From assembly GCF_000374145.1 (NCBI RefSeq), contig NZ_KB893654.1, forward strand, positions 1-64,000: a stretch of DNA of 64,000 bases. Direction: 5' to 3'. This DNA comes from Neomegalonema perideroedes DSM 15528. Its GTDB lineage: Bacteria; Pseudomonadota; Alphaproteobacteria; Rhodobacterales; Rhodobacteraceae. Shown here one piece after another: positions 1 through 64,000 of this stretch (position 1 is its first letter; the number at the start of each line of letters is the position of its first letter). The position numbers and the translations under genes are program-made. The notes beneath the pieces are model-generated. The model saw only the letters and a program-made list of their open reading frames with translations. It ran no database searches and was not told the origin of the DNA.

Positions 1-108
1 CAACTCGAAACCTGCGGCGCGATCCGAAAAGTTTGAACGACTTTTCGGCGGATCGCGCGATCAACTCGAAACCTGCGGCGCGATCCGAAATTTCGGGCGG
101 ATCGCGCG
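1..108. repeat. Tandem palindromic repeat at the left edge
   Basis: Two direct copies start at 1 and 62. The first 29 bases of each are identical (1-29 and 62-90), and the 13-base end GGCGGATCGCGCG also recurs (47-59 and 96-108). Each copy is an imperfect palindrome: GCGCGATCCG pairs with the later CGGATCGCGC around a loop that differs between copies. The array may continue beyond the window. It is non-coding and resembles an intergenic REP-like element. It is not a CRISPR, because there is no constant repeat with unique spacers. Confidence 0.6.
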
Positions 109-391
109 GTCCATTCAGACTCCGAAGCCTCCTCATGATCCGATGGGACCGGAAAGCGCCGGAGGGGCGAAAGCCGCGTAGGGTCAGAGCCCTGCGGGCG
201 GATATTCATCCTTCGCCCTTGGAATGTTCTTACTATGTTTTAAGGAATCTCCCAAGAACAAATTCATCCGCATGCGTCGTGAATTTCGGAGCGAATCCAG
301 AAGAAGCGCCCGAAGCGCAGAGAAAAAGCCGAAAAAATCCGCAGGCTTCCGCCTCGGATTTCGTCGCTTCCGGAATTTTCAGGAAAAATAG
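109..391. other. Gene-free stretch downstream of the tRNAs
   Basis: I see no supportable gene here. Any open frame would run over the tRNA genes and shows no domain. The part at about 215-265 is more AT-rich than its surroundings. Directly after the tRNA genes, reading on the minus strand, there is a short T-run (positions 390-380) that may serve as their terminator. Confidence 0.4.
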
Positions 392-468
392 TGGCGCGGT
401 TGACGGGGCTCGAACCCGCGACCCCCGGCGTGACAGGCCGGTACTCTAACCAACTGAGCTACAACCGC
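392..468 (-). tRNA. tRNA-Asp (GTC), promoter-distal copy
   Basis: Read on the minus strand, this is a full 77-nt cloverleaf. The acceptor GCGGTTG pairs with CAACCGC, the anticodon arm carries CCTGTCACG with anticodon GTC, the T arm contains GGTTCGAGCC, and a discriminator G is followed by an encoded CCA. It is identical in sequence to the copy at 495-571, with a 26-nt spacer between them, so both are probably cut from one transcript. Confidence 0.97.
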
Positions 469-494
469 ACAGGTCAGTCGCTGAGGCGTCGAAA

Positions 495-571
495 TGGCGC
501 GGTTGACGGGGCTCGAACCCGCGACCCCCGGCGTGACAGGCCGGTACTCTAACCAACTGAGCTACAACCGC
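495..571 (-). tRNA. tRNA-Asp (GTC), promoter-proximal copy
   Basis: This second complete tRNA-Asp has the same 77-nt sequence as its neighbour, including anticodon GTC, the TTCGAGCC T loop and an encoded CCA end. It lies upstream of the other copy in the direction of transcription and about 44 nt below a good sigma-70-type promoter. Confidence 0.97.
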
Positions 572-614
572 CCGTTTCGACGCGCCCGAACCGAAGGTCC
601 GCGCGACGGAGCGG

Positions 615-643
615 TGTCTAACCCGCGTCCGGAGCGGCGTCAA
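615..643 (-). promoter_or_regulatory. Promoter for the tRNA-Asp pair
   Basis: On the minus strand, a -35 box TTGACG (638-643) and a -10 box TAGACA (615-620) are separated by exactly 17 bases. Both point towards the tRNA genes, and the predicted start lies about 35-40 nt before the mature tRNA end. Confidence 0.6.
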
Positions 644-807
644 GCGCGTTCTCGCGAGCGGGCGGCGCGTTCTCGCAGGGGCGGAGCCGGAGCCGCGGGC
701 TTCGCCGCGCTTGTCTGAACCGTGAACGCGCTTATCATAAGGCAAAAATCCGCCGCGCGGGAACGCGGGGCGCAGTCCGACCCGCCATTCTTAGGGAGAA
801 ACTCTTG

Positions 808-1812
808 ATGAAGTCATCCTATCTCGCCCGCCGCGCGGCTTTGGCTCTGGGCCTGGCCTTCGGCGCGAGCCTCGCGGCCGCGCCCGCCGTCGCCCCTCTC
901 GCCTGGGCGCAGAGCTTCCCGAATCGTCCGGTCACGCTGGTGATTCCCTTCGCGGCGGGCGGCTCGACGGACGTGGTCGGGCGCATCGTGGCTCAGAAGA
1001 TGAGCGAGAATCTCGGCCAGTCGGTGGTCGTGGAGAATGTGGCGGGCGCGGGCGGCAGCGTGGGCGCGACGCGCGTCGCCCGCGCCGACGCCGACGGCTA
1101 CACCATCCTCATGGCCACCGTGGCGACCCATGCGCTGAACCCGCTCATGCTGCGCCAGAAGCCCTATGATCCGCAGACCGATTTCGAGCCCATTTCGCTG
1201 CTGGTGGTGGTGCCGAACGTTCTGCTGGTGAATCCCGGCTTCCCGCCGACCACCGTGAACGAGCTTCTGGAGCTGGTCCGCTCCGAGGAGCCCGGCCATT
1301 ACGATTTCGCCTCTTCGGGCAACGGCACGCCGCTGCATCTCTCGGGGGCGCTGTTCAACAGTCTGGCCGACGTCGACATTCAGCATATTCCCTATCAGGG
1401 CTCCGGCCCGGCGCTGAACGACGTGATCGGCGGACAGGTGCCGATCATCTTCGACAACCTGCCTTCGGCTTCGGCCCATATCAAGGCGGGGACTCTGCGG
1501 GCTCTGGGCGTGACCACCAAGACCCGCGCGCCCTCCTTCCCGGAGATCCCCACCATCGACGAGAGCCTGCCGGGCTATGAGACCTATACGTGGAACGCGC
1601 TCTTCGCGCCCAAGGGGACTCCGCCCGAGGCGATCGAGCGCATCCATGCGGCGGCGGTCACGGCGATGGAGGATCCCGACGTGATCGCGCGCATGGCCGA
1701 GTTCAGCGCCGAGATCGTCGCCGGGACGCCGGAGGAGCTGCGCGCCCATGTCGCCGCCGAGACCGAGAAATGGACTCCGGTGGTCGAGGAGGCGGGCGTG
1801 CGCCTCGACTGA
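808..1812 (+). CDS. Tripartite tricarboxylate transporter substrate-binding protein (TctC/Bug family)
   Basis: Predicted periplasmic solute-binding protein of 334 aa. Residues 1-34 are a Sec signal peptide ending AWA. The mature protein starts with the family pattern FPNRPVTLVIPFAAGGSTD, followed by VVVENVAGAGG; together these mark the TctC/Bug fold, which binds carboxylates. Length is normal. The ATG at 808 is chosen over an in-frame TTG at 805 because it sits 9 nt below AGGGAG. No TctA/TctB membrane genes are nearby, so this is an orphan receptor, as is common for Bug proteins. The ligand cannot be read from sequence. An intrinsic terminator follows directly. Confidence 0.92.
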   Translation: MKSSYLARRAALALGLAFGASLAAAPAVAPLAWAQSFPNRPVTLVIPFAAGGSTDVVGRIVAQKMSENLGQSVVVENVAGAGGSVGATRVARADADGYTILMATVATHALNPLMLRQKPYDPQTDFEPISLLVVVPNVLLVNPGFPPTTVNELLELVRSEEPGHYDFASSGNGTPLHLSGALFNSLADVDIQHIPYQGSGPALNDVIGGQVPIIFDNLPSASAHIKAGTLRALGVTTKTRAPSFPEIPTIDESLPGYETYTWNALFAPKGTPPEAIERIHAAAVTAMEDPDVIARMAEFSAEIVAGTPEELRAHVAAETEKWTPVVEEAGVRLD

Positions 1813-1838
1813 GGCGTCTCGTTTCCCAAAAAAGAGGA

Positions 1839-1865
1839 CGGCCGCCCCGAAAGGCGGCCGTTTTT
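1839..1865 (+). terminator. Intrinsic terminator after the Bug gene
   Basis: CGGCCGCC (1839-1846) pairs perfectly with GGCGGCCG (1853-1860) across a CCGAAA loop and is followed by five Ts. Confidence 0.9.
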
Positions 1866-1899
1866 CATTCATGGCCTCATCAGGCTCAGGGGGCGAGCT

Positions 1900-2595
1900 T
1901 CAGGGGGCGAGCTTGAGGCGCCCGGCCTTGAAGGCCTCAAGGCAATCGGAGGCGTCGCCGCGGATGTCCTCGTCGAGCAGGGGCGTGGCGGTCATGCCCT
2001 CGCCGGCGAAGCGCGAGTCGTCGCATTCGCCGTCCTGCGCCCATTCGCTGGAGTCGGTCCCGAAATTGATCCCCTGATAGAAGACCGGGCTGGTGATCTT
2101 CGCCGGACGCAGCCGGACGCTTCCGGCTTTGAAGGCCGCGAGGCAATCCGCGGCGTCGGCGCGCTCGTTTTCGGCCATCAGCGGCGGGTTGGACATGCCG
2201 ACGCCCTCGAAGCGGCGGTCGTCGCATTCGCCGTCCTCAGCCCATTGGCTGGAATCGTCGCCGAACGTGATCCCCTGATAGACGACGGCTTCGGCGGGCG
2301 GATCGCGCAGAGTCAGCTCGCCGGCCTCATAGGCCGCGCGGCAATCGGTGGCGTCGGCGCGGATGTCTGCGTCGAGCAGCGTGGTGGCGGTCATGCCGGG
2401 GCCGCGGAAGCGGGGGTCGTCGCATTCGCCGTCCTTGGCCCATTGGCCGGAATCATCGCCGAAATCGACGTCGGAGGCGGGAATCCGCGACGAGGCGGCG
2501 GCGGACTCGGGCGTGGCGGATTTGCGGCTCTGCGCCAGAGCGGGAACAGGCGCCGCGACCGCGGCGACGAGCAAAAGGGAAAGCAGGCGTTGCAT
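1900..2595 (-). CDS. Exported protein with three CX26C repeats, function unknown
   Basis: 231 aa. Residues 1-21 form a signal peptide ending ALA, so the protein is periplasmic or secreted. The rest is three repeats at about 42-98, 105-164 and 172-229. Each reads FG(D/T)DS(G/S)(Q/E)WA-DGECDD-RF-G-GM, then an acidic stretch, then A(T/A/S)DC--A(Y/F)-AG-(L/V)-L. Each repeat has two cysteines with 26 residues between them (58/85, 124/151, 191/218). This suggests one disulfide per repeat, possibly with an acidic ion-binding site; that part is inference. The start was chosen because AGGAGA lies just upstream and the signal peptide begins there; an upstream in-frame start at 2670 would bury the signal peptide. 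I do not know a function for this repeat. Confidence 0.85.
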   Translation of the reverse strand: MQRLLSLLLVAAVAAPVPALAQSRKSATPESAAASSRIPASDVDFGDDSGQWAKDGECDDPRFRGPGMTATTLLDADIRADATDCRAAYEAGELTLRDPPAEAVVYQGITFGDDSSQWAEDGECDDRRFEGVGMSNPPLMAENERADAADCLAAFKAGSVRLRPAKITSPVFYQGINFGTDSSEWAQDGECDDSRFAGEGMTATPLLDEDIRGDASDCLEAFKAGRLKLAP

Positions 2596-2782
2596 AATAC
2601 AGGGTCTCCTGAAGGCGGGCCTTCTCTGGAATGTGAACGCCTCGCCTTTCCGGATTATGGAGGAACTCATGAAGATTCGTCCAGCGACGCGGGCCGGTCT
2701 CGATCTTCGGGCCGCTCCGCCGCGCCCTGCTCCGGGGAGGCCGGGGAGGCGGTCTTCCTCCGTGAGAATCCGGGGAGGGCGT

Positions 2783-2811
2783 AGGGGCGCCCGGCGATAA
2801 AGGGCGCCCCT
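2783..2811. other. Strong hairpin between divergent-stop genes
   Basis: AGGGGCGCCC (2783-2792) pairs perfectly with GGGCGCCCCT (2802-2811) around a 9-nt loop. It has no T-run on either strand. It lies just past the stop of the minus-strand intradiol-dioxygenase-like gene, so it could protect or terminate that mRNA. Confidence 0.45.
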
Positions 2812-2856
2812 CCGAGGTTCGGGCTCCGGCGTCCGGGCCGGGGCCCGTCTCAGGCC

Positions 2857-3804
2857 TCAGCCTTTCGCGCCGGGGATCAGATCCGCAGGCGAGATCGGCG
2901 TTCTGGAGCCGCCGGGGCCTCCGGGGAAGCCGCCCGGAAAACCTCCGGGCGGGGGGCCGGGGGGCGGGCCGCCCCGGAATCCTTCCGGGAATCCTTCGGG
3001 GAATCCTTCGGGCGGAGGTCCGGGAGGGCGCCCGCCGGGTCCGCCGCCGGGGCCTCGGGGGCCGCCCGGCATGCCGACGTCCCGCGAGACGGCGTTGGGG
3101 TCGATCCCGACCACGAGTTCGGCCTCATAGCCGTCCTCCTGCTCGCGGATGGCGGCGTAGGAGCCTTCTCCCGCCTGTTTGGCGATGCCGTCGCGGGCGT
3201 TGATGGTGTCGCGGGTCGAGTCGCGCTTATAGAGCGGATCGTTGAGATAGATGTATTCGCTGAGGGCGTCGGGGAAGAAGAGCTGTCCGGTGAGGACCGT
3301 CCGCTCCTCGACGAAGACCTTGAAATGGACATGCGTCGTGCGGCCGCGATACCAGCCCGGATAAATCGTGACGAAATTCGCCACGCCGCGCTCGTCGGCG
3401 ATCTGAGTTCCGCGCAGGAAGGTCTGTCCGCTGGTGTCGGTCACGCCGTCGGAGCCCTGATTCGCATAGCCCGAGTAATCGCCGCCCGCGTCGCAATGCC
3501 AGACGTCCACCCGCGCGCCCGGCATGGGCCGACAGGAGGCGTCGACGATCTGCATCGCCAGCTTGAGCGGGATTCCGGGGCGATCCTCGCGGATGTCGGC
3601 GCGCAGAAGCTTGGGATCGATGTAATAGGGGCCTTCCGTGACTTCGGGCGTCAGGGCGCAGACGTTGGGCGCGATCAGGCCCGCCTGAGCCGCCGCGCGC
3701 CGCGCCCAGGGAGGAGCCGCGGCGCCGCCCGCCGTCAGGGCCGCGCTGGCCGCCAGAAGACGAAGCAAGGTCCGTCGGTCGGGGCTGGCTGGGAGAAGAG
3801 TCAT
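2857..3804 (-). CDS. Exported intradiol-dioxygenase-like protein with Pro/Gly-rich tail
   Basis: 315 aa. The N-terminus ([11 protein letters not shown], then a hydrophobic stretch ending AAA) resembles a Tat signal. The core has intradiol ring-cleavage dioxygenase landmarks: EGPYYID (about 57-63), [14 protein letters not shown] (about 100-113), FLRGTQ, and [14 protein letters not shown] (about 149-161). Tyr60 or Tyr61, Tyr152, His158 and His160 fit the non-haem Fe(III) Tyr-Tyr-His-His set that cleaves catechol-type rings. From about 244 to the end the protein is almost only Gly, Pro and Phe, which the family core does not need. No aromatic degradation genes lie nearby, so the substrate is unknown. 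The ATG at 3804 puts the RR near the N-terminus and has AGGAG upstream; an ATG at 3837 has no RBS. Confidence 0.85.
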
Positions 3805-4024
3805 GTTCGGGGGGTGCTCCTTGAAATCGACCCCCATGCTACGGCCCGGCCCGCGAAAGCCGTCGCCTCCGCGTCATCGCGCCGCAGAAGCCGCCTCCGG
3901 AGGGCTTTCGCCGCCTCCTGATCTTTTGAGGCCCGCCCCTGCGGCCCCGAAAGCCTTTCCAATCCGCCGTCGGGGGCGTAAAACGCTGGAAATCGTAAAA
4001 AATATAAGATTTGAGGCGGATTCC

Positions 4025-5458
4025 ATGACTGCGGCGCTTCCTCTCGACATCGGCGCGATTCACTTCATCGGAATCGGCGGCATCGGCATGAGCGGCATCG
4101 CCGAGGTGCTGCTGAACCTCGGGCATCAGGTGCAGGGCTCGGACGCCAAGCTCAGTCCCATCTCAGAGCGGCTGGAGCGGCTCGGCGCGAAGGTCTTCGC
4201 GGGCCATGCGGCGGAGAATCTCGGCGAGGCGCGGGTGGTGGTGGTCTCCTCGGCCATCAAGCCGGAGAATCCCGAACTCATGGAGGCCCGCGCGCGGCGT
4301 CTGCCGGTGGTGCGGCGGGCCGAGATGCTCGCCGAGCTGATGCGCCTCAAATGGAACGTGGCCGTGGCCGGAACCCATGGCAAAACCACCACCACCTCGC
4401 TCTGCGCGGCCATGCTCGACGCGGGCGGGCTGGATCCGACGGTGGTCAACGGCGGGGTGATCCACGCCTACGGCTCCAACGCGCGCAAGGGCGCGGGCGA
4501 CTGGATGGTCGTCGAGGCCGACGAATCCGACGGCACCTTCCTCAAGCTCCCGGCGACGGTGGCGGTGGTCACCAACATCGATCCCGAGCATCTCGACCAT
4601 TACGGCAGCTTCGAAGCGGCCAAGGCGGCCTTCCTGACCTTCGTGTCGAACATCCCCTTTTACGGCGCCGCCATCTGCTGCCTCGATCATCCCGAGGTTC
4701 AGGCCATGGTCGGGCGGATGCGCGACCGGCGCGTCGTGACTTACGGCTTCAATCCTCAGGCCGACGTCATGGCGGAGAATCCGCGCATGGAGGGCGGGGT
4801 CTCCGTCTTCGACGTCGCGATCCGCTGGCCGGGCGAGGAGGCGCGCCGTCTGGAGGGCCTGCGTCTGCCCATGCCGGGCGAGCATAACGTGCAGAACGCC
4901 CTCGCGGCTCTGGCGGTGGCGCTGCATCTCGGGATCGGCGACGCGGCGATCCGGGCGGCTCTGGAGGGCTTCCGGGGCGTCAAAAGGCGCTTCACCCCTG
5001 CGGGCGAGTGGAAGGGCGTCCGGATCATCGACGATTACGGCCATCATCCCGCCGAGATCGCCGCCACGCTCAAGGCCGCCCGCGCGGCGGCGGGCGAGGG
5101 CCGGGTGATCGCGGTGCATCAGCCCCATCGCTACACGCGGCTGCATGATCTCTTCGATCAATTCTGCGGCTGCTTCAACGAAGCCGACGTCGCCGTGATC
5201 TCCGAGGTCTATGCGGCGGGCGAAGCGCCCATCGCAGGCGCGACGCGCGACCATCTCGTCGAGGGCCTGCGGACGCGCGGCCATCGGCGGGCTCTGGCTC
5301 TGGACTCCGCCGAGGCTCTGCCGGAGCTGATCGCCGCCGAAGCCCGGCCGGGCGATCTGGTGGTCTGCCTTGGCGCGGGCTCGATCACGCAATGGGCCAA
5401 CGCCCTCGCCGCCGAGCTCGCCGCTCTGGAGGTTAAGAAGGCCAAAGGCGCCGCCTGA
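4025..5458 (+). CDS. murC: UDP-N-acetylmuramate--L-alanine ligase
   Basis: MurC (477 aa) adds L-Ala to UDP-MurNAc using ATP, the first step of the stem peptide; it is cytoplasmic. The N-terminal nucleotide-binding motif [16 protein letters not shown] (about 12-27) and the ATP loop [10 protein letters not shown] (115-124) are intact, as are [20 protein letters not shown] and the C-terminal [10 protein letters not shown]. The start is the ATG just before the conserved N-terminus; longer in-frame starts add unrelated sequence. It opens a six-gene run, murC-murB-ddl-ftsQ-ftsA-ftsZ. An AT-rich stretch with TATAAG lies just upstream (about 4000-4010) and probably holds the promoter. murG, often found before murC, is absent here. 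Confidence 0.98.
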
Positions 5459-5499
5459 TCCCTTCGCCCTCCGTCTTCCCTCGCGCAGGAAGGGCTTCG

Positions 5500-6585
5500 A
5501 TGTCTTCGCCGATCACTCCTGAATCCGCCCAAGAGCTTCTCGCGCGTCTGCCGGAGGTCCGGGGGCGGCTGACGCCCATGGCGCCGCTCGCGCCCTATAC
5601 GTGGTTTCGCGTCGGCGGCCCGGCGGAGGTCTTCTTCACGCCCGCCGATCCCGAAGACCTCGCGGCCTTCCTCGCCGGGACTCCGGAGGCGGTTCCGCTG
5701 ACCATCCTCGGGGTGGGCAGCAATCTGCTCATCCGCGACGGCGGGATTCCCGGAGTCGCGATTCGCTTGGGGCGCGGCTTCAACGCCGTCGAGCCTCTGG
5801 AGGGCGCGCGGCTCAGGGCGGGGGCGGCGGCTCTGGATTCCCGCGCCGCCGAAGCCGCCGCCGAGGCGGGAATCGGCGGTCTGGAATATCTGCGCGGCGT
5901 GCCGGGGACCATCGGCGGGGCTTTGCGCATGAACGCCGGATGCTACGGGACCGAAACCAAGGATCGCCTGATCTCCGCCGAATTCCTCTTGCGCGACGGG
6001 ACTCGCCGCGAGATCTCCGCCGGGGATCTGCGCTTCGGCTATCGCAGCGCCCAAGGCTGGCCGGAGGGCGCCGTGGCGGTCTCGGCGACGTTCCAAGGCG
6101 AGCCGGACCAGCCGGAGGCCGTCCGCGCCCGCATGGCCGAATTGGTCGCCCGCCGCGAGGCCTCTCAGCCGGTGAAGGCCCGCACGGGCGGCTCGACCTT
6201 CCGCAATCCGGCGGGCCGCTCCACCGTGGACGGAAGCCACATGCCCCTCGCGGCCTGGCGGCTCATCGACGAGGCCGGCGCCCGGGGCCTGAGGATCGGC
6301 GGCGCCGAAGTCAGCCCGCAGCATTGCAACTTCCTCATCGCCCATGAGGGGGCGACCGCCGCCGAGGTCGAGGCTCTCGGCGAGGAGGTCCGCCGCCGCG
6401 TCTTCGAGACCAGCGGCCATGAGCTGCATTGGGAGATCAAGCGCCTCGGCCTGCCCGCGCCGGGGGCCGCGCCCATCCCGGACGGAGCCGAAAAGGCGCG
6501 GGAAAGGCGAGCATACGGAATCTCCTCTCCCGAGGTTGCGGGCGAGGCTGTTAACCTTCATCCCGACACCCGACCCGGAGCCTGA
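5500..6585 (+). CDS. murB: UDP-N-acetylenolpyruvoylglucosamine reductase
   Basis: MurB (361 aa) is a flavoenzyme that uses NADPH to reduce the enolpyruvyl ether to UDP-MurNAc. FAD-binding signatures are present: TWFRVGGPAE (34-43), GVGSNLLIRDGG (71-82) and GVPGTIGGALRMNAGCYG (133-150). Catalytic candidates are Tyr181-Arg182 in GYRSA, Ser232 in GGSTFRNP, and the Glu of GGAEVSPQHCNFL. The last 30 or so residues (after LHWEIKRLG) extend beyond the usual end and have no recognisable function. The gene starts 41 nt after murC and ends 9 nt before ddl. Confidence 0.97.
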   Translation: MSSPITPESAQELLARLPEVRGRLTPMAPLAPYTWFRVGGPAEVFFTPADPEDLAAFLAGTPEAVPLTILGVGSNLLIRDGGIPGVAIRLGRGFNAVEPLEGARLRAGAAALDSRAAEAAAEAGIGGLEYLRGVPGTIGGALRMNAGCYGTETKDRLISAEFLLRDGTRREISAGDLRFGYRSAQGWPEGAVAVSATFQGEPDQPEAVRARMAELVARREASQPVKARTGGSTFRNPAGRSTVDGSHMPLAAWRLIDEAGARGLRIGGAEVSPQHCNFLIAHEGATAAEVEALGEEVRRRVFETSGHELHWEIKRLGLPAPGAAPIPDGAEKARERRAYGISSPEVAGEAVNLHPDTRPGA

Positions 6586-6594
6586 GGACCGCGC

Positions 6595-7509
6595 ATGACC
6601 CAGAAACGCCATCACCGCATCGCTCTTTTGTTGGGCGGCCGCTCCGCCGAACGCGAAGTGTCGCTGGCTTCGGGCGCGGCCTGCGCGGAGGGTCTGCGCG
6701 CGGCGGGCTACGAGGTGGAGGAGATCGACGCGGGCCGCGATCTGGCGGCGCGTCTGACGGCCGCCCGACCGGACGCCGTCTTCAACGCGCTCCATGGCAA
6801 ATGGGGCGAGGACGGCTGCGTGCAGGGTCTGCTGGAGCTGATGGAGCTCCCTTACACCCATTCCGGCGTGCGGGCCTCGGCCTTGTCGATGGACAAGCAT
6901 TTGTCGAAGGCGGTTTTCCGGGCGGCGGGCCTGCCGGTGGCGGAGAGCCTGCTGGCCAGCCCCGCCGAGATCGCCGCGCGCCATCTCATGCCCTTGCCCT
7001 ATGTGGTCAAGCCCTATGACGAGGGCTCTTCGGTGGGGGTGCACGTCCTGCGCGAGGGCGCCAACGCGCCGCCTCAGGTGCAGGGCGCCCTTCAGGAGCG
7101 GCTGATGGTCGAGGCCTATGCGCCGGGCCGGGAATTGACCGTGGCGGTGCGGGCGGGCGAGCCCATGACCGTCACCGAGATCGTCGCCGAGGGCTGGTAC
7201 GACTATGACGCGAAATATAAGCTCGGCGGCTCGCGCCATGTGGTCCCCGCTGAGATGCCCGAGGAGGCCTTCGACGCCGCCATGGGGATCGCCGCCGCCG
7301 CCTATCAGGCGCTCGGCTGCCGGGGCGTCGCGCGGGCCGACATCCGTTGGGACGACCGCAAGGGCGTCGAGGGCTTCGCGCTGCTGGAGATGAACACTCA
7401 GCCCGGCATGACTCCGACTTCGCTCGCGCCCGAGCAGGCGGCCTATCTGGGGATCTCCTTCCCGGAATTCGTCGCCTGGATGGTCGAGGACGCTTCATGT
7501 CGGCGCTGA
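6595..7509 (+). CDS. ddl: D-alanine--D-alanine ligase
   Basis: Ddl (304 aa) joins two D-Ala using ATP to give the dipeptide end of the murein precursor. It is an ATP-grasp enzyme. The N-terminal substrate motif LLGGRSAEREVSL (about 12-24), the HGKWGEDG loop (65-72), YVVKPYDEGSSVGV (about 137-150) and the metal site LLEMNTQPGMTPTSL (about 264-278) are all intact. Length is typical for the DdlB type that sits in division clusters. It begins 9 nt after murB and is probably co-transcribed. Confidence 0.97.
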   Translation: MTQKRHHRIALLLGGRSAEREVSLASGAACAEGLRAAGYEVEEIDAGRDLAARLTAARPDAVFNALHGKWGEDGCVQGLLELMELPYTHSGVRASALSMDKHLSKAVFRAAGLPVAESLLASPAEIAARHLMPLPYVVKPYDEGSSVGVHVLREGANAPPQVQGALQERLMVEAYAPGRELTVAVRAGEPMTVTEIVAEGWYDYDAKYKLGGSRHVVPAEMPEEAFDAAMGIAAAAYQALGCRGVARADIRWDDRKGVEGFALLEMNTQPGMTPTSLAPEQAAYLGISFPEFVAWMVEDASCRR

Positions 7510-7651
7510 GCCTTCACAAACCTGCGTTCCGGAGCTCGCGCGGGGCGCGCGCGGTCAGGAGCGGCCTCTCGTTAACGCTATGGCAAAGCGGACGCGATTT
7601 TCTGGACGTCGCCCGCTTTCGCCCGAATCCGGCGACAGGAAAGATTCCGCC

Positions 7652-8941
7652 ATGTCCATGACCGAAGCGCCTCCCGCCTCCGCCTCCTCCGCCGCGCCGC
7701 CTGCGGGGGCGAAGCCCGACGCCGCCCAAGCCGCGGCCGAGCGTCTGGCGCGCAAGCTCGCCGAGGCGGGGAAGGCTCTGGGCGCGGTCTCGAAGGAGGC
7801 TTCCCCCTCTTCGGCCTCCCCTTCTTCGGCCTCGGCCCTCGCGCCGGAGGCTTTGTTGAAGGCCGCTCCCGCCGCCCCCAGTCCGATGGCCAAGACTCCG
7901 GCGGCCAAGAGCCCGGCGGCTGGATCCGCTTTAGGCGCTCCGGCGCCGACTCCCGCCGCGCCGCCCGTGGCCCGCATGAGCGCGCCCTATCCTTGGGAAG
8001 GCCCCGCGCTGGAGGACAAAGGCGTGGCCTCTCTGGTGACGCCGCCCGCCGAATCGCGGGCGCGAGCCGCTTCGGCTCAGGTTCTGGAGAAGGTGAAGGG
8101 CGGGCTGCTGCGCGCCGCCGTGGCGCGTCCGCCGCGGCGCTGGCGGGTGATCGGCGGGGCGATCTTGGGCGTGGGGCTGATCGCGCTGGGCGCGGCGGCT
8201 TTGCTCAAGGACCGCGATCCGGCTGATTTCGCGCTCCAGACCGGCGAGATCCGCGCCCGCATGGCGCAGCGTCCCGAATTGGCCATCCATACGCTGCACG
8301 TCACAGGGCGCGAAAACCTCTCCGTCGAGGAGATCAAGACCGCGCTCGGCATCGAGCCGGACGGCCGCGTCTCGGCCATGGGCTTCGACGCCGCCGCCGC
8401 CCGTCTGCGGCTGGAGGCCTCGCCTTGGGTGCGCGCGGCCTCGGTGGAGCTGGCCGATTCCGGCGAGGTCTTCGTCACGCTGGACGAGCGCGTCCCTTCG
8501 GCGGTCTGGCAGATCCGGGGCGAGTTCTGGCTGATCGATTCCGAAGGCGCGCGCATCGCGCGGGTGATGGACGCCACCGAACGCCTCGACCTGCCTTGGG
8601 TGGTGGGGGCGGGCGCCGACCGCGCCTCCGGCGAGGCTTGGCGGCTGCTGGAGGCGGCGGGACCGGAATTGCGGTCGCGGATCGGGGCTTTGACCCGGGT
8701 CGGACAGCGCCGCTGGGACATCGAGCTGATCGACGGCCGCCGCATTCTGCTGCCCGAGACCGATCCTTTCGCGGCGATGCGCGCTCTTGGCGAATTGACT
8801 CGCGGGGCGGCTTTGCTGCAACGCAGCTTCCTCGAATTGAATTACACCAACGCGGCCGAAGGGCTCGTGGCGAGCCTGCCGGAAGACGCGCAGGCTTATC
8901 GCGAGCGGCTTCGCGCGGAGCCCGCGCCAACCCGAAAATGA
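7652..8941 (+). CDS. ftsQ: Cell division protein FtsQ
   Basis: Single-pass inner-membrane divisome protein that links early and late division proteins; 429 aa from this start. The first 160 or so residues are an Ala/Pro/Lys-rich cytoplasmic tail, far longer than in enteric FtsQ. A membrane helix follows (about 165-185), then the periplasmic POTRA domain beginning IHTLHVTGRENLSVEEIK (about 212-229) and the FtsQ beta domain with SPWVRAASVE and VPSAVWQ. The chosen ATG has AGGAAAG upstream; an in-frame ATG at 7580 has no RBS. It ends 7 nt before ftsA. Confidence 0.93.
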   Translation: MSMTEAPPASASSAAPPAGAKPDAAQAAAERLARKLAEAGKALGAVSKEASPSSASPSSASALAPEALLKAAPAAPSPMAKTPAAKSPAAGSALGAPAPTPAAPPVARMSAPYPWEGPALEDKGVASLVTPPAESRARAASAQVLEKVKGGLLRAAVARPPRRWRVIGGAILGVGLIALGAAALLKDRDPADFALQTGEIRARMAQRPELAIHTLHVTGRENLSVEEIKTALGIEPDGRVSAMGFDAAAARLRLEASPWVRAASVELADSGEVFVTLDERVPSAVWQIRGEFWLIDSEGARIARVMDATERLDLPWVVGAGADRASGEAWRLLEAAGPELRSRIGALTRVGQRRWDIELIDGRRILLPETDPFAAMRALGELTRGAALLQRSFLELNYTNAAEGLVASLPEDAQAYRERLRAEPAPTRK

Positions 8942-8948
8942 CCTTCTC

Positions 8949-10253
8949 ATGAGCCTTGCGCCGATCCTCGCTCAAAAACATCTGCGGGAGAGGCTCGCCG
9001 GCGCGATGCGCGGCGGGCCTTTCGGCGCTCTGGACATGGGGGCCTCCAAAGCGGCGGTCCTGATCGTGCAGGCCGATCCGGCGGCTTTGGCCAAAAGCGG
9101 CGAAGGCCGCGAGGCCGACCTCTATTCCGGGCTGAGGGTGATCGGAGCCGGTTCGGCGCGCTCGCTCGGGGTGGGCGCGGACGGCGCCGTCTTCGACGCC
9201 GAGGGCGCCGCCGAAGCCCTCTCGCGCGCGGTCTCGGAAGCCGAGGCCTCGGCGGGGGTGCGGATCAAACAGGGGCTTTTGTCGGTGGGCGGTCTGGCGC
9301 GTCTGGCGCCCGCCGCCGCGAGCCTGCGTCTCGGGCGCGGCCCCATCGGAGACCGGGAGCTGGCGCGGGCGCTCGAAGCCTGCCGCCCCGAGCCGACTCC
9401 ACGCACCCGCGAGCCCATCGACGCCTATCCGGTCGGCTTCTCCGTGGACGGGCGCGCCATGAAGGATCCGCGCGGCGAGACGGGGCGGCGGCTTTCGGCG
9501 GAGATCCGGGTGGTCTCGGTGGATCGGGCGGCGCTGGGGGCTTTGGCTCAGGCGGCGCGGCTCTGCGGGATCGAGCCGGTGGGGGCGGCGGCTTCGGGCT
9601 ACGCCTCGGGGCTGGCCTGCCTCAGCGACGACGAGCTGGATCTCGGGGCGCTCTGCTTCGACATGGGCGGCGGCTCGATTCAGGCGGCGGCCTTCCGGGG
9701 CGGACGCCTGCTGCACGTCGAGGTGGAGCCCATGGGCGGCGCTCATGTGACCTATGACGTGGCGGCGGCTCTGGGCGTCGGATTCCAAGAGGCCGAGCGC
9801 CTCAAGAAGACCGGCGGCGAGGGCGCGGCGCCTATGGTGCGCTCCACGCTGGAGCGGGTGATCCGCCCCCGTTTAGACGAGATGTTCGAGCTGCTTCAGA
9901 ATCGGCTGAAGGCGGGCGGCAAGCTCTCGGCGGAGTTCGGCGGAAGCTTCAGCGGAGATTTCGGCGGCGATTTCGGCGGCAGGCCCATCGCGCTGACCGG
10001 CGGCGCCTCGCAGACCATGGGCGCTCTGGAGGCGGCGCGGGCCGTCTTCGGGCCTCGGGTGCGTCTGGGGCGTCCGATTCGTCCCGCCTCGGCGGCGGAG
10101 GGGGCTTCGGCGCCGGAATACGCGGCGGCGGCGGGGCTGGCGGCCCATGCTCTGCGCGCCCGCGAAGACGCTTGGATCGGCCCTTTGCTGGATTCCCTCG
10201 CGCCGCGGACGGGCGCGGCGGCGGCGCTCGACTGGTGGCGCCGCAACTGGTGA
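8949..10253 (+). CDS. ftsA: Cell division protein FtsA
   Basis: Actin-like protein (434 aa) that tethers FtsZ to the membrane and recruits later division proteins. ATP-site motifs are visible but slightly divergent: LDMGASKAAV (about 29-38), CFDMGGGSIQAA (about 236-247) and ALTGGASQTMG (about 347-357). The C-terminus DWWRRNW has the Trp/Arg-rich amphipathic pattern that anchors FtsA. A short low-complexity patch of FGG/DFGG units sits before the adenosine motif (about 332-343). It follows ftsQ by 7 nt. A gap of 290 nt then separates it from ftsZ, so ftsZ probably has additional promoter input. Confidence 0.92.
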   Translation: MSLAPILAQKHLRERLAGAMRGGPFGALDMGASKAAVLIVQADPAALAKSGEGREADLYSGLRVIGAGSARSLGVGADGAVFDAEGAAEALSRAVSEAEASAGVRIKQGLLSVGGLARLAPAAASLRLGRGPIGDRELARALEACRPEPTPRTREPIDAYPVGFSVDGRAMKDPRGETGRRLSAEIRVVSVDRAALGALAQAARLCGIEPVGAAASGYASGLACLSDDELDLGALCFDMGGGSIQAAAFRGGRLLHVEVEPMGGAHVTYDVAAALGVGFQEAERLKKTGGEGAAPMVRSTLERVIRPRLDEMFELLQNRLKAGGKLSAEFGGSFSGDFGGDFGGRPIALTGGASQTMGALEAARAVFGPRVRLGRPIRPASAAEGASAPEYAAAAGLAAHALRAREDAWIGPLLDSLAPRTGAAAALDWWRRNW

Positions 10254-10543
10254 GGCCGGAACCGGCGACCGGGCCCTCAGGCGGCCGCTCCTCCGGCGAC
10301 TGAACGAATTCCGGATTCAACCGTGTCGCGCGAAGCTTAAATCGCAGCGTGGTTTACGTCGATTCGCGCATCCTGTTTCTGAACTTCGCCCCGCGCTTTC
10401 GGCGCAAGTGACGGAGACAGCACCATAATTTCGCCCCAAAGGGGGCCTTTTGGCCGTGACGCGCTTGAATCTTTACGTTATTCTCCGGAATCACAAGAAA
10501 CGAGGCAGGCGTTAAAAATCGATTGAGCGGGCGGAGCCGGAGC

Positions 10544-12178
10544 ATGGCCTTGAACTTAAAAATCACCGAAGAGAGCGAACTGCGTCCGAGGATCACGGTC
10601 TTCGGCGTGGGCGGAGCCGGCGGCAACGCCGTCAACAACATGATCGACAAGGGGCTGGAGGGCGTCGAATTCGTCGTCGCCAACACCGACGCCCAGGCGC
10701 TGACCCATTCGCGTTCGACGCGCCGGGTCCAGCTCGGCAACGGCGTGACGCGCGGACTCGGCGCGGGCATGCGCCCTGAGGTCGGCCGCGAAGCCGCCGA
10801 AGACACCATCGACGAGATCATCGACCATCTCGCCGGGGCGCATATGTGCTTCATCACCGCCGGCATGGGCGGCGGCACCGGCACCGGAGCCGCTCCCGTC
10901 ATCGCGCGCGCCGCGCGCGAAATGGGCGTGCTGACGGTCGGCGTGGTCTCCAAGCCCTTCCTCTTCGAGGGCGGCAAGCGCATGAAGCTGGCCGATTCGG
11001 GCATCGACGAGCTTCAGAACTACGTCGACACGCTGATCATCATCCCGAACCAGAATCTCTTCCGCGTCGCCAATGAGCAGACCACCGTCCTCGACGCCTT
11101 CAAGCTCGCGGACGACGTGCTTTATCAGGGCGTCAAGGGCGTCACCGACCTGATGGTCATGCCCGGCCTGATCAACCTCGACTTCGCCGACGTCCGCACC
11201 GTCATGAACGAGATGGGCAAGGCGATGATGGGCACCGGCGAAGCCGACGGCGAGACCCGCGCCGTGGACGCCGCCGAGCGCGCCATCGCCAACCCGCTGC
11301 TCGACGACGTGTCGCTGCAGGGCGCGCGCGGCGTGCTGATCAACATCACCGGCGGCTACGACATCAAGCTGTTCGAGGTGGACGAGGCCGCCAACCGCAT
11401 TCGTCAGGAAGTGGATCCCGAGGCCAACATCATCGTCGGCAGCTGCTTCGACCCCACCATGGAAGGCCGCATGCGCGTCTCCGTGGTCGCGACGGGCATC
11501 GACGCCGACCTCAAGAACACGCCCGCCGCGGGCGGCGGCGAGCCCCCTTCCCGCGAGCCTCTGCCGCCGCGCCGGGCCTTGCCCTCGCCGCCGCAGCCGG
11601 GCGGCGGAGTCAACACCTCCGTGCGCAATGCGGTCCGCCGCGCGGCCACCGCGCCCTACACGCCGCCGGCTCGTCCTTCGGCGCCCGGCTCGCGGGGGCC
11701 CACTGAGACGGCTTCCGCCGCGCCCCGCGTCGAGCCGCCCGCCGCGCCCGCTCCGGCCCCGGTCGAGGCCCGCGCGCCGGTTCAGGAGCCGACGCCCCGC
11801 GCAGAGCCCGTTCAGAGCCGCGTCGAGGAGGCCCACGCCCCCGTCGCGACGCAGCCGCAGCCCCTCGCCGAGACCGGATCCATCCTGCGCCCGAACATGG
11901 AGCGCATCGTGGATCCTTCGGTGGAGACGGGCGCCGCGGCTCCGGTTCCGGCGCGCGGTTCGGCTCTGCCCGCCGAGGCTCCGCAGCAGCCCGCGCCGAG
12001 CCAGCAGGCCCGCAGCTCGCTGCTCAGCGGCGGCGGCCTCGATCTGCTGCGCCGCATGACCCAGAGCCTCAGCGGCGCCGGGCGCGACGAGCCCCAGACG
12101 GAGCGCCGCGAGGCGAAAGAGGGCGGCGGAGAATCTCCGCGCGACATCCCGACCTTCCTGCGCCGTCAGGCGAATTGA
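10544..12178 (+). CDS. ftsZ: Cell division GTPase FtsZ
   Basis: Tubulin-like GTPase (544 aa) that forms the Z ring. The nucleotide site is intact: [15 protein letters not shown] near 20, [16 protein letters not shown] (the tubulin signature) near 110, and [11 protein letters not shown] near 210. After about residue 325 comes a disordered Pro/Ala-rich linker of nearly 200 aa, long for the family but usual in alphaproteobacteria. The protein ends with the conserved tail peptide [11 protein letters not shown], which binds FtsA and other partners. The ATG at 10544 follows GGAG by 6 nt; a TTG at 10523 is less likely. lpxC does not follow. Confidence 0.98.
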
Positions 12179-12230
12179 GATCTGAGCCGTCGAAGGCCGC
12201 CTCCGCCCGGCGCGCCTGAGACGCTCGAAA

Positions 12231-12261
12231 GCCTCCGCCCCGGATAGGGCGGAGGCTTTTT
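12231..12261 (+). terminator. Intrinsic terminator after ftsZ
   Basis: A perfect 10-bp stem, GCCTCCGCCC (12231-12240) with GGGCGGAGGC (12247-12256), encloses the loop CGGATA and is followed by five Ts. It ends the division gene operon. Confidence 0.92.
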
Positions 12262-12293
12262 CTCTGAAGCACGAAGGCCCGGAGCCGCCTTCC

Positions 12294-12872
12294 TCAGCCT
12301 TCCCAGATGGTCAGCTTCTCGGCGGAGGTCGGGCGCGGCGGCTGAGGGAAGGGAACGGCGGGCGTCCCCATCACCAGAAATCCCACGAGACGCTCCTCCG
12401 GCGCCAATTTGAAGGCCGCGCGCAGGGTTTGCGACTCCAGACGCGGACCGGAGATCACCATGGCCCGCCAGCCGAAGGATTCGGCCGCGAGATGCATGTT
12501 CTGCATGGCCGCTCCGACGCTCAGCCATTGATCCGTCTCGGAGATATGATCGCGCTCCGGCTCGATCCGGGCGATGAGCGCGATGGTCTCCGAGCCCCAG
12601 ATTCCTTTCATGCGCGTCGTGGCGAGATGCTCCGCCGAGGCTTCGGGGCGGATCTCCTTTTCGGCGGCGGCGAAACGCTCGCCGAGGGTCTCGCGCAGGC
12701 CGGTCGGGATGTAGATGAAGCGCCAAGGCCGCAAAAGCCCATGATCGGGGGCGGCGCATCCGGCGTCTACGATGGCGCGGATCTGCTCTAGGGAGGGGCC
12801 GGGCGCGCCCGTCTCCATGCGACGGGGCGAAACCGAGCGGCGCGCGTGGAGCGCGTCGAGAACTGCGGACAT
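12294..12872 (-). CDS. Nitroreductase-family protein, YdjA-like
   Basis: 192 aa, FMN-dependent nitroreductase fold. The N-terminal ARRSVSPRRM with the following DAGCAAPDHGLLRPWRF (about 36-52) fits the small single-domain YdjA group, which has few residues between core helices and reduces varied substrates with NAD(P)H. The C-terminal EERLVGFLVMGTP is the conserved closing strand. The physiological substrate is not known for this group. The gene is convergent with ftsZ, at the position where many relatives carry lpxC. Confidence 0.85.
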   Translation of the reverse strand: MSAVLDALHARRSVSPRRMETGAPGPSLEQIRAIVDAGCAAPDHGLLRPWRFIYIPTGLRETLGERFAAAEKEIRPEASAEHLATTRMKGIWGSETIALIARIEPERDHISETDQWLSVGAAMQNMHLAAESFGWRAMVISGPRLESQTLRAAFKLAPEERLVGFLVMGTPAVPFPQPPRPTSAEKLTIWEG

Positions 12873-12968
12873 GACGAGGCCTTTCAGCTTTCGGGAAGGC
12901 GCGGCCCTCCCGCGCGCCGAAGGCTCATGGGTAGGCGGGGGGCGGCGGAAAGGTCAAGGGGCCGGACT

Positions 12969-13727
12969 TCAGGCGGGCGTGATCGGCGGGCCGTAACTCC
13001 GCGCGCCGAAGAGCGCCGAACCCACGCGCAGAATGGTCGCGCCTTCCTCCACGGCGGCCTCGAAATCCCCGGACATGCCCATGGAGAGTTCGCGGATCTC
13101 GGGATGGACCCCGGCGGCTTCGTCGCGCAGACGCCGCAGCAGGCGGAAGCAATCGCGGATGCGGGCCTCGTCCTCGGTCAGGGCGGCGAGGGTCATCAGC
13201 CCCTTGGGCTTGAGCCGCGCGAAGCGGGGCAGGGCGGCGAGGAACTCCGGCAGGGCCTCGGGGGGGAGGCCGAATTTGCTCTCCTCGCCGGAGGTGTTGA
13301 CCTGAACCAGAACCTCAAGATCGCGGCCTTCGGCTTCAAGGCGTTTGTCCAGCGCCTCGGCGAGCTTCAGCGAATCCAGCGCGTGGAATTCATGGGCGAA
13401 GCGGAGCATCTGATTGATCTTATTGCTTTGCAGATGGCCGATGACGCTCCAGCGGATGGAGGCTCCGGCCAATTCGGCGGATTTCTCCAGCCCTTCCTGA
13501 ACCTTGTTCTCGCCGAAATCGGCGATCCCCGCCGCCAGAGCCGCGCGCAACACATGGGCGGGCACGGTCTTGCTGACGGCCAGCAGCCGGATGGGCGCCG
13601 GATCGCGTCCGGCGCGGGCGGCGGCGGCCTCGATGCGGGCGCGCAGGCCGGCGTGATTGCGGGCGAAGGTCTCTTGCGGATCGGCGCCGAAACGCGCGAT
13701 CTCTTCGGGGGAGAGGCTCTGAGTCAT
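12969..13727 (-). CDS. PLP homeostasis protein, YggS/PROSC family
   Basis: 252 aa, single-domain fold-type III PLP protein that buffers free pyridoxal phosphate and keeps amino- and keto-acid pools balanced; it has no known catalytic turnover. The PLP lysine is in [10 protein letters not shown] (about 48-57). Other landmarks are [53 protein letters not shown] and [10 protein letters not shown]. Length is normal. It lies about 100 nt upstream of the nitroreductase gene on the same strand. Confidence 0.95.
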
Positions 13728-13758
13728 GCGCCGAGTTAGGCCGCCCCGGCGCGGAGGG

Positions 13759-15519
13759 TCAAGCGCCTTCCGCGCTCCGGGAGCGGTCCAGATCGCGCAG
13801 CCAGGAAGGATGCAGCTCCGGGCGTCCGAAATAATAGCCCTGAAGGCAATCCACGCCCAATTCGCGCAGGATGGGCGCTTCGGCCTCTCCGACCATCTCG
13901 GCGACGGTCATGATCTCGAAATTCCGCGCGATCTCGACCAGAGTGCGCACGAGGGTCTGATTATCGGGATTCTTATCCACGCCCTTCACGAAAACGCCGT
14001 CGATCTTCACGATGTCGATCTTCAGCCGCTTGAAATGGCGAAAAGAGGTGTAGCCCGCGCCGAAGTCGTCCACGGCCATGGCGCAGCCGAGATCGCGCAG
14101 ATTATTGATGAACTCCGCCGTATGGCCGCCGTCGTGAATGGCGGTGGCCTCGGTGATCTCGACGATCAGCCGCTCGGTGAGGTCGCGGCGGCCTTCGGAG
14201 AGTTCGCGCAAGGCCCGCATCCAATCGCGGTCCAGCGCCGATTGCGGCGAGACGTTGATGCTCAGGCGCAGCTTCGGAATGTCGCGCAAAGTGGCGAAGG
14301 CCAGCTCCAGCACGCGGCGGTCCAGCATCCGCACGAGGCCGAGCTGCTCGGCCACCGGCATGAAGTCGGCGGCGGAGGAGATGCGCCCCGAAGGATCGCG
14401 CATGCGGATCAGGCATTCATGGAAGGCCTGCCGGCTCGGATCGTCGGAGCGGACCACCGGCTGATAGGCCAGAGTGATTCGGTCCTCCTGAAGCGCGGTG
14501 ACGATCTGTCCGGCCATGGTGATGTTGCGCCGGCGCAATTCGGCGCCGCCGCCCCGGCTTTCATAGATCATGAAGCTGTTGGGGCCTTGGGCGCGGGCGC
14601 GGAAGAGCGCCTCTTCGGCGGCGGCCATGGCGTCATGGGTGGCGCGGCCATGGTCGGGCAGCAGCGCCGCCCCCACGGAGATGGTGATCGCCACTTGCCC
14701 CGCCTGAGTCCGCACCACCGGATCGCGGGCGGCGGCCTGCATCTGGGCCACCAGCTCCTCGACTTCGGCGCGGCTGCGGTCGGGCAGGGCGACGCCGAAT
14801 TTCGCGCCCGCCACCCGGCCGAGGGAATCCCCGGCGCGGAGCAGCTTCTCCAGCCGCGCGCCGAGCTGCACGATCACGGCGTCGGCGACGTCGTAGCCAT
14901 AGGCGTCGTTCACCCCGGCCATATTGTCGAGGCCGACGATGAGATAGGCCGCCGAGCCGTGAGTCGCCAAAGTCCGGGCGATGACCTGCGCCAGATGCTC
15001 GCGCAGGCGCGGGCGGTTGAGATGGCCGGTCGTCTGGTCGAAGAAGGCGAGATAGGACAGGCGGGTCTCGCGGGCGCGGCGGGCGCTGGCGTCGCGCAGC
15101 ACGCCGATCAGGCGCGGGCCTTTGGAATCCTCGACGAAGCTCAGGCGCTCCTCGGTCCAGCGGGGCGGGGCGCCTTCGGGGCAGTCGCGCCAGCGATATT
15201 CGCTGACCAGAGAGCCCCGCAGCTGAGGCTCGGAGAGCCAGGAATCGCGGTTGCGGCAATCTTCGTCGTTGAGATGGGCGCGCAGGGCGGCGCCTGTGTC
15301 GAGCCGCGCGAGGCCGGGGGCGTCGAGGGCCTCCTCGGCGTTCTCCGACCAGCTCAGCCGATCATCGGCGAGCCGCCAGACGAAAGCCGCGTCGCCCAGC
15401 CCCTTGAGGGCGAGCGCGAGGTCTTCGGCGTCGATTCGCGTGCCTGTCAAAAACCGAACTCCCGCCCGCAAAGCCGCGCGCGCGGGGCCCTGCGCCCCTG
15501 CATGATCGCTCGGATTCAT
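13759..15519 (-). CDS. PAS-GGDEF-EAL protein with degenerate GGDEF; likely c-di-GMP phosphodiesterase
   Basis: 586 aa, no membrane segment or signal. An N-terminal PAS-like sensor (about 25-135) precedes a GGDEF-type domain whose signature reads RVAGAKF in place of RxGGDEF, so diguanylate cyclase activity is unlikely; the upstream RAGD matches the inhibitory RxxD site. The C-terminal EAL domain (about 325-580) keeps the catalytic pattern: ECLIRM for EALxR, NVSPQ, VEITEA, DDFGAGYTSF, IVKIDG, VAEM and QGYYFGRP. I infer c-di-GMP hydrolysis, perhaps regulated by GTP or c-di-GMP at the dead domain. The start at 15519 is preferred, although an in-frame start at 15579 would also be open; neither has a clear RBS. 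Confidence 0.88.
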   Translation of the reverse strand: MNPSDHAGAQGPARAALRAGVRFLTGTRIDAEDLALALKGLGDAAFVWRLADDRLSWSENAEEALDAPGLARLDTGAALRAHLNDEDCRNRDSWLSEPQLRGSLVSEYRWRDCPEGAPPRWTEERLSFVEDSKGPRLIGVLRDASARRARETRLSYLAFFDQTTGHLNRPRLREHLAQVIARTLATHGSAAYLIVGLDNMAGVNDAYGYDVADAVIVQLGARLEKLLRAGDSLGRVAGAKFGVALPDRSRAEVEELVAQMQAAARDPVVRTQAGQVAITISVGAALLPDHGRATHDAMAAAEEALFRARAQGPNSFMIYESRGGGAELRRRNITMAGQIVTALQEDRITLAYQPVVRSDDPSRQAFHECLIRMRDPSGRISSAADFMPVAEQLGLVRMLDRRVLELAFATLRDIPKLRLSINVSPQSALDRDWMRALRELSEGRRDLTERLIVEITEATAIHDGGHTAEFINNLRDLGCAMAVDDFGAGYTSFRHFKRLKIDIVKIDGVFVKGVDKNPDNQTLVRTLVEIARNFEIMTVAEMVGEAEAPILRELGVDCLQGYYFGRPELHPSWLRDLDRSRSAEGA

Positions 15520-15614
15520 GATATGGGCGGAGGGGCCTTTCCAAACTCCTACCGGACTCGCGATAAAGCCGAGCGCCATACGAAAACCTCGCCTTCTTTT
15601 CCGGAGATTCGCGC

Positions 15615-16199
15615 ATGACCGCCTCTGCAGACCCCGACCGTTGCCCTTGGTGCGGGAGCGATCCGCTTTATGTCGCCTATCATGATCAGGAATGGGGCGT
15701 TCCTGAGCGCGACGGGCGGGCGCTTTACGAAAAATTGATTCTCGACGGATTCCAGGCCGGGCTTTCGTGGATCACGATTCTGCGTAAGCGTCCGGCCTTC
15801 CGCGCGGCCTTCGAAGGCTTCGAGCCCGCGCGAATCGCGCAATGGGGCGAGCCGGAGGTGGCGCGCCTGCTTCAGAATCCGGGGATCGTGCGCCATCGCG
15901 GCAAGATCGAAGGCGCGATCAAGGGCGCCCGCGCTTGGGAGAAGATCGAGGCGCGCGAAGGATTCTCGCAATTCCTCTGGAAATTCGTGGAGGGGCGGCC
16001 GATCCAGAACCGCTTCCGGAGCATGAGCGAAGTCCCGACCGCCACGGCGGAATCCACGGCGCTGTCCAAGGCGCTCAAGGCCGAGGGCTTCGTCTTCTGC
16101 GGCCCGGTGATCGTCTACGCCGCCATGCAGGCCATGGGGCTGGTCAACGACCATATGCTGGGCTGTCCGCGCCATGGGGAATGCGCGGCGCTGGCTTGA
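15615..16199 (+). CDS. tag: DNA-3-methyladenine glycosylase I
   Basis: Tag (194 aa) removes 3-methyladenine from alkylated DNA. The N-terminal zinc-site part reads RCPWCGSDPLYVAYHDQEWG, and the C-terminal VNDHMLGCPRHGEC supplies the remaining His and Cys ligands. The helix-hairpin-helix core includes FQAGLSWITILRKR (about 50-63), NPGIVRHRGKIEGAI (about 91-105) and GFVFCGPVIVYAAMQAMG. It is divergent from the EAL gene, with about 95 nt between starts. Confidence 0.96.
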   Translation: MTASADPDRCPWCGSDPLYVAYHDQEWGVPERDGRALYEKLILDGFQAGLSWITILRKRPAFRAAFEGFEPARIAQWGEPEVARLLQNPGIVRHRGKIEGAIKGARAWEKIEAREGFSQFLWKFVEGRPIQNRFRSMSEVPTATAESTALSKALKAEGFVFCGPVIVYAAMQAMGLVNDHMLGCPRHGECAALA

Positions 16200-16205
16200 G
16201 CATTG

Positions 16206-16239
16206 AAAAAGGGCGGCGCCTCGCGGCCCCGCCCCTTTG
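16206..16239 (-). terminator. Terminator between tag and ilvE
   Basis: Read on the minus strand after ilvE, a GC-rich imperfect hairpin (AAAGGGGCGG paired with CCGCCCTTT, with a second GGC/GCC stem inside) is followed by TTTTT. The A-run on the other side may make it work for tag as well. Confidence 0.6.
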
Positions 16240-16259
16240 CTGCGCTCCGGCCTTGCGGC

Positions 16260-17135
16260 TCAGATGGAGATCTTGCCGCGCACGAGGTCGGCGTAATCCT
16301 GCACGACCTGCTTGGTCAGGGCGCCGACTTCGTAATTATAGGGCCCGATCTCGGCGACGGGGGTGACCTCGGCGGCGGAGCCGGTCAGGAAGCATTGCTC
16401 GAAGCTCTCCAGCTCGTTGGGCTGGATCGCCCGCTCGACCACCTCGACCTGACGATGACGCAGGATGTCGATCACCGTCTGGCGCGTCAGGCCGTTGAGG
16501 AAGCAATCCGGGGTGGGGGTGTGCACTTTGCCGTCTTTGATGAAGAAGGCGTTGGCCCCGGTGGCCTCGGCGACCTGCCCGCGATAATCGAGCATCAGGG
16601 CGTCGGCGTAGCCTTTGGCCTCGGCGGCGTGCTTGGACATGGTGGCGATCATGTAAAGGCCCGAGGCCTTCGCCTGAGACGGCGCGGTGTCGGGCGCCGG
16701 ACGGCGCCAGTCGGCCATGGTCAGACGGATGCCCTTGAGCTCGCCCGCGAAATAAGCGCCCCAAGCCCAAGCCGCGATGGCGAGGTGGATCGTGTTCTTC
16801 TGAGCCGCGACGCCCATCATCTCCGAGCCGCGCCAGGCCAAAGCGCGCAGATAGCCGTCCGTCAGCCCATTGGCCTTGAGGACCTCCTGCTTGGCCGCGT
16901 CGATCTCCTCGACGGTGAAAGGCACCTGATAGCCGAGGAGCCGCGCCGAATTATGCAGGCGCTCGGAATGCAGGCGCGACTTGAAGATGACGCCGCCGTA
17001 AGCGCGCTCGCCCTCGAAGACGGCCCCGGCGTAATGCAGCGCATGGGTCAGAATATGGACGTTGGCTTCGCGCCAAGGGCGCAGAGCGCCGTCTTGCCAG
17101 ATGAATCCGTCACGGTCGTGGAAGGGCTGGGACAT
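16260..17135 (-). CDS. ilvE: Branched-chain amino acid aminotransferase
   Basis: 291 aa, fold-type IV PLP aminotransferase that interconverts Leu/Ile/Val and their keto acids with 2-oxoglutarate. The N-terminal THALHYAGAVFEGERAY, the PLP lysine in PSQAKASGLY (Lys about 162), the Glu of QVAEATGANAFFI and the cofactor-phosphate region NGLTRQTVIDIL are intact. Length is normal. The gene is divergent from petP-petR; this ilvE / MarR / response regulator order occurs in other Rhodobacterales. Confidence 0.96.
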   Translation of the reverse strand: MSQPFHDRDGFIWQDGALRPWREANVHILTHALHYAGAVFEGERAYGGVIFKSRLHSERLHNSARLLGYQVPFTVEEIDAAKQEVLKANGLTDGYLRALAWRGSEMMGVAAQKNTIHLAIAAWAWGAYFAGELKGIRLTMADWRRPAPDTAPSQAKASGLYMIATMSKHAAEAKGYADALMLDYRGQVAEATGANAFFIKDGKVHTPTPDCFLNGLTRQTVIDILRHRQVEVVERAIQPNELESFEQCFLTGSAAEVTPVAEIGPYNYEVGALTKQVVQDYADLVRGKISI

Positions 17136-17324
17136 CTCATGAGATCCGATATGATTGACGGGGCGTTTCCTGCGGCCGCTTGTTCGGGGGCCTTGCCCGA
17201 GCGGTAGCAGCCGACTTGATTTATGTCAATATTTATGCCCTATTTCGCGGGCCGCCGTCCGACGCCTTATTCCGCTTCGGTCGGCCTAGCGTTTCACCTG
17301 AAAAGCGATTCGGCAAGGACGCTC

Positions 17325-17855
17325 ATGCCCGTCTCCTCTCCCGCTCCGGCCTCCGACCGCGCCGCCTCGCCGCTTTCGGCGGATCATCTGCTGTATCTGA
17401 CCGATCAGAATTTGCGGCAGGGGATCGAGCTTCTGTTTTTCGCCTATCGCGACTTCACCAGCGATCCCGACGCCATTCTTCAGGAAATGGATTTCGGACG
17501 GGCGCATCATCGGGTGCTGCATTTCGTCGGGGGGAATCCGGGGCTGACCGTGGCGGAGCTGCTCGGGATTCTGCGCATCGCAAAGCAATCTTTGGCGCGG
17601 GTGCTGCGGCCTTTGCAGGATCAGGGGCTGATCGCCCAGCGCGTCGGGGAGAAGGATCGTCGACAGCGGCGCCTGTTCCTCACCGAGGCGGGGGCGGCTC
17701 TGGAGAAGCGCTTGCAGGAGGCCCAGCGTCGCCGGATGCGCGCCGCCTTTCAGGCCGCCGGACCCGAGGCCGTCGCCGGATTCCGCCGGGTGCTCGAATT
17801 GATGATCGACGAATCCGAGCGCGGCCGCGCTCTGAGCATGATCGCCCGCTCATGA
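17325..17855 (+). CDS. petP: MarR-family regulator, PetP-like
   Basis: 176 aa, winged-helix regulator. The DNA-binding part is clear: GLTVAELLGILRIAKQSLARVLRPL (helix-turn-helix, about 78-102, given here in pieces: GLTVAELLG and AKQSLARVLRPL), then the wing VGEKDRRQRRLFLTEAG. In Rhodobacter capsulatus, PetP and PetR are paired regulators needed for cytochrome bc1 expression; here the name rests on the same MarR plus OmpR pairing and overlap. The ATG at 17325 follows AAGGA by 5-6 nt; upstream in-frame ATGs have no RBS. Its stop overlaps the petR start (ATGA). Confidence 0.82.
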   Translation: MPVSSPAPASDRAASPLSADHLLYLTDQNLRQGIELLFFAYRDFTSDPDAILQEMDFGRAHHRVLHFVGGNPGLTVAELLGILRIAKQSLARVLRPLQDQGLIAQRVGEKDRRQRRLFLTEAGAALEKRLQEAQRRRMRAAFQAAGPEAVAGFRRVLELMIDESERGRALSMIARS

Positions 17856-18550
17856 AGGAGGATCCGCCGCATATCCTCGTGGTGGACGACGACGCGCGGA
17901 TTCGCCAGCTTTTAGAGCGTTATCTGGCGCGTCAGGGCTGGCGGGCCAGCGGCGCCGCCGACGCCGCCGCCGCGCGGCGGCTGATCGGGTCTTTACTCTT
18001 CGATCTGGTGGTTCTGGACGTGATGATGCCCGGCGAGGACGGAATGTCTCTGGCGCGCTGGCTGCGCGAGACCGGCGGCCCTCCGAGCCTGCTCCTGACC
18101 GCGCGGGGCGAATCCGCCGACCGCATCAAGGGGCTGGAGGCCGGGGCGGATGATTATCTCGCCAAGCCCTTCGAGCCGCGCGAGCTGGCTTTGCGCATCG
18201 AGGCCATCCTGCGCCGGGCTTTTCGTCCGCCGCCGCTCACGCCTGCGCCCGAGGCTCCCGCGACGCTGAGTTTCGGCGGCCTGACCTATGACCGCCCGCG
18301 CGGCGAATTGCGCCGGGGAGAGGAGCCGATCCATCTGACCGGCGCCGAAGAGGCCATGCTCTCGGCTTTGGCGGAGCAGCCGCATGAGCCTTTGGAGCGG
18401 GCGGCGCTGCTCGGCGCGCTGGAGGCCGGAGACGAGCGGACGGTGGATGTTCTGGTGGCGCGTCTGCGGCGCAAGCTGGAGGACGACGCCGCCAATCCGC
18501 GATTCCTGCGCACGGTGCGCGGGGTGGGCTATCGCCTGACGCCGGACTAG
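17852..18550 (+). CDS. petR: OmpR-family response regulator, PetR-like
   Basis: 232 aa. Receiver domain 1-120 with acidic triad HILVVDDDARI, the phosphorylated Asp in LVVLDVMMPGEDG (about 56), Thr in LLLTARGE and Lys in YLAKPFEP. The C-terminal winged helix (about 135-230) ends LRTVRGVGYRLTPD, the OmpR/PhoB hallmark. No histidine kinase gene is adjacent. The ATGA overlap with petP implies translational coupling. The last 18 coding bases are copied in inverted orientation about 150 bp downstream (see the repeat at 18533-18720). Confidence 0.9.
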   Translation: MKEDPPHILVVDDDARIRQLLERYLARQGWRASGAADAAAARRLIGSLLFDLVVLDVMMPGEDGMSLARWLRETGGPPSLLLTARGESADRIKGLEAGADDYLAKPFEPRELALRIEAILRRAFRPPPLTPAPEAPATLSFGGLTYDRPRGELRRGEEPIHLTGAEEAMLSALAEQPHEPLERAALLGALEAGDERTVDVLVARLRRKLEDDAANPRFLRTVRGVGYRLTPD

Positions 18551-18720
18551 AGCGTTTTCCAGCGCAGCCGAAACGGCTTCGCCTCGTGCGAAGGCGGCCC
18601 AGTCGAAACCTGAGCGATCCGGCATGATCGAACAAAGCCCTCAACCTTGATTTGAGCGTGCTTTCGCGACGCGAAGCTTGGTCGGCTTCGCTGGAAAGCG
18701 CTCTAGTCCGGCGTCAGGCG
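18533..18720. repeat. Large inverted repeat including the 3' end of petR
   Basis: The 38-bp left arm (18533-18570) and right arm (18683-18720) are inverted copies matching at 36 of 38 positions. The left arm contains the last bases and stop codon of petR. The interior keeps partial inverted symmetry (CTTCGC / GCGAAG elements). Part of the arm, AGCG-TTT-CAGCG-AGCCG with CTTCGC and TCG, also matches the element at 29770-29815. This looks like a small non-autonomous or REP-type element, perhaps with a local inverted duplication. Confidence 0.75.
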
Positions 18721-18808
18721 CAGGTATGCTCAGTGGGCTGCGTGAAAAACGCATGACGCGGCGGATCGCCTCTGGCAGGCTTCTCCTCTCGAAAAGGGGG
18801 AGTCGGCC

Positions 18809-19111
18809 ATGCGGATGCTCGTGTTGGGAGGAATCGCCGTCTTAGGTCTGTCGGCCTGCGCGAAGGAGGCGCCGCCGCCGAATTTCGCCAATCTGGACCG
18901 CGGCGAGAGCCTCGCGCTGGAATCGGGCGGACGCGGCGCTTATGGCACCTGGCATGCGGGGCCGGATCGGGGGGAGCAAGCCACCTGCGTCGAGCCTCCG
19001 GGCGAGATCGGCGCCGAGGCTTGGCGGCGCTTCGAGGCCTGCATGGAATGGTTCAATGGTCTGACCGATCGCGCGGGCTATCAGGCGCGTCTGGGGGCCT
19101 CGGGAGAATGA
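18809..19111 (+). CDS. Small lipoprotein, function unknown
   Basis: 100 aa. The N-terminus MRMLVLGGIAVLGLSAC ends in a good lipobox (LSAC, Cys17), so the mature protein should be lipid-anchored in the cell envelope. The mature part is hydrophilic, with two further cysteines (in QATCVEP and FEACMEW). The start follows GGGGGAG closely. I do not recognise a family. It stands alone between the petR repeat and the convergent carD gene. Confidence 0.75.
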   Translation: MRMLVLGGIAVLGLSACAKEAPPPNFANLDRGESLALESGGRGAYGTWHAGPDRGEQATCVEPPGEIGAEAWRRFEACMEWFNGLTDRAGYQARLGASGE

Positions 19112-19213
19112 AAACGCCCCGCGCCGATCTGATCGGGCGGGGCGAAGAGGCGCTTCCGGAGAAGCTGCGGGCGTCGAAGAAGAGGGCGCGATCCCGGAGG
19201 ATCGCGCGAAAGC

Positions 19214-19738
19214 TCAGGCGGCGCGGCGCACCAGCGCGTTCTCGACGCGCTTGACGGCGTCGGTCTCGTCGATCTTCTCGACGACGGCCAGCTCGCGGGT
19301 GAGGCGCTGGAGGGCGGCCTCGTAAAGCTGACGCTCGGAATAGCTCTGCTCCTGCTGATCGTCGGCGCGGTGCAGGTCGCGGACCACCTCGGCGATGGAG
19401 ATCAGATCGCCGGAATTGATCTTCTGCTCATATTCCTGCGCGCGGCGCGACCACATCACCCGCTTCACGCGGGCGCGGCCGCGCAGAGTGTCGAGCGCCT
19501 TGCCGAGCGTGTCCACGTCGGCGAGCGGGCGCATGCCGATGCTCTCCGCCTTGGCGGTGGGCACGCGGAGCGTCATCTTATCCTTTTCAAAGGAGATGAC
19601 GAACAGCTCCAGCTTCGCGCCGGCGATTTCACGCTCTTCGATCAAAACGATGCGCCCGACGCCATGCGCCGGGTAAACGACGTATTCGTTCGCCCGAAAA
19701 TGAGACTTTTTCTGCGCCTTGCTTGTTGTCTTCGTCAT
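19214..19738 (-). CDS. carD: CarD/CdnL-family RNA polymerase-binding regulator
   Basis: 174 aa. CarD proteins bind RNA polymerase beta and stabilise open complexes at many promoters, notably for rRNA and growth genes. The N-terminal RNA-polymerase interaction domain begins FRANEYVVYPAHGVGRIV (about 13-30). The C-terminal helical DNA-binding part has KRVMWSRRAQEYEQKINSG (about 93-111) and a Gln/Glu-rich helix with a conserved SYSERQLYE. The start at 19738 is set by alignment to the family's compact N-terminus; upstream in-frame codons add unrelated basic sequence. A strong promoter lies about 250 nt upstream, giving a long leader. Confidence 0.95.
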   Translation of the reverse strand: MTKTTSKAQKKSHFRANEYVVYPAHGVGRIVLIEEREIAGAKLELFVISFEKDKMTLRVPTAKAESIGMRPLADVDTLGKALDTLRGRARVKRVMWSRRAQEYEQKINSGDLISIAEVVRDLHRADDQQEQSYSERQLYEAALQRLTRELAVVEKIDETDAVKRVENALVRRAA

Positions 19739-19992
19739 CGCGATCGCCCATAATTGTTTCGTATTGGTGCGCTTTTCGGAGCTTCCGCCAAAGCGGAAAA
19801 GGCTCCGTCCGGCGGCCGCCTTCGGGCGAAAAAAGTCGATGGACGCGCTGCGCCGACCGGGCCGCCCGACTCGACACGAAAACGCAAGACGCACGGCTTG
19901 GAGCCGGAGCGTCTTCGCCGCGTCGGGCGAATCTCGCACGTGTCCCGGAATTAGGGCGCGAAGATCGACTTATCTCACCAGATTATGGCATG

Positions 19993-20021
19993 ATTATAGC
20001 ATTGCGACAGGATTTTCTCAA
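19993..20021 (-). promoter_or_regulatory. Consensus-like sigma-70 promoter for carD
   Basis: On the minus strand, -35 TTGAGA (20016-20021) and a perfect -10 TATAAT (19993-19998) are spaced by 17 bases. This is the closest match to consensus I found in the window, which suits a highly expressed transcription factor. Confidence 0.8.
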
Positions 20022-20108
20022 GACGTGAACGCCGTCTCAAAATGAATTTTGAAATGAATTTCACTCAAATGCGACGGAAGGCCGCAAATTCCACATCCGG
20101 GCTTTCCC

Positions 20109-20153
20109 CCTCCCGCAAGCGCCCTGACCCTTGGGTCAGGTCCGCGCGGGAGG
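20109..20153. other. Long hairpin downstream of fdxA
   Basis: CCTCCCGC at the left pairs with GCGGGAGG at the right, and the core CCTGACCC (20123-20130) pairs with GGGTCAGG (20133-20140). There is no T-run, so this may be a mRNA 3' end stabiliser or a Rho-independent terminator of unusual form for the fdxA transcript. Confidence 0.5.
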
Positions 20154-20156
20154 ATC

Positions 20157-20495
20157 TCAATCGCCTTCGCCGGGAGTCTCGGAGAAATACTTCTCCAATT
20201 TGCCCGATTCGCCGTCATGTTTCTCGGCTTCGGCCAGAGCGGGCTTGGCCGTGGTGAGGTTCGGCCAGATCTCGGCGTATTTGCGGTTCAGATCGATCCA
20301 GGACTCCAGATCGGGCTCCGTGTCGGGCCGGATCGCGTCGGCGGGGCATTCCGGTTCGCAGACGCCGCAGTCGATGCATTCGTCCGGATGGATGACGAGC
20401 ATGTTCTCGCCTTCGTAAAAGCAGTCCACAGGACAGACTTCGACGCAATCGGTGTATTTGCAGCGGATGCAGTTGTCGGTGACGACGTAAGTCAT
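20157..20495 (-). CDS. fdxA: 7Fe ferredoxin FdxA
   Basis: 112 aa electron carrier of the Azotobacter FdI type, with one [3Fe-4S] and one [4Fe-4S] cluster. The cysteines are arranged as in that family: Cys9, 12, 17, 21 and 25 in [20 protein letters not shown], and Cys40, 43, 46 and 50 in [13 protein letters not shown]. The C-terminal half ([12 protein letters not shown]) is the usual extension that packs over the clusters. The ATG at 20495 gives the exact family N-terminus MTYVVTDNC. It sits between an S4 protein gene and carD on the same strand. Confidence 0.96.
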
Positions 20496-20548
20496 CGGGA
20501 ATCCCTCAAGCTCCCGGCGCCCCGCAGGACGCCGCTTAGGCGCTGTGC

Positions 20549-20923
20549 TTAGGCGCGCGCGTCCTTGGACGCAAGGTCTGGTTCCGCATGATCCGATCCG
20601 ATTTCCTGATAGAGCCCCTGAGCCTGCTCGGCGCCGCCGCGCCGGTCGGCGAAGGCGAGCACGCGGATCAGCGCCACGTCGCGCGCCCTGCGGATGGTCA
20701 GGACGTCGCCGGGATTCAGAGTCTGGCCCGGCTTCACGCAGCGGATTCCGTTCCGCCGCACCGCGCCTGAGGCCACGGCTTCGGCGGCGGCGGCGCGGGT
20801 GCGGAACCAGCGCGCCGCGAAAAGCCATTTGTCGAGGCGGCGCGCGCCGCCCGATTCTTCAGAGGATTCGGCGAGAGCTTCGGGCGGGGCGCTTTTGGCG
20901 CCGCCGCGTCCGTCGCGCTTCAA
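20549..20923 (-). CDS. S4-domain RNA-binding protein (Hsp15-like)
   Basis: 124 aa. The S4 RNA-binding domain spans about 28-90: [19 protein letters not shown], then [21 protein letters not shown]. Hsp15 relatives bind free 50S subunits carrying nascent peptides in stalled ribosomes. The acidic C-terminal tail is variable. The gene begins 10 nt after the helicase stop and is likely in the same operon, with fdxA downstream. Confidence 0.88.
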
Positions 20924-20933
20924 GGCCGGGGCC

Positions 20934-23900
20934 TCAAGTCTGGTCCTTCAGCCGCTGGAGCACGGCGAAAGGCGAATCGGAGGGCGCGCCCTTCTTTTCT
21001 CCGGCGGCGGGCGGCGGGGCCGCGACATAGGCGCGGGGGCCGCGATCCTCCGGCGGACGGCGCGGGCCGCCGCGACGCTCGAAGCGCTCGCCCTGAGGAC
21101 GGCCGCCCTCGCCTTCGCGGCGCGGCGGACGCCCGCCCTCTCTCGGGGGGGCGCCTTCGCGCTGCGGACGATCTCCGCCTTCGCCGCGGGGACGGCGTTC
21201 GCCCTGAGGACGGCCGCCCTCGCCTTCGCGGCGCGGGGGGCGTCCCTCTCTCGGAGCGCCTTCGCGGGCTTCGCGCGGCGCGCCTTCGCGGGGGGCGCCG
21301 CCCGCGCCCGCCGGAGCGCCCGCCTGCTGACGGGGGCCGCGACGCGGTCCGCCTTCGCGAGCGCCTTCGCGGCGGGGGCCGCGCTCGGTGCGGGCGCGGG
21401 GGCTGTAGCGCAGGAGATAGAAGACTTCGATCTCTTCGCGGGCGGACTGGGCCTTCGCCTGAGGCGCGGCCTCGGCGGCCTCCGCCTCCTCAGGAGCGGC
21501 CGCCTCGACAGGGGATTCGGCGGGGGATTCGGCGGCGGCCTCGACAGGGGATTCGACCGGCGGTTCGGCGGGCGTCTCCGCGACGGCCTCGACCGGGGCG
21601 GGGGCCTCCTCCGGCGCCTCGGGCGCGGCGGCCTCGGGCGAATCGACCGCCTCCGGCGCGGCGGCTTCGGCCGGAGGCGCGTCGCTGGCGGGGGCCTTGG
21701 CGGCTTCGGGCTTGCGCTTGGGGCGCTCGCCCTTCTCCGCGACGTAGTTCAGGCCGCTCATGAGATCGACGAATTGATCCATGGTCAGGCCGGTGATGGA
21801 CAGCATCTCCAGCGAGGGCTCGAATCCGGTCCGGCCGTCGAGGGTGCGGATGAGATCCGCGAGCCGCTCCAGCATGTCGATGCGGATGGCCCGCGCGCCG
21901 CTGCGCCGATAGCCCGACATCGGATAATAGGCCGCCGGAGCCGACTCGGGCGCGAGGAAGGTGACCACCCCCGCCGGAGGCGGCGCCGGGATCTCCTCCA
22001 GCTCGCCGAAGACGCCCCAGAGCGTCAGCCTCAGCCGCGCGGCGGCGGGCTTGAGCAGGGCGGGGATGAAGATCGTGTGCTGGCCGAAGCGCACGCCATG
22101 TTTGCGCAGCTGCCCGCGGCCCTCTTGATCGAGGCTTTTGACGCTGGCGGCGGCCTCGCCCGCGCGGGGCAGCACGCCGAGCGATTCGGAGAGCTGGAAG
22201 GCCACGCCGCGCGCGAGCCCGGTCATGGCCTCGTCGTTCTTCAGCGCGTTCAGCGGCTCGAAGAGCGTGGCCACGCGCCGGTCGAGCCATTGCTGAAGCC
22301 GGCGTTCGGCGCGCTCGCGGCTGACGGCCTCCAGCAGATCGTCGGCGAAGACCTTGACCTTGGGCGCGAGCGGCTCGGCGCCCTTCACGATGCGCCCGAC
22401 GACCACGTTGTCCCACACGAGCCCGCCTTGCTCGGTGAAGTCGATCTCCGCGTCCGAGGCGGCGTAGAGCTTCTCCACGCGCTGAGTCAGCTCGGCGGCG
22501 ACGGGGGCGGCGCTGGCGGCCAGAAGGGCCTTGAGCTGCGCGCCCTCGGCCTCCTTGTCCGGCTGAAAGCGCAGGCCCTCGATGCGGCCCACGAACTCGC
22601 CCTCGACGGCGACGGATCCATCTTTATCCACGCTCGCCACGAGCTCCTCCTTCTGCTTCAAGCGGCGCATCAGCAAGCTCGCGCGCCGATCGACAAAGCG
22701 TTGAGTCAGCCGCGCGTGCAGCGCGTCCGACAAGCGGTCCTCCAGCGCCCGGGTCGCCTCGCGCCAATAAGCGGGGTCGGCGAGCCAGTCCGGACGATGG
22801 GCCGCATAGGTCCAAGTCCGGATATAAGCCAGACGTTTCGAAATCGCGTCAATATCGCCGTCCGTGCGGTCGAGGCGGCCCATCTGCTCGGCCATCCATT
22901 CCGTGGGTATAACGCCGCCGCCGCCGCTAAGGAACGCGTAAATGCGCTCCAGAAGGGCCGCATGCTCGTTCAAACCGCTTTTGCGGAAGTCCGGCGTCTG
23001 GCAAACCTCCCAGAGCAGCTTGACGGCGGAGCGTCCGCGCGTCGAATCGCGGATCTCCGAATCGCGCAGCAGAATCTTCAGGACGCCTTCGTCGTCGGCG
23101 TCGCGGACGCGCATCAGCCCCGGCGCGGGCGGCGGCGCCTCCAGAGATTTGAGCAAAGCCTCCGGCGAAGCGAGCTCCAGCCGCGAATTGCGCCACCAGA
23201 TATGGCGCACCGGATCGACGCGATGCTCCTCGATCTCGCGAATCATCTCGGGATCGATGGGACGGGCCTCGCCGGTGACGCCGAATCCGCCGTCGTTGGT
23301 GTGGCGTCCGGCGCGTCCGGCGATCTGCGACAGCTCCGCGACCGTCAGAGGCCGGTGGCGGCGGCCGTCGAATTTCTCCAGCCCCGCGAAGAAAATCTGA
23401 TGGATGTCGAGATTCAGCCCCATGCCGATGGCGTCGGTGGCCACGAGGTAATCCACCTCGCCCGACTGGAACATCTCGACCTGAGCGTTGCGGGTGCGGG
23501 GGCTCATGGCGCCCATGACCACCGCCGCCCCGCCTTTCTGACGGCGCAGCAGCTCGGCGATGGCGTAGACGTTCTCCGCCGAGAAGGCCACCACCGCCGA
23601 ACGCGGCGGCAGGCGCGAGAGCTTCTTCGAGCCCACCCAGGAGAGGGTCGAGAGCCTTTCGCGCTGCTGGATCTCGGCTTCGGGAACCAGCGCGCGGATT
23701 TTGTCGCGCATGGAGGCCGAGCCGAGGAACATCGTCTCCTGAAGTCCGCGCGCGTTGAGCAGCCGGTCGGTGAAGACATGGCCGCGCTCGGGATCGGCGC
23801 AGAGCTGGATCTCGTCCACCGCGAGGAAGTCGGCGCCCCAGTCGAGCGCCATGGCCTCCACGGTGCAGATGTAATATTTCGCCGTGGCCGGGACGATCTT

Positions 23901-24104
23901 CTCTTCGCCGGTCACCAGCGCGATCTGAGAAGGCCCGCGCGCCCGCACGAGCCGGTCGTAGACCTCGCGCGCCAGCAGACGCAGAGGAAAGCCGATCACG
24001 CCGGATTTGCGCCCGAGCATGCGGTCTATGGCGAGATGGGTCTTGCCGGTGTTGGTGGGCCCGAGGATCGCGGAGACGATGCGGGGCGAGGAGAAAGCCG
24101 TCAT
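20934..24104 (-). CDS. Suv3-like RNA helicase with a long low-complexity tail
   Basis: 1056 aa. Superfamily 2 helicase core: Walker A GPTNTGKTHLA (15-25), LVTGEEKIVPA (63-73), DEIQ box in LAVDEIQLCAD (94-103), VATDAIGMGLN, and motif VI QIAGRAGRHT. The GPTNTGKT and DEIQ forms match Suv3, the mitochondrial degradosome helicase, whose bacterial homologues occur in alphaproteobacteria. From about 800 the sequence is Ala/Pro/Glu-rich, and from about 895 it repeats REGAPRE, GEGGRPQGER and PPRREG, an Arg/Gly/Glu-rich tail like RNA-binding disordered regions. The ATG at 24104 is chosen because the helicase motif starts soon after; longer frames run into the glycine-rich gene on the other strand. Confidence 0.9.
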   Translation of the reverse strand: MTAFSSPRIVSAILGPTNTGKTHLAIDRMLGRKSGVIGFPLRLLAREVYDRLVRARGPSQIALVTGEEKIVPATAKYYICTVEAMALDWGADFLAVDEIQLCADPERGHVFTDRLLNARGLQETMFLGSASMRDKIRALVPEAEIQQRERLSTLSWVGSKKLSRLPPRSAVVAFSAENVYAIAELLRRQKGGAAVVMGAMSPRTRNAQVEMFQSGEVDYLVATDAIGMGLNLDIHQIFFAGLEKFDGRRHRPLTVAELSQIAGRAGRHTNDGGFGVTGEARPIDPEMIREIEEHRVDPVRHIWWRNSRLELASPEALLKSLEAPPPAPGLMRVRDADDEGVLKILLRDSEIRDSTRGRSAVKLLWEVCQTPDFRKSGLNEHAALLERIYAFLSGGGGVIPTEWMAEQMGRLDRTDGDIDAISKRLAYIRTWTYAAHRPDWLADPAYWREATRALEDRLSDALHARLTQRFVDRRASLLMRRLKQKEELVASVDKDGSVAVEGEFVGRIEGLRFQPDKEAEGAQLKALLAASAAPVAAELTQRVEKLYAASDAEIDFTEQGGLVWDNVVVGRIVKGAEPLAPKVKVFADDLLEAVSRERAERRLQQWLDRRVATLFEPLNALKNDEAMTGLARGVAFQLSESLGVLPRAGEAAASVKSLDQEGRGQLRKHGVRFGQHTIFIPALLKPAAARLRLTLWGVFGELEEIPAPPPAGVVTFLAPESAPAAYYPMSGYRRSGARAIRIDMLERLADLIRTLDGRTGFEPSLEMLSITGLTMDQFVDLMSGLNYVAEKGERPKRKPEAAKAPASDAPPAEAAAPEAVDSPEAAAPEAPEEAPAPVEAVAETPAEPPVESPVEAAAESPAESPVEAAAPEEAEAAEAAPQAKAQSAREEIEVFYLLRYSPRARTERGPRREGAREGGPRRGPRQQAGAPAGAGGAPREGAPREAREGAPREGRPPRREGEGGRPQGERRPRGEGGDRPQREGAPPREGGRPPRREGEGGRPQGERFERRGGPRRPPEDRGPRAYVAAPPPAAGEKKGAPSDSPFAVLQRLKDQT

Positions 24105-24254
24105 TGCGCTCCAGATTCGGACCCGCGCGCGGGAATCGACGGAGGGCGCGCGGCGGGCGGAGCATCCTTCGTGAAACCCTGAGAGGCAAGTCCTTTTTTG
24201 GCTCGAAACAAGAGGATTCCCAGAGTTATTGGTTCGTTTTGAGACAAAGAGCTC

Positions 24255-24282
24255 TTGCATTGTGTTTTTTTTGGAATATCCT
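24255..24282 (+). promoter_or_regulatory. Putative promoter of glycine-rich gene 1
   Basis: TTGCAT (24255-24260) and TATCCT (24277-24282) are 16 bases apart inside an AT-rich leader. The sequence GTCGTTAA follows at 24289, as it does downstream of the promoter of glycine-rich gene 2. Confidence 0.5.
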
Positions 24283-24321
24283 TTGCTCGTCGTTAATACT
24301 TCTGCAATGGGAGATATTCCT

Positions 24322-25026
24322 ATGGGTTCGTCCTTGGGCAATGTTGGTTTCGGTCGCGGCTTCGGCGGCTTCGGCGGCGGTTTCGGCTCCGGCTTCGGCG
24401 GCTTGAATTTCGGCGGCAACAGCCGCGGCGGCGTGAACGTCGGCGGCGTGAGCAAAGGCGGCGTGAACGTCGGCGGCATCAGCTTCGGCGGCGTGAACTT
24501 CGGCGGCCAGAGCAAAGGCGGCGTGAACTTCGGCGGCCAGAACCGCGGCGGCTTCGGCTTCGGCGGCAACCATGGCGGCTTCGGCTTCGGCGGCAATAAA
24601 GGCGGCTTCGGCGGCAGCCACGGCGGCTTCGGCTTCGGCGGCGGCCATGGCGGCAACAAAGGCGGCTTCGGCTTCGGCGGCAACAAAGGCGGCTTCGGCT
24701 TCGGCGGCAATCAGGGCGGCTTCGGCTTCGGCGGCAACAAAGGCGGCTTCGGCTTCGGCGGCAATCAGGGCGGCGTGAACATCGGCATCAACATCGGCGT
24801 CGGCGGCAACCAGGGCGGCTTCGGCTTCGGCGGCGGTCGTCCCAGCTTCGGCTTCGGCGGCAACCAGGGCGGCTTCGGCTTCGGCGGCGGTCGTCCCAGC
24901 TTCGGCTTCGGCGGCAATCAGGGCGGCTTCGGCAACCATGGCGGCTTCGGCAACCATGGCGGCAAGGGCGACCACAGCGGCCATAACCACGGCAAGGGCG
25001 GCAGCAAGCCGGGCATCGACTGCTGA
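24322..25026 (+). CDS. Glycine-rich repeat protein 1, C-terminal Cys, function unknown
   Basis: 234 aa, about half glycine. An N-terminal FG-rich segment is followed by GGVNVGG / GGVNFGG units (about 35-73), then many GGFGFGGN(K/Q/H) units, one GGVNIGINIGVGG (about 151-163) and two GGGRPSFGFGG units, ending in a His/Lys/Gly-rich tail GHNHGKGGSKPGIDC. The only cysteine is the last residue. No signal peptide, Trp or Tyr. The units lack the aspartates of RTX calcium repeats. The start has GGGAG 8 nt upstream. At DNA level the repeats are nearly identical 24-base units, so copy number may vary. First of three related tandem genes; no family recognised. It could be a structural or phase-separating FG protein, but this is speculation. 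Confidence 0.75.
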   Translation: MGSSLGNVGFGRGFGGFGGGFGSGFGGLNFGGNSRGGVNVGGVSKGGVNVGGISFGGVNFGGQSKGGVNFGGQNRGGFGFGGNHGGFGFGGNKGGFGGSHGGFGFGGGHGGNKGGFGFGGNKGGFGFGGNQGGFGFGGNKGGFGFGGNQGGVNIGINIGVGGNQGGFGFGGGRPSFGFGGNQGGFGFGGGRPSFGFGGNQGGFGNHGGFGNHGGKGDHSGHNHGKGGSKPGIDC

Positions 25027-25082
25027 TTTCGTCGGCTCGATCGATTTGAGACGCGCGTCGCGGCCAAGGGCTGCGGCGCAGG

Positions 25083-25114
25083 GCGCGGCCTCCGTAAGGA
25101 GGTCGCGCTTTTTT
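25083..25114 (+). terminator. Intrinsic terminator after glycine-rich gene 1
   Basis: GCGCGGCCTCC (25083-25093) pairs with GGAGGTCGCGC (25098-25108), with one wobble, around GTAA, and is followed by six Ts. It separates gene 1 from gene 2 as its own transcription unit. Confidence 0.88.
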
Positions 25115-25258
25115 CGTCGGCCCTTCGGCCGCCCGAGGCGCGCGGCGGGCCCGGAGAGGGGTGGAGGGAGGGCGTCCGAGCTTCGGCGCCATGGGGGCGA
25201 AGATCTGAACTCCTCAAGGTTCTCCATCTGGATTAGTAACATAATGGGACATTTTATC

Positions 25259-25287
25259 TTGGAAAAGGAATTTCACAGGATTATTAT
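25259..25287 (+). promoter_or_regulatory. Putative promoter of glycine-rich gene 2
   Basis: TTGGAA (25259-25264) and TATTAT (25282-25287) are 17 bases apart. The element GTCGTTAA follows at 25295, and GGGGAG lies 8 nt before the ATG. The whole 25210-25326 stretch is AT-rich. Confidence 0.6.
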
Positions 25288-25326
25288 GGAACATGTCGTT
25301 AAGTTCTACCTTGGGGAGTTATAAAT

Positions 25327-25893
25327 ATGTGTTCCTTGGACGGCGTTGGTTCTTCAGGCGCTTTCGCGCATCGCTCTTCCGGCGGACGGTCCCAGTCCTG
25401 GGCGGGCTTCAATTCCAACGGCCTGGCCGCTCCGCGCGGTCAGGCGCGGGTGAGAGTGGACGCGAACGGCGTGCAGATCGGCGTTCGGAGCGGCGGGGTG
25501 CAGGTGGGCGTGCGCATCAGCGGCGCGAATCTCGGCCCGCGTCCCGGCTCTTTCGGGGGCGGTTTCGGGAGCGGCTTCGGGGGCGGTTTGGGCGGCGGCG
25601 CGAGCCGTCTCGGCTCCTTCGGCGGGCCGACGCGCTTCAACGGCTTCAGCCGCTTCAGCGGCTTCAGCGCGGGCCGCGCGAACGCCTTCAGCGGCGCGAG
25701 CCGTTTCGGGAGCTTCCGTCCCGGCTTCGGCGGGGTGGTCAACTCCATGGCTTACCGCGGGGCGGTCGGCGCGAACGGCGCGCGCGCGCTGAATCTCCGC
25801 GTCAGCCAGCAGGCTTTCGGGCCGATGAATTCTCTGGCGGGCTTCGGCCTCCAATCCGCGCAGAACGGCTGGAAGAACGCGTTCTTCTGCTGA
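25327..25893 (+). CDS. Glycine-rich protein 2, C-terminal Cys, function unknown
   Basis: 188 aa. The N-terminus MCSLDGVGSSGAFAH is not a signal peptide. A Val-rich segment, RVRVDANGVQIGVRSGGVQVGVRISG in two parts (RVRVDANGVQIGV and GGVQVGVRISG, about 38-63), resembles the GVNIG motif of proteins 1 and 3. A Gly/Phe/Arg/Ser-rich region follows with FGSGFGGG and (F/R)SGFS units. The C-terminus GLQSAQNGWKNAFFC ends in cysteine, one of only two in the protein. GGGGAG precedes the ATG by 8 nt and an intrinsic terminator follows. I recognise no family; relation to its neighbours is by motif, leader and C-terminal Cys. Confidence 0.72.
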   Translation: MCSLDGVGSSGAFAHRSSGGRSQSWAGFNSNGLAAPRGQARVRVDANGVQIGVRSGGVQVGVRISGANLGPRPGSFGGGFGSGFGGGLGGGASRLGSFGGPTRFNGFSRFSGFSAGRANAFSGASRFGSFRPGFGGVVNSMAYRGAVGANGARALNLRVSQQAFGPMNSLAGFGLQSAQNGWKNAFFC

Positions 25894-25942
25894 TCTCCGG
25901 CGAACCCTTCGAGTTCGTCCCTCGAAGACGTTCCGATCATGG

Positions 25943-25976
25943 CGCGGCTCCCGCAAGGGGGCCGCGTCGTGTTTTT
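25943..25976 (+). terminator. Intrinsic terminator after glycine-rich gene 2
   Basis: CGCGGCTCCC (25943-25952) pairs with GGGGGCCGCG (25957-25966), with one wobble, around GCAA; five Ts follow at 25972-25976. Confidence 0.82.
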
Positions 25977-26169
25977 GGGCCGACCTCCTCGCGGAGAGGC
26001 GGCCTTTCGCCGGGGGATTCATTCAAAATGACCCGCTCCGGAGGGGCGTATTAGGGTAAATTTCTCCTTATGTGTAAAAATGAATTATTTTGACACGAAA
26101 TAAGATTCCATTTTCGGAAAATCCGGCCTAAGTTACTCATATCGGAACTTCATTAGGGGACTTACATAA

Positions 26170-26733
26170 ATGACGATTTCCTCGAATTTCGCCAAATCCT
26201 TCGGCTCCTCCCTCTTCGGCGCGAAATCGGCGGCCTTCTGCCCGCCGACCACGCCCACGAAGCCGAGCAAGCCCTCCAAGCCGACGACGCCGACCGCCCC
26301 CTATTGCCCGCCGGTCTCGACCAAGCCGACCAGCCCCTCCAAGCCGGGCGTGAACATCGGCGTCGACATCAACATCGGCGGCGGCTACGGCGGCGGTTAT
26401 GGCGGCGGCTTCGGCGGCTCCTGGGGCGGGATCGGCGGCGGCTGGGGTTCGAACCAGACCTCGAACTACGGCTTCCAGGTCGGCGACGGGAAGAACTTCC
26501 TCTCGGGCCAGGGCCAGGGCGCCTATGAGTTCGGCTTCGAGAACGGCAAGGGCTCGATCATGGGCGCGGGCAACGGCTCGGGCTTCCAAGTCGGGATCAG
26601 CGGCAAGGGCGTGAGCGGCTACGCCACCGGCACCGGCGCCTTCAACAGCTTCCAGGCGGGCGTCAACGGCGTTCTCGGCATGGGCTCCAGCGCGCTGTCC
26701 TCCTCCAAGAACCTCGCCTCGCTCTACTGCTGA
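26170..26733 (+). CDS. Glycine-rich protein 3, C-terminal Cys, function unknown
   Basis: 187 aa. The N-terminus MTISSNFAKSFGSSLFGAKS is not a signal peptide. A Pro/Lys/Thr/Ser linker with PSKPSKPTTP units and two cysteines (CPP twice) spans about 23-58. Next comes GVNIGVDINIGGGYGG, close to GVNIGINIGVGG of protein 1, then a Gly/Tyr/Trp region. From about 95 the sequence is less repetitive (YGFQVGDGKNFLSGQGQG, FQVGISGKGVSGYATGTG) and looks like a short beta-rich domain. It ends SKNLASLYC. GGGGA lies 9 nt before the ATG, in an AT-rich leader with TTGACA at 26090-26095 but no clear -10. No family recognised. Confidence 0.72.
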   Translation: MTISSNFAKSFGSSLFGAKSAAFCPPTTPTKPSKPSKPTTPTAPYCPPVSTKPTSPSKPGVNIGVDINIGGGYGGGYGGGFGGSWGGIGGGWGSNQTSNYGFQVGDGKNFLSGQGQGAYEFGFENGKGSIMGAGNGSGFQVGISGKGVSGYATGTGAFNSFQAGVNGVLGMGSSALSSSKNLASLYC

Positions 26734-26822
26734 GGTTTGTGAGGCTCTCCTCTCCCCTCCGGCTGGCGAGATTCTTGCTGGCCGGGAGGCTCCGAGAGCG
26801 TCGTTCTCTCCACGCGACGCAG

Positions 26823-26855
26823 CGGCGCGCAGCCCAGAGCAGGGGCTGCGCGCCG
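26823..26855. other. Perfect hairpin between glycine-rich gene 3 and rarD
   Basis: CGGCGCGCAGCCC (26823-26835) pairs perfectly with GGGCTGCGCGCCG (26843-26855). Neither strand has a T-run. It lies between the ends of two convergent genes and may limit read-through in both directions. Confidence 0.6.
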
Positions 26856-26884
26856 TCGCGGCCGTTTCGGCGGCCTTCGAAGGC

Positions 26885-27769
26885 TCAGAGATTCACCTGA
26901 TCGGGCGCCGGGCGTCGGCCCTGCCGCCAGAGGTCGAAGCAATAAAGCCCCACCGCCGTCCAGATCACCGCGAAGGCCGCCAGCCTTCCGGCGTCGGCGG
27001 GCTCGCCGAAATAGAGCGAACAGAGAAACTGCAAGGTCGGATTCAGATAAAACAGAATCCCGATCGTGGAATAAGGCAGACGCTTGGTCGCCGTGGCGAA
27101 GAGGGCCAGAGGCGCGCCCGTGACCAGCCCCGCGAAGATCAGCAAGGCGCGGTCGCTCCAGTCGCCGGTGACGAAGACGCCGCCTGAAACCTTCGCCAGC
27201 CAGAAGATCGCGAAAGGCGCGACGATGGCCATCTCCAGAATCGTGCCCGCCATGGGGCCGACCGGCGTCAACTTGCGTAAGAATCCATAGGCGACGAAGG
27301 TGATCGCCAGATACAGCGCCAGCCAAGGCACGCCGTCGCCCGCCGCCGCCAGAGCCAGCACCGCCGCGCCCGCCAGAGCCAGAGCCACCGCCTGAAGCCG
27401 CGAGAATCTTTCCCCGAGCAGCACATAGCCCGCCCCCGCCGCGATCAGGGGATAGATGTAATAGCCGAAGCTCGATTCGGCGGTGCGCCCCACCTGCACC
27501 GCCCAGACGAAGCCGATCCAGTTGATCGAGACGAGAAAAGCCGCGACGGCGATCAGCCCCATGAGCTTCGGTTTGCCCATGGCCTCGCGGATCTGCGGGA
27601 TGCGGCCGGTGAAGATCCCGATTCCAAAGAGGATCAGGCCGCCCCAGAGCCCGCGATGGGCGACGATCTCGCCCGCCGGGACATGCTCCAGAGCATGATA
27701 GAGCAATGGCGAAAGGCCCCAGCAAGCCACCGCGACGATGGCGTAAAGGAAGGGTCCGAACTTGGACAT
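26885..27769 (-). CDS. rarD: EamA-family permease RarD
   Basis: 294 aa inner-membrane protein with about ten hydrophobic helices and two EamA repeats. It starts KFGPFLYAIVAVACWGLSPL and contains IVAHRGLWG, the GRTAESSFGYYIYPL segment and PYSTIGILFYLNPTLQFL, all typical of RarD. The E. coli member was named for chloramphenicol sensitivity but its true substrate is unsettled. The ATG at 27769 begins the conserved N-terminus; a further upstream start at 27829 adds a stretch without an RBS. Confidence 0.92.
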   Translation of the reverse strand: MSKFGPFLYAIVAVACWGLSPLLYHALEHVPAGEIVAHRGLWGGLILFGIGIFTGRIPQIREAMGKPKLMGLIAVAAFLVSINWIGFVWAVQVGRTAESSFGYYIYPLIAAGAGYVLLGERFSRLQAVALALAGAAVLALAAAGDGVPWLALYLAITFVAYGFLRKLTPVGPMAGTILEMAIVAPFAIFWLAKVSGGVFVTGDWSDRALLIFAGLVTGAPLALFATATKRLPYSTIGILFYLNPTLQFLCSLYFGEPADAGRLAAFAVIWTAVGLYCFDLWRQGRRPAPDQVNL

Positions 27770-27864
27770 GTCGGCCTCGGCGGAGGAGAGAAGAGCGGAA
27801 AGCGCAAGGAAGAAGGCCGGACCCCGCAAGGGGACCGGCCCGGAGATCAGGTCTCGGAAGGGCT

Positions 27865-28470
27865 TCAGGCCGCGGCGAGGCGCGCCGCGACGTCGTCCCA
27901 GTTCACAAGCTTGTTGAGGAAGTTCTCAAGGTAGCCCTGACGCTTGTTGCGGAAGTCGACGTAATAGGAATGCTCCCAGACGTCGGAGCCGAGCAGGGCG
28001 GTCTGTCCGGCGGCGTGGAGCGGGTTCTCGCCGTTCGGGGTCGAGACCACCTTCAGCGCGCCGTTCTCCGAGACCAGCCAGACCCAGCCCGAACCGAACT
28101 GAGCGAGGCCGACCTTCACGAATTCGGCCTTGAAGCCCTCGACCGAGCCGAAGGCGCCGGTCAGGGCCGCGGCCAGAGCCGCAGGAGGCTCGCCGCCGCC
28201 CTCGGGCTTCATCCAGCTCCAGAACTGGACGTGGTTCCAATGCTGGGCGGCGTTGTTGAACAGGCCCTTGAGCTTGGGGTCGCCATGGCTGGCGCGGACC
28301 ACCTCCTCCAGCGTCTTGCTTTCGAGGCCCGTGCCGACGATCAGCTTATTGGCGTTGTCCACATAGGCCTTGTGATGCAGGTCGTGATGCAGCTTCAGCG
28401 TCTCTTCGGACATGCCGGAGGCGGCGAGCGCGTCGTGAGCGTAAGGCAGGTCGGGCAGAGTGAAGGTCAT
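27865..28470 (-). CDS. sodB: Superoxide dismutase, Fe-type or cambialistic
   Basis: 201 aa, cytoplasmic. It dismutates superoxide to H2O2 and O2. Metal ligands are visible: His in KLHHDLHHKAYVDN (about 27), His in NNAAQHWNHVQFW (about 78), and Asp/His in GSDVWEHSYYVDF. The Gln of NNAAQ favours an iron enzyme, as manganese forms usually have Gly there. AGGAG stands 8 nt before the ATG. Confidence 0.96.
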   Translation of the reverse strand: MTFTLPDLPYAHDALAASGMSEETLKLHHDLHHKAYVDNANKLIVGTGLESKTLEEVVRASHGDPKLKGLFNNAAQHWNHVQFWSWMKPEGGGEPPAALAAALTGAFGSVEGFKAEFVKVGLAQFGSGWVWLVSENGALKVVSTPNGENPLHAAGQTALLGSDVWEHSYYVDFRNKRQGYLENFLNKLVNWDDVAARLAAA

Positions 28471-28811
28471 GGGAGGACTCCTTATGACGGCCGGGGGCGG
28501 ACGCTGCGACGAGGCGGAGCGTCCGCAGGATGCGCGGGCGGCGCGATGAAGGCCGCCCGAGTCTCTGAGCATGGGTTTGAACATCCTGAAGGAGAGGGCG
28601 CAAGGGGCTTCAGCGCCGGGCTGGCGCGCGGGTGGCGCGCGGGCGGGCGCGCGGAGAAGGCCGGGAGGACGCGAAAACGTGAGCCCGCAGGCGGACCCCG
28701 CCCCTCCGAAGGTCTTTTCAGAGCGGGGCGGAACGCCTATCTTCTCAGCAAAGGCGCGCTTGGGCGCGTCCGACGGAGCCGCAAGGCTTCAGGGAATTCA
28801 GGGAGCGACTC
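28471..28811. other. Divergent intergenic region sodB / small membrane protein
   Basis: 341 bp between divergent starts. It is GC-rich, with GCGCGCGG runs at about 28620-28660. I find no gene, RNA or clear promoter boxes. The RBS for the right-hand gene (AGGGAG) sits at its end. Confidence 0.4.
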
Positions 28812-29114
28812 ATGCCCAACCGGGTTTTCGTCTTCTCGACGCCGCGCGCGCCGCGCGGGATTCTGGCGACCGTGGGGGCTTTGGCTCTGGGCGCGGTTCT
28901 GATCGCGACGGCGGTGGTCGCTTCGGCGGCTTTGCTGGTGATCGGCGGCGGCGCGGCTCTGGCGCTGGGCCTTTGGGCGAAATTCAAGGGCGGCGCGCAG
29001 ACCTCCGAGACTCGCGAGGAGGCTGGTCCCTTCGCGCGCCCCGACGGCGTGATCGAGGGCGTGCGCTACGCCGAGGTCCGCGTCGAGGACCGCCGCCGTC
29101 AGCCGCCGCGCTGA
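28812..29114 (+). CDS. Small membrane protein, function unknown
   Basis: 100 aa. A basic N-terminus (TPRAPRG) precedes a long Ala/Leu/Val-rich hydrophobic stretch (about 17-56) able to span the membrane once or as a hairpin, followed by a polar tail ending EDRRRQPPR. The start follows AGGGAG. It ends 7 nt before the degenerate CDP-alcohol phosphotransferase gene, so the two are probably translated from one mRNA. I recognise no family. Confidence 0.7.
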   Translation: MPNRVFVFSTPRAPRGILATVGALALGAVLIATAVVASAALLVIGGGAALALGLWAKFKGGAQTSETREEAGPFARPDGVIEGVRYAEVRVEDRRRQPPR

Positions 29115-29121
29115 GGTCGGC

Positions 29122-29724
29122 GTGCTTGAGCAGCGTCTGAGGACGCTCGTCGATCCTTTCATGGCCCGCATGGGCCGTCGCGCCGCTTTGCTCGGCGCGC
29201 GGGCGGATTCGGTCACTTGGGCCGGATTCGGCTGCATGGTCGCGGCGGCGGCGCTGATCGCGGCCGGCTGGTCTTGGCTGGCGCTGATTCCCCTGCTCGC
29301 CGCCGGGTTCCTCGGCGGTTTGGACGGCGCCGTGGCGCGCGCCACCATCGGCACAGACCGGGGCGCCTTCCTCAATGATTCTCTGAACGCGGCCGGGCCC
29401 GCTCTGGCGATCCTCGGCTTCGGGATTCAGGTGCCCGCGGCCCATGGCGTGGCGGCGGCGGCGCTTTTGGCCGCTTGGGGGATCTGGTCGGCGACGACGC
29501 TCGCCTATGACCTCCACGCCGCGCGCCGCGCCGCCGACCGCGCCGGATTCCGCGGCGAGGCCGAGCCTTGGCCGACGCGGCGCCTCGAAAGATGGGCCGC
29601 CTTCGCGGCTTTGGGGCTGCTCTGCCTTCTGCCGGGCGTTTTCCCTTGGCTGGCGGGCCTGCTCGTCTTCATTGCGCTCGCGGCGGTGGTCGCGCGGTTC
29701 AACGAGGGGCTGGAGAGGCTCTGA
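29122..29724 (+). CDS. CDP-alcohol phosphotransferase homologue lacking catalytic Asp residues
   Basis: 200 aa, about six membrane helices, GTG start 6 nt after GAGG. The fold matches CDP-alcohol phosphatidyltransferases, whose signature is DxxDGxxAR followed by GxxxDxxxD. Here it reads GGLDGAVAR (65-73) and GAFLNDSLN (81-89). Only Asp68 remains; the other three positions are Gly65, Asn85 and Asn89. Those aspartates bind the two metal ions and activate the alcohol in the family, so normal catalysis looks lost. The rest, including the AR pair and helix pattern, is well kept. The role is unknown; it could be a non-catalytic paralogue, or use altered chemistry. Confidence 0.85.
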   Translation: MLEQRLRTLVDPFMARMGRRAALLGARADSVTWAGFGCMVAAAALIAAGWSWLALIPLLAAGFLGGLDGAVARATIGTDRGAFLNDSLNAAGPALAILGFGIQVPAAHGVAAAALLAAWGIWSATTLAYDLHAARRAADRAGFRGEAEPWPTRRLERWAAFAALGLLCLLPGVFPWLAGLLVFIALAAVVARFNEGLERL

Positions 29725-29769
29725 GCAGAGAGTCTCTTGCGCGGCGGGCCGCGCCGCGTTAGCCCCTGA

Positions 29770-29867
29770 AGCGCTTTTCAGCGAAGCCGCTCAGGCTTCG
29801 CGTCGTGAAAGCGCGGCCAACGAAAATTAGAGCATTTGAACGGCCCGGTTTGTCCGGAAACCGCTCC
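29770..29867. repeat. Dispersed intergenic repeat, second copy
   Basis: The first 46 bases (29770-29815) match the right arm region of the element at 18533-18720 read in reverse at about 40 of 46 positions. They fold into a nested hairpin: GCGCTTTTCA with TGAAAGCGC outside, GCGAAGCC with GGCTTCGC inside. The rest runs to CCGCTCC at about 29867. It lies directly upstream of dapB and may affect its leader. Confidence 0.65.
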
Positions 29868-29895
29868 AGCCCTCGCGCAGAGGAGAGCCCGCATC

Positions 29896-30717
29896 ATGTC
29901 TTCGCCGATCCGCATCGCCGTTCTGGGGGCCTCGGGCCGCATGGGGCGGGTTCTGGCCGCTCAGGTTCTGGCGACCGAGGGCGCCGAGCTCTCCGGCCTC
30001 GCCGAACGCCCCGGCCATCCCTGGATCGGGCAGGACGGCGGCGAGGTTCTGGGCTTTGGGCGCAAGCTCGGAATTTTAGTGACCGACGATCCCTTGCCGA
30101 TCTTCGCGAGCAGCCACGCCGTCCTCGACTTCACCGCCCCCGCCGCCACTCTGGAGCACGCCGACCTCGCGGCTCAGGCGCGGCTGACCCATGTGATCGG
30201 CACCACCGGATTCGCCCCGGAGCAGCTGCCGCGCCTTGAGGCGGCGGCGCGTCACGCCGTGCTGATTCGGGCGGGCAACATGTCGCTCGGCGTGAATCTG
30301 CTGACGCTCCTGACCAAGCGCGTGGCTCAGGCGCTCGACGCGGATTTCGACATTGAGATCCTCGAAACCCATCATAATAAAAAGGTCGACGCCCCTTCCG
30401 GCACCGCCCTGATGCTCGGCGAGGCGGCGGCGGCGGGCCGCGGCGTCAAGCTTTCCGAGGTCTCGGACCGCGGCCGCGACGGCGATACGGGCGCGCGTCG
30501 GCGGGGCGACATCGGTTTCGCCAGCCTGCGCGCGGGCGACGTGGTGGGCGAGCATGAGGTGATCTTCGCCGCCCCCGGCGAGCGGATCGTTCTGAAGCAT
30601 GTCGCCACCGACCGCAGCCTCTTCGCGCGGGGCGCCGTGAAGGCCGCCTTCTGGGGCCAGACGCAAAAGCCCGGCGAATACGACATGCTCGACGTGCTGG
30701 GCCTCAAGAACGGCTGA
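29896..30717 (+). CDS. dapB: 4-hydroxy-tetrahydrodipicolinate reductase
   Basis: 273 aa. DapB reduces 4-hydroxy-tetrahydrodipicolinate with NAD(P)H on the way to diaminopimelate and lysine, feeding murein synthesis. The Rossmann motif [14 protein letters not shown] (about 7-20), GTTGF (about 101-105), the catalytic region [16 protein letters not shown] (about 156-171) and GEHEVIFA are intact. The ATG at 29896 follows AGGAG; the in-frame ATG at 29836 lies inside the repeat. It converges with ppdK, with two bases between stops. Confidence 0.97.
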
Positions 30718-30719
30718 CG

Positions 30720-33473
30720 TCAGCTTTCGGGCGGAGCCTCCTTCGCCCGATCCGCCGCCCTGTCCGACCTGATCGCCGCCTGAGCCGCCGCCAGACGCGC
30801 CACCGGCGCCCGGTAAGGCGAGCAGGAGACGTAATCCACGCCCATCTCATGGAAATGAGACACGGCCTCGGGATCGGCGCCATGCTCGCCGCAGACCCCG
30901 AGGAGGATGCCCGGCTTGCGCGCGCGGCCCCGCGCCACGGCCAGCCGCATCAGCTCGCCCACGCCCACCTCGTCGAAGACGTGGAAGGGATCCGCCGAGA
31001 GCGCCCCCGCCGCGATGTAGTCGCGCATGAAGCGGCCCGCGTCGTCGCGCGAGAGGCCGAAGGTCATTTGAGTCAGGTCGTTGGTGCCGAAGGTGAAGAA
31101 ATCGCAGTCCTCCGCGAGATCCTCCGCCCGCAGAGCCGCGCGGGGAGTCTCGATCATCGCCCCGAGCCGCCAGTCCAGAGCTTCGGGCGGCGCGCCCCAT
31201 TCGTCCAGCACGCGCCGCGCCGTCTCCTCGATCTGGCGGCGCAGCAGGCTCATTTCGCTGCGCGTGGCGAGGAAGGGGAGGATGATCTCCAGAGGCTTGG
31301 GCGCCAAAGGCCCCAGATCCAGCGCCGCTTCGAAGGCCGCGCGGGCCTGAGCCTCGTAAATCTCGGGATAGAGCACGCCGATCCGGCAGCCGCGCCGTCC
31401 GAGCATCGGATTGAACTCGGCGAGATCCGCCGCCCGCGCCGCCACCGCCTCCGCCGAAACGCCGAGCGAGGCCGCCGTCTCGGCCATCTCCTCCGGGGTC
31501 TTGGGGAGGAATTCATGCAGAGGCGGGTCCATCAGCCGCAAAGCGACCGGCAGGCCCGCCATGGGCCGGAACAAGGCTTCGAGATCGGCCCTCTGCGCCG
31601 CGCCGAGCTTCTCCAGAGCCGCGCGGCGCTCGTGGGGATCGCTGGCGAGGATGGTCTCGCGCAGCGGCGTCAGGCGGCCCGTCGAGAAGAGCGCCTGCTC
31701 GCTGCGGCAAAGCCCGATGCCCTCGGCGCCGAATTTCAGCGCCTGCTCGGCTTCGGCGGGCGCGTCGACGTTGGCCCGCACCCCGAGGCGCCGCCGGGCG
31801 TCGGCCCAGCCCATGATCCGCTCGAAGGCCTCCTCCTGCGGCGGAGGAATCAGAGGCATGGCTCCGAACAGCGCTTCGCCCGCCGTGCCGTCGAGGGTCA
31901 GAGGATCGCCGCGCCGGATGATCCTGCCGCCCGGCAGACGCGCCAGCCCCTCGTTTTCGAAGATCCGCATCTCGCCCGCCCCGCAGACGCAGGGTTTGCC
32001 CAGCCCCCGCGCGATGACCGCCGCATGGCTGGTCATGCCGCCGCGGGCGGTCAGCACGCCGTCGGCGGCGTAGATGCCGCGGATGTCCTCGGGGCTGGTC
32101 TCGGCGCGGATGAGGATCGACGGACGCCCCGAGCGCGCCAGAGCCTCGGCTTCGGCGGCGGTGAAGACCGCCTCGCCCACCGCCGCCCCCGGAGAAGCCG
32201 CAAGGCCCCGCGCCGCCGTCTCGCGCCGCGCGGAGGGATCGACGCCCGGATGGAGCAGCCGCTCCAGCAGGGCGGGGGCCACGCGCAAAAGGGCCTCGTC
32301 GCGCGAGATCAGCCCCTCCGAGGCCAGATCCGCCGCGATGCGCAAAGCCGCCCGGGGCGTGCGTTGGGCCGGGCGGGTCTGGAGCAGGAAAAGCTCGCCG
32401 CTTTCGACGGTGAATTCGACGTCCTGCACGTCGAGCCGCTCGGCCTCCAGCTTGCGGCAGGCCGCCGCCAGATCGGCGTAGGCCCCCGGCGCGACCTCCT
32501 CCAGCGAGGGGGCGCGTCCCCCGAGGGCCTCGCGGGCGGATTTCGACAAAGGACGCGGCGTGCGCAGCCCCGAAACCACCTCTTCGCCCTGAGCCTGAGG
32601 CAGATATTCCCCGAAGAGCCCCGGCGCGCCGGTCGAGGGATCGCGGGTGAAGACGACGCCCGTCGCCGAATCCGGCCCGAGATTCCCGAAGGCCATGGCC
32701 TGCACCACCACCGCCGCGCCCATGTCCTGCGGCAGCTTATGCAGGCTCCGCCAGGCGCGGGCGCGGGCGCCCTCGGCGCTGGCCCAGACGGATTTGATCG
32801 CCAGAGCCAGTTGCTCGCGGGGCGAATCGGGCAGATTGGCGGCCTCCTCCTCTTCGAGGATGCGCTCGAAGCGCTCCAGAGCCTCGGCCCAGTCTCCGGC
32901 GGAAAGCTCGGAATCCTCGCGCAGGTCGCGCTCCTCCTTCAGCTCGTCGAGGGCCTCCTCGAAGAGATCCGGCTCGATGTCGAAGGCGATCTCCGCGAGG
33001 GCGGGCAGCAGCCTGCGGCGGCAATCCAGCGCGAAGGCGAGATTCCCCCCCGCCCGCATCGCCAGACCCGCCGTCGCCTCGCGCGTCAGCCCGACGTTGA
33101 GCAAGGTGTCCATCATCCCCGGCATGGAGATCGGGGGCGAGGAGCGCACCGAGACCAGCAAAGGCCGCGTCGCGTCCGAGAAGCTCAGCCCCGTGGCTTC
33201 CTCCAGCCAGCCGAGCGCGGCTTCGATCCCGGCTTCGAGCGCCGGGCCGATCTCGCCTTTGGCCGCGCGCCCCGCCTCCAGGGAAATGACGAAGCCCGGT
33301 TTGGTCGGCAGGCCCAGCCGCGCCAGCTCGCAGAGCTGCGCCCCCTTGCCGCCCAGACTCGGCGCTTCGGCGGCGGAGCCCTCGGAAAGCCCGGCCCCGA
33401 AGCGCGCGATGAATCGCGGGCGTGAGGATCGCGGGAGGGGAGGCCGGGAGGAGGAGGGGGAATTGATCGTCAT
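30720..33473 (-). CDS. ppdK: Pyruvate, phosphate dikinase
   Basis: 917 aa. PPDK interconverts pyruvate, ATP and Pi with PEP, AMP and PPi; in bacteria it often serves gluconeogenesis. The N-terminal ATP-grasp part has GGKGAQLCELARLGLPTKPGF, and VSVRSSPPISMPGMMDT shows the expected loop. The phosphohistidine is in LTARGGMTSHAAVIARG. The C-terminal PEP domain has GICRSEQALF-like IGLCRSEQ, TFGTNDLTQ and GVCGEHGADP, with catalytic Cys in the last. Length is near 900, as usual. The ATG at 33473 follows AAGGCGGG. Confidence 0.96.
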   Translation of the reverse strand: MTINSPSSSRPPLPRSSRPRFIARFGAGLSEGSAAEAPSLGGKGAQLCELARLGLPTKPGFVISLEAGRAAKGEIGPALEAGIEAALGWLEEATGLSFSDATRPLLVSVRSSPPISMPGMMDTLLNVGLTREATAGLAMRAGGNLAFALDCRRRLLPALAEIAFDIEPDLFEEALDELKEERDLREDSELSAGDWAEALERFERILEEEEAANLPDSPREQLALAIKSVWASAEGARARAWRSLHKLPQDMGAAVVVQAMAFGNLGPDSATGVVFTRDPSTGAPGLFGEYLPQAQGEEVVSGLRTPRPLSKSAREALGGRAPSLEEVAPGAYADLAAACRKLEAERLDVQDVEFTVESGELFLLQTRPAQRTPRAALRIAADLASEGLISRDEALLRVAPALLERLLHPGVDPSARRETAARGLAASPGAAVGEAVFTAAEAEALARSGRPSILIRAETSPEDIRGIYAADGVLTARGGMTSHAAVIARGLGKPCVCGAGEMRIFENEGLARLPGGRIIRRGDPLTLDGTAGEALFGAMPLIPPPQEEAFERIMGWADARRRLGVRANVDAPAEAEQALKFGAEGIGLCRSEQALFSTGRLTPLRETILASDPHERRAALEKLGAAQRADLEALFRPMAGLPVALRLMDPPLHEFLPKTPEEMAETAASLGVSAEAVAARAADLAEFNPMLGRRGCRIGVLYPEIYEAQARAAFEAALDLGPLAPKPLEIILPFLATRSEMSLLRRQIEETARRVLDEWGAPPEALDWRLGAMIETPRAALRAEDLAEDCDFFTFGTNDLTQMTFGLSRDDAGRFMRDYIAAGALSADPFHVFDEVGVGELMRLAVARGRARKPGILLGVCGEHGADPEAVSHFHEMGVDYVSCSPYRAPVARLAAAQAAIRSDRAADRAKEAPPES

Positions 33474-33684
33474 GATCCCGCCTTGAATTTGCGCTTGGTT
33501 CGCTTGTGGCGCCGCCGGGACGCGGGCGCAAGCGGCGGAGAGGGGCCGCCTCATGCGGATGAACAGCGGAAAGGCGGGGCGCTTTTGTTTTTTGAGTGAC
33601 GTTCAGTATATATTTGGCGTATGAACTCCGCAGCGTCGGCCTGTGATCGGGCCCGGAGCGGAGATGTGAAAAGGAGCCTTGTGA

Positions 33685-35397
33685 ATGCGTCGTCATCTGA
33701 GTCTTCTCGGCAGCGCCGCGGCGCTTGCGCTTTGCGGAATGGGGAGCGCGGCCATGGCCGATGAATTCGAAGCCGAATCGAAGGTGGTCGCGGCCACGCT
33801 TTACCCAAGGGGCGCTCTGGTGGAGCGTCAGGCGGAGTTCACGCTGACCTCGGCGGGGCGCCATACGCTGATCGTGCCGGGCCTGCCGCAGAATTTCGAC
33901 CGCGCCACCCTCCGGGTGGAGGGCGAGGGCGAAGCCGCCTTCAGCATCCTCGCCATCGACGAGCGCGCCGCCGACGTCGCGGCGCTGCAAACCCGGCTGG
34001 AGAGCGAGCGTCAGCGCATTTTCGACGCGATTCAGGGGCTTGAGGATCAGAAAGCCTATGCGCGGAACGCCCTCGACGCCGCCGAGGCGCAAAAGCGCAT
34101 GATCGAGGCCATGATCCAGAGCCAGACCGACGCCCGCAGCCGCGAGAAAGGCGCCGCCACGGTTCCGGTCGAGGATTGGGCGGAGTTCTGGCGCCTCACC
34201 GGCGAGGGGATCAAATCCGCGCAGGACTCGCGCGTGCAGACCGAAGTCGAGATCCGCAACATCGACCGCCGCATCGAGATGCTCCACGCCCAGCTCAACG
34301 AAACCTCCTCCGGCGCGTCGGACGCCTCGGTGCTGGCGGTGGACGTGACCGCCGAGGCGGCGGGCGAGATCACGCTGGTCCTGCGTTATCAGAGCGAGGA
34401 GGCGCTCTGGCGCCCCGTCTACGACGCGCGCCTGACCATGGGCGAAAAGCCGACCGTCGAGCTGACCCGCCGCGCCATGGTGCTTCAGACCACCGGCGAG
34501 CCTTGGGAGAAGGTGGCTCTGACCCTCTCCACCGCGCGGCCTTCGGGCCGCTCCGCCGCGCCGGAGCCCTATTCCTTCGAGGCCGGGCTCCAGCCTCCGC
34601 GCCCCTCGGTCGGCATGGGCGGCGGCGGCATGGCGGCGATGCGCGGCATGGCGATGGAATCGGCGGCTTTCGCGCCTCCGCCTCCTCCGCCTCCGGCGCC
34701 CATCGCCATGGCGGATTCCGCCGATCTGCGTCAGCGCAAGGCGGCCGTGGTGGTCGGGGCGGCCAGCGAGATGCAGGGCGAGACGGTGAGCTTCCGCATT
34801 CCCGATCCGGCGGATTTGGGCGGCGACGGCGCCTCCAAGCAGCTGCTGATCGGCTCGGAGGAGAGCCCCGCCGAAGTGGTCCTGCGGAGCTCGCCGCGCC
34901 TCGATAAATCCGCCTATCTTCAGGCGAGCTTCGTCAACGGCTCGGCGGCGCCGATCCTTTCGGGCGAGGCGAGCCTTTATCGCGACGGCGTCTTCGTGGG
35001 CCGGTCCTCTCTGGGGCGCGCCGCTCCCGGCGACAAGGCCAAGGTCTCCTTCGGCCAGAGCGACGCCGTGCGGGTCGAGTTCCGCATCGTCGAGGTCAAG
35101 GCCGAGGAGGAGCGCATCTTCCGCGCCGAGAAGATCACCAGCCGCCGTTTCGAGCATAAGCTGGAGAATCTGACCGATCAGCCGCAGAAGATCACGGTTC
35201 TGGACGCGGCGCCCTTCACCGAGGACGCGCGGATCAAGATCAACCTCGTCTCCGACCCGGCCCCGACCGCCCGCGAGGTCGACGGGCGGCGCGGCGTGGT
35301 CGCCTGGGAGATCGAGCTGAAGCCCCGCGAGACCCGCGTGCTGAAATTCGGCTACGACGTCTCCTTCCCCTCGACGGAGACTCTGCTTCTGCCGTGA
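33685..35397 (+). CDS. MuiA-like exported protein (DUF4139/DUF4140)
   Basis: 570 aa. Signal peptide 1-25 (ends AMA). Mature part begins with DUF4140 (ATLYPRGALVERQAEF, about 37-52), then a coiled coil (about 95-205), then DUF4139 with LVLRYQSEEALWRPVYDARL (about 231-250) and TGEPWEKVALTLSTARP. These features fit the 'mucoidy inhibitor A' family; biochemical role unknown. A Pro/Met/Gly-rich insert sits in the middle (about 300-345). AAGGAG precedes the ATG by 8 nt. After the TGA stop the same frame stays open for 24 codons and encodes a hydrophobic stretch ending WARRL. Confidence 0.88.
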   Translation: MRRHLSLLGSAAALALCGMGSAAMADEFEAESKVVAATLYPRGALVERQAEFTLTSAGRHTLIVPGLPQNFDRATLRVEGEGEAAFSILAIDERAADVAALQTRLESERQRIFDAIQGLEDQKAYARNALDAAEAQKRMIEAMIQSQTDARSREKGAATVPVEDWAEFWRLTGEGIKSAQDSRVQTEVEIRNIDRRIEMLHAQLNETSSGASDASVLAVDVTAEAAGEITLVLRYQSEEALWRPVYDARLTMGEKPTVELTRRAMVLQTTGEPWEKVALTLSTARPSGRSAAPEPYSFEAGLQPPRPSVGMGGGGMAAMRGMAMESAAFAPPPPPPPAPIAMADSADLRQRKAAVVVGAASEMQGETVSFRIPDPADLGGDGASKQLLIGSEESPAEVVLRSSPRLDKSAYLQASFVNGSAAPILSGEASLYRDGVFVGRSSLGRAAPGDKAKVSFGQSDAVRVEFRIVEVKAEEERIFRAEKITSRRFEHKLENLTDQPQKITVLDAAPFTEDARIKINLVSDPAPTAREVDGRRGVVAWEIELKPRETRVLKFGYDVSFPSTETLLLP

Positions 35398-35574
35398 AAA
35401 GCTCTGGGCGGCGCGCTGGCGGGCGCGCTGCTGCTTTTGGCGTCCATCGCCCTCTGGGCGCGGCGCCTCTGAATCGCGATCCGGCGGCCTCCTCTCCGCG
35501 CTCCCTTCCGCGCGGGGGGAGGCTTTCCGCGAATCTAACTTGACGCGCCTCCTCCCGCGCAGGCAGATGCGCGC

Positions 35575-36630
35575 ATGATCGCAGACGACCTCCTTCGACG
35601 GCTCATCGAGCGTTTCGAATATCTCGAAGCGCGTTTGTCCGGCTCGCTCTCGCCCGAGGACTTCGCGGGCGTGATGAAGGATTACGCCGAGGCCAAACCC
35701 GTCGCCGAGGCCGCCGGGCGCTTCCGCCGCCTGACTCAGGAGCTGGCCGAGGCCGAGGCCCTCGCGCTTGATCCCGAGATGCGCGCCCTCGCCGAAGAGG
35801 AGCGCCGCCGCATCTCCGGGGCTCTGCCCGAAGCCGAGCATGCGCTGAAGCTGGCCCTTCTGCCCAAGGACGTCGCGGACGAACGCTCCGCCATTCTGGA
35901 GATCCGCGCCGGAACCGGCGGCGAGGAGGCCGCGCTTTTCGGTCAGGATCTGGCGCGGATGTATCTGCGCTACGCCGCCCTGAAGGGCTGGAGCGTCGAG
36001 GCCATGGAGGAATCGGCCACGGATCTCGGGGGGCTGAAGGAAGGCGTCTGGCGGGTGAAGGGCGAGGGGGTCTTCGCCAAGCTGAAATACGAATCCGGGA
36101 CTCACCGCGTGCAGCGCGTGCCCAGCACCGAGGCGGGCGGACGCATCCACACCTCGGCGGCCACCGTGGCCGTGCTGCCCGAGGCCGAAGAGGTGGACGT
36201 CGAGATCCGCGAAGAAGATCTGATCCTCGACACCATGCGGGCCTCCGGAGCGGGCGGCCAGCATGTGAATAAAACCGATTCCGCCGTGCGCCTGACCCAT
36301 AAGCCGACGGGAATCGTGGTGGTCTCTTCGGAGAAGTCGCAGCATCAGAACCGCGCCCGCGCCATGGAGGTCTTGCGCGCCCGGCTCTTCGACCTCAAGC
36401 GCCGCGAGGCCGACGCCGCCCGCGCCGCCGAGCGCAAGGGACAGGTCGGCTCCGGCGACCGCTCGGAGCGCATCCGGACCTATAATTTTCCTCAGGGCCG
36501 CGTGACGGACCACCGCATCGAATTGACGCTCTATCGCCTTCAGGAGGCGCTGGACGGCGCGCTGGACATGCTCATCGAGCCTTTGACCGCCGCCGATCAG
36601 GCCGAGCGCCTCGCGGCGCTGGAGGAATGA
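35575..36630 (+). CDS. prfA: Peptide chain release factor 1
   Basis: 351 aa. RF1 reads UAA and UAG and triggers peptide release. The catalytic GGQ is in [19 protein letters not shown] (about 221-239). The codon-recognition region [18 protein letters not shown] fits RF1 (PxT type) rather than the SPF of RF2. Length is normal. Its stop overlaps the prmC start, so the methyltransferase that modifies its GGQ is translated with it. Confidence 0.97.
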
Positions 36631-37514
36631 CCCGCGCCGAAATCTTACGCGGGGCCGCGGCGCGGCTCAGGGCGGCGGGGATCGAGGAGCCCCTGCGCGA
36701 GGCGCGGATGCTCCTCGCCGAGGCCGCAGGCTTCGACCGCGCGACCCTGACGCTCCGGCTGGAGGAGCCTCCCGCGCCCGAAGAGGCCGAACGCTTCGAG
36801 GCTTGGGTCTCGGCCCGCGAAGCCCGCCGCCCCATGGCGCAGATCCTCGGGCGGCGCGAATTCTACGGCCGCGCCTTCCGCGTCACCTCCGACACGCTGG
36901 ATCCCCGCCCGGATTCCGAGGCTCTGATCGAGGCCGCCCTTGAGGCTCTGCGCCGCCGGGGACTCGCCGCGCCGCGGATTCTCGACCTTGGTCTGGGGAC
37001 GGGCTGTCTTCTGCTGACTCTGCTCGCCGAGCTTCCCGGGGCGCGGGGCCGGGGGATCGAGGCTTCGCCCGCCGCTCTGGAGGTGGCGCGGAGCAACGCC
37101 GCCGCTCTGGGGCTGGAGGGCAGGGCGGATCTGCGCTCCGGCGACTGGCTGACGGGGGTCGAGGGGCCTTTCGATCTGGTGGTCTCCAATCCGCCCTACA
37201 TCCGCGAGGAGGAGCGTCCCGAACTGGCGCCCGAGGTGGCCCGGCACGAGCCCGCCATGGCGCTCTTCGGCGGCGCCGACGGTCTGGAGGCCTATCGGCG
37301 GATTCTGGCGGATCTGGCGCGGGTTCTGGCGCCGGGGGGCGCAGCGGCCTTCGAGCACGGCCATGAGCAGCGCGCAGCCCTGACAGCCCTCGCCGAGGCC
37401 CATGGCTTCGCCCTTGAGGAGGCCCGCGACGACGCCGCAGGCCGCCCGAGAGTCCTGATTTTCCGGCGTCAGGGGGAAAAAACGTCCGAAATGACGGAAA
37501 ACGCGCCTTTTTGA
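36627..37514 (+). CDS. prmC: Release factor glutamine N5-methyltransferase
   Basis: 295 aa. PrmC (HemK) methylates the Gln of the GGQ motif in RF1 and RF2 using S-adenosylmethionine. The N-terminal helical domain binds the factor; the Rossmann part shows [20 protein letters not shown] (SAM site, about 115-134) and the catalytic [11 protein letters not shown] (about 187-197). The ATGA overlap with prfA signals coupling. The final 15 or so residues ([13 protein letters not shown]) are an unremarkable tail. Confidence 0.96.
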
Positions 37515-37535
37515 CCCATCTCCGGATCGGAACGC

Positions 37536-37563
37536 TTGTCAGCGGCGCGGAAATCGCTATAGA
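37536..37563 (+). promoter_or_regulatory. Putative promoter of the DUF4167 gene
   Basis: TTGTCA (37536-37541) and TATAGA (37558-37563) are separated by 16 bases, just after prmC, and point to the DUF4167 gene. They imply a leader of about 160 nt. Confidence 0.5.
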
Positions 37564-37730
37564 CTGCGCGTCAAGAGGAGCCGCCGGCGAGGGGCCTCCT
37601 TGCGACAAGCGGGTCGCGGACGCAAGCGCAAGACGCGCGCGTTCTTTTCCGCTTAACCGTATTTCGCCTAGAGTTTTGACGAGATCGGCGCCGCAAGCGC
37701 CCGGTCGGTCGTCACGCAAGCGATGGTTTG

Positions 37731-38846
37731 ATGAGACAATCCATAAAACCCCAGAATCTCCGCGGCCCCCGGGGCAAGATCGGCCGCAAACCCATGGGGC
37801 CTTCGCTCAATCGGGTTTATGAAAGCTCCGGGCCTGACGGCAAGGTGCGCGGCACCGCCCAGCAGATCATCGAGAAATACGAATCCCTGGCGCGCGACGC
37901 CGCGACTTCGGGGGATCGGGTGGCGTCTGAGAATTATCACCAGCACGCCGAGCATTACACCCGCATCCTCCTCGCCGCGACCGGCGCCTATGAGGATCCG
38001 CCCCGCCGTCCGGCGGAGTTCGGCGAGGCCGGCGAAGAGGCCGCCGAAGCCGAGGGCGCCGAGGAAGGCGCTTACGAAGACAGCGATCCCCGCGAATCCC
38101 GCCCGCCGCGTTTCGAGCCGCAGCAGGATCGTCCGCGCCAGCATAACGGGAACGGAAACGGCGCGGGCAACGGCGCCGGGAACGGCGAGCCGCGCCGCTT
38201 CGACAATAATCGGGGCCGCGACCGCAACAACGACCGTCGTTTCGACCGCGACCGTCCTCAGCGCGGCGAATACGGCCAGCGGAACCGGGACGGCGGACGC
38301 GAGGGAGGCCGCGAAGGCGAGCAGCGCCCTTACGACCGTCAGCAGAATCCCGACTTCGCGCCCCGCGGCGCCGACCGCAACGGCGAGCGCGGAGACCGGG
38401 GCTACGACCGCTCCGCCCAGAGCCGCGATCCGCGTCCGGGCTACGGCGAATCCTACGACGCGCCCGCCGCGCCGACGGGCTTCGGCCATCCCGAGGCGGC
38501 GCCCGCCTTTCTGAATCCGCCGCTTCAGAGCCCCGCGGAGCCCGCTCCCGCGCCGCTCGCGCCCCCTGAGCCCCCCGCGCCGCGCTTCGAGGCGCCCGCT
38601 CCGGTCCCGGCGGCGCCTGAGCCCGAATTCCGGGCGCCTGAGCCTCCTTCCGCCGCTCCGGCTCCGGCTCCGGCCGAAACCCCGACCGAAGAGGCGCCCG
38701 CGCCCAAGCGCCGCGCGCGCATCGTCCGGGCCGAGACCCCCGAAGGCGAAGCGCCCGCGCCCAAGCGTCGGGGACGTCCGCGCAAGGTCGACGCGGCCGC
38801 CGCAGGGGAGGCCGCCGAAGCGGCGCCTCAGGGCGAGCCGGAATAA
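37731..38846 (+). CDS. DUF4167 protein with disordered tail
   Basis: 371 aa. The N-terminal 80 or so residues form the DUF4167 domain: a basic start (GRKPMGPSLNRVYESSGPDG), then TAQQIIEKYESLARDA and ENYHQHAEHYTRIL. The rest is disordered: Asn/Gly (GNGNGAGNG), Arg/Asp (GRDRNNDRRFDRDR), then Pro/Ala/Glu, ending with two APKRR(A/G)R basic patches. The family is alphaproteobacterial, lies after prfA-prmC, and looks like an RNA- or nucleic-acid-binding protein, though the function is not established. The ATG at 37731 is preferred over a TTG one codon earlier. Confidence 0.88.
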   Translation: MRQSIKPQNLRGPRGKIGRKPMGPSLNRVYESSGPDGKVRGTAQQIIEKYESLARDAATSGDRVASENYHQHAEHYTRILLAATGAYEDPPRRPAEFGEAGEEAAEAEGAEEGAYEDSDPRESRPPRFEPQQDRPRQHNGNGNGAGNGAGNGEPRRFDNNRGRDRNNDRRFDRDRPQRGEYGQRNRDGGREGGREGEQRPYDRQQNPDFAPRGADRNGERGDRGYDRSAQSRDPRPGYGESYDAPAAPTGFGHPEAAPAFLNPPLQSPAEPAPAPLAPPEPPAPRFEAPAPVPAAPEPEFRAPEPPSAAPAPAPAETPTEEAPAPKRRARIVRAETPEGEAPAPKRRGRPRKVDAAAAGEAAEAAPQGEPE

Positions 38847-38880
38847 GCCTCCGGGCCTCTGACGGCCTGGTTTTCGGACA

Positions 38881-38913
38881 GGCGTCTTCTCCAGAACGGA
38901 GGAGGCGCCTTTT
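38881..38913 (+). terminator. Intrinsic terminator after the DUF4167 gene
   Basis: GGCGTCTTCTCC (38881-38892) pairs with GGAGGAGGCGCC (38898-38909), with two wobbles, around AGAAC, then four Ts. It also overlaps a possible far-upstream start of the gyrA frame, arguing against that start. Confidence 0.75.
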
Positions 38914-39000
38914 CCTTGTCCGACGGCTCTTTTCGCGGCGGGAATCTCCGGTTTTTCACCCGAAAACGCCCGATTTCCGCCTTTTCCGAAGGCGGTTCGC

Positions 39001-39029
39001 TTGCCCTTCCGAGCCGGGAGGGATATAAG
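39001..39029 (+). promoter_or_regulatory. Putative gyrA promoter
   Basis: TTGCCC (39001-39006) and TATAAG (39024-39029) are spaced by 17 bases. The predicted start near 39036 leaves a leader of about 60 nt before the TTG start of gyrA. Confidence 0.6.
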
Positions 39030-39095
39030 GGCGCAAGCGCCCTGAAAGCTTGGAATTTCAAGGGTTTTTTCCAGAATTTCTCCCCGGAGCCCCGC

Positions 39096-41843
39096 TTGAC
39101 CGACCTCGTGGATCCGAACCTCCCGTCAGGCGCGCCCGGCGCCCCCCAAAACCCTGGCGACACCCCCGTCGTGGCCATCGAAGACGAGATGCGCCGCAGC
39201 TATCTCGAATACGCCATGAGCGTGATCGTCAGCCGCGCCATTCCCGACGTGCGCGACGGGCTGAAGCCGGTCCACCGGCGCATTCTGCACAGCATGAACG
39301 AATCCGGCTTCGACCATGCGAAGCCCTATCGCAAATCGGCCCGCGTGGTCGGCGACGTGATGGGCAAATACCATCCGCATGGCGACGCCGCCATTTACGA
39401 CGCCCTCGTGCGCATGGCTCAGGATTTCTCCATGAGCCTGCCTTTGCTGGACGGCCAAGGGAATTTCGGCTCGATGGACGGCGATCCCGCCGCCGCCCAG
39501 CGCTACACCGAAGTGCGCATGGCCCGCGTGGCGGAGGCGCTGCTCGCCGACATCGACAAGAACACCGTCGATTTCCAGCCCAATTACGATAATCAGGACC
39601 GCGAGCCGAGCGTTCTCCCGGCGCGCTTTCCGAATCTGCTGGTCAACGGCGCCAACGGCATCGCGGTGGGCATGGCCACCAATATTCCGCCGCATAACCT
39701 CGGCGAGGTCATCGACGCGACCTTGCATCTCATCGCGAATCCCGAGGCCGCGGTCGCCGATCTCATGGAGCATATCCCCGCCCCGGATTTCCCGACCGGC
39801 GGCGTGATCCTCGGGCGCGCGGGCGCGCGGGCGGCCTATCATCGCGGACGCGGCTCGATCATCCTGCGGGCCAAGACCCGCTTCGAGGAGATCCGCAAAG
39901 ACCGCATGGCGATCATCCTCGATGAAATCCCCTATCAGGTGAATAAGGCGACGCTCATCGAGAAGATCGCCGATCTGGCCCGCGAAAAGAAGGTCGAGGG
40001 CGTCGCCTCGGTGCAGGACGAATCCGACCGGCGCGGCGTGCGGGTGGTGATCGAGCTCAAGCGCGACGCCACGCCCGAGATCACGCTGAATCAGCTCTTC
40101 AAATTCACCGCCATGCAGACGAGCTTTCCGGCCAATATGCTGGCGCTTTCGGGCGGGCGGCCGGAGGTTCTGGATCTCAAGGGCTTCCTCGGCGCCTTCC
40201 TCGCCTTCCGCGAGGAGGCCGTCGCGCGGCGCACCGCCTACGACCTCTCCAAGGCCCGCGAGCGCGCCCATTTGCTCTGTGGTCTGGCGGTGGCGGTGGA
40301 GAACGTCGACCGGGTGGTGGCGCTGATCCGCGCCGCGCCCGATCCGGCCGCCGCCCGCGAGGCGCTCATGGCGCCCGACTGGCCCGCTCAGGAGATCGCG
40401 GAATACATCCGCCTCGTGGACGATCCCTCGCATAAGATCAACGCGGACGGCACTTACCGCCTCTCCGAGATTCAGGCCCGCGCCATCCTTGATCTGCGTT
40501 TGCAGCGCCTGACGGCCATGGGCCGCGAGGAAGTCGGCGCGGAGCTGAAGGAGCTGGCGGCGAAGATCGTCGATTGGCTCGACATCCTGCGCTCGCGCCC
40601 CCGGATTCTGGCGATCATCTCGGAGGAGCTTACGGCGGTGAAATCCGCCTTCGCCGGGCCGCGCCGCACCGAGATCCTCGAAGAATCCGAGGAATTCGAA
40701 GACGAAGACCTCATCGTCCCCGAAGACATGGCGGTGACCATCACCGCCTCCGGCTACGTCAAGCGCACGCCGATCGAGGAATTCCGCTCGCAAAAGCGCG
40801 GCGGCAAGGGCCTCGCGGGCATGAGCATGAAGGACGAGGACGCGGTTTCTCAGCTCTTCGTCGCCAACACCCATACGGCGGTGCTGTTCTTCTCGACCCT
40901 CGGCACGGCCTATAAGCTGAAGGTCTGGCGCCTGCCTCAGGGCGGACGCGCCACCCGCGGCAAGGCTTTCGTGAATCTGCTGCCGCTGGAGCAGGGCGAG
41001 ACCATCGCCGCCGTCATGCCCATCGACGCCCCCGAAGAGGACTGGGATAAGCTGAACATCGTCTTCGCCACTTCGGACGGCGACGTGCGGCGCAATCAGC
41101 TCTCCGATTTCTCCAAGGTGATGTCGAACGGCAAGCGGGCGATGGTCCTGCCGGAAGGCGTGCGCCTCGTCGGGGCCTCGCTCTGCGACGAGAACGACAG
41201 CATTCTGCTCAGCGCCGCCGGAGGCCGCGCCACGCGCTTCGCCGTGGAGGATCTGCGCGTCTTCCAGAGCCGCAGCTCGACCGGCGTGCGGGGCATCCGC
41301 CTCGTGGAGGGCGACGAAGTGGTCTCCATGACGGTGCTGCGCCATGTGGCGGCGAGCACCGCCGAAATCTCGGCCTATCTCAAGCGCAAGCGTCAGGAGA
41401 GCATGGCCGAAGAGGACGCCGTCGAGGCTCTGGAGGCCGAGGAGGAGGAGAACGGCGCCGAAGAAGAGGCCGCGCTCTCGGACGAGCGTTACGCCGAGAT
41501 GTCGGAAGCCGAGGAGACGGTCCTCACCGTCACCAGCGAGGGCTTCGGGCGCCGGACTTCGGCCTATTACTACCCCATCAAGGGACGCGGCGCTCAGGGC
41601 GTGAAGGCTTTCTCCTTCACGGGTCGGCGCGGCGGTCAGCAGGTGGTGGCGGCTCTGCGCGTGGAGGCGGGCGATCAGCTCATGCTCGCCACCGACGGCG
41701 GACAGGCCATCCGCTCCTTCGCGGATCAGATCTCGCTTCAATCGCGCAGCGGCTCGGGCGTGACGCTCTTCCGCGTCGGCGAGGGCGAGCGCGTGGTTTC
41801 GGTGGCGCGCCTCGCCGCCGAAGAGGAGGAGGGCGAGGGCTGA
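39096..41843 (+). CDS. gyrA: DNA gyrase subunit A
   Basis: 915 aa. GyrA breaks and rejoins DNA during supercoiling. Catalytic Tyr137 is in [19 protein letters not shown] is a GyrA box, separating it from ParC. In the quinolone region [15 protein letters not shown], Ala98 stands where E. coli has Ser83, while Asp102 matches Asp87. The C-terminal beta-pinwheel carries an acidic insert of Glu/Ala runs (about 768-810). I choose a TTG start because GGAG lies 6 nt upstream and the protein then begins like other GyrA; the ATG-less 60-codon extension upstream crosses a terminator and the promoter. Confidence 0.96.
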
Positions 41844-41862
41844 CCTCCGCCCTGACCCCATG

Positions 41863-41903
41863 AAAAAAGGCGCGGAGCTTTGCGGCTCCGCGCCTTTCTT
41901 TTT
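41863..41903. terminator. Bidirectional terminator between gyrA and the ABC genes
   Basis: GGCGCGGAGC (41869-41878) pairs perfectly with GCTCCGCGCC (41885-41894). A T-rich run follows on the plus strand and an A-run precedes it, so it can end both gyrA and the convergent transporter operon. Confidence 0.9.
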
Positions 41904-41915
41904 GGGGGGAGGCGC

Positions 41916-42710
41916 TCAGGAGAGCAGCAGCTTATCGTCCTTGATCTCTTCGCCGCGGACTTTCGAAAACATCTCCAGCAGATCGCCGATGGTCATGCTC
42001 TGGCGCTCCGGATCGGCGACGTCCAGCGCGATCTGGCCCTGATGCAGCATGATCGTCCGCGAGCCATGGGCGAGGGCGTCGGCCATGGAATGCGTCACCA
42101 TGAGCGTGGTCAGGCCATATTGCGCGACGACTTCGCGGGTCAGCTCCAGCACGAATTTCGCCATGCGGGGATCGAGCGCCGCCGTATGCTCGTCGAGGAG
42201 CAGAATGCGGCTCGGCGCGAGGGTGGCCATGACGAGGCTCACCGCCTGACGCTGCCCGCCCGAGAGCAGCCCGATGCGGTCGCTGAGGCGGTTCTCCAGC
42301 CCCAGCCCCAGAGGCTTCAGCCTTTCGCGGAACAGCGCCCGACGCTCCTCGCGCAAGGCGCGCCCGAAGCCCCGGCCCTCGCCCCGCTTGAGCGCCAGCG
42401 CCATATTCTCCTCGATGGTCAGCGGCGCGCAGGTGCCCGCGAGGGGATCCTGAAAGACCCGCGCCGCCAGCTTCGCCCGCTTATGCACGGGCTGAAAGGT
42501 CACGTCCTGATCTTCGATTCCAATGCGGCCCTGCGTGGGCGTCACCTCGCCGGAGAGCGCCCCGAGCAGCGTCGACTTCCCCGCGCCGTTCGAGCCGATC
42601 ACCGTGACGAAGGCGCCTTTCGGGATGGTCAGCGAAAGCCCGCGCAGCGCGCGGTTCTCGATGGCCGAGCCGGGGTTGAAGACCACATGCAGATTTTCGA
42701 CGCGGATCAT
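41916..42710 (-). CDS. ABC transporter ATP-binding protein
   Basis: 264 aa. Walker A IGSNGAGKSTLL (about 38-49), Q-loop near VFQDPLAGTCAPLTIEEN, signature LLSGGQRQAVSLV (about 146-158), Walker B ILLLDEHTAALD and the switch His in MVTHSM are all present. It powers the importer formed with the adjacent permease and binding protein. Its start overlaps the permease stop by 4 nt. This three-part system (PF04392-type receptor, LIV-like permease, ATPase) resembles TrpXYZ-like importers; the substrate is not certain. Confidence 0.93.
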   Translation of the reverse strand: MIRVENLHVVFNPGSAIENRALRGLSLTIPKGAFVTVIGSNGAGKSTLLGALSGEVTPTQGRIGIEDQDVTFQPVHKRAKLAARVFQDPLAGTCAPLTIEENMALALKRGEGRGFGRALREERRALFRERLKPLGLGLENRLSDRIGLLSGGQRQAVSLVMATLAPSRILLLDEHTAALDPRMAKFVLELTREVVAQYGLTTLMVTHSMADALAHGSRTIMLHQGQIALDVADPERQSMTIGDLLEMFSKVRGEEIKDDKLLLS

Positions 42711-43633
42711 GAGGCGGCTCCCTTGCGGGCGGCGCGCTGACGCATCTCGGCGCGGATCTTCGGAGCGATCAGGGCCGCCGCCACGATCAGCGCGGTGATG
42801 AGGTTGAGGTCCGAGGCCTGAAGCCCCACCGAGCCCAGATTCTGCATCGCCACCGCCAGAGCCAGACGATAGATGATCGAGCCGATCACGCAGGCCGCCA
42901 GCATCACCCAGATGCGTCCGCTGCGGAAGAAGGTCTCGCCGAGCACCACCGCCGCCAGACCGAAGACGATGGTGCCCGCGCCCGAAGTCACGTCGGCGAA
43001 TCCGCTGGTCTGGGCGAAAAGCGCCCCCGCCAGAGCCACCAGACCATTCGACAAAGCCAGTCCGAAATAGGTGTAGGCGCGGGAATCGGCGCCCTGCGCC
43101 CGCAGCATCCGGGCGTTGACGCCCGTCGCCCGCAGCGCCAGTCCGAAATCGCTGGCGAAGAGCAGCGTCAGCAGCCCCGTCACGAGCAGAACCACCAGCC
43201 CCACCGCCAGAGGCCGCGCGTAAAGCCCGGAAAGCCCCATCTGCGTGAAGGGGGTCACGATGGTCTCCTGACCGAGCAGCGAGAGATTCGGCGCGCCCAT
43301 CACCCGGATGTTGATCGAGAACAAGGCGATCATGGTCAGGATCGAGGCGAGGATGTGCAGCACCCCGAAGCGGATGGCCAGAATTCCCGTCGCCAGCCCC
43401 GCCAGAGCCCCCGCGCCCACGGCCGCCAGACAGGCCAGCCAAGGATTCCAGCCCCCGAGGATCAGCACCGCCGCCACGCCCGCGCCGAGCGGAAAGCCGC
43501 CGTCCACGGTCAGATCCGGGAAATCCAGCGCCCGAAAGGTGAGGAAGACGCCGAGGCCCACAAGGCCGAAGATCAGGCCCAGCTCGATCGCGCCCCAAAA
43601 GGCGTAAGCGTTGATGAGGTTGAGGAAATTCAT
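42707..43633 (-). CDS. ABC transporter permease
   Basis: 308 aa, about eight to nine hydrophobic helices. It belongs to the branched-chain-type permease superfamily, with GLVGLGVFLTFRALDFPDLTVDG near the N-terminus and a LRATGVNARMLRAQG loop (about 168-182) that likely contacts the ATPase. A single permease gene suggests a homodimer. It overlaps the ATPase gene and lies about 210 nt after the binding-protein gene, across a hairpin. Confidence 0.93.
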   Translation of the reverse strand: MNFLNLINAYAFWGAIELGLIFGLVGLGVFLTFRALDFPDLTVDGGFPLGAGVAAVLILGGWNPWLACLAAVGAGALAGLATGILAIRFGVLHILASILTMIALFSINIRVMGAPNLSLLGQETIVTPFTQMGLSGLYARPLAVGLVVLLVTGLLTLLFASDFGLALRATGVNARMLRAQGADSRAYTYFGLALSNGLVALAGALFAQTSGFADVTSGAGTIVFGLAAVVLGETFFRSGRIWVMLAACVIGSIIYRLALAVAMQNLGSVGLQASDLNLITALIVAAALIAPKIRAEMRQRAARKGAAS

Positions 43634-43774
43634 GAGAGCTTTCGCAATTCGTCGGTTGCGCGTAAACGCGCCGCGCCCGAAGGGCGGGCGCGGCGGAGAT
43701 GGAATCGGCCGGCGGGCGAAAGACGGGCGGGGACGCCTTGCGAGGCCTGAACGGGGCCTTCTTCTCAGACGCGC

Positions 43775-43800
43775 GGAGCCCTCGGGCTGGCGAGGGCTCC
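43775..43800. other. Intercistronic hairpin between binding protein and permease
   Basis: GGAGCCCTCG (43775-43784) pairs perfectly with CGAGGGCTCC (43791-43800) around six bases, with no T-run. Such hairpins often raise the level of the binding-protein mRNA over that of the membrane parts. Confidence 0.6.
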
Positions 43801-43843
43801 GGAGGTCTTCAGAGCCTCCGCCGCGGGCGGAGGCCGCGCCGGA

Positions 43844-44875
43844 TCACTCGGCGGCTTCGGCGGGCGCCTCTTCGGCCTCCTCAGCGGCGGGCTCGGCGGG
43901 GGCGTCGGGGGTGACGCGGGCCAGAAGCTCCTCGGAGAAGGTGATTCCCAGCGCCTTGGCGGCCTCGAGGTTCACCTTGAGATCCGTGCCGACCGCCACG
44001 CGGGCGGGCAGATCGGCGGGCTTCCTCCCTTTCAGGATCTCGACGACGTAATCGGCGGTCTGCACGCCGACCTGATAATAATCGAAGCCCAGAGCCGCCA
44101 CGGCGCCCGCTTCGACGAAGCTCGTCTCGCCGCCGATCACCGGGGTGTCGGAGGCTTTGGCGCCGTTGACCAGCGCGGCGATGGCCGAGGCCACGGTGTT
44201 GTCGGTCGGGGCGTAGATCACGTCCACGCGCGGGCCGAGGCCCTGAGCGGCGCTTTGGACTTCGGAGGTGCGCGCGGCGGAGGCCTCGATCACCGTGAAG
44301 CCCTCGCCGGGGGCGGCGGCCTTCAGCGCGGCCAGCAGAGAGACCGCGTTGGCCTCGCCGGGATTATAGACCACGCCGATGGTCTTGGCCTCGGGCAGGA
44401 TCTCGCGGATGAGCTTCACGTGATCCGTCACCGGCGACATGTCGGAGAGGCCCGTGACGTTGCCGCCGGGCTTGGCGAAGCTGGCGATCAGCTTGGCGTC
44501 CACCGGATCGGTGACGGCGGTGAAGACGATGGGAATGTCCTGCGTGGCGGCGGCCAGAGCCTGCGCCGTCGGGGTGGCGATGCCGACCAGCACCGCCGGG
44601 TTCTCGCCGACGAACTGGCGCGCGATCTGCGCGGCCACCGCCGGATTGCCCTGAGCGGTCTGATAGGAGAAGCGGATGGTGTCTCCGGCGCGATATCCGG
44701 CGGCGTCCAGCCCGTCGATGAGTCCGCGGCGGGCGGCGTCCAGCGCGGGATGCTCGACGATCTGCGAAACGGCGACCAGCGGGCGCTCCTGAGCCATGGC
44801 CGCGCCGAAGGGAAGCGAGACGAGGCTTGAAGCCGCAAGCAGAACTGAGCCAATAAGGGAACGACGACGGATCAT
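43844..44875 (-). CDS. ABC transporter substrate-binding protein (PF04392, TrpX-like)
   Basis: 343 aa. Signal peptide about 1-28 (ends AMA). The receptor fold shows VAVSQIVEHPALDAARRG (about 34-51), IARQFVGENPAVLVGIATPTAQAL, IPIVFTAVTDPVDAKL and IGVVYNPGEANAV, all typical of the PF04392 family, some of which bind aromatic amino acids. The C-terminal 25 residues are a Glu/Ala/Pro-rich tail. GGAGG precedes the ATG by 6 nt. It is the first gene of the transporter operon. Confidence 0.92.
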   Translation of the reverse strand: MIRRRSLIGSVLLAASSLVSLPFGAAMAQERPLVAVSQIVEHPALDAARRGLIDGLDAAGYRAGDTIRFSYQTAQGNPAVAAQIARQFVGENPAVLVGIATPTAQALAAATQDIPIVFTAVTDPVDAKLIASFAKPGGNVTGLSDMSPVTDHVKLIREILPEAKTIGVVYNPGEANAVSLLAALKAAAPGEGFTVIEASAARTSEVQSAAQGLGPRVDVIYAPTDNTVASAIAALVNGAKASDTPVIGGETSFVEAGAVAALGFDYYQVGVQTADYVVEILKGRKPADLPARVAVGTDLKVNLEAAKALGITFSEELLARVTPDAPAEPAAEEAEEAPAEAAE

Positions 44876-45015
44876 GCGAGACCTCCCGAGAGCGCGTCCG
44901 CGCGCGCGGACCCCTGTGCGGCCCGCAGGCCGGTTTCACAAAATGTAACGGAAACTCTCGAAGGCGCGCAAGCCTCGCGCCGTTTCGGGCGGAATCGGCG
45001 AGATTGGAGCGGAAT

Positions 45016-46731
45016 ATGGCGCGCAGCGGCGGAAGACTTCTGATCGAGGCTCTGGAGGAGCAAGGCGTGGAGCGCGCTTTCTGCGTGCCCGGCGAAAGCT
45101 ATCTGGAGGCGCTGGACGCGCTGAAGGATTCGAAGATCCGTCTGATCGTCGCGCGCCAGGAGGGCGGCGCCGCCATGATGGCCGAAGCCGAGGGCAAGAT
45201 GAGCGGGCGCCCCGGAATCTGCTTCGTGACGCGCGGCCCCGGCGCGACCAACGCCTCGGCGGGGGTTCATGTGGCGCGTCAGGACTCCACGCCGATGATT
45301 CTCTTCGTCGGGCAGGTGGAGCGGGCGCATCTCGGCCGCGAGGCCTTTCAGGAGGCGGACATGGCCGCCTTCTTCGGGCCTCTGGCGAAATGGGCCGCGA
45401 CCATCCCCAGCGCCGACCGGATTCCGGAATACGTCTCGCGGGCCTTTCACGTCGCGATGAGCGGGCGTCCGGGTCCGGTGGTTCTGGCGCTGCCGGAGGA
45501 CATGCTCGTCGATCCGACCGAGGCCGCCGCGCCGCGCCGCGTCGAGGCGCCGGAGCAGACGCCGAGCGTCGCCCAGATCGAATGGGTGCGGCGGCTGCTC
45601 TCCATCTCGCGCCGCCCGACGCTGATCGCCGGAGGCTCGCGCTGGACGCCGGAGGCCGTGCGGGCCTTGCGGGCGATCTCGGAGCGCTGGATGCTGCCGG
45701 TCGCCTGCTCCTTCCGGCGTCAGGGCCTTTTCGACAATCAGCATCCGCTTTACGCGGGGCATCTGGGGCTCGGGCTGGACGGCGCTTTGCGCAGACGCGT
45801 CGAGGCTTCGGATCTGGTGATCCTGCTCGGCGGGCGCTTCAGCGAGATCCCGAGTCAGGGCTACGAGCTGTTGAAGGTTCCGAGCCCTGATCAGCGTCTG
45901 ATCCACATCCATCCCGATCCCGACGAACTGGGCCGCGTCTACGCCCCGAATCTGCCGATCTGCGCGACGCCGGGCGGCTTCCTCGGCGCTCTGCATGACG
46001 CCGAAGGCCCGCCCTCGACGCCGGTCTGGGCTGCGGAGGCCGCCCAGCCTCACGCCGCTTACGAGATCTGGAGCGCCCTCCCGGAGACGACGCCGGGGCC
46101 TCTGACCATGGAGGCGCTCATGGCCCATCTGCGCGAGACCGCGCCCAACGACGCGATCACCACCAACGGCGCCGGAAATTACGCCGCCTGGCTGCATCGG
46201 CACTGGCGCTGGCGGCGCTACGGGACTCAGGTCGCCCCGACTTCGGGCAGCATGGGCTACGGCCTGCCCGCCGCCATCGCCGCCAAACTGCGCCATCCCA
46301 AGCGCGAGGCGCTTTGCTTCGCCGGAGACGGCTGCTGGCAGATGACCATGCAGGAGCTGGGGACGGCGGCTCAGGAGGGCGCGGCGGTTCTGGCTCTGAT
46401 CTGCGACAACGGCCAATACGGCACGATCCGCATGCATCAGGAGCGCGCCCATCCCGGACGCCAAAGCGGCACCGCTCTGCGGAATCCCGATTTCGCCGCC
46501 ATAGCCCAAGCTTACGGAGTCTTCGGCCGCAGGGTCGAGCGCAACGAGGATCTGCCCGAGGCCCTCGCCGCCGCCCGCGCCGCGACCGCCGAGGGGCGTC
46601 CCGCCGTGCTGCATCTGATCCTCGATCCCGAGGCGATTTCTCCGGGCCGCCGTCTGGAGCCGGCGGCGGAGGCCGCGGCCGAGGCCCGTCCTGAAGGCTC
46701 CGCGCCCGACGCCGAGCCGGAATCGCTGTGA
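45016..46731 (+). CDS. ThDP-dependent enzyme, acetolactate-synthase-like
   Basis: 571 aa. Three-domain ThDP fold. The activating Glu is in RLIVARQEGGAAMMAEAEG (about 41-59), with TRGPGATNASAG after it. The ThDP-Mg motif is AGDGCWQMTMQELGTAAQEGA through CDNGQYGTI (GDG then N, about 436-470). ThDP enzymes of this kind make acetolactate or decarboxylate 2-keto acids. No ilvN-type regulatory subunit or other branched-chain genes are adjacent, so the exact reaction is open. The ATG at 45016 has GGAG 6 nt upstream. A Glu/Ala-rich tail ends the protein. Confidence 0.85.
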   Translation: MARSGGRLLIEALEEQGVERAFCVPGESYLEALDALKDSKIRLIVARQEGGAAMMAEAEGKMSGRPGICFVTRGPGATNASAGVHVARQDSTPMILFVGQVERAHLGREAFQEADMAAFFGPLAKWAATIPSADRIPEYVSRAFHVAMSGRPGPVVLALPEDMLVDPTEAAAPRRVEAPEQTPSVAQIEWVRRLLSISRRPTLIAGGSRWTPEAVRALRAISERWMLPVACSFRRQGLFDNQHPLYAGHLGLGLDGALRRRVEASDLVILLGGRFSEIPSQGYELLKVPSPDQRLIHIHPDPDELGRVYAPNLPICATPGGFLGALHDAEGPPSTPVWAAEAAQPHAAYEIWSALPETTPGPLTMEALMAHLRETAPNDAITTNGAGNYAAWLHRHWRWRRYGTQVAPTSGSMGYGLPAAIAAKLRHPKREALCFAGDGCWQMTMQELGTAAQEGAAVLALICDNGQYGTIRMHQERAHPGRQSGTALRNPDFAAIAQAYGVFGRRVERNEDLPEALAAARAATAEGRPAVLHLILDPEAISPGRRLEPAAEAAAEARPEGSAPDAEPESL

Positions 46732-46830
46732 AGCCCCGCGTCCGCCCCCTAAGCTCTTGACCCTCAAGGGGCGGCGCGATACCTCCGGCTGATTAAGCTT
46801 TCCTAACGCCTCTCCTGAGGAGACCGCTTC

Positions 46831-47994
46831 ATGACCTCCGGCCCCTTCGCGCGTTACGAGGCGCTCCGCGCCGAGGGCCTGCTGGCCGAAGACGCGCCGC
46901 AGCGCGCGGTCGCGCAGAAGCTTCAGGATCTTCAGGAGCGGCTGGCGGCCTGGGCTCCGCCGCCTCTGCCCGGCGAGGGCGGCGGCGGCAAGCCTTGGCG
47001 CTTCGCCTTTCTGAAGAAGCCCGCCTCCTCGCCGCAGACTCCGCGTGGGCTTTACGTCTGGGGCGGGGTGGGGCGGGGCAAGACCATGCTCATGGATCTC
47101 TTCTTCGAGACGGCCCCCGTCGAGCCCAAGCGCCGGGTGCATTTCCACGCCTTCATGCGCGAGATCCATCAGCGCCTCGCCGAGGCGCGTCAGAGCGGCG
47201 TGGCCGATCCGGTGCCGCCGGTGGCGCGGGGCGTGGCCGAAAGCGCGCGTCTGCTCTGCTTCGACGAAATGGAGGTCTCGGACATCGCCGACGCCATGAT
47301 TCTCGGGCGGCTCTTCGAGGCTTTGTTCGCTTTGGGCGTGGTGGTGGTGACCACCTCCAACCGCCACCCGAAGGATCTCTATAAGGACGGCCTCAACCGC
47401 GACAGCTTCAAGCCCTTCATCGCTTTGATTCAAGAGCGCATGGAGGTGGTCGAGCTGGTCGGCGCGCGGGATCACCGCATGGCGGGGCTGGCCTCCAATG
47501 AAGCCTGGTTCGGCGGCCCCACCGCCGAAGCCACCGCCCATGTGGATGAGATCTGGCGCCGTCTGACCGACGCCGCCGCGGGCGCCTCGGAGGCTCTGCG
47601 GGTGCAGGGCCGCGACGTGGTGATCCCCCGCGCTTGGGACGGCGTGGCGCGGGCGACTTTCGGCGATCTCTGCGCGCGGCCTCTGGGGCCCGCGGATTAC
47701 CTCGCCATCGCCGATCATTATCATACGCTCATTCTGGAGCGCGTGCCTTTGCTCGGCCCGGCCCGGCGCAACGAGGCCCGGCGCTTCATCACCTTGGTCG
47801 ACGTGCTTTATGACGCCGGACGCCGCCTGATCGTCTCGGCGGCGGGCGAGCCGGAAGACCTCTACGTCTCGGGAGACGGGGCCTTCGAATTCGGCCGGAC
47901 CGTCAGCCGTCTGAATGAAATGCGCTCCGCCGAATGGCTGGAGACCTTCGCCGACGCCCGGGCCCAAGCCGCCGAGGAGGAGACCCACGCATGA
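46831..47994 (+). CDS. zapE: Cell division protein ZapE, AFG1-like ATPase
   Basis: 387 aa. ZapE is an AAA-like ATPase that acts on FtsZ rings in E. coli; AFG1 is the mitochondrial counterpart. Walker A is GLYVWGGVGRGKTMLMDLF (about 71-89). RVHFHAFMREIHQRL follows, Walker B is ARLLCFDEMEVSDIADAMIL (about 138-157), and TTSNRHPKDLYKDGLNRDSF is the diagnostic segment. It overlaps bcp by 4 nt. Confidence 0.95.
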   Translation: MTSGPFARYEALRAEGLLAEDAPQRAVAQKLQDLQERLAAWAPPPLPGEGGGGKPWRFAFLKKPASSPQTPRGLYVWGGVGRGKTMLMDLFFETAPVEPKRRVHFHAFMREIHQRLAEARQSGVADPVPPVARGVAESARLLCFDEMEVSDIADAMILGRLFEALFALGVVVVTTSNRHPKDLYKDGLNRDSFKPFIALIQERMEVVELVGARDHRMAGLASNEAWFGGPTAEATAHVDEIWRRLTDAAAGASEALRVQGRDVVIPRAWDGVARATFGDLCARPLGPADYLAIADHYHTLILERVPLLGPARRNEARRFITLVDVLYDAGRRLIVSAAGEPEDLYVSGDGAFEFGRTVSRLNEMRSAEWLETFADARAQAAEEETHA

Positions 47995-48506
47995 GCGCCG
48001 AGAAAACCGCCGCCCTTCCCGAGGGGCCCCGGCCGGGCGAGACCGCGCCGCTCTTCGCCGCGCCCGCCCTCGGCGAAGCCGCTCCGGAGGGCGTCTTCGA
48101 CCTCTCCAGGACGCGGGGCCGCTGGGTCGCGCTCTATTTCTACCCCAAGGACGACACCTCCGGCTGCACGCTGGAGGCTCAGGAGTTCACCGCCCTCAAG
48201 GCGGAGTTCGCGGCGTCGGGGGCGCTCGTGGTCGGCGTCTCGCGCGATCCCTTGAAGGCGCATGAGAAATTCCGGCTGAAGCATGGGCTGGATCTGGACG
48301 CTCTGGTCTCGGACCCCGAAGGCGAGGTCTGCCAAGCCTATGGCGTCTGGGTCGAGAAGAGCATGTACGGCAAGAAATATATGGGAATCGAGCGGGCCAC
48401 ATGGCTGATCGATCCTGAAGGCGTCGTCCGGCGGGTCTGGCGCAAGGTCAAGCCCGAGGGCCACGCCGCCGAGGCTCTGAAGGTTCTGCGCGCGCAATCC
48501 GCCTGA
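47991..48506 (+). CDS. bcp: Peroxiredoxin, Bcp/PrxQ type
   Basis: 171 aa. Reduces peroxides by a thiol mechanism. The peroxidatic Cys59 is in YPKDDTSGCTLEAQEF. The resolving Cys five residues later, usual for this family, is Gln here; the only other cysteine is Cys114 in EVCQAYGVW, so it either uses that or works as a 1-Cys enzyme. The ATG at 47991 overlaps the zapE stop (ATGA). Confidence 0.92.
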   Translation: MSAEKTAALPEGPRPGETAPLFAAPALGEAAPEGVFDLSRTRGRWVALYFYPKDDTSGCTLEAQEFTALKAEFAASGALVVGVSRDPLKAHEKFRLKHGLDLDALVSDPEGEVCQAYGVWVEKSMYGKKYMGIERATWLIDPEGVVRRVWRKVKPEGHAAEALKVLRAQSA

Positions 48507-48687
48507 GGCGGACGGTTGTCGAGGGGCGGAGGAATTCGCCTGTGGATCGACCTTTCTCCGCCCGCTTCCCATACGAAGACGGCCTGTTTACTTGATTTTA
48601 CCGGATGGATCGGAAAATCTCGCCGCGATCAGCAAGTTCAGGACTCCCCTTTCGGGTTCCCGCCCCCACCAGTTCGAGGCCGTCCAG

Positions 48688-49218
48688 ATGTTCTCCAAAT
48701 CCAAGCTCAACGCGCCCATCGACACGCAGGAGCCGGAGACGCAGCGTCCGGCCGCGCCGGGCGCATCCAGTTCCGTCTTTGGAACCTCCAGCCCTGTGAG
48801 TCCGCCCATGACCTCCCCCGCCTCCGCTTCCGCCAGCTCCGCCGTGGCGCGGCGGGCGGTGACCTCTCTGATCTCGGCCGATCTGACCATCCGGGGCGAC
48901 CTCGTCGCCGACGGAGACGTGCAGATCGAGGGCGTGATCGAAGGGGACATCCGCTCCAGCATGCTGACCGTCGGCGAGACCGCCGTGATCCGCGGCGAAA
49001 TCATCGCCGACGACGTGGTGGTCAACGGGCGGGTGATCGGCCGCATTCGGGGCAATAAGGTCCGGCTCTCCAATTCGGCCCATGTGCAGGGCGACATTCT
49101 GCATAAGAGCATCGCCATCGAGGCGGGCGCTCATTTCGAGGGCTCGGTGCAGCGCGCCGAGAATCCTTTGGGCGATCAGGAGATGCGCCAGATTCCCGGG
49201 CCTCATCAGGAAAGCTGA
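48688..49218 (+). CDS. Bactofilin-family cytoskeletal protein
   Basis: 176 aa. Bactofilins polymerise without nucleotide into filaments that position wall enzymes or appendages. The central right-handed beta-helix (about 60-155) begins TSLISADLTIRGDLVADGDV and continues QIEGVIEGDIRSSMLTVGE, VVVNGRVIGRIRGNKVRL and VQGDILHKSIAIEAGAHFEG. The flanks are Ser/Pro/Ala-rich and disordered, as expected. The ATG at 48688 follows GAGG; an in-frame TTG at 48592 is less likely. No LytM peptidase gene is adjacent. Confidence 0.9.
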   Translation: MFSKSKLNAPIDTQEPETQRPAAPGASSSVFGTSSPVSPPMTSPASASASSAVARRAVTSLISADLTIRGDLVADGDVQIEGVIEGDIRSSMLTVGETAVIRGEIIADDVVVNGRVIGRIRGNKVRLSNSAHVQGDILHKSIAIEAGAHFEGSVQRAENPLGDQEMRQIPGPHQES

Positions 49219-49250
49219 GGCTCCGCCTGCGGGCGAGACGAAAAACAAAA

Positions 49251-49279
49251 GCGCCGCGGAGAGCCTCTGCGGCGCTTTT
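49251..49279. terminator. Bidirectional terminator bactofilin / prfB
   Basis: GCGCCGCGGA (49251-49260) pairs with TCTGCGGCGC (49266-49275), with one wobble, around GAGCC. A T-run follows on the plus strand, and an A-run (AAAAACAAAA) precedes it, giving Ts for the prfB transcript. Confidence 0.85.
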
Positions 49280-49303
49280 CTTCTGCGGCGGGGAAAGGCG
49301 CGC

Positions 49304-50428
49304 TTACTCGCCTTGAGCGTCGGCGCGGCTTTTCCCGGCGGCGTTGGCGGCCAGAGAGGCGCCCATGAAATCGTCGAGATCGCCGTCCAGCACGCCCTGA
49401 GAATCCGAGGTCTCATGGCCGGTGCGCAGATCCTTCACCATCTGATAGGGCTGAAGGACGTAGCTGCGGATCTGATGTCCCCAGCCGTTTTCGCCTTGAG
49501 AATCGCGCATGGCGGCGTCGGCGTCGGCGCGCTTCTGCAGCTCCATTTCATAGAGCCGCGACTTCAGCGCCTTCATGGCGATGTCGCGGTTCTGATGCTG
49601 CGACTTCTCCGAGGAGGTGACGACGATTCCGGTCGGCAAATGGGTGATGCGCACCGCCGAATCGGTTTTGTTGACGTGCTGGCCGCCCGCGCCCGAGGCG
49701 CGCATGGTGTCGATGCGGATGTCCTTGTCCTGCACCTCGATCACGATGGTGTCGTCGATCACCGGATAGCAGAGCACCGAAGAGAAGGAGGTGTGCCGAC
49801 GCGCCTGACTGTCGAAGGGGGAGATGCGCACCAGACGATGCACGCCGGTCTCGTTCTTCAGCCAGCCATAGGCGTTTTCGCCCTTGATCTGATAGGTGGC
49901 CGACTTCAGCCCGGCCTCTTCGCCGAGGGTCTCCTCCATCAGCTCGATCTTATAGCCGCGCTTTTCGGCCCAGCGCAGATACATGCGCGAGAGCATCAGC
50001 GCCCAATCGCAGGATTCGGTTCCGCCCGCCCCCGCATGGACCTCCAGATAGGCGTCGTTGCCATCGGCCTCGCCGGAGAGCAGAGCCTCCATTTCGGCGC
50101 GATGGGCCTTCTCGCGCAGCGCCGCGAGGGCGGTTTCGGCTTCGGTCACGATTTCGGCGTCGCCTTCGGCCTCGCCGAGTTCGATGAAGCCGAGATTATC
50201 CTCAAGCCCGCCTTCGAGCGTCCGATAGCCGTTGATGGATTCCTCCAGAATCCGCCGGTCGCGCATGACCTGCTGCGCTTTGGCGGGGTCGTTCCAGAGA
50301 TCCGGCGCTTCGGCGCGGGCGTTCAGCTCCTCCAGCCGCAGGGGCGCGGTCTCCCAGTCGAGCCGACGGCGCAGCAGGGCGAGGGACTGGCGAATCTCTT
50401 CGACGACGCTTTGCGTTTCGGCGCGCAT
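49304..50428 (-). CDS. prfB: Peptide chain release factor 2
   Basis: 374 aa. RF2 reads UAA and UGA. The SPF codon-recognition motif is in [18 protein letters not shown] and the catalytic GGQ in [19 protein letters not shown]. The reading frame is continuous: there is no in-frame TGA near codon 25 and so no programmed +1 frameshift of the E. coli type. The ATG at 50428 is preferred over a TTG five codons earlier. It is the last gene of the run amiC - PBP1A - prfB. Confidence 0.96.
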
Positions 50429-50537
50429 GGGCGGGGCTCTCAAATTCGGGATCTTGCTTCTTGGGGGTTATATAGCCGCGCCGGGGGGTGGGGTAAAGAC
50501 CGCGCCCCTCCGCAGGAAGGGGCGCCCCGGCGCGGCT

Positions 50538-53513
50538 TCAATAAACTCCGTCGAGGCGGAAGCCTTCTCCGGCCTGAGCCGCCGCGTCTTGCGGCTGCTG
50601 CGGGGCGGGGGGCGGGGCGCCGTAGAAGAGCGGCGCGTTGGGCTGGGCCTGCTGGGGCTGTGGCGCATATTGCGGCTGGCCCGAGAACTGCGGCTGCTGC
50701 GGCTGCGGGGCGTATTGCGGCTGAGGCTGAGGAAAGCCGCCGCGCGGCGCCACGGGGATCAACTGGCCCGTCACGGGGTCCATATGATATTCCGAGACTC
50801 CCGGCAGAGGCTGCTGCTGCGTCGCCGTCATCACCGGGCGCCCGTATTGATCCACGTAAAGCGGGGGCTGTTGCTGCGGCTGCTGGGCCTGAGGCCATGC
50901 GGGCGCGGGGGGCTGGGGCGGCTGATAGCCCACCGGATTCCCATAGACGTCGAGCAGAGGGCCGGAGGGCTGAGGCGCCGGGGGGACCGCGCTCCGGTAG
51001 GGATCGTAGCCTCCCGGCGCGGCCGCGCCGCCGAAGACTCCCGCGCCCCATCCGCCGCCCCCGGCGCCGTCCTCATAGCCGTAGCCATAACCCATTTCGC
51101 CGACGGGCGGCGCGAAGATGTCGGCGCTGGGCGCGTAGCTTTCCTCATCCTGAGGCTCGGTTCCGGCGCGGAAGGCCTCCATGATCATGTCTTCGCTGGT
51201 CACGCCTTCGGGCATGCGCTGGCCGGTGCGCCGGTCGATCCGCACGAAGGAGACGCCTTCGGGAACCGCGAAGGCCTTCGGGGGCTGGCCCTTGAGGGCC
51301 TCGCCCATGAAGATCTCGAAGACCGGGCCGCAGAGTCCGCCGCCCGAGGCCTCGCGGCCCAGCTCCTGCGGGGTGTCGAAGCCCATGAAGCAGCCGAGCA
51401 GCAGATCCGGCGTATAGCCGATGAACCAGGCGTCTTTGGCGTCGTTGGTGGTGCCGGTCTTGCCCGCGATGGGGCGGCCCAGACGCTTCAGGCGCGTGGC
51501 GGTGCCGCGCTGGATCACGCCCTCCATCATGGAGGTGGTCTGATAGGCCGTCACCGGATCGAGCACGCGCTCGCGGGCCTGAGGAATCGGCGGCGAGACG
51601 CCCGGCTCGGCGGCGGCGCAGCCCTCGCAGAGCCGAGCATCGGCCCGCAGGATGGTGACGCCGTTGCGGTCCTGCACGCGGTCGATGAGGCTGGGCGAGA
51701 CGCGTTCGCCGCCGTTGGCGATCATGGCGTAGGAGGTGGAGAGCCGTTGCAGCGTGGTCTCGCCCGAGCCCAGCGCATAGGCCAGCAGATTGGGCATGCC
51801 GTCGTAGACGCCCAGACGGACGGCGTAATCGCCGATCACGTCCATCCCGACGTCCTGCGCCATGCGCACGGTGATGGCGTTGTAGCTGCGCTCCAGCCCG
51901 ACGCGCACGGGGGTCGGGCCGTTGAAGCGGCGGCTGAAGTTCTCGGGGCGCCAGACGCCTTGCCCGCCGCCCTGATCCACGCTGACCGGGGCGTCGAGCA
52001 CCACGGTGGCGGGGGTGTAGCCGTGATCCAGCGCGGCGGCGTAGAGGATCGGCTTGAAGGCCGAGCCCGGCTGACGCTTCGCCTGAGTCGCGCGGTTGAA
52101 CACGCTGGCCTGCGCGCTGAAGCCGCCCTGCATGGCGAGGACGCGGCCGGTATGGGGATCCATGGCCATGAGCGCGCCGTTGACGTTCGGCGCCTGCCGC
52201 AGCTGCCATGAGGCGCCGCCGTTGGCCTTGGGGTCCACGGGGGCGACGTAGACCACGTCTCCGACCTTCAGCGCCTCGCCGACGGCCTTGGGCGTGGCGC
52301 CGAGGCTCCCGTTCTCGCGGCGCGGACGCGCCCAGCGCACGGATTCGAGCGTCAGCTCCAGCGGCGCGGAATCCTGCCCCTCGCGGGGCTCGGGGGCGAA
52401 GCTCGCGGCTTTGGCGTCCACCGCCGTGATCACGCCGAGCCGCCAGTCCCCGAGGTCGCGCGGGGCGCGGATCTCGCCGAGGGCCTTGCGGCGGGCGTCT
52501 TCGTCCATGGCCGCGACGCCTTCGATGCGGCCGACGGGGCCGCGCCAGCCGTCGCGGCGGTCATATTCGCTGAGCCCCTCGCGCAGAGCCCGCCCCGCCA
52601 GATTCTGCAAGGCGGGGTCGATGCTGGAGCGCACCACGAGTCCGCCGCCGTAAGCGGCCTCCTCGCCGAAGCGCGAGATCAATTCGCTGCGGATCTCTTC
52701 GATGGGATAGGCCATGGCCCAGTCATAGGCCTCGGGCGCGCGGCGGGCGGTGGGGTCGTCGAGCCGCGTCTCCAGCGGCTTGGCCATGGCGGCCTCGGCC
52801 TGTTCGGGCGTGAGGTAGCCGTTGTTGCGCATCTCGCGCAGCACGTAGTTGCGGCGGCTCGTGGCGATGTCCTTATTGCGCACCGGATGGAGCTGCGAGG
52901 GCCGCTGCGGCAGAGCGGCCAGATAAGCGGCCTCCTCCGGCTCCAGTTCGGCGAGGCTCTTGCCGAAATAGGTTTGGGCGGCGGTGGCCACGCCGTTGGC
53001 GCCCGCGCCGAGATAGATCTGATTCAGATAGATTTCGAGGATCTGGTCTTTGCTGAGCGCCCGCTCCAGCCGAAAGGCGAGGATGGCCTCTTTGATCTTG
53101 CGCTCGATCTCGCGCTCGTCGCCGACGAGCATGACCTTGACCACCTGCTGCGTGATCGTCGAGGCGCCGCGCATGCGTCCGCCCTGAAGCGCGCCGCGCA
53201 CCGCGTTGCCCAGCGCCAGAGGATCGACGCCCGGATGGCTGAGGAAGCGTTTGTCTTCGGCGCTGATGAAGGCTTGGCGCACCAAGGGCGGAATCTCGGC
53301 GATGGGCGCGAAGATCCGGCGCTCGCGGGCGAATTCGGCGATGGGGGCGCCGTCGGCGGCGTAGACCTTGGAGAGTTCGGGGGGCTTGTAATCGGCCAGC
53401 TGCGCATGATCGGGCAGATCGCGTCCGTACCACCAGAAGACTCCGGCGGCCGCCGCCACGCCCAGCACGCTGAGCGCGGCGAAAAGGCTGAAAAGATGAC
53501 CGAGAAACCGCAT
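50538..53513 (-). CDS. mrcA: Penicillin-binding protein 1A with long Pro/Gln-rich tail
   Basis: 991 aa bifunctional murein synthase. One membrane anchor (about 7-28); glycosyltransferase GT51 with catalytic Glu86 in SAEDKRFLSHPGVD and RGASTITQQVVK; an OB-like insert; transpeptidase motifs SAFK in RQPGSAFKPILY (about 480), SYN in ERSYNAITVRM (about 545) and KTG in AGKTGTTNDAKDAWF (about 686). From about 800 to the end there is a disordered Gly/Tyr then Pro/Gln-rich tail of nearly 200 residues, much longer than the standard PBP1A end. The tail is periplasmic, after the catalytic domain. Confidence 0.95.
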   Translation of the reverse strand: MRFLGHLFSLFAALSVLGVAAAAGVFWWYGRDLPDHAQLADYKPPELSKVYAADGAPIAEFARERRIFAPIAEIPPLVRQAFISAEDKRFLSHPGVDPLALGNAVRGALQGGRMRGASTITQQVVKVMLVGDEREIERKIKEAILAFRLERALSKDQILEIYLNQIYLGAGANGVATAAQTYFGKSLAELEPEEAAYLAALPQRPSQLHPVRNKDIATSRRNYVLREMRNNGYLTPEQAEAAMAKPLETRLDDPTARRAPEAYDWAMAYPIEEIRSELISRFGEEAAYGGGLVVRSSIDPALQNLAGRALREGLSEYDRRDGWRGPVGRIEGVAAMDEDARRKALGEIRAPRDLGDWRLGVITAVDAKAASFAPEPREGQDSAPLELTLESVRWARPRRENGSLGATPKAVGEALKVGDVVYVAPVDPKANGGASWQLRQAPNVNGALMAMDPHTGRVLAMQGGFSAQASVFNRATQAKRQPGSAFKPILYAAALDHGYTPATVVLDAPVSVDQGGGQGVWRPENFSRRFNGPTPVRVGLERSYNAITVRMAQDVGMDVIGDYAVRLGVYDGMPNLLAYALGSGETTLQRLSTSYAMIANGGERVSPSLIDRVQDRNGVTILRADARLCEGCAAAEPGVSPPIPQARERVLDPVTAYQTTSMMEGVIQRGTATRLKRLGRPIAGKTGTTNDAKDAWFIGYTPDLLLGCFMGFDTPQELGREASGGGLCGPVFEIFMGEALKGQPPKAFAVPEGVSFVRIDRRTGQRMPEGVTSEDMIMEAFRAGTEPQDEESYAPSADIFAPPVGEMGYGYGYEDGAGGGGWGAGVFGGAAAPGGYDPYRSAVPPAPQPSGPLLDVYGNPVGYQPPQPPAPAWPQAQQPQQQPPLYVDQYGRPVMTATQQQPLPGVSEYHMDPVTGQLIPVAPRGGFPQPQPQYAPQPQQPQFSGQPQYAPQPQQAQPNAPLFYGAPPPAPQQPQDAAAQAGEGFRLDGVY

Positions 53514-53697
53514 GATTCCGCCTTCGCGCGCGGCGGGCTTCGCGAAGGCCGCCGCCTGATGAGGCGCCGTCCGGCGAAAGAGAAGCCTTCGCCGCGCGCC
53601 CTGCGTCCTAATTCCGTTATGCGCGCGGGGCGCCGGATTTGTCCAGCGCCCCGCCGCGGCGCCTTCTCAGGCGCTCCGGCTCATCCGCATATGGGCT

Positions 53698-55521
53698 TCA
53701 GCGCTTCCGGTTCCAGGAATCCAGAGACTTCAGCACCGCGTCGGCGGCTTTGCCGCGCCATTCCTCGGATTGGAGGCGTTTCAAATCCGCGTCATTGGAC
53801 ATGAAGCCCAGCTCCACCAGCACGGCGGGGGTGTCCGGGGCGCGCAGCACGACGTAATTCGCCGGACGCACCGCGCGGTTGACCACCGGGGCGATGGCGG
53901 CGAACTCGCGCATGATCTCGTCGGCGAACTCCTTGGAGAGGTTCCGCGTGGTGCGCCGCGCGAGGTCGATCAGCGTGCGGGCGATGTCGATGTCCTCGCG
54001 GGCGAGGATCACGCCGCCCACCGAGCCTGCGGCGTCCTTGTTCTGGATGATCTGCTCGAGGCGCTCGTTGGAGCCCTGTTCGGAGATCAGATAGGCCGTG
54101 GCGCCCGAGACTGCCGAATCGTCGAGCGAATCGGCGTGGACCGAGATCAGGATGTCGGCGTTGACCACGCGGGCGGCCTCCACGCGGTCCTCCAGCTCGA
54201 CGAAGCGGTCGCTGTTGCGGGTCATATGGACCTCGTAGCGTCCGCTGGCGACGAGCTTGTCGCGCAGCAGCTTGGCGAAATCCAGCACCACGTCTTTTTC
54301 GCGCACGCCGCTGCGCACCGCGCCGGGGTCTTTGCCGCCATGGCCCGGATCGAGCATGACGAGCATCTTCTTCGCCGGGGCGGGCGGAGGGACGGGCGCG
54401 GGCGCGGGGGTCGGCGGCGTCGCCATGGCGACCTGCTGGCCCTCCGGGCGCGAGAACAGCGTGTTCAGCGCCGAGACGTCGCCCAGAGAAGGCGCATAGG
54501 GCGATCCGGCGAGGCGGGTCTGGGATTTGCCGCGCGGGGCGGGCGTTTCGGCGTTGGCCTTGCGCACGGCGGCTTCGGCGCGGCGCTCGGTCTTGAGCGG
54601 GCCGGGCGGCGGGGCGGCGGGCGCGGGGGCCGCGACGACCGGAGCCGGAGCGGGCGGGGCGGTCTGGGGCGGCTGGACGGCGACGGGCGCGATGGTCGGG
54701 CGCAGCAGGCTGGGGCCTGCGGCTTCGCGCAGCCGGGCCAGACGCGCCTCCTCGGCGGCCTGAAGAGCCGCCATGCGGACGCGCTCCTCGATCAGGCGGC
54801 GCTGGGTGTCTTCGGCGAGACGGCGGCTCTCCTCCGCGAGGCGGCGGTTCTCCTCCGTCAGGCGGCGCATCTCCTCCTCGACCAGCCTTTGCGCGGCCAG
54901 AGCCGATTCGGCTTCGGCGGCCTTCGCTTCGGAATCTTCGGCCTTCTGGGCCTCGGGCTCTTCGGCGGGGGCGGCGGGCTGGGCCGGGCGGGGCGCTCCG
55001 ACCCGCGCGGGCGGGGCGGAGGGCGGCCCGGCGATCAGCGCGTTGGGCGGCTGGCTGCGGGTGGCGAGCGCGATGTCGAGGTAATGCGCCCTTCCGTCGG
55101 GGGCGGGGCGCAGATCATAGCCCAGAAGCTGCGCGGGCTCGGCGAGATCCAGCACCAGCCGCGAGACTCCCGGCACATGCGGCGCATAGCCGAAATTGCG
55201 GATCACGGGGCTGTCCACCGGCCCGGAGGTCTGGGGCAGGCCCCAGATCACTTCGGGCATGTCGATGATCAGCCGGTCCGGATTGGCCGTGGTGAAGACG
55301 CGCGGCGTCAGGGGCTGGTCCAGCTCCATGACGACATGCGCTCCGGCGGCGAAACTGTCGATGCGCACGGCCTTGACCGAAGGCGCAGCCCAAAGGGGCG
55401 TCGCCGACAGAAGGGCGAGGACGCAGAGGGCGAAAAGAAGCCTCGACGCCTTGAGAGGCGCGCCGAAAAGGGCTTTCCCGAGGCTCCGGCTCCGCCGTGA
55501 CGGGGGGCGGGTTCTCCACAT
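53698..55521 (-). CDS. amiC: N-acetylmuramoyl-L-alanine amidase AmiC-like
   Basis: 607 aa. AmiC cleaves the amide between glycan and stem peptide and splits septa. A signal segment (about 27-45, ends WAA) leads to the AMIN domain (about 48-150) that targets septal wall. A charged coiled coil (about 195-275) and an Ala/Pro linker follow. The Amidase_3 domain is about 388-605 with zinc ligands His in MLDPGHGGKD, Glu in REKDVV and His in ISVHAD, plus the catalytic Glu in LVELGFMSN. The extra coiled coil is notable. It starts the amiC - PBP1A - prfB run and is divergent from rne. Confidence 0.94.
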   Translation of the reverse strand: MWRTRPPSRRSRSLGKALFGAPLKASRLLFALCVLALLSATPLWAAPSVKAVRIDSFAAGAHVVMELDQPLTPRVFTTANPDRLIIDMPEVIWGLPQTSGPVDSPVIRNFGYAPHVPGVSRLVLDLAEPAQLLGYDLRPAPDGRAHYLDIALATRSQPPNALIAGPPSAPPARVGAPRPAQPAAPAEEPEAQKAEDSEAKAAEAESALAAQRLVEEEMRRLTEENRRLAEESRRLAEDTQRRLIEERVRMAALQAAEEARLARLREAAGPSLLRPTIAPVAVQPPQTAPPAPAPVVAAPAPAAPPPGPLKTERRAEAAVRKANAETPAPRGKSQTRLAGSPYAPSLGDVSALNTLFSRPEGQQVAMATPPTPAPAPVPPPAPAKKMLVMLDPGHGGKDPGAVRSGVREKDVVLDFAKLLRDKLVASGRYEVHMTRNSDRFVELEDRVEAARVVNADILISVHADSLDDSAVSGATAYLISEQGSNERLEQIIQNKDAAGSVGGVILAREDIDIARTLIDLARRTTRNLSKEFADEIMREFAAIAPVVNRAVRPANYVVLRAPDTPAVLVELGFMSNDADLKRLQSEEWRGKAADAVLKSLDSWNRKR

Positions 55522-56121
55522 GCTGCTCGATCCTGATCTTCAGCCTTGTCTCGCCGGAAAGCGGAAAGGCTTTTTTCGGTCCTTGTATCATATCTCCGCG
55601 CCAACCGAAAAAACATTTGGCGCGAGGGGCGGGGCGCGTCTAGTATGACGGCGCGCGGCTCTGGAGCGGGATCCGGCGGAGGGACTCCGCCTTCGAATGC
55701 TTCAGCGCCGAGGCCTCCCCCCAAGAGAATTATCTCCGGCGGGATCCGTATGATTTTTGCGTCCTTACGATTAAGCCCGAGTTTATCGTAAAGGCGCGCG
55801 CGCTCAAAAAGGTCCGTCGGGATGGTTTGAGCGCTCTCCCATACGGCCGCCCCTCGCGGCGGCCGATCCGCGCGACCTGACGCCGAGAGGCGGAAGATTT
55901 AACCATATAAAGCCCTAAGAGTCAGGTTTTGCTTCATATTCTTCAGGCGGAGCGCTTCAGGCGGAGGACAAGCGGGCCCAAGAGGGCCGCCTCCGAGCCT
56001 GTCGCCTCCGACCGCAGCAACAAATCAGAAAGGCGGCGGCGCGCGAAGGCGGCGCCTGCGGACCCGGCGGCGCGATCCGACCGGGCCGTCAGCCCTTGCG
56101 CGCGCCCCGGTCGGCGCATCC
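55522..56121. other. 600-bp amiC / rne intergenic region
   Basis: No gene seen. It probably holds both promoters and a long rne leader. Visible elements are an AT-rich palindrome (TTACGAT at 55765-55771 with ATCGTAA at 55785-55791) and a GC hairpin (CGGCCGCC 55844-55851 with GGCGGCCG 55858-55865). RNase E genes in other bacteria regulate their own mRNA through a long 5' leader, so this may be similar. Confidence 0.5.
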
Positions 56122-59100
56122 ATGCCCAGAAAAATGCTCATCGACGCGAGCCACCCGGAGGAGACCCGGGTCGTCGTCGTGGACGGCCAGCGGGTCGATC
56201 AGTTTGACTTCGAGACCGTCACCAAGAAACAAATCGCCGGAAACGTCTATCTCGCGCGCGTGACGCGGGTCGAGCCCTCGTTGCAGGCGGCCTTCGTGGA
56301 ATATGGCGGGAACCGGCACGGCTTCCTGCCCTTCAGCGAAATCCATCCGGATTACTATCAGATTCCCCACGCCGACCGGGCCGCCCTGCTCGCCGACGCC
56401 GCCCGCGCTTATCAGGAGGAGGCCGAGGAGCGCCCCGCCCGGGAAAGCCGGAACGGCCGCGGCCGCAACGCTGAAAAAAGCGGCGAGCGCAAAGGCGGCC
56501 GCGACGGGTCGTCGCGGCGCGAGGCCGAGCCTCTCGAAGCCGGAGCGGCGGACGCCGTCTCCGGAGAGGGCGATTCGGGGCGTCGGGAGGAATCCCGGCG
56601 CGAGGACTCCAAGAACGACGGCGGACGCCGGGGCAGGGGCCGGGGCCGGGGGCGCGACCGCCGCCGGAACGATTCCCGGGGCGGCTGGGTCGAGGTGCCG
56701 GAACGCGAAGTCGTTCTGGAGGACGGGACCACGGCGCGTCTGCTGCGCCTTGAGCGCCGCGGCCAGTCCGAGGCCCAGTCCCGGATTCAGGAAGAGTCCT
56801 CCGCCGGAGAGGCCGCTCAAGAGGCGATTCTGGAGGACGGCTCCGTCGCGCGGCTGATCGAGCCCCAGACCGAAGCTCAGCCCGAGTCCCCGGACGAAGC
56901 GGAGCGCAAGGGTCCGGCCAAGGCCATGGCCGCCTCTCCGGACGATTCCGCCAGCGGCGAAGCTTCGGGCGGGCGCCGGGCGCGGTATCTGCGTCGTCGC
57001 CGGCGTCCGGGCGAGGGCAAGCCCCGCGAGAAGGCCGCCTCCGAGGCGCTCGCCGCCGAAGAAGGCGCGCCGGAGGACGAAGAGGCCGAGGCCTCCGGGA
57101 TCGGGGCGGGCGCCGAGGATCAGGGCGATCAGGGCGATTCCGACAACGGCGAGGCCTTCGAGGTCGAGAACGTCGGTCAGGAGGATTCCCGCGAAGAAGC
57201 CGAGGGCGCTTCGCCGCGCCGCTTCCCGCGCGGCCGCTATAAGATCCAGGAAGTCATCAAGAAGCGCCAGATTCTGCTGGTGCAGGTGGTGAAGGAGGAG
57301 CGCGGCACCAAAGGCGCGGCCCTCACGACCTATGTTTCGCTGGCGGGCCGCTATTGCGTGCTCATGCCGAACACGGCGCGCGGCGGCGGCATCAGCCGCA
57401 AGATCACCGAGACCGCCGACCGCAAGCGTCTGAAGGAAGCCGCCGAGGAGCTGGACGTGCCCAAGGGCATGGGCCTCATCGTGCGCACCGCCGGCGCCGA
57501 CCGCACCAAGGCCGAGATCAAACGCGATTACGATTATCTGATCCGCCAATGGACCGCCGTCCGCGATCTGACTCTGGCTTCGGTCGCGCCGAAGCTGGTC
57601 TATGAAGAGGGCGACCTCATCAAGCGGAGCATCCGCGACCTCTATTCCCGCGACATCGAAGAAATCGTCGTCGAGGGCGAGGACGGATATCGCGAAGCCA
57701 AAGACTTCATGAAGATGCTCACGCCTTCGCATGCGAAGAACGTGAAGCCCTATCGCGACGACGTGCCGCTCTTCATCCGCCATCAGGTCGAGAGCCAGCT
57801 GACGGCCATGTTCAACCCCATCGTGCAATTGCGCTCGGGGGGCTACATCGTCATCAACATCACCGAGGCGCTGGTCGCCGTCGACGTGAATTCCGGCCGC
57901 TCGACCCGCGAATACTCCATTGAGGACACGGCGCTCAAAACCAACCTCGAAGCCGCCGAGGAGCTGGCGCGCCAGATGCGCCTGCGCGACCTCGCGGGGC
58001 TGATCGTCATCGACTTCATCGACATGGACGATCCGCGCAACGACCGCGCCGTGGAGCGCAAGCTCAAGGACTGCCTCAAGAACGACCGCGCGCGGATGCA
58101 GATCGGGCGCATCTCGAATTTCGGCCTGCTGGAGATGTCGCGTCAGCGGCTGCGTCCCGGCATGCTGGAGGCCTCGACCAAGCCCTGTCCGCATTGTCAG
58201 GGCGTGGGGCATGTGCGCTCCGACGAATCTCTGGCGCTCTCCATCTTGCGCGAGGCCGAAGAGGCGGGCGTGCGCGAGCCGGGCGTGGGCATGAAGATCG
58301 CCGCGCCGGTCTCCATCGCGAACTACCTCATCAACCATAAGCGCGAGCGCCTGCTCAGCCTTGAGAAGCGCTATGCTCTGGCGGTCTACGTCGAGGGCGA
58401 TCCGAGCCTGCCGCCCTCCGAGCATCGCTTCGAGCGCTTCCTGATGACCGCCGTGGCCCGCGCCGAATCCGGCCCGGTCGGGATCGACTCCAGCTTCGCC
58501 GACGCCGAAGAGGAGGAGATCGAGGCCCGCGCCGAGCCGCGCCGCATCGAGATCGAGGCGCCGCGCCGGTCTTCCGGCCCGCGCCCCGCCGAGGAGGCCG
58601 AAGAGGTCGAGGAGGCTTCCGCCTCTGAGGCCGAAGCGCGTCCCGAGTCGAGCCCCGAGCCGCGCCCCGAACCGCGCGAAGAGCGCGGGGGAGGCCGTCG
58701 CGGCCGCAACGAGCGCAGGCCGCGGCAGGAGCGCGCTCCTGAGCCCCGCGCCGCCGATCCTCTGCCGGTGATCGATCTGGGGGCGAGCGAGAACGCGGAA
58801 TCGATCCTCGCGCCGGAGTTCCCGACGCCCTCCGCGCCCGAATCCGGCTCCGGCGAAGGCCGGGGACGTCGCGGCCGCGGCAAGGGCGGACGTCGGGGCG
58901 AGGAGCGCAGGCCCTTCTGCGAGGAGGCCGCTCCGGCGGTCGAGCCCGAGGCCGCCGCCGAAGCCGCCGCAGAGTCCGCCGCGGAGCCCGCCGGACAGGA
59001 CTTCAGCCGCGAGGCCGCCGCGGCCTTGCTGAGCCGTCCCGACGCGCTGGATCTGGCCGCCGGGAAGCTCTTCGCGGAGGCGAGCGCCGAGGCTGCGGCC

Positions 59101-59367
59101 CCCGAGGCTCCTGCTCAGGCCCCCGCTCCGGCTGAGGCCGAAACGGCGGAGCCCGCTCCGGCGCCCAAGCCCGCCAAGCGCGCCCCGCGCGGCAAAAAAC
59201 CGGCGGCGCCTGAGGCGGCTCCTGAGACGGCGGCCCTCGCCGCCGTGGAGCCCGAGGCGGCGCCCGCCGCGCCTCCCGCCTCAGAACCGGCCCCTGCGCC
59301 CGCGCCCGCGCCGGAGGAGGCCAAGCCCGCCCGGCCGAAGCGCAGCGGCTGGTGGTCGCGCGGCTGA
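56122..59367 (+). CDS. rne: Ribonuclease E
   Basis: 1081 aa. RNase E starts decay of most mRNA and processes rRNA and tRNA. The S1 domain begins at about 38 (IAGNVYLARVTRVEPSLQAAF) but is interrupted by a charged, disordered insert from about 100 to 370, then resumes at RYKIQEVIKKRQILLVQV. The catalytic DNase-I-like region carries VAVDVNSGRSTRE (about 586) and IDFIDMDD; the zinc link is CPHCQG (about 688-693). The C-terminal 290 residues are disordered with Arg- and Ala/Pro-rich stretches, where degradosome partners usually bind. The insert occurs in many alphaproteobacteria; here it is about 270 residues. Confidence 0.96.
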   Translation: MPRKMLIDASHPEETRVVVVDGQRVDQFDFETVTKKQIAGNVYLARVTRVEPSLQAAFVEYGGNRHGFLPFSEIHPDYYQIPHADRAALLADAARAYQEEAEERPARESRNGRGRNAEKSGERKGGRDGSSRREAEPLEAGAADAVSGEGDSGRREESRREDSKNDGGRRGRGRGRGRDRRRNDSRGGWVEVPEREVVLEDGTTARLLRLERRGQSEAQSRIQEESSAGEAAQEAILEDGSVARLIEPQTEAQPESPDEAERKGPAKAMAASPDDSASGEASGGRRARYLRRRRRPGEGKPREKAASEALAAEEGAPEDEEAEASGIGAGAEDQGDQGDSDNGEAFEVENVGQEDSREEAEGASPRRFPRGRYKIQEVIKKRQILLVQVVKEERGTKGAALTTYVSLAGRYCVLMPNTARGGGISRKITETADRKRLKEAAEELDVPKGMGLIVRTAGADRTKAEIKRDYDYLIRQWTAVRDLTLASVAPKLVYEEGDLIKRSIRDLYSRDIEEIVVEGEDGYREAKDFMKMLTPSHAKNVKPYRDDVPLFIRHQVESQLTAMFNPIVQLRSGGYIVINITEALVAVDVNSGRSTREYSIEDTALKTNLEAAEELARQMRLRDLAGLIVIDFIDMDDPRNDRAVERKLKDCLKNDRARMQIGRISNFGLLEMSRQRLRPGMLEASTKPCPHCQGVGHVRSDESLALSILREAEEAGVREPGVGMKIAAPVSIANYLINHKRERLLSLEKRYALAVYVEGDPSLPPSEHRFERFLMTAVARAESGPVGIDSSFADAEEEEIEARAEPRRIEIEAPRRSSGPRPAEEAEEVEEASASEAEARPESSPEPRPEPREERGGGRRGRNERRPRQERAPEPRAADPLPVIDLGASENAESILAPEFPTPSAPESGSGEGRGRRGRGKGGRRGEERRPFCEEAAPAVEPEAAAEAAAESAAEPAGQDFSREAAAALLSRPDALDLAAGKLFAEASAEAAAPEAPAQAPAPAEAETAEPAPAPKPAKRAPRGKKPAAPEAAPETAALAAVEPEAAPAAPPASEPAPAPAPAPEEAKPARPKRSGWWSRG

Positions 59368-59384
59368 TCCGCCGATCGGATGGG

Positions 59385-59413
59385 AAGGCCCGCTCCTCGC
59401 CGGAGCGGGCCTT
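59385..59413 (+). terminator. Intrinsic terminator after rne
   Basis: AAGGCCCGCTCC (59385-59396) pairs perfectly with GGAGCGGGCCTT (59402-59413). The T-run is short. Confidence 0.8.
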
Positions 59414-59455
59414 TGTCGTCGAGAACATCGGGCCCGGCTCCCTTGACGCCCCCGC

Positions 59456-59484
59456 TTGACGCCGAAGGAGCGGAGTCTTAGCTT
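59456..59484 (+). promoter_or_regulatory. Putative metZ promoter
   Basis: TTGACG (59456-59461) and TAGCTT (59479-59484) are spaced by 17 bases. The start would be near 59491, just upstream of the SAM-II riboswitch. Confidence 0.6.
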
Positions 59485-59504
59485 GCCGGTCGCGCGGGTT
59501 CCTC

Positions 59505-59566
59505 GCGCGGCGGCGATTTGATCGACCGGATTGCGGGCCGCCTCACCAAACCCGCTAAAAGGTTGG
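59505..59566 (+). promoter_or_regulatory. SAM-II riboswitch upstream of metZ
   Basis: The element fits the SAM-II (metA) consensus. P1 is GGCGGC (59509-59514) with GCCGCC (59537-59542). The loop starts with the conserved GATTTG (59515-59520). The pseudoknot pairs GCGGG (59533-59537) with CCCGC (59551-59555) and GACC with GGTT (59561-59564). The conserved GCTAAAA follows at 59554-59560. SAM binding would shut off metZ expression. Confidence 0.88.
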
Positions 59567-59618
59567 AGCGCGTCTCCTGTCCCGCCGGTCTCTGGCTATC
59601 GCAGGGAGTCCCGCCGCC

Positions 59619-60824
59619 ATGACCCAAGATCCGACAGATTCGAAACCCGCCCGCTCCGGCTGGCGGACCCGCACTTTGCTGACCCATGAGGGAATCCGCC
59701 GCAGCCAGTTCGGCGAGCTCTCCGAGGCGATCTTCCTGACCCAAGCCTTCGCCTATCCCTCCGCCGAGGCCGCCGAGGCGCGCTTCACCGGCGAGGATCC
59801 CGGCTTCATCTACGCCCGCTACGGCAATCCGACCGTGGCCATGTTCGAGGATCGTCTGGCGGCGCTCGAAGGCGCGGAGGCCTGTTTCGCCACGGCTTCG
59901 GGCATGGCGGCGGTCAGCGCGGCGATCTTGAGCCAAGTTCAGGCCGGGGACCGGGTGGTGGCTTCGAAGGCGCTCTTCGGCTCCTGCCTTTACATTCTGG
60001 AGAATCTGCTCCCGCGCTATGGCGTGGAGACGATCTTCGTGGACGGCGCCGATCTCGACGCCTGGCGCGCGGCCTTCAAAGGCGGCGCCCGCACGGCCTT
60101 CATCGAGACTCCCGCCAATCCGACCCTCGACCTCGTGGATATTCGCGCCGTTTCGGCCCTCGCCCATGAGGCGGGCGCGACGCTCATCGTGGACAACGCC
60201 TTCGCCTCGCCGATTTTTCAGCATCCGCTGAGGCTCGGGGCGGACGTCGTGGTCTATTCCGCCACCAAGCATATCGACGGCCAAGGCCGCGTGCTCGGCG
60301 GGGCGGTGCTCGGAACCACGAAATTCATCCGCGAGACCCTCGAACCCTTCATCAAACATACGGGCGGCGCGCTGAATCCCTTCTCGGCTTGGCTGCTGCT
60401 CAAGAGCCTTGAGACGCTGGACCTGCGCGTGCGGGCTCAGGCCGAGGCCGCGGCGCTTTTGGCCGAGGCTCTGGCGGGAAGTCCGAAGCTGACCAAGCTG
60501 GTCTATCCGGGCCGCGCGGATCATCCGCATCACGCGGTGGCCAAGGCCCAGATGGAGGGCGGCGGCACCATGCTCTCGGTCGAGGTCGCGGATCAGGCGG
60601 CGGCTTTCCGCGTGATGAACGCTCTGCGGATCTTCACGATCTCGAATAATCTCGGCGACGCCAAATCCATCGTGACTCATCCGGCCACCACCACCCATCA
60701 GCGCCTGACGCCTGAAAAGCGCGCGGAGCTGGGGGTTTCGCCGGGGCTTCTACGCCTTTCGGCGGGGCTTGAGGATCCCGAGGATCTGGTGGAGGATTTC
60801 CAGACGGCGTTGAAGGCCGTCTGA
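59619..60824 (+). CDS. metZ: O-succinylhomoserine sulfhydrylase
   Basis: 401 aa, Cys/Met-metabolism PLP family. MetZ makes homocysteine from O-succinylhomoserine and sulfide. The PLP lysine is in VVYSATKHIDGQGRVLGG; TASGMAAVSAAI, NPTVAMFEDRLAALEGAE and TLIVDNAFASP are intact. AGGGAG stands upstream of the ATG. Its leader holds a SAM-II riboswitch, which supports a role in methionine synthesis. Confidence 0.95.
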   Translation: MTQDPTDSKPARSGWRTRTLLTHEGIRRSQFGELSEAIFLTQAFAYPSAEAAEARFTGEDPGFIYARYGNPTVAMFEDRLAALEGAEACFATASGMAAVSAAILSQVQAGDRVVASKALFGSCLYILENLLPRYGVETIFVDGADLDAWRAAFKGGARTAFIETPANPTLDLVDIRAVSALAHEAGATLIVDNAFASPIFQHPLRLGADVVVYSATKHIDGQGRVLGGAVLGTTKFIRETLEPFIKHTGGALNPFSAWLLLKSLETLDLRVRAQAEAAALLAEALAGSPKLTKLVYPGRADHPHHAVAKAQMEGGGTMLSVEVADQAAAFRVMNALRIFTISNNLGDAKSIVTHPATTTHQRLTPEKRAELGVSPGLLRLSAGLEDPEDLVEDFQTALKAV

Positions 60825-60851
60825 CCACTGAACATATGGGGAGAGCGGCGG

Positions 60852-62834
60852 ATGAGCTTCCGGACTGCGGCGATCGGTTTGAGCGCGAGTCTGGCCGCTT
60901 TGGCCGCTTCTCCGGCTTTCGCCTGCGCCCCGAGCTTCTTCACGCCGCCGCTCGCGCTTTCGGAGCGTTTCGCGGAAGGCTCCTGGCTGGCTGAGGCCGA
61001 AGTCCTCGGCTTCGAGAAGCGCCCGAGCGGCTTTCTCCATGGCGACGAGGCGGGCGCGCCCATGCGGCGGGCCGTCCTGCGGATCGACGGCGCGCTTTGG
61101 GGCGCGCCGCCCGAGCGGCTGACCATCCGGCAATGGGACGAGGAATTCCCCAATTATTGGATCTGCATGCGCTATGAGCCGAGCTTCTGCCCCGAGGCGA
61201 AGACCGGCGACAAGCTGTTGATCCTCGGCGGACCCGGCCCGGAGGGGAAGGGCGAAAGCCTCGAATGCCTGACGGAGGCGGCCGACGGAGAAGACGCCGG
61301 GAAGGCTCAGGCCCTCCGCGCTTTGGCGACGGAGGCTCAGGCGCGGATCGCGGCTCTGCGCGCGACGGCCAAACAGGCGGCGCAGGGGCCGGAAGGCTAC
61401 GCCGCCGCCATGGCCCTCGCCGAGGCTCTGGCGGAATACGGCGACCACGCCGCCGCGGACGCCGCCTTTCGCGCGGCGGCGGCGCTGGATCCTCCGCGCC
61501 CGGACGCATGGCTGCGTCTGGCGCGCCATCGTCTGGAGGGCGGAAGCGGCGTGCATCGCGTTCCGGCCCGGCCCGAGGATCTGGAGGCGGGCGTCGCGGC
61601 GCTGGAGGAATATTTCGCGCGGCATGGCGAACATCCGCGTGTGAGGCGGGTCCGGGACGATCTGGCTCTGGCGCGGGGCGAGGCTCTGGATCTCGCGCGG
61701 ACGGATCTGCGGGGCCTCTCGACGGCTCTGGTGGGGGCGGCCGGGCCGATTCCGCTGCGGGGCGCGCCGCCGGGGCTCGACGCCTCGCGCAGCCGCGCCG
61801 CCTTCGACGCCGTGGAGGCCGATCTGACCGGCGCCAATCTGCGCGAGGCCGATCTCGAAGGCGGGGATTTCTCCAAGGCGATCCTGCGGCGCGCGGATCT
61901 CGCCGAGGCCAAGGCGCTGAGCGTCTCCTTCCGGGGGGCGGATCTGCGGGAGGCGGATTTCGCCTACGCCAAGCTGAGCGGCGCCGATTTCAGCGGCGCG
62001 GATCTGCGGGGGACTTCGCTGGTCTTCGCCGATCTGCGGGGCGCGGATCTCAAGGGCGCGGATCTGACCGGAGCCTTCGCGCCGGGCGCCTTGTTCTTCG
62101 GCGCGCGGCTGGCGGGGGCGCGCTTAGAGCTGCGCGATTCCGAGAATCCCATGATCGACCTCGCGGGCGCCTTCTCCGATTGCGCCACGGTCTTGCCGGA
62201 GGGGCTCGGGCGCGGGCTGATCCCTCTGGAGCGCAGATGCGGCGAAGAGGAGCGGATCGCCGACCTCTCCGGGCTGGAGACTCTCGACGATTCGCCGGAA
62301 TCCCTGCTTTTGCTGGAGAATCTCGACCTGAGAGACGCGAATTTCGAGGGCGCGGGCCGCATCGGGCGCATCGAGGCGCGGATCGCGGGGGCGGATCTCT
62401 CCGGCGCGGACTTCACGCAGGCGCGGGTCTATCTCTTTTGGGGCGCGCAGCCCCGGGGGCGGGCGAAGCTCGCGGGGGCGAAGTTCCGCGAGGCCGAACT
62501 GGTGCTGAATCTCCCCGGCGCGGATCTCTCCGGCGCGGATTTCACCGGCGCCCATGTGGCGGGGCTGAAGAAGAATTACGAGCTCAAAGGCGCGAAATTC
62601 TCCGGCGCGACGCTGGATTTCGCCTCGCCCGGCTATGCGGATCCGGCGGATCTGGCGGGCGTGCTCGATAAGCTGGAGCTTTGGGAGGCCGATCTCTCGG
62701 GCGTGAGCGTCGCCTGCGGCCCGAGCGCCCGCCCGGCGGAGCGCAAGCTCTGGGCCGAGCTCGCGCCGCGCCTCGAAGCGGCGGGCGCGCGTCCGACCCC
62801 CGCCTGCGCTCAGGCTTTGGCGGCGGGGCCTTAA
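60852..62834 (+). CDS. Exported pentapeptide-repeat protein with NTR-like N-terminal domain
   Basis: 660 aa. A signal peptide (1-24, ends AFA) would expose Cys25 as the mature N-terminus. The next 130 residues (ACAPSF, SWLAEAEVLGFEKR, GDKLLILGG) resemble the netrin/TIMP-like fold seen in secreted bacterial proteins, which also begin with Cys. A helical, TPR-like part (about 165-285) follows. Two pentapeptide-repeat blocks (about 322-426 and 491-586; ADLTGANLREADL, ADLRGADLKGADL, GADLSGADF) form beta-helix coils, split by a Cys-containing segment. No enzyme motif. GGGGAG precedes the ATG. The assembly of domains is the main point; function unknown. Confidence 0.82.
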   Translation: MSFRTAAIGLSASLAALAASPAFACAPSFFTPPLALSERFAEGSWLAEAEVLGFEKRPSGFLHGDEAGAPMRRAVLRIDGALWGAPPERLTIRQWDEEFPNYWICMRYEPSFCPEAKTGDKLLILGGPGPEGKGESLECLTEAADGEDAGKAQALRALATEAQARIAALRATAKQAAQGPEGYAAAMALAEALAEYGDHAAADAAFRAAAALDPPRPDAWLRLARHRLEGGSGVHRVPARPEDLEAGVAALEEYFARHGEHPRVRRVRDDLALARGEALDLARTDLRGLSTALVGAAGPIPLRGAPPGLDASRSRAAFDAVEADLTGANLREADLEGGDFSKAILRRADLAEAKALSVSFRGADLREADFAYAKLSGADFSGADLRGTSLVFADLRGADLKGADLTGAFAPGALFFGARLAGARLELRDSENPMIDLAGAFSDCATVLPEGLGRGLIPLERRCGEEERIADLSGLETLDDSPESLLLLENLDLRDANFEGAGRIGRIEARIAGADLSGADFTQARVYLFWGAQPRGRAKLAGAKFREAELVLNLPGADLSGADFTGAHVAGLKKNYELKGAKFSGATLDFASPGYADPADLAGVLDKLELWEADLSGVSVACGPSARPAERKLWAELAPRLEAAGARPTPACAQALAAGP

Positions 62835-62838
62835 GCTC

Positions 62839-63411
62839 TTAGAATCCCGCGCGCGGATCGCTGGCCGAAAGCACGTGGATCTGCACGTTGCGCACGCCCA
62901 GCACCCGCGAGGCGGCTTCGGCGGCGAGGCGCAATTCGACCTCGCTCGGCGTCACGCCGAGCAGATGGACCACGCCGTCCGAGGTGGTGACGTCGTAATT
63001 GGCCTGATTGACGTTGACGTTCGCCAGCAGCCCGGCCCGCACCTGCGTGCTGATGCGCAGATCCTCGATATTGGCGAGAGTCCCCACCGGCGGCCCGACG
63101 ATCAATTCGTTGAGCACCTCGCGCACGCCCGTCGCCGAGAGCGCCGCCCGCATCGCCAGAGCCTTGGTCTCTGCGTCGGGGACGCGCCCGACCAGCAGCA
63201 CCCTTCCCCGGAAGACCCGCACCGTCACCGCCGAGAAGGCCCCTAGAGACACCAGCCGCGACTCCACCCCGATGCGGATGCCCGTATCGTCGGCGGCGGC
63301 GCCCATCGCCCGCAGCGGCGTATAGCCGTTGGAGGAGGGGCCGGGCGTGGCGGCGCAGGCGCTCAGCGCGAGGGCGGCGGCGGTCAGGGAGAGGGCGAGA
63401 AGGCGGGGCAT
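62839..63411 (-). CDS. BON-domain lipoprotein
   Basis: 190 aa. Lipobox LSAC (Cys19) gives a lipid-anchored envelope protein. Two BON domains follow: about 45-110 (DDTGIRIGVESRLVSL, VTVRVFRGRVLLVGRVPDAE) and about 115-185 (ISTQVRAGLLANVNVNQAN, VHLLGVTPSEVEL). BON proteins such as OsmY and DolP bind phospholipid and protect the envelope. Convergent with the pentapeptide gene, 4 nt apart. Confidence 0.9.
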   Translation of the reverse strand: MPRLLALSLTAAALALSACAATPGPSSNGYTPLRAMGAAADDTGIRIGVESRLVSLGAFSAVTVRVFRGRVLLVGRVPDAETKALAMRAALSATGVREVLNELIVGPPVGTLANIEDLRISTQVRAGLLANVNVNQANYDVTTSDGVVHLLGVTPSEVELRLAAEAASRVLGVRNVQIHVLSASDPRAGF

Positions 63412-63512
63412 AGGCGGCTCCGGAATCCGACGGCGGGGAGGAGGCCGCATGATCGCGGAGCGGGAGGCTCCGGGCAAGGCGCCGCGACGGATAGGGGTTG
63501 CGTCGCGGATAT

Positions 63513-63545
63513 GAAAAACCCCCGCGCCCTTGCGGACGCGGGGGT
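63513..63545 (-). terminator. Terminator of the BAX-inhibitor gene
   Basis: Read on the minus strand, ACCCCCGCG pairs with CGCGGGGGT and is followed by TTTTT. It ends the gene at 63591 onwards. Confidence 0.88.
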
Positions 63546-63590
63546 CTTGATCTTGAGCGAGGCCTCCCGCCGCGGCGGAAGGCGTTTAGA

Positions 63591-64000
63591 TCACTCGTCG
63601 CCGCCCATGATGCCCATAAGGCTCAGGACCGACTGGAACATGTTGATGAAGTTCAGATACATGCTCAGGGCGCCGAAGATGGCGCTTTTGCCCATATAGG
63701 CGGCGCCGCCGTCGGTGTCGGCGAGGTAGAGATATTCGTTCTTCAGGCGCTGGCTGTCATAGGCGGTGAGGCCCGCGAAGATCAGCACGCCCAGAGCCGA
63801 GATCGCGAACTGAAGCGCCGAGGACTGCATGAACAGGTTCAGCAGGCTGGCGAGGATCAGGCCGATCACGCCCATGAACAGGAAGCTGCCCCACCCGGAC
63901 AAAGACCGCTGGGTGACGTAGCCGTATCCGGCCATGACCATGAAGGAGATGGCGGTGATCAGGAAGGCCTGAGCGATCTGCGCGCCGGTGAAGACGAGGA
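63591..64000 (-). CDS. BAX inhibitor-1 / YccA family membrane protein (5' end outside window)
   Basis: Partial: 136 codons, running off the right edge. Several hydrophobic helices, the segment FTGAQIAQAFLITAISF near the edge, and the conserved C-terminal LTAYDSQRLKNEY and ALSMYLNFINMFQSVLSLM place it in the Bax1-I (YbhL/YccA) family of multi-pass membrane proteins, linked to calcium leak and FtsH regulation in other species. The frame continues upstream of the nearest ATG at 63941, so that is not the real start. Confidence 0.92.
   Translation of the reverse strand, partial: LVFTGAQIAQAFLITAISFMVMAGYGYVTQRSLSGWGSFLFMGVIGLILASLLNLFMQSSALQFAISALGVLIFAGLTAYDSQRLKNEYLYLADTDGGAAYMGKSAIFGALSMYLNFINMFQSVLSLMGIMGGDE

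Follow-up and report, generated by a model that had tools for sequence, protein, structure and literature searches.

Many phospholipids owe their head groups to the CDP-alcohol phosphotransferases (CDP-APs). The eight signature residues of the family, D1xxD2G1xxAR...G2xxxD3xxxD4, are called absolutely conserved across CDP-APs in the portion of PMC4634129 drawn on here; of the four aspartates, D1 to D3 bind metal, with D4 presumed to act as the base (PMC4634129 and PMC6506517, each in part). Experiments on two of these enzymes, described in the same portions of the two papers, bear directly on the present case. In MtPIPS, the D93N change, which affects D4, nearly abolished activity and left CDP-diacylglycerol-dependent inositol-phosphate binding comparable to that of the wild type; in the same protein D31 and T34 both touch the pyrimidine amine and R195 binds inositol phosphate (PMC4634129). 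In MtPgsA1, activity fell when a bulkier residue stood at A90, the presumed reason being interference with the inositol ring next to D4 (PMC6506517).

The protein considered here, 200 amino acids (aa) long, has by prediction the six-transmembrane (TM) fold of RsPIPS (5d92), MtPgsA1 (6h59) and archaeal AF2299/DIPPS (Z 16.4 to 19.3), but unlike the PIP synthases and AF2299/DIPPS it appears from its sequence to lack the two-metal ligand set and the catalytic base. Its relatives include YnjF of E. coli (b1758, NC_000913), annotated as a CDP-alcohol phosphatidyltransferase domain-containing protein; to our knowledge YnjF has no known function, the YnjF-like proteins are uncharacterised, and no member of the CDP-AP fold is known to work without the aspartates. 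A search of the open PMC literature returned nothing on ynjF, nor on pseudoenzymes among the CDP-alcohol phosphotransferases or phospholipid synthases.

The source organism, Meganema (Neomegalonema) perideroedes, is a filamentous bacterium from sewage sludge. Neomegalonema is placed in the Rhodobacterales by NCBI taxonomy; the available part of the 2015 genome paper put Meganema in the Rhizobiales and gives 22 scaffolds for the genome (PMC4511698), and the assembly used here has 3,409,949 bases in 17 contigs. The window, by which we mean the whole 64,000-nucleotide stretch that was analysed, carries the gene on its + strand at 29122-29724, with GTG as start codon. The sole other genome of the genus available, the MAG Neomegalonema sp. 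STC_130, stands for a second species, and the two together are called the pair below. Its protein is 88% identical to the 200-aa protein and has the same glycine and two asparagines (G/N/N) in place of D1, D3 and D4. A wrong start or frame can be rejected, the GTG at 29122 being the earliest start possible in the frame and the N terminus lining up with those of the homologues; a chance open reading frame is made unlikely by the 88% protein identity and by the distribution of nucleotide differences over codon positions 1, 2 and 3 (20/15/62). Sequencing error is made unlikely by the occurrence of the same letters in the independent MAG, with the Illumina coverage of 108.2x also counted against it (PMC4511698, in part), and a mutation recent to a single strain is rejected on the presence of G/N/N in both available genomes of the genus.

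The degenerate signature stretch, residues 65-89 (29314-29388, + strand), reads G65xxD68G69xxA72R73...G81xxxN85xxxN89 and is identical in the two species. Set against the CDP-AP standard D-D-G-A-R-G-D-D, five of the eight residues are kept (D68, G69, A72, R73 and G81), with D1 replaced by Gly and D3 and D4 by Asn; the open reading frame and the residues Gly65, Asp68, Asn85 and Asn89 named in the initial annotation were exact on re-reading. The homologue survey covered 214 loci; after removal of 15 that repeated a core sequence already present, 199 distinct proteins were left, counting E. coli YnjF and the pair. All four aspartates are present in every one of the other 197, YnjF among them: the motif is GDGARGNN in both genus members, DDGARGDD in 196 of the 197 others and DDGAQGDD in one, and an earlier set of 139 distinct proteins had DDGARGDD in all 137 besides the pair. 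At family level 185 of 394 genomes have YnjF-like matches and at class level 82 of 385, in sets that overlap; the survey read a subset of the matching genomes. Since homologues were recruited through their resemblance to the 200-aa protein or to the pair, a copy much further degenerated may have escaped it. G/N/N, whose conservation the initial annotation had proposed to check, is thus shared with the nearest relative and found in none of the 197 others; the converse expectation, that close relatives would all be intact, fails for that nearest relative and holds for all sequences surveyed outside the genus. The single Gln for Arg belongs to a YnjF-like protein (L232, G348:C40:5450-6300) and is the sole signature departure outside the pair; that genome is a draft, so the Gln may be an error.

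The proposal that the protein is a CDP-AP homologue stands, though its Pfam support is weak, at 19 bits for PF01066 with a cut-off of 22 (21.1 bits in the genome search), as against 34.1, 41.2 and 55.4 bits for three intact homologues, and the best NCBIfam match is to archaetidylinositol phosphate synthase, at 39.8 bits with a model cut-off of 180. Homology to the YnjF-like group is found over most of the length. E. coli YnjF (206 vs. 200 aa) is 31% identical over 178 aa without gaps, and a profile of alphaproteobacterial YnjF-like proteins aligns over 196 columns at 37% identity, with an hhalign probability of 99.9%. The intact homologue L006 is itself 43% identical to YnjF over 201 gapless aa, which justifies calling the parent group YnjF-like. 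Identity to the 200-aa protein outside the genus runs from 27 to 43% among the matches listed. A PDB sequence search with a profile of intact homologues matched CDP-APs, and the same search with the two-row profile of the pair gave nothing but a chance-level pilin match; a search of viral_contigs found no relative.

The replacement of three aspartates, correctly described at the outset, understated the change, as other family-invariant residues are lost too. In the 137 intact homologues 36 columns are at least 95% conserved, and the pair keeps 19 of these and loses 17. Those lost besides D1, D3 and D4 include R62, I86, F90, Y93, K146, G153, G157, E159 and T160, and those kept include G66, D68, G69, A72, R73, D79, G81, E156 and R192; two of the 19 kept positions vary between the two species (T32S and G35A). 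The loss extends to the loop between TM4 and TM5 and the start of TM5, residues 146-160 (29557-29601, + strand), where the family's K146, G153 and E156-G157-x-E159-T160 have become E, R and E-R-x-A/S-A/V in the pair, only E156 being kept. In the 197 others these residues form a YnjF-like signature of their own, with K146 in 196, G153 in 195, E156 in 196, and G157, E159 and T160 in all 197. Compared with E. coli YnjF and its alphaproteobacterial relatives, then, the protein is without three of the four aspartates, K146, G153 and all of EGxET except E156.

The six-helix CDP-AP fold is nonetheless predicted to persist. The AlphaFold2 model of the 200-aa protein has a pLDDT of 89.8 and a pTM of 0.84, with residues 143-151 below pLDDT 50; of the 71 rows in its alignment 69 are intact homologues and two the pair, and the model therefore draws on the intact sequences. 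The model of L006 gives 91.4 and 0.86. The best solved match of the model is RsPIPS 5d92 (Z 19.3, rmsd 1.9 over 178 residues), followed by MkPIPS (18.0), AF2299 (17.3), DIPPS (17.1) and MtPgsA1 (17.0), and ranks 1 to 19 are all CDP-APs; in Foldseek the E-values are weak, 1.4e-3 at best, with CDP-APs in all of the top 22 rows. In the model TM5 begins at residue 150, vs. residue 158 in L006, in line with the lost GGxxEGxET loop. The initial description of an otherwise well-kept fold therefore suits the predicted fold but overstates the preservation of the active site, in which 17 of the 36 near-invariant positions are altered.

A persisting fold with five of eight signature residues might be taken to mean that the protein has remained an active CDP-AP in spite of G/N/N. 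We regard this as very improbable: every aspartate is kept in 197 of 197 other homologues, and in MtPIPS the change of D4 to Asn by itself nearly abolishes activity (PMC4634129, in part), so that canonical CDP-AP catalysis has very probably been lost. The likeness to the D93N mutant, which binds substrate and is nearly without catalysis (PMC4634129, in part), extends to the D4 to Asn change; the mutant, however, carries one engineered change, and the natural protein has also lost D1, D3 and most of the YnjF-like TM5-loop motif. By alignment, D31, T34 and R195 of MtPIPS correspond to D29, T/S32 and R192 of the 200-aa protein. Position 32 is T or S in 196 of the 197 other homologues, and position 29 is D in 118, N in 73 and another residue in 6; since the family does not strictly conserve position 29, the retention of D29 is weak evidence of nucleotide binding.

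Loss of this kind could also mean that the gene is slowly decaying, the ancestral enzyme having become dispensable and the gene, weakly constrained, heading to loss. The many invariant residues lost fit such a course, as does the very long stem branch that leads to the pair: in the tree of 139 rows, a quick build with SH-aLRT as its only support, the stem has 6.55 plus 1.11 changes per column, with a median end branch of 0.41. (Among intact rows the longest end branch, 4.1, is that of a YnjF-like protein with its aspartates in place, L027:1483-2082; the next is 2.05.) Across 29 genomes the median distance of the 200-aa protein to other genera is 2.9 times that among them under LG+G4 and 5.3 times under a mixture model, and DapB, used as a rate control in the same genomes, gives a ratio of 1.6 to 1.8; the corresponding median identities are 33% vs. 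54% for the 200-aa protein and 67% vs. 73% for DapB.

Comparison of the two species gives a different picture of more recent evolution. By the Nei-Gojobori method (custom script), the gene has dN 0.083, dS 0.515 and dN/dS 0.162 (bootstrap 0.096-0.264), from 97 nucleotide differences; on the evidence of these sequences it is under purifying selection, a statement that rests on a single pairwise comparison since two sequences of the genus are available. Within the gene the ratio is 0.053 for the stretch 61-92 and 0.67 for the last 25 codons. Among the neighbours it is 0.063 for RarD, 0.070 for DapB, 0.145 for PPDK and 0.231 for a small upstream open reading frame; SodB gives 0.135 from its likely true start and 0.304 with a doubtful mechanical N-terminal extension. 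At 0.16, against 0.063 to 0.145 in the four larger neighbours, the gene is thus constrained, slightly less than those. Values above those of RarD, DapB, PPDK and the trimmed SodB, and the 0.67 near the C terminus, could be read as relaxation on the way to loss, but a ratio of 0.16 lies well below 1, and PPDK and SodB both fall inside the bootstrap range. The 200 codons are, moreover, free of indels and stops, while the adjacent spacer before dapB varies from 171 to 95 nt between the species, and both the gene and the small open reading frame before it have been kept in both. The excess of distance over DapB, taken together with the low dN/dS, points to a burst of change in the stem lineage of the genus and to constraint thereafter. 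We accordingly hold slow decay to be unlikely, and the initial suggestion, that catalysis was lost under selection or replaced by new chemistry and that the gene is not decaying, is supported by the shared G/N/N, the dN/dS and the intact reading frame, loss of activity being what the pattern of residues points to.

The gene order RarD-SodB-small ORF-200-aa gene-DapB-PPDK is the same in both Neomegalonema species, with dapB as the conserved downstream neighbour (29896-30717, + strand). The small membrane protein reported 7 nt upstream is indeed there, a + strand ORF of 100 aa at 28812-29114 with a long hydrophobic stretch at about residues 13-58. It is 87% identical in the second species, and a search of 100 family genomes, a draw that did not include that species, matched it only in its own genome; it is probably an operon partner of the 200-aa gene. 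A stretch of 74 nt (29043-29116), which takes in the last part of the small ORF with its stop codon, has identical DNA in the two species, though the remainder of this ORF and the following gene carry numerous silent differences; the cause is possibly chance, translational coupling or an embedded signal. Scans of 28500-30000 gave no promoter and one terminator-like site, under the shuffled mean of 2.0. Further upstream in the window, the ORF at 26170-26733 encodes 187 aa with a proline/threonine-rich start and a glycine-rich middle.

The neighbourhood also differs from that of many intact copies. ABC-transporter genes of the ynjB/ynjC type are frequent, if not universal, beside YnjF-like genes and absent beside the pair: ynjB lies beside 63 of 137 intact copies in the available flank (often only 1.5 kb), and beside 37 of 60 where flanks reach up to 3 kb. 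A profile search for YnjB-type proteins (NF008633) had no match in either Neomegalonema genome; among five other genomes used as controls, three picked for a ynjB neighbour and two not, four scored above the cut-off. A ynjC-type permease fragment had no match in either genome, in a search run without a positive control. This apparent want of the partner of many intact copies would suit slow decay. In the tree, the two rows closest to the pair, L006 and L079, also have flanks without ynjB. The close intact paralogue that the initial annotation had proposed to look for did not emerge: neither Neomegalonema genome yielded a second YnjF-like copy, and the other PF01066 matches in M. perideroedes are a PgsA-like protein (122 bits) and a phosphatidylcholine-synthase-like one (NF045884, 227.9 bits, cut-off 350). 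Both have intact aspartate motifs by reading and counterparts in the second species. For type-II phosphatidylserine synthase (TIGR00473) neither genome has a match above cut-off.

A cavity that has lost its usual ligands might instead have been rebuilt as a different active site, with D68 and a new aspartate, D86, as its acids and another reaction as its outcome, for example a hydrolysis or transfer that needs one metal or none and acts on a lipid, cytidine-linked or other. D86 (codon 29377-29379, + strand) sits one residue from the lost D3, and an acid at this position is found in the pair only: the 197 others have I (189), V (4), L (2), A (1) or S (1), and never D. Counting along the sequence alignment rather than by superposition, D86 corresponds to A90 of MtPgsA1, the activity-sensitive site beside D4 (PMC6506517, in part), and D68, R73 and R192 are kept as well. 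Against a new reaction stand the loss of D1, D3, D4, K146 and the E159-T160 pair together, the want of any precedent known to us for a member of this fold working without the aspartates, and an operon context that points to no substrate; we think it improbable.

The explanation that we consider probable, if well short of assured, is that the 200-aa protein is a genus-specific membrane pseudoenzyme derived from a YnjF-like CDP-AP and kept for a binding, regulatory or scaffold role. It combines clear homology to an enzyme with the absence of key catalytic residues and with purifying selection (between two sequences), the features by which pseudoenzymes are recognised. On the Neomegalonema stem, a YnjF-like CDP-AP diverged strongly, losing D1, D3, D4 and most of the TM5-loop residues. 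To go by the experiments on other family members, the usual two-metal site could not form without D1 and D3 and the catalytic base would be gone without D4, so that phospho-alcohol transfer in the manner of the family would not take place. Least certain is what remains: because D29, T/S32, the D68-G69-A72-R73-G81 framework and R192 are still present, binding of a cytidine nucleotide or CDP-lipid may persist, or the protein may dimerise, and in this way it may act as a membrane regulator or scaffold, perhaps in partnership with the product of the small ORF 7 nt upstream. Given the retained pyrimidine-side residues and the selection, we favour a binding or regulatory role over a bare relic. A more specific version can be put forward only tentatively and seems to us rather doubtful, namely that the pseudoenzyme binds CDP-lipid or cytidine nucleotide so as to sense or control phospholipid synthesis, or else that D68 and D86 form a new active site; such control could run through the PgsA-like or phosphatidylcholine-synthase-like protein as partner, or through the small membrane protein.

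The scope of the finding is small, one genus and two genomes, and concerns a candidate pseudoenzyme recognised from sequence. The protein is unusual all the same in a family whose signature has been called absolutely conserved (PMC4634129, in part). A natural relative without three of the aspartates, kept by selection and with the cytosine-contact positions retained, would test what the CDP-AP scaffold can do without catalysis, and the common YnjF-like group would gain with it a natural case of lost catalysis.
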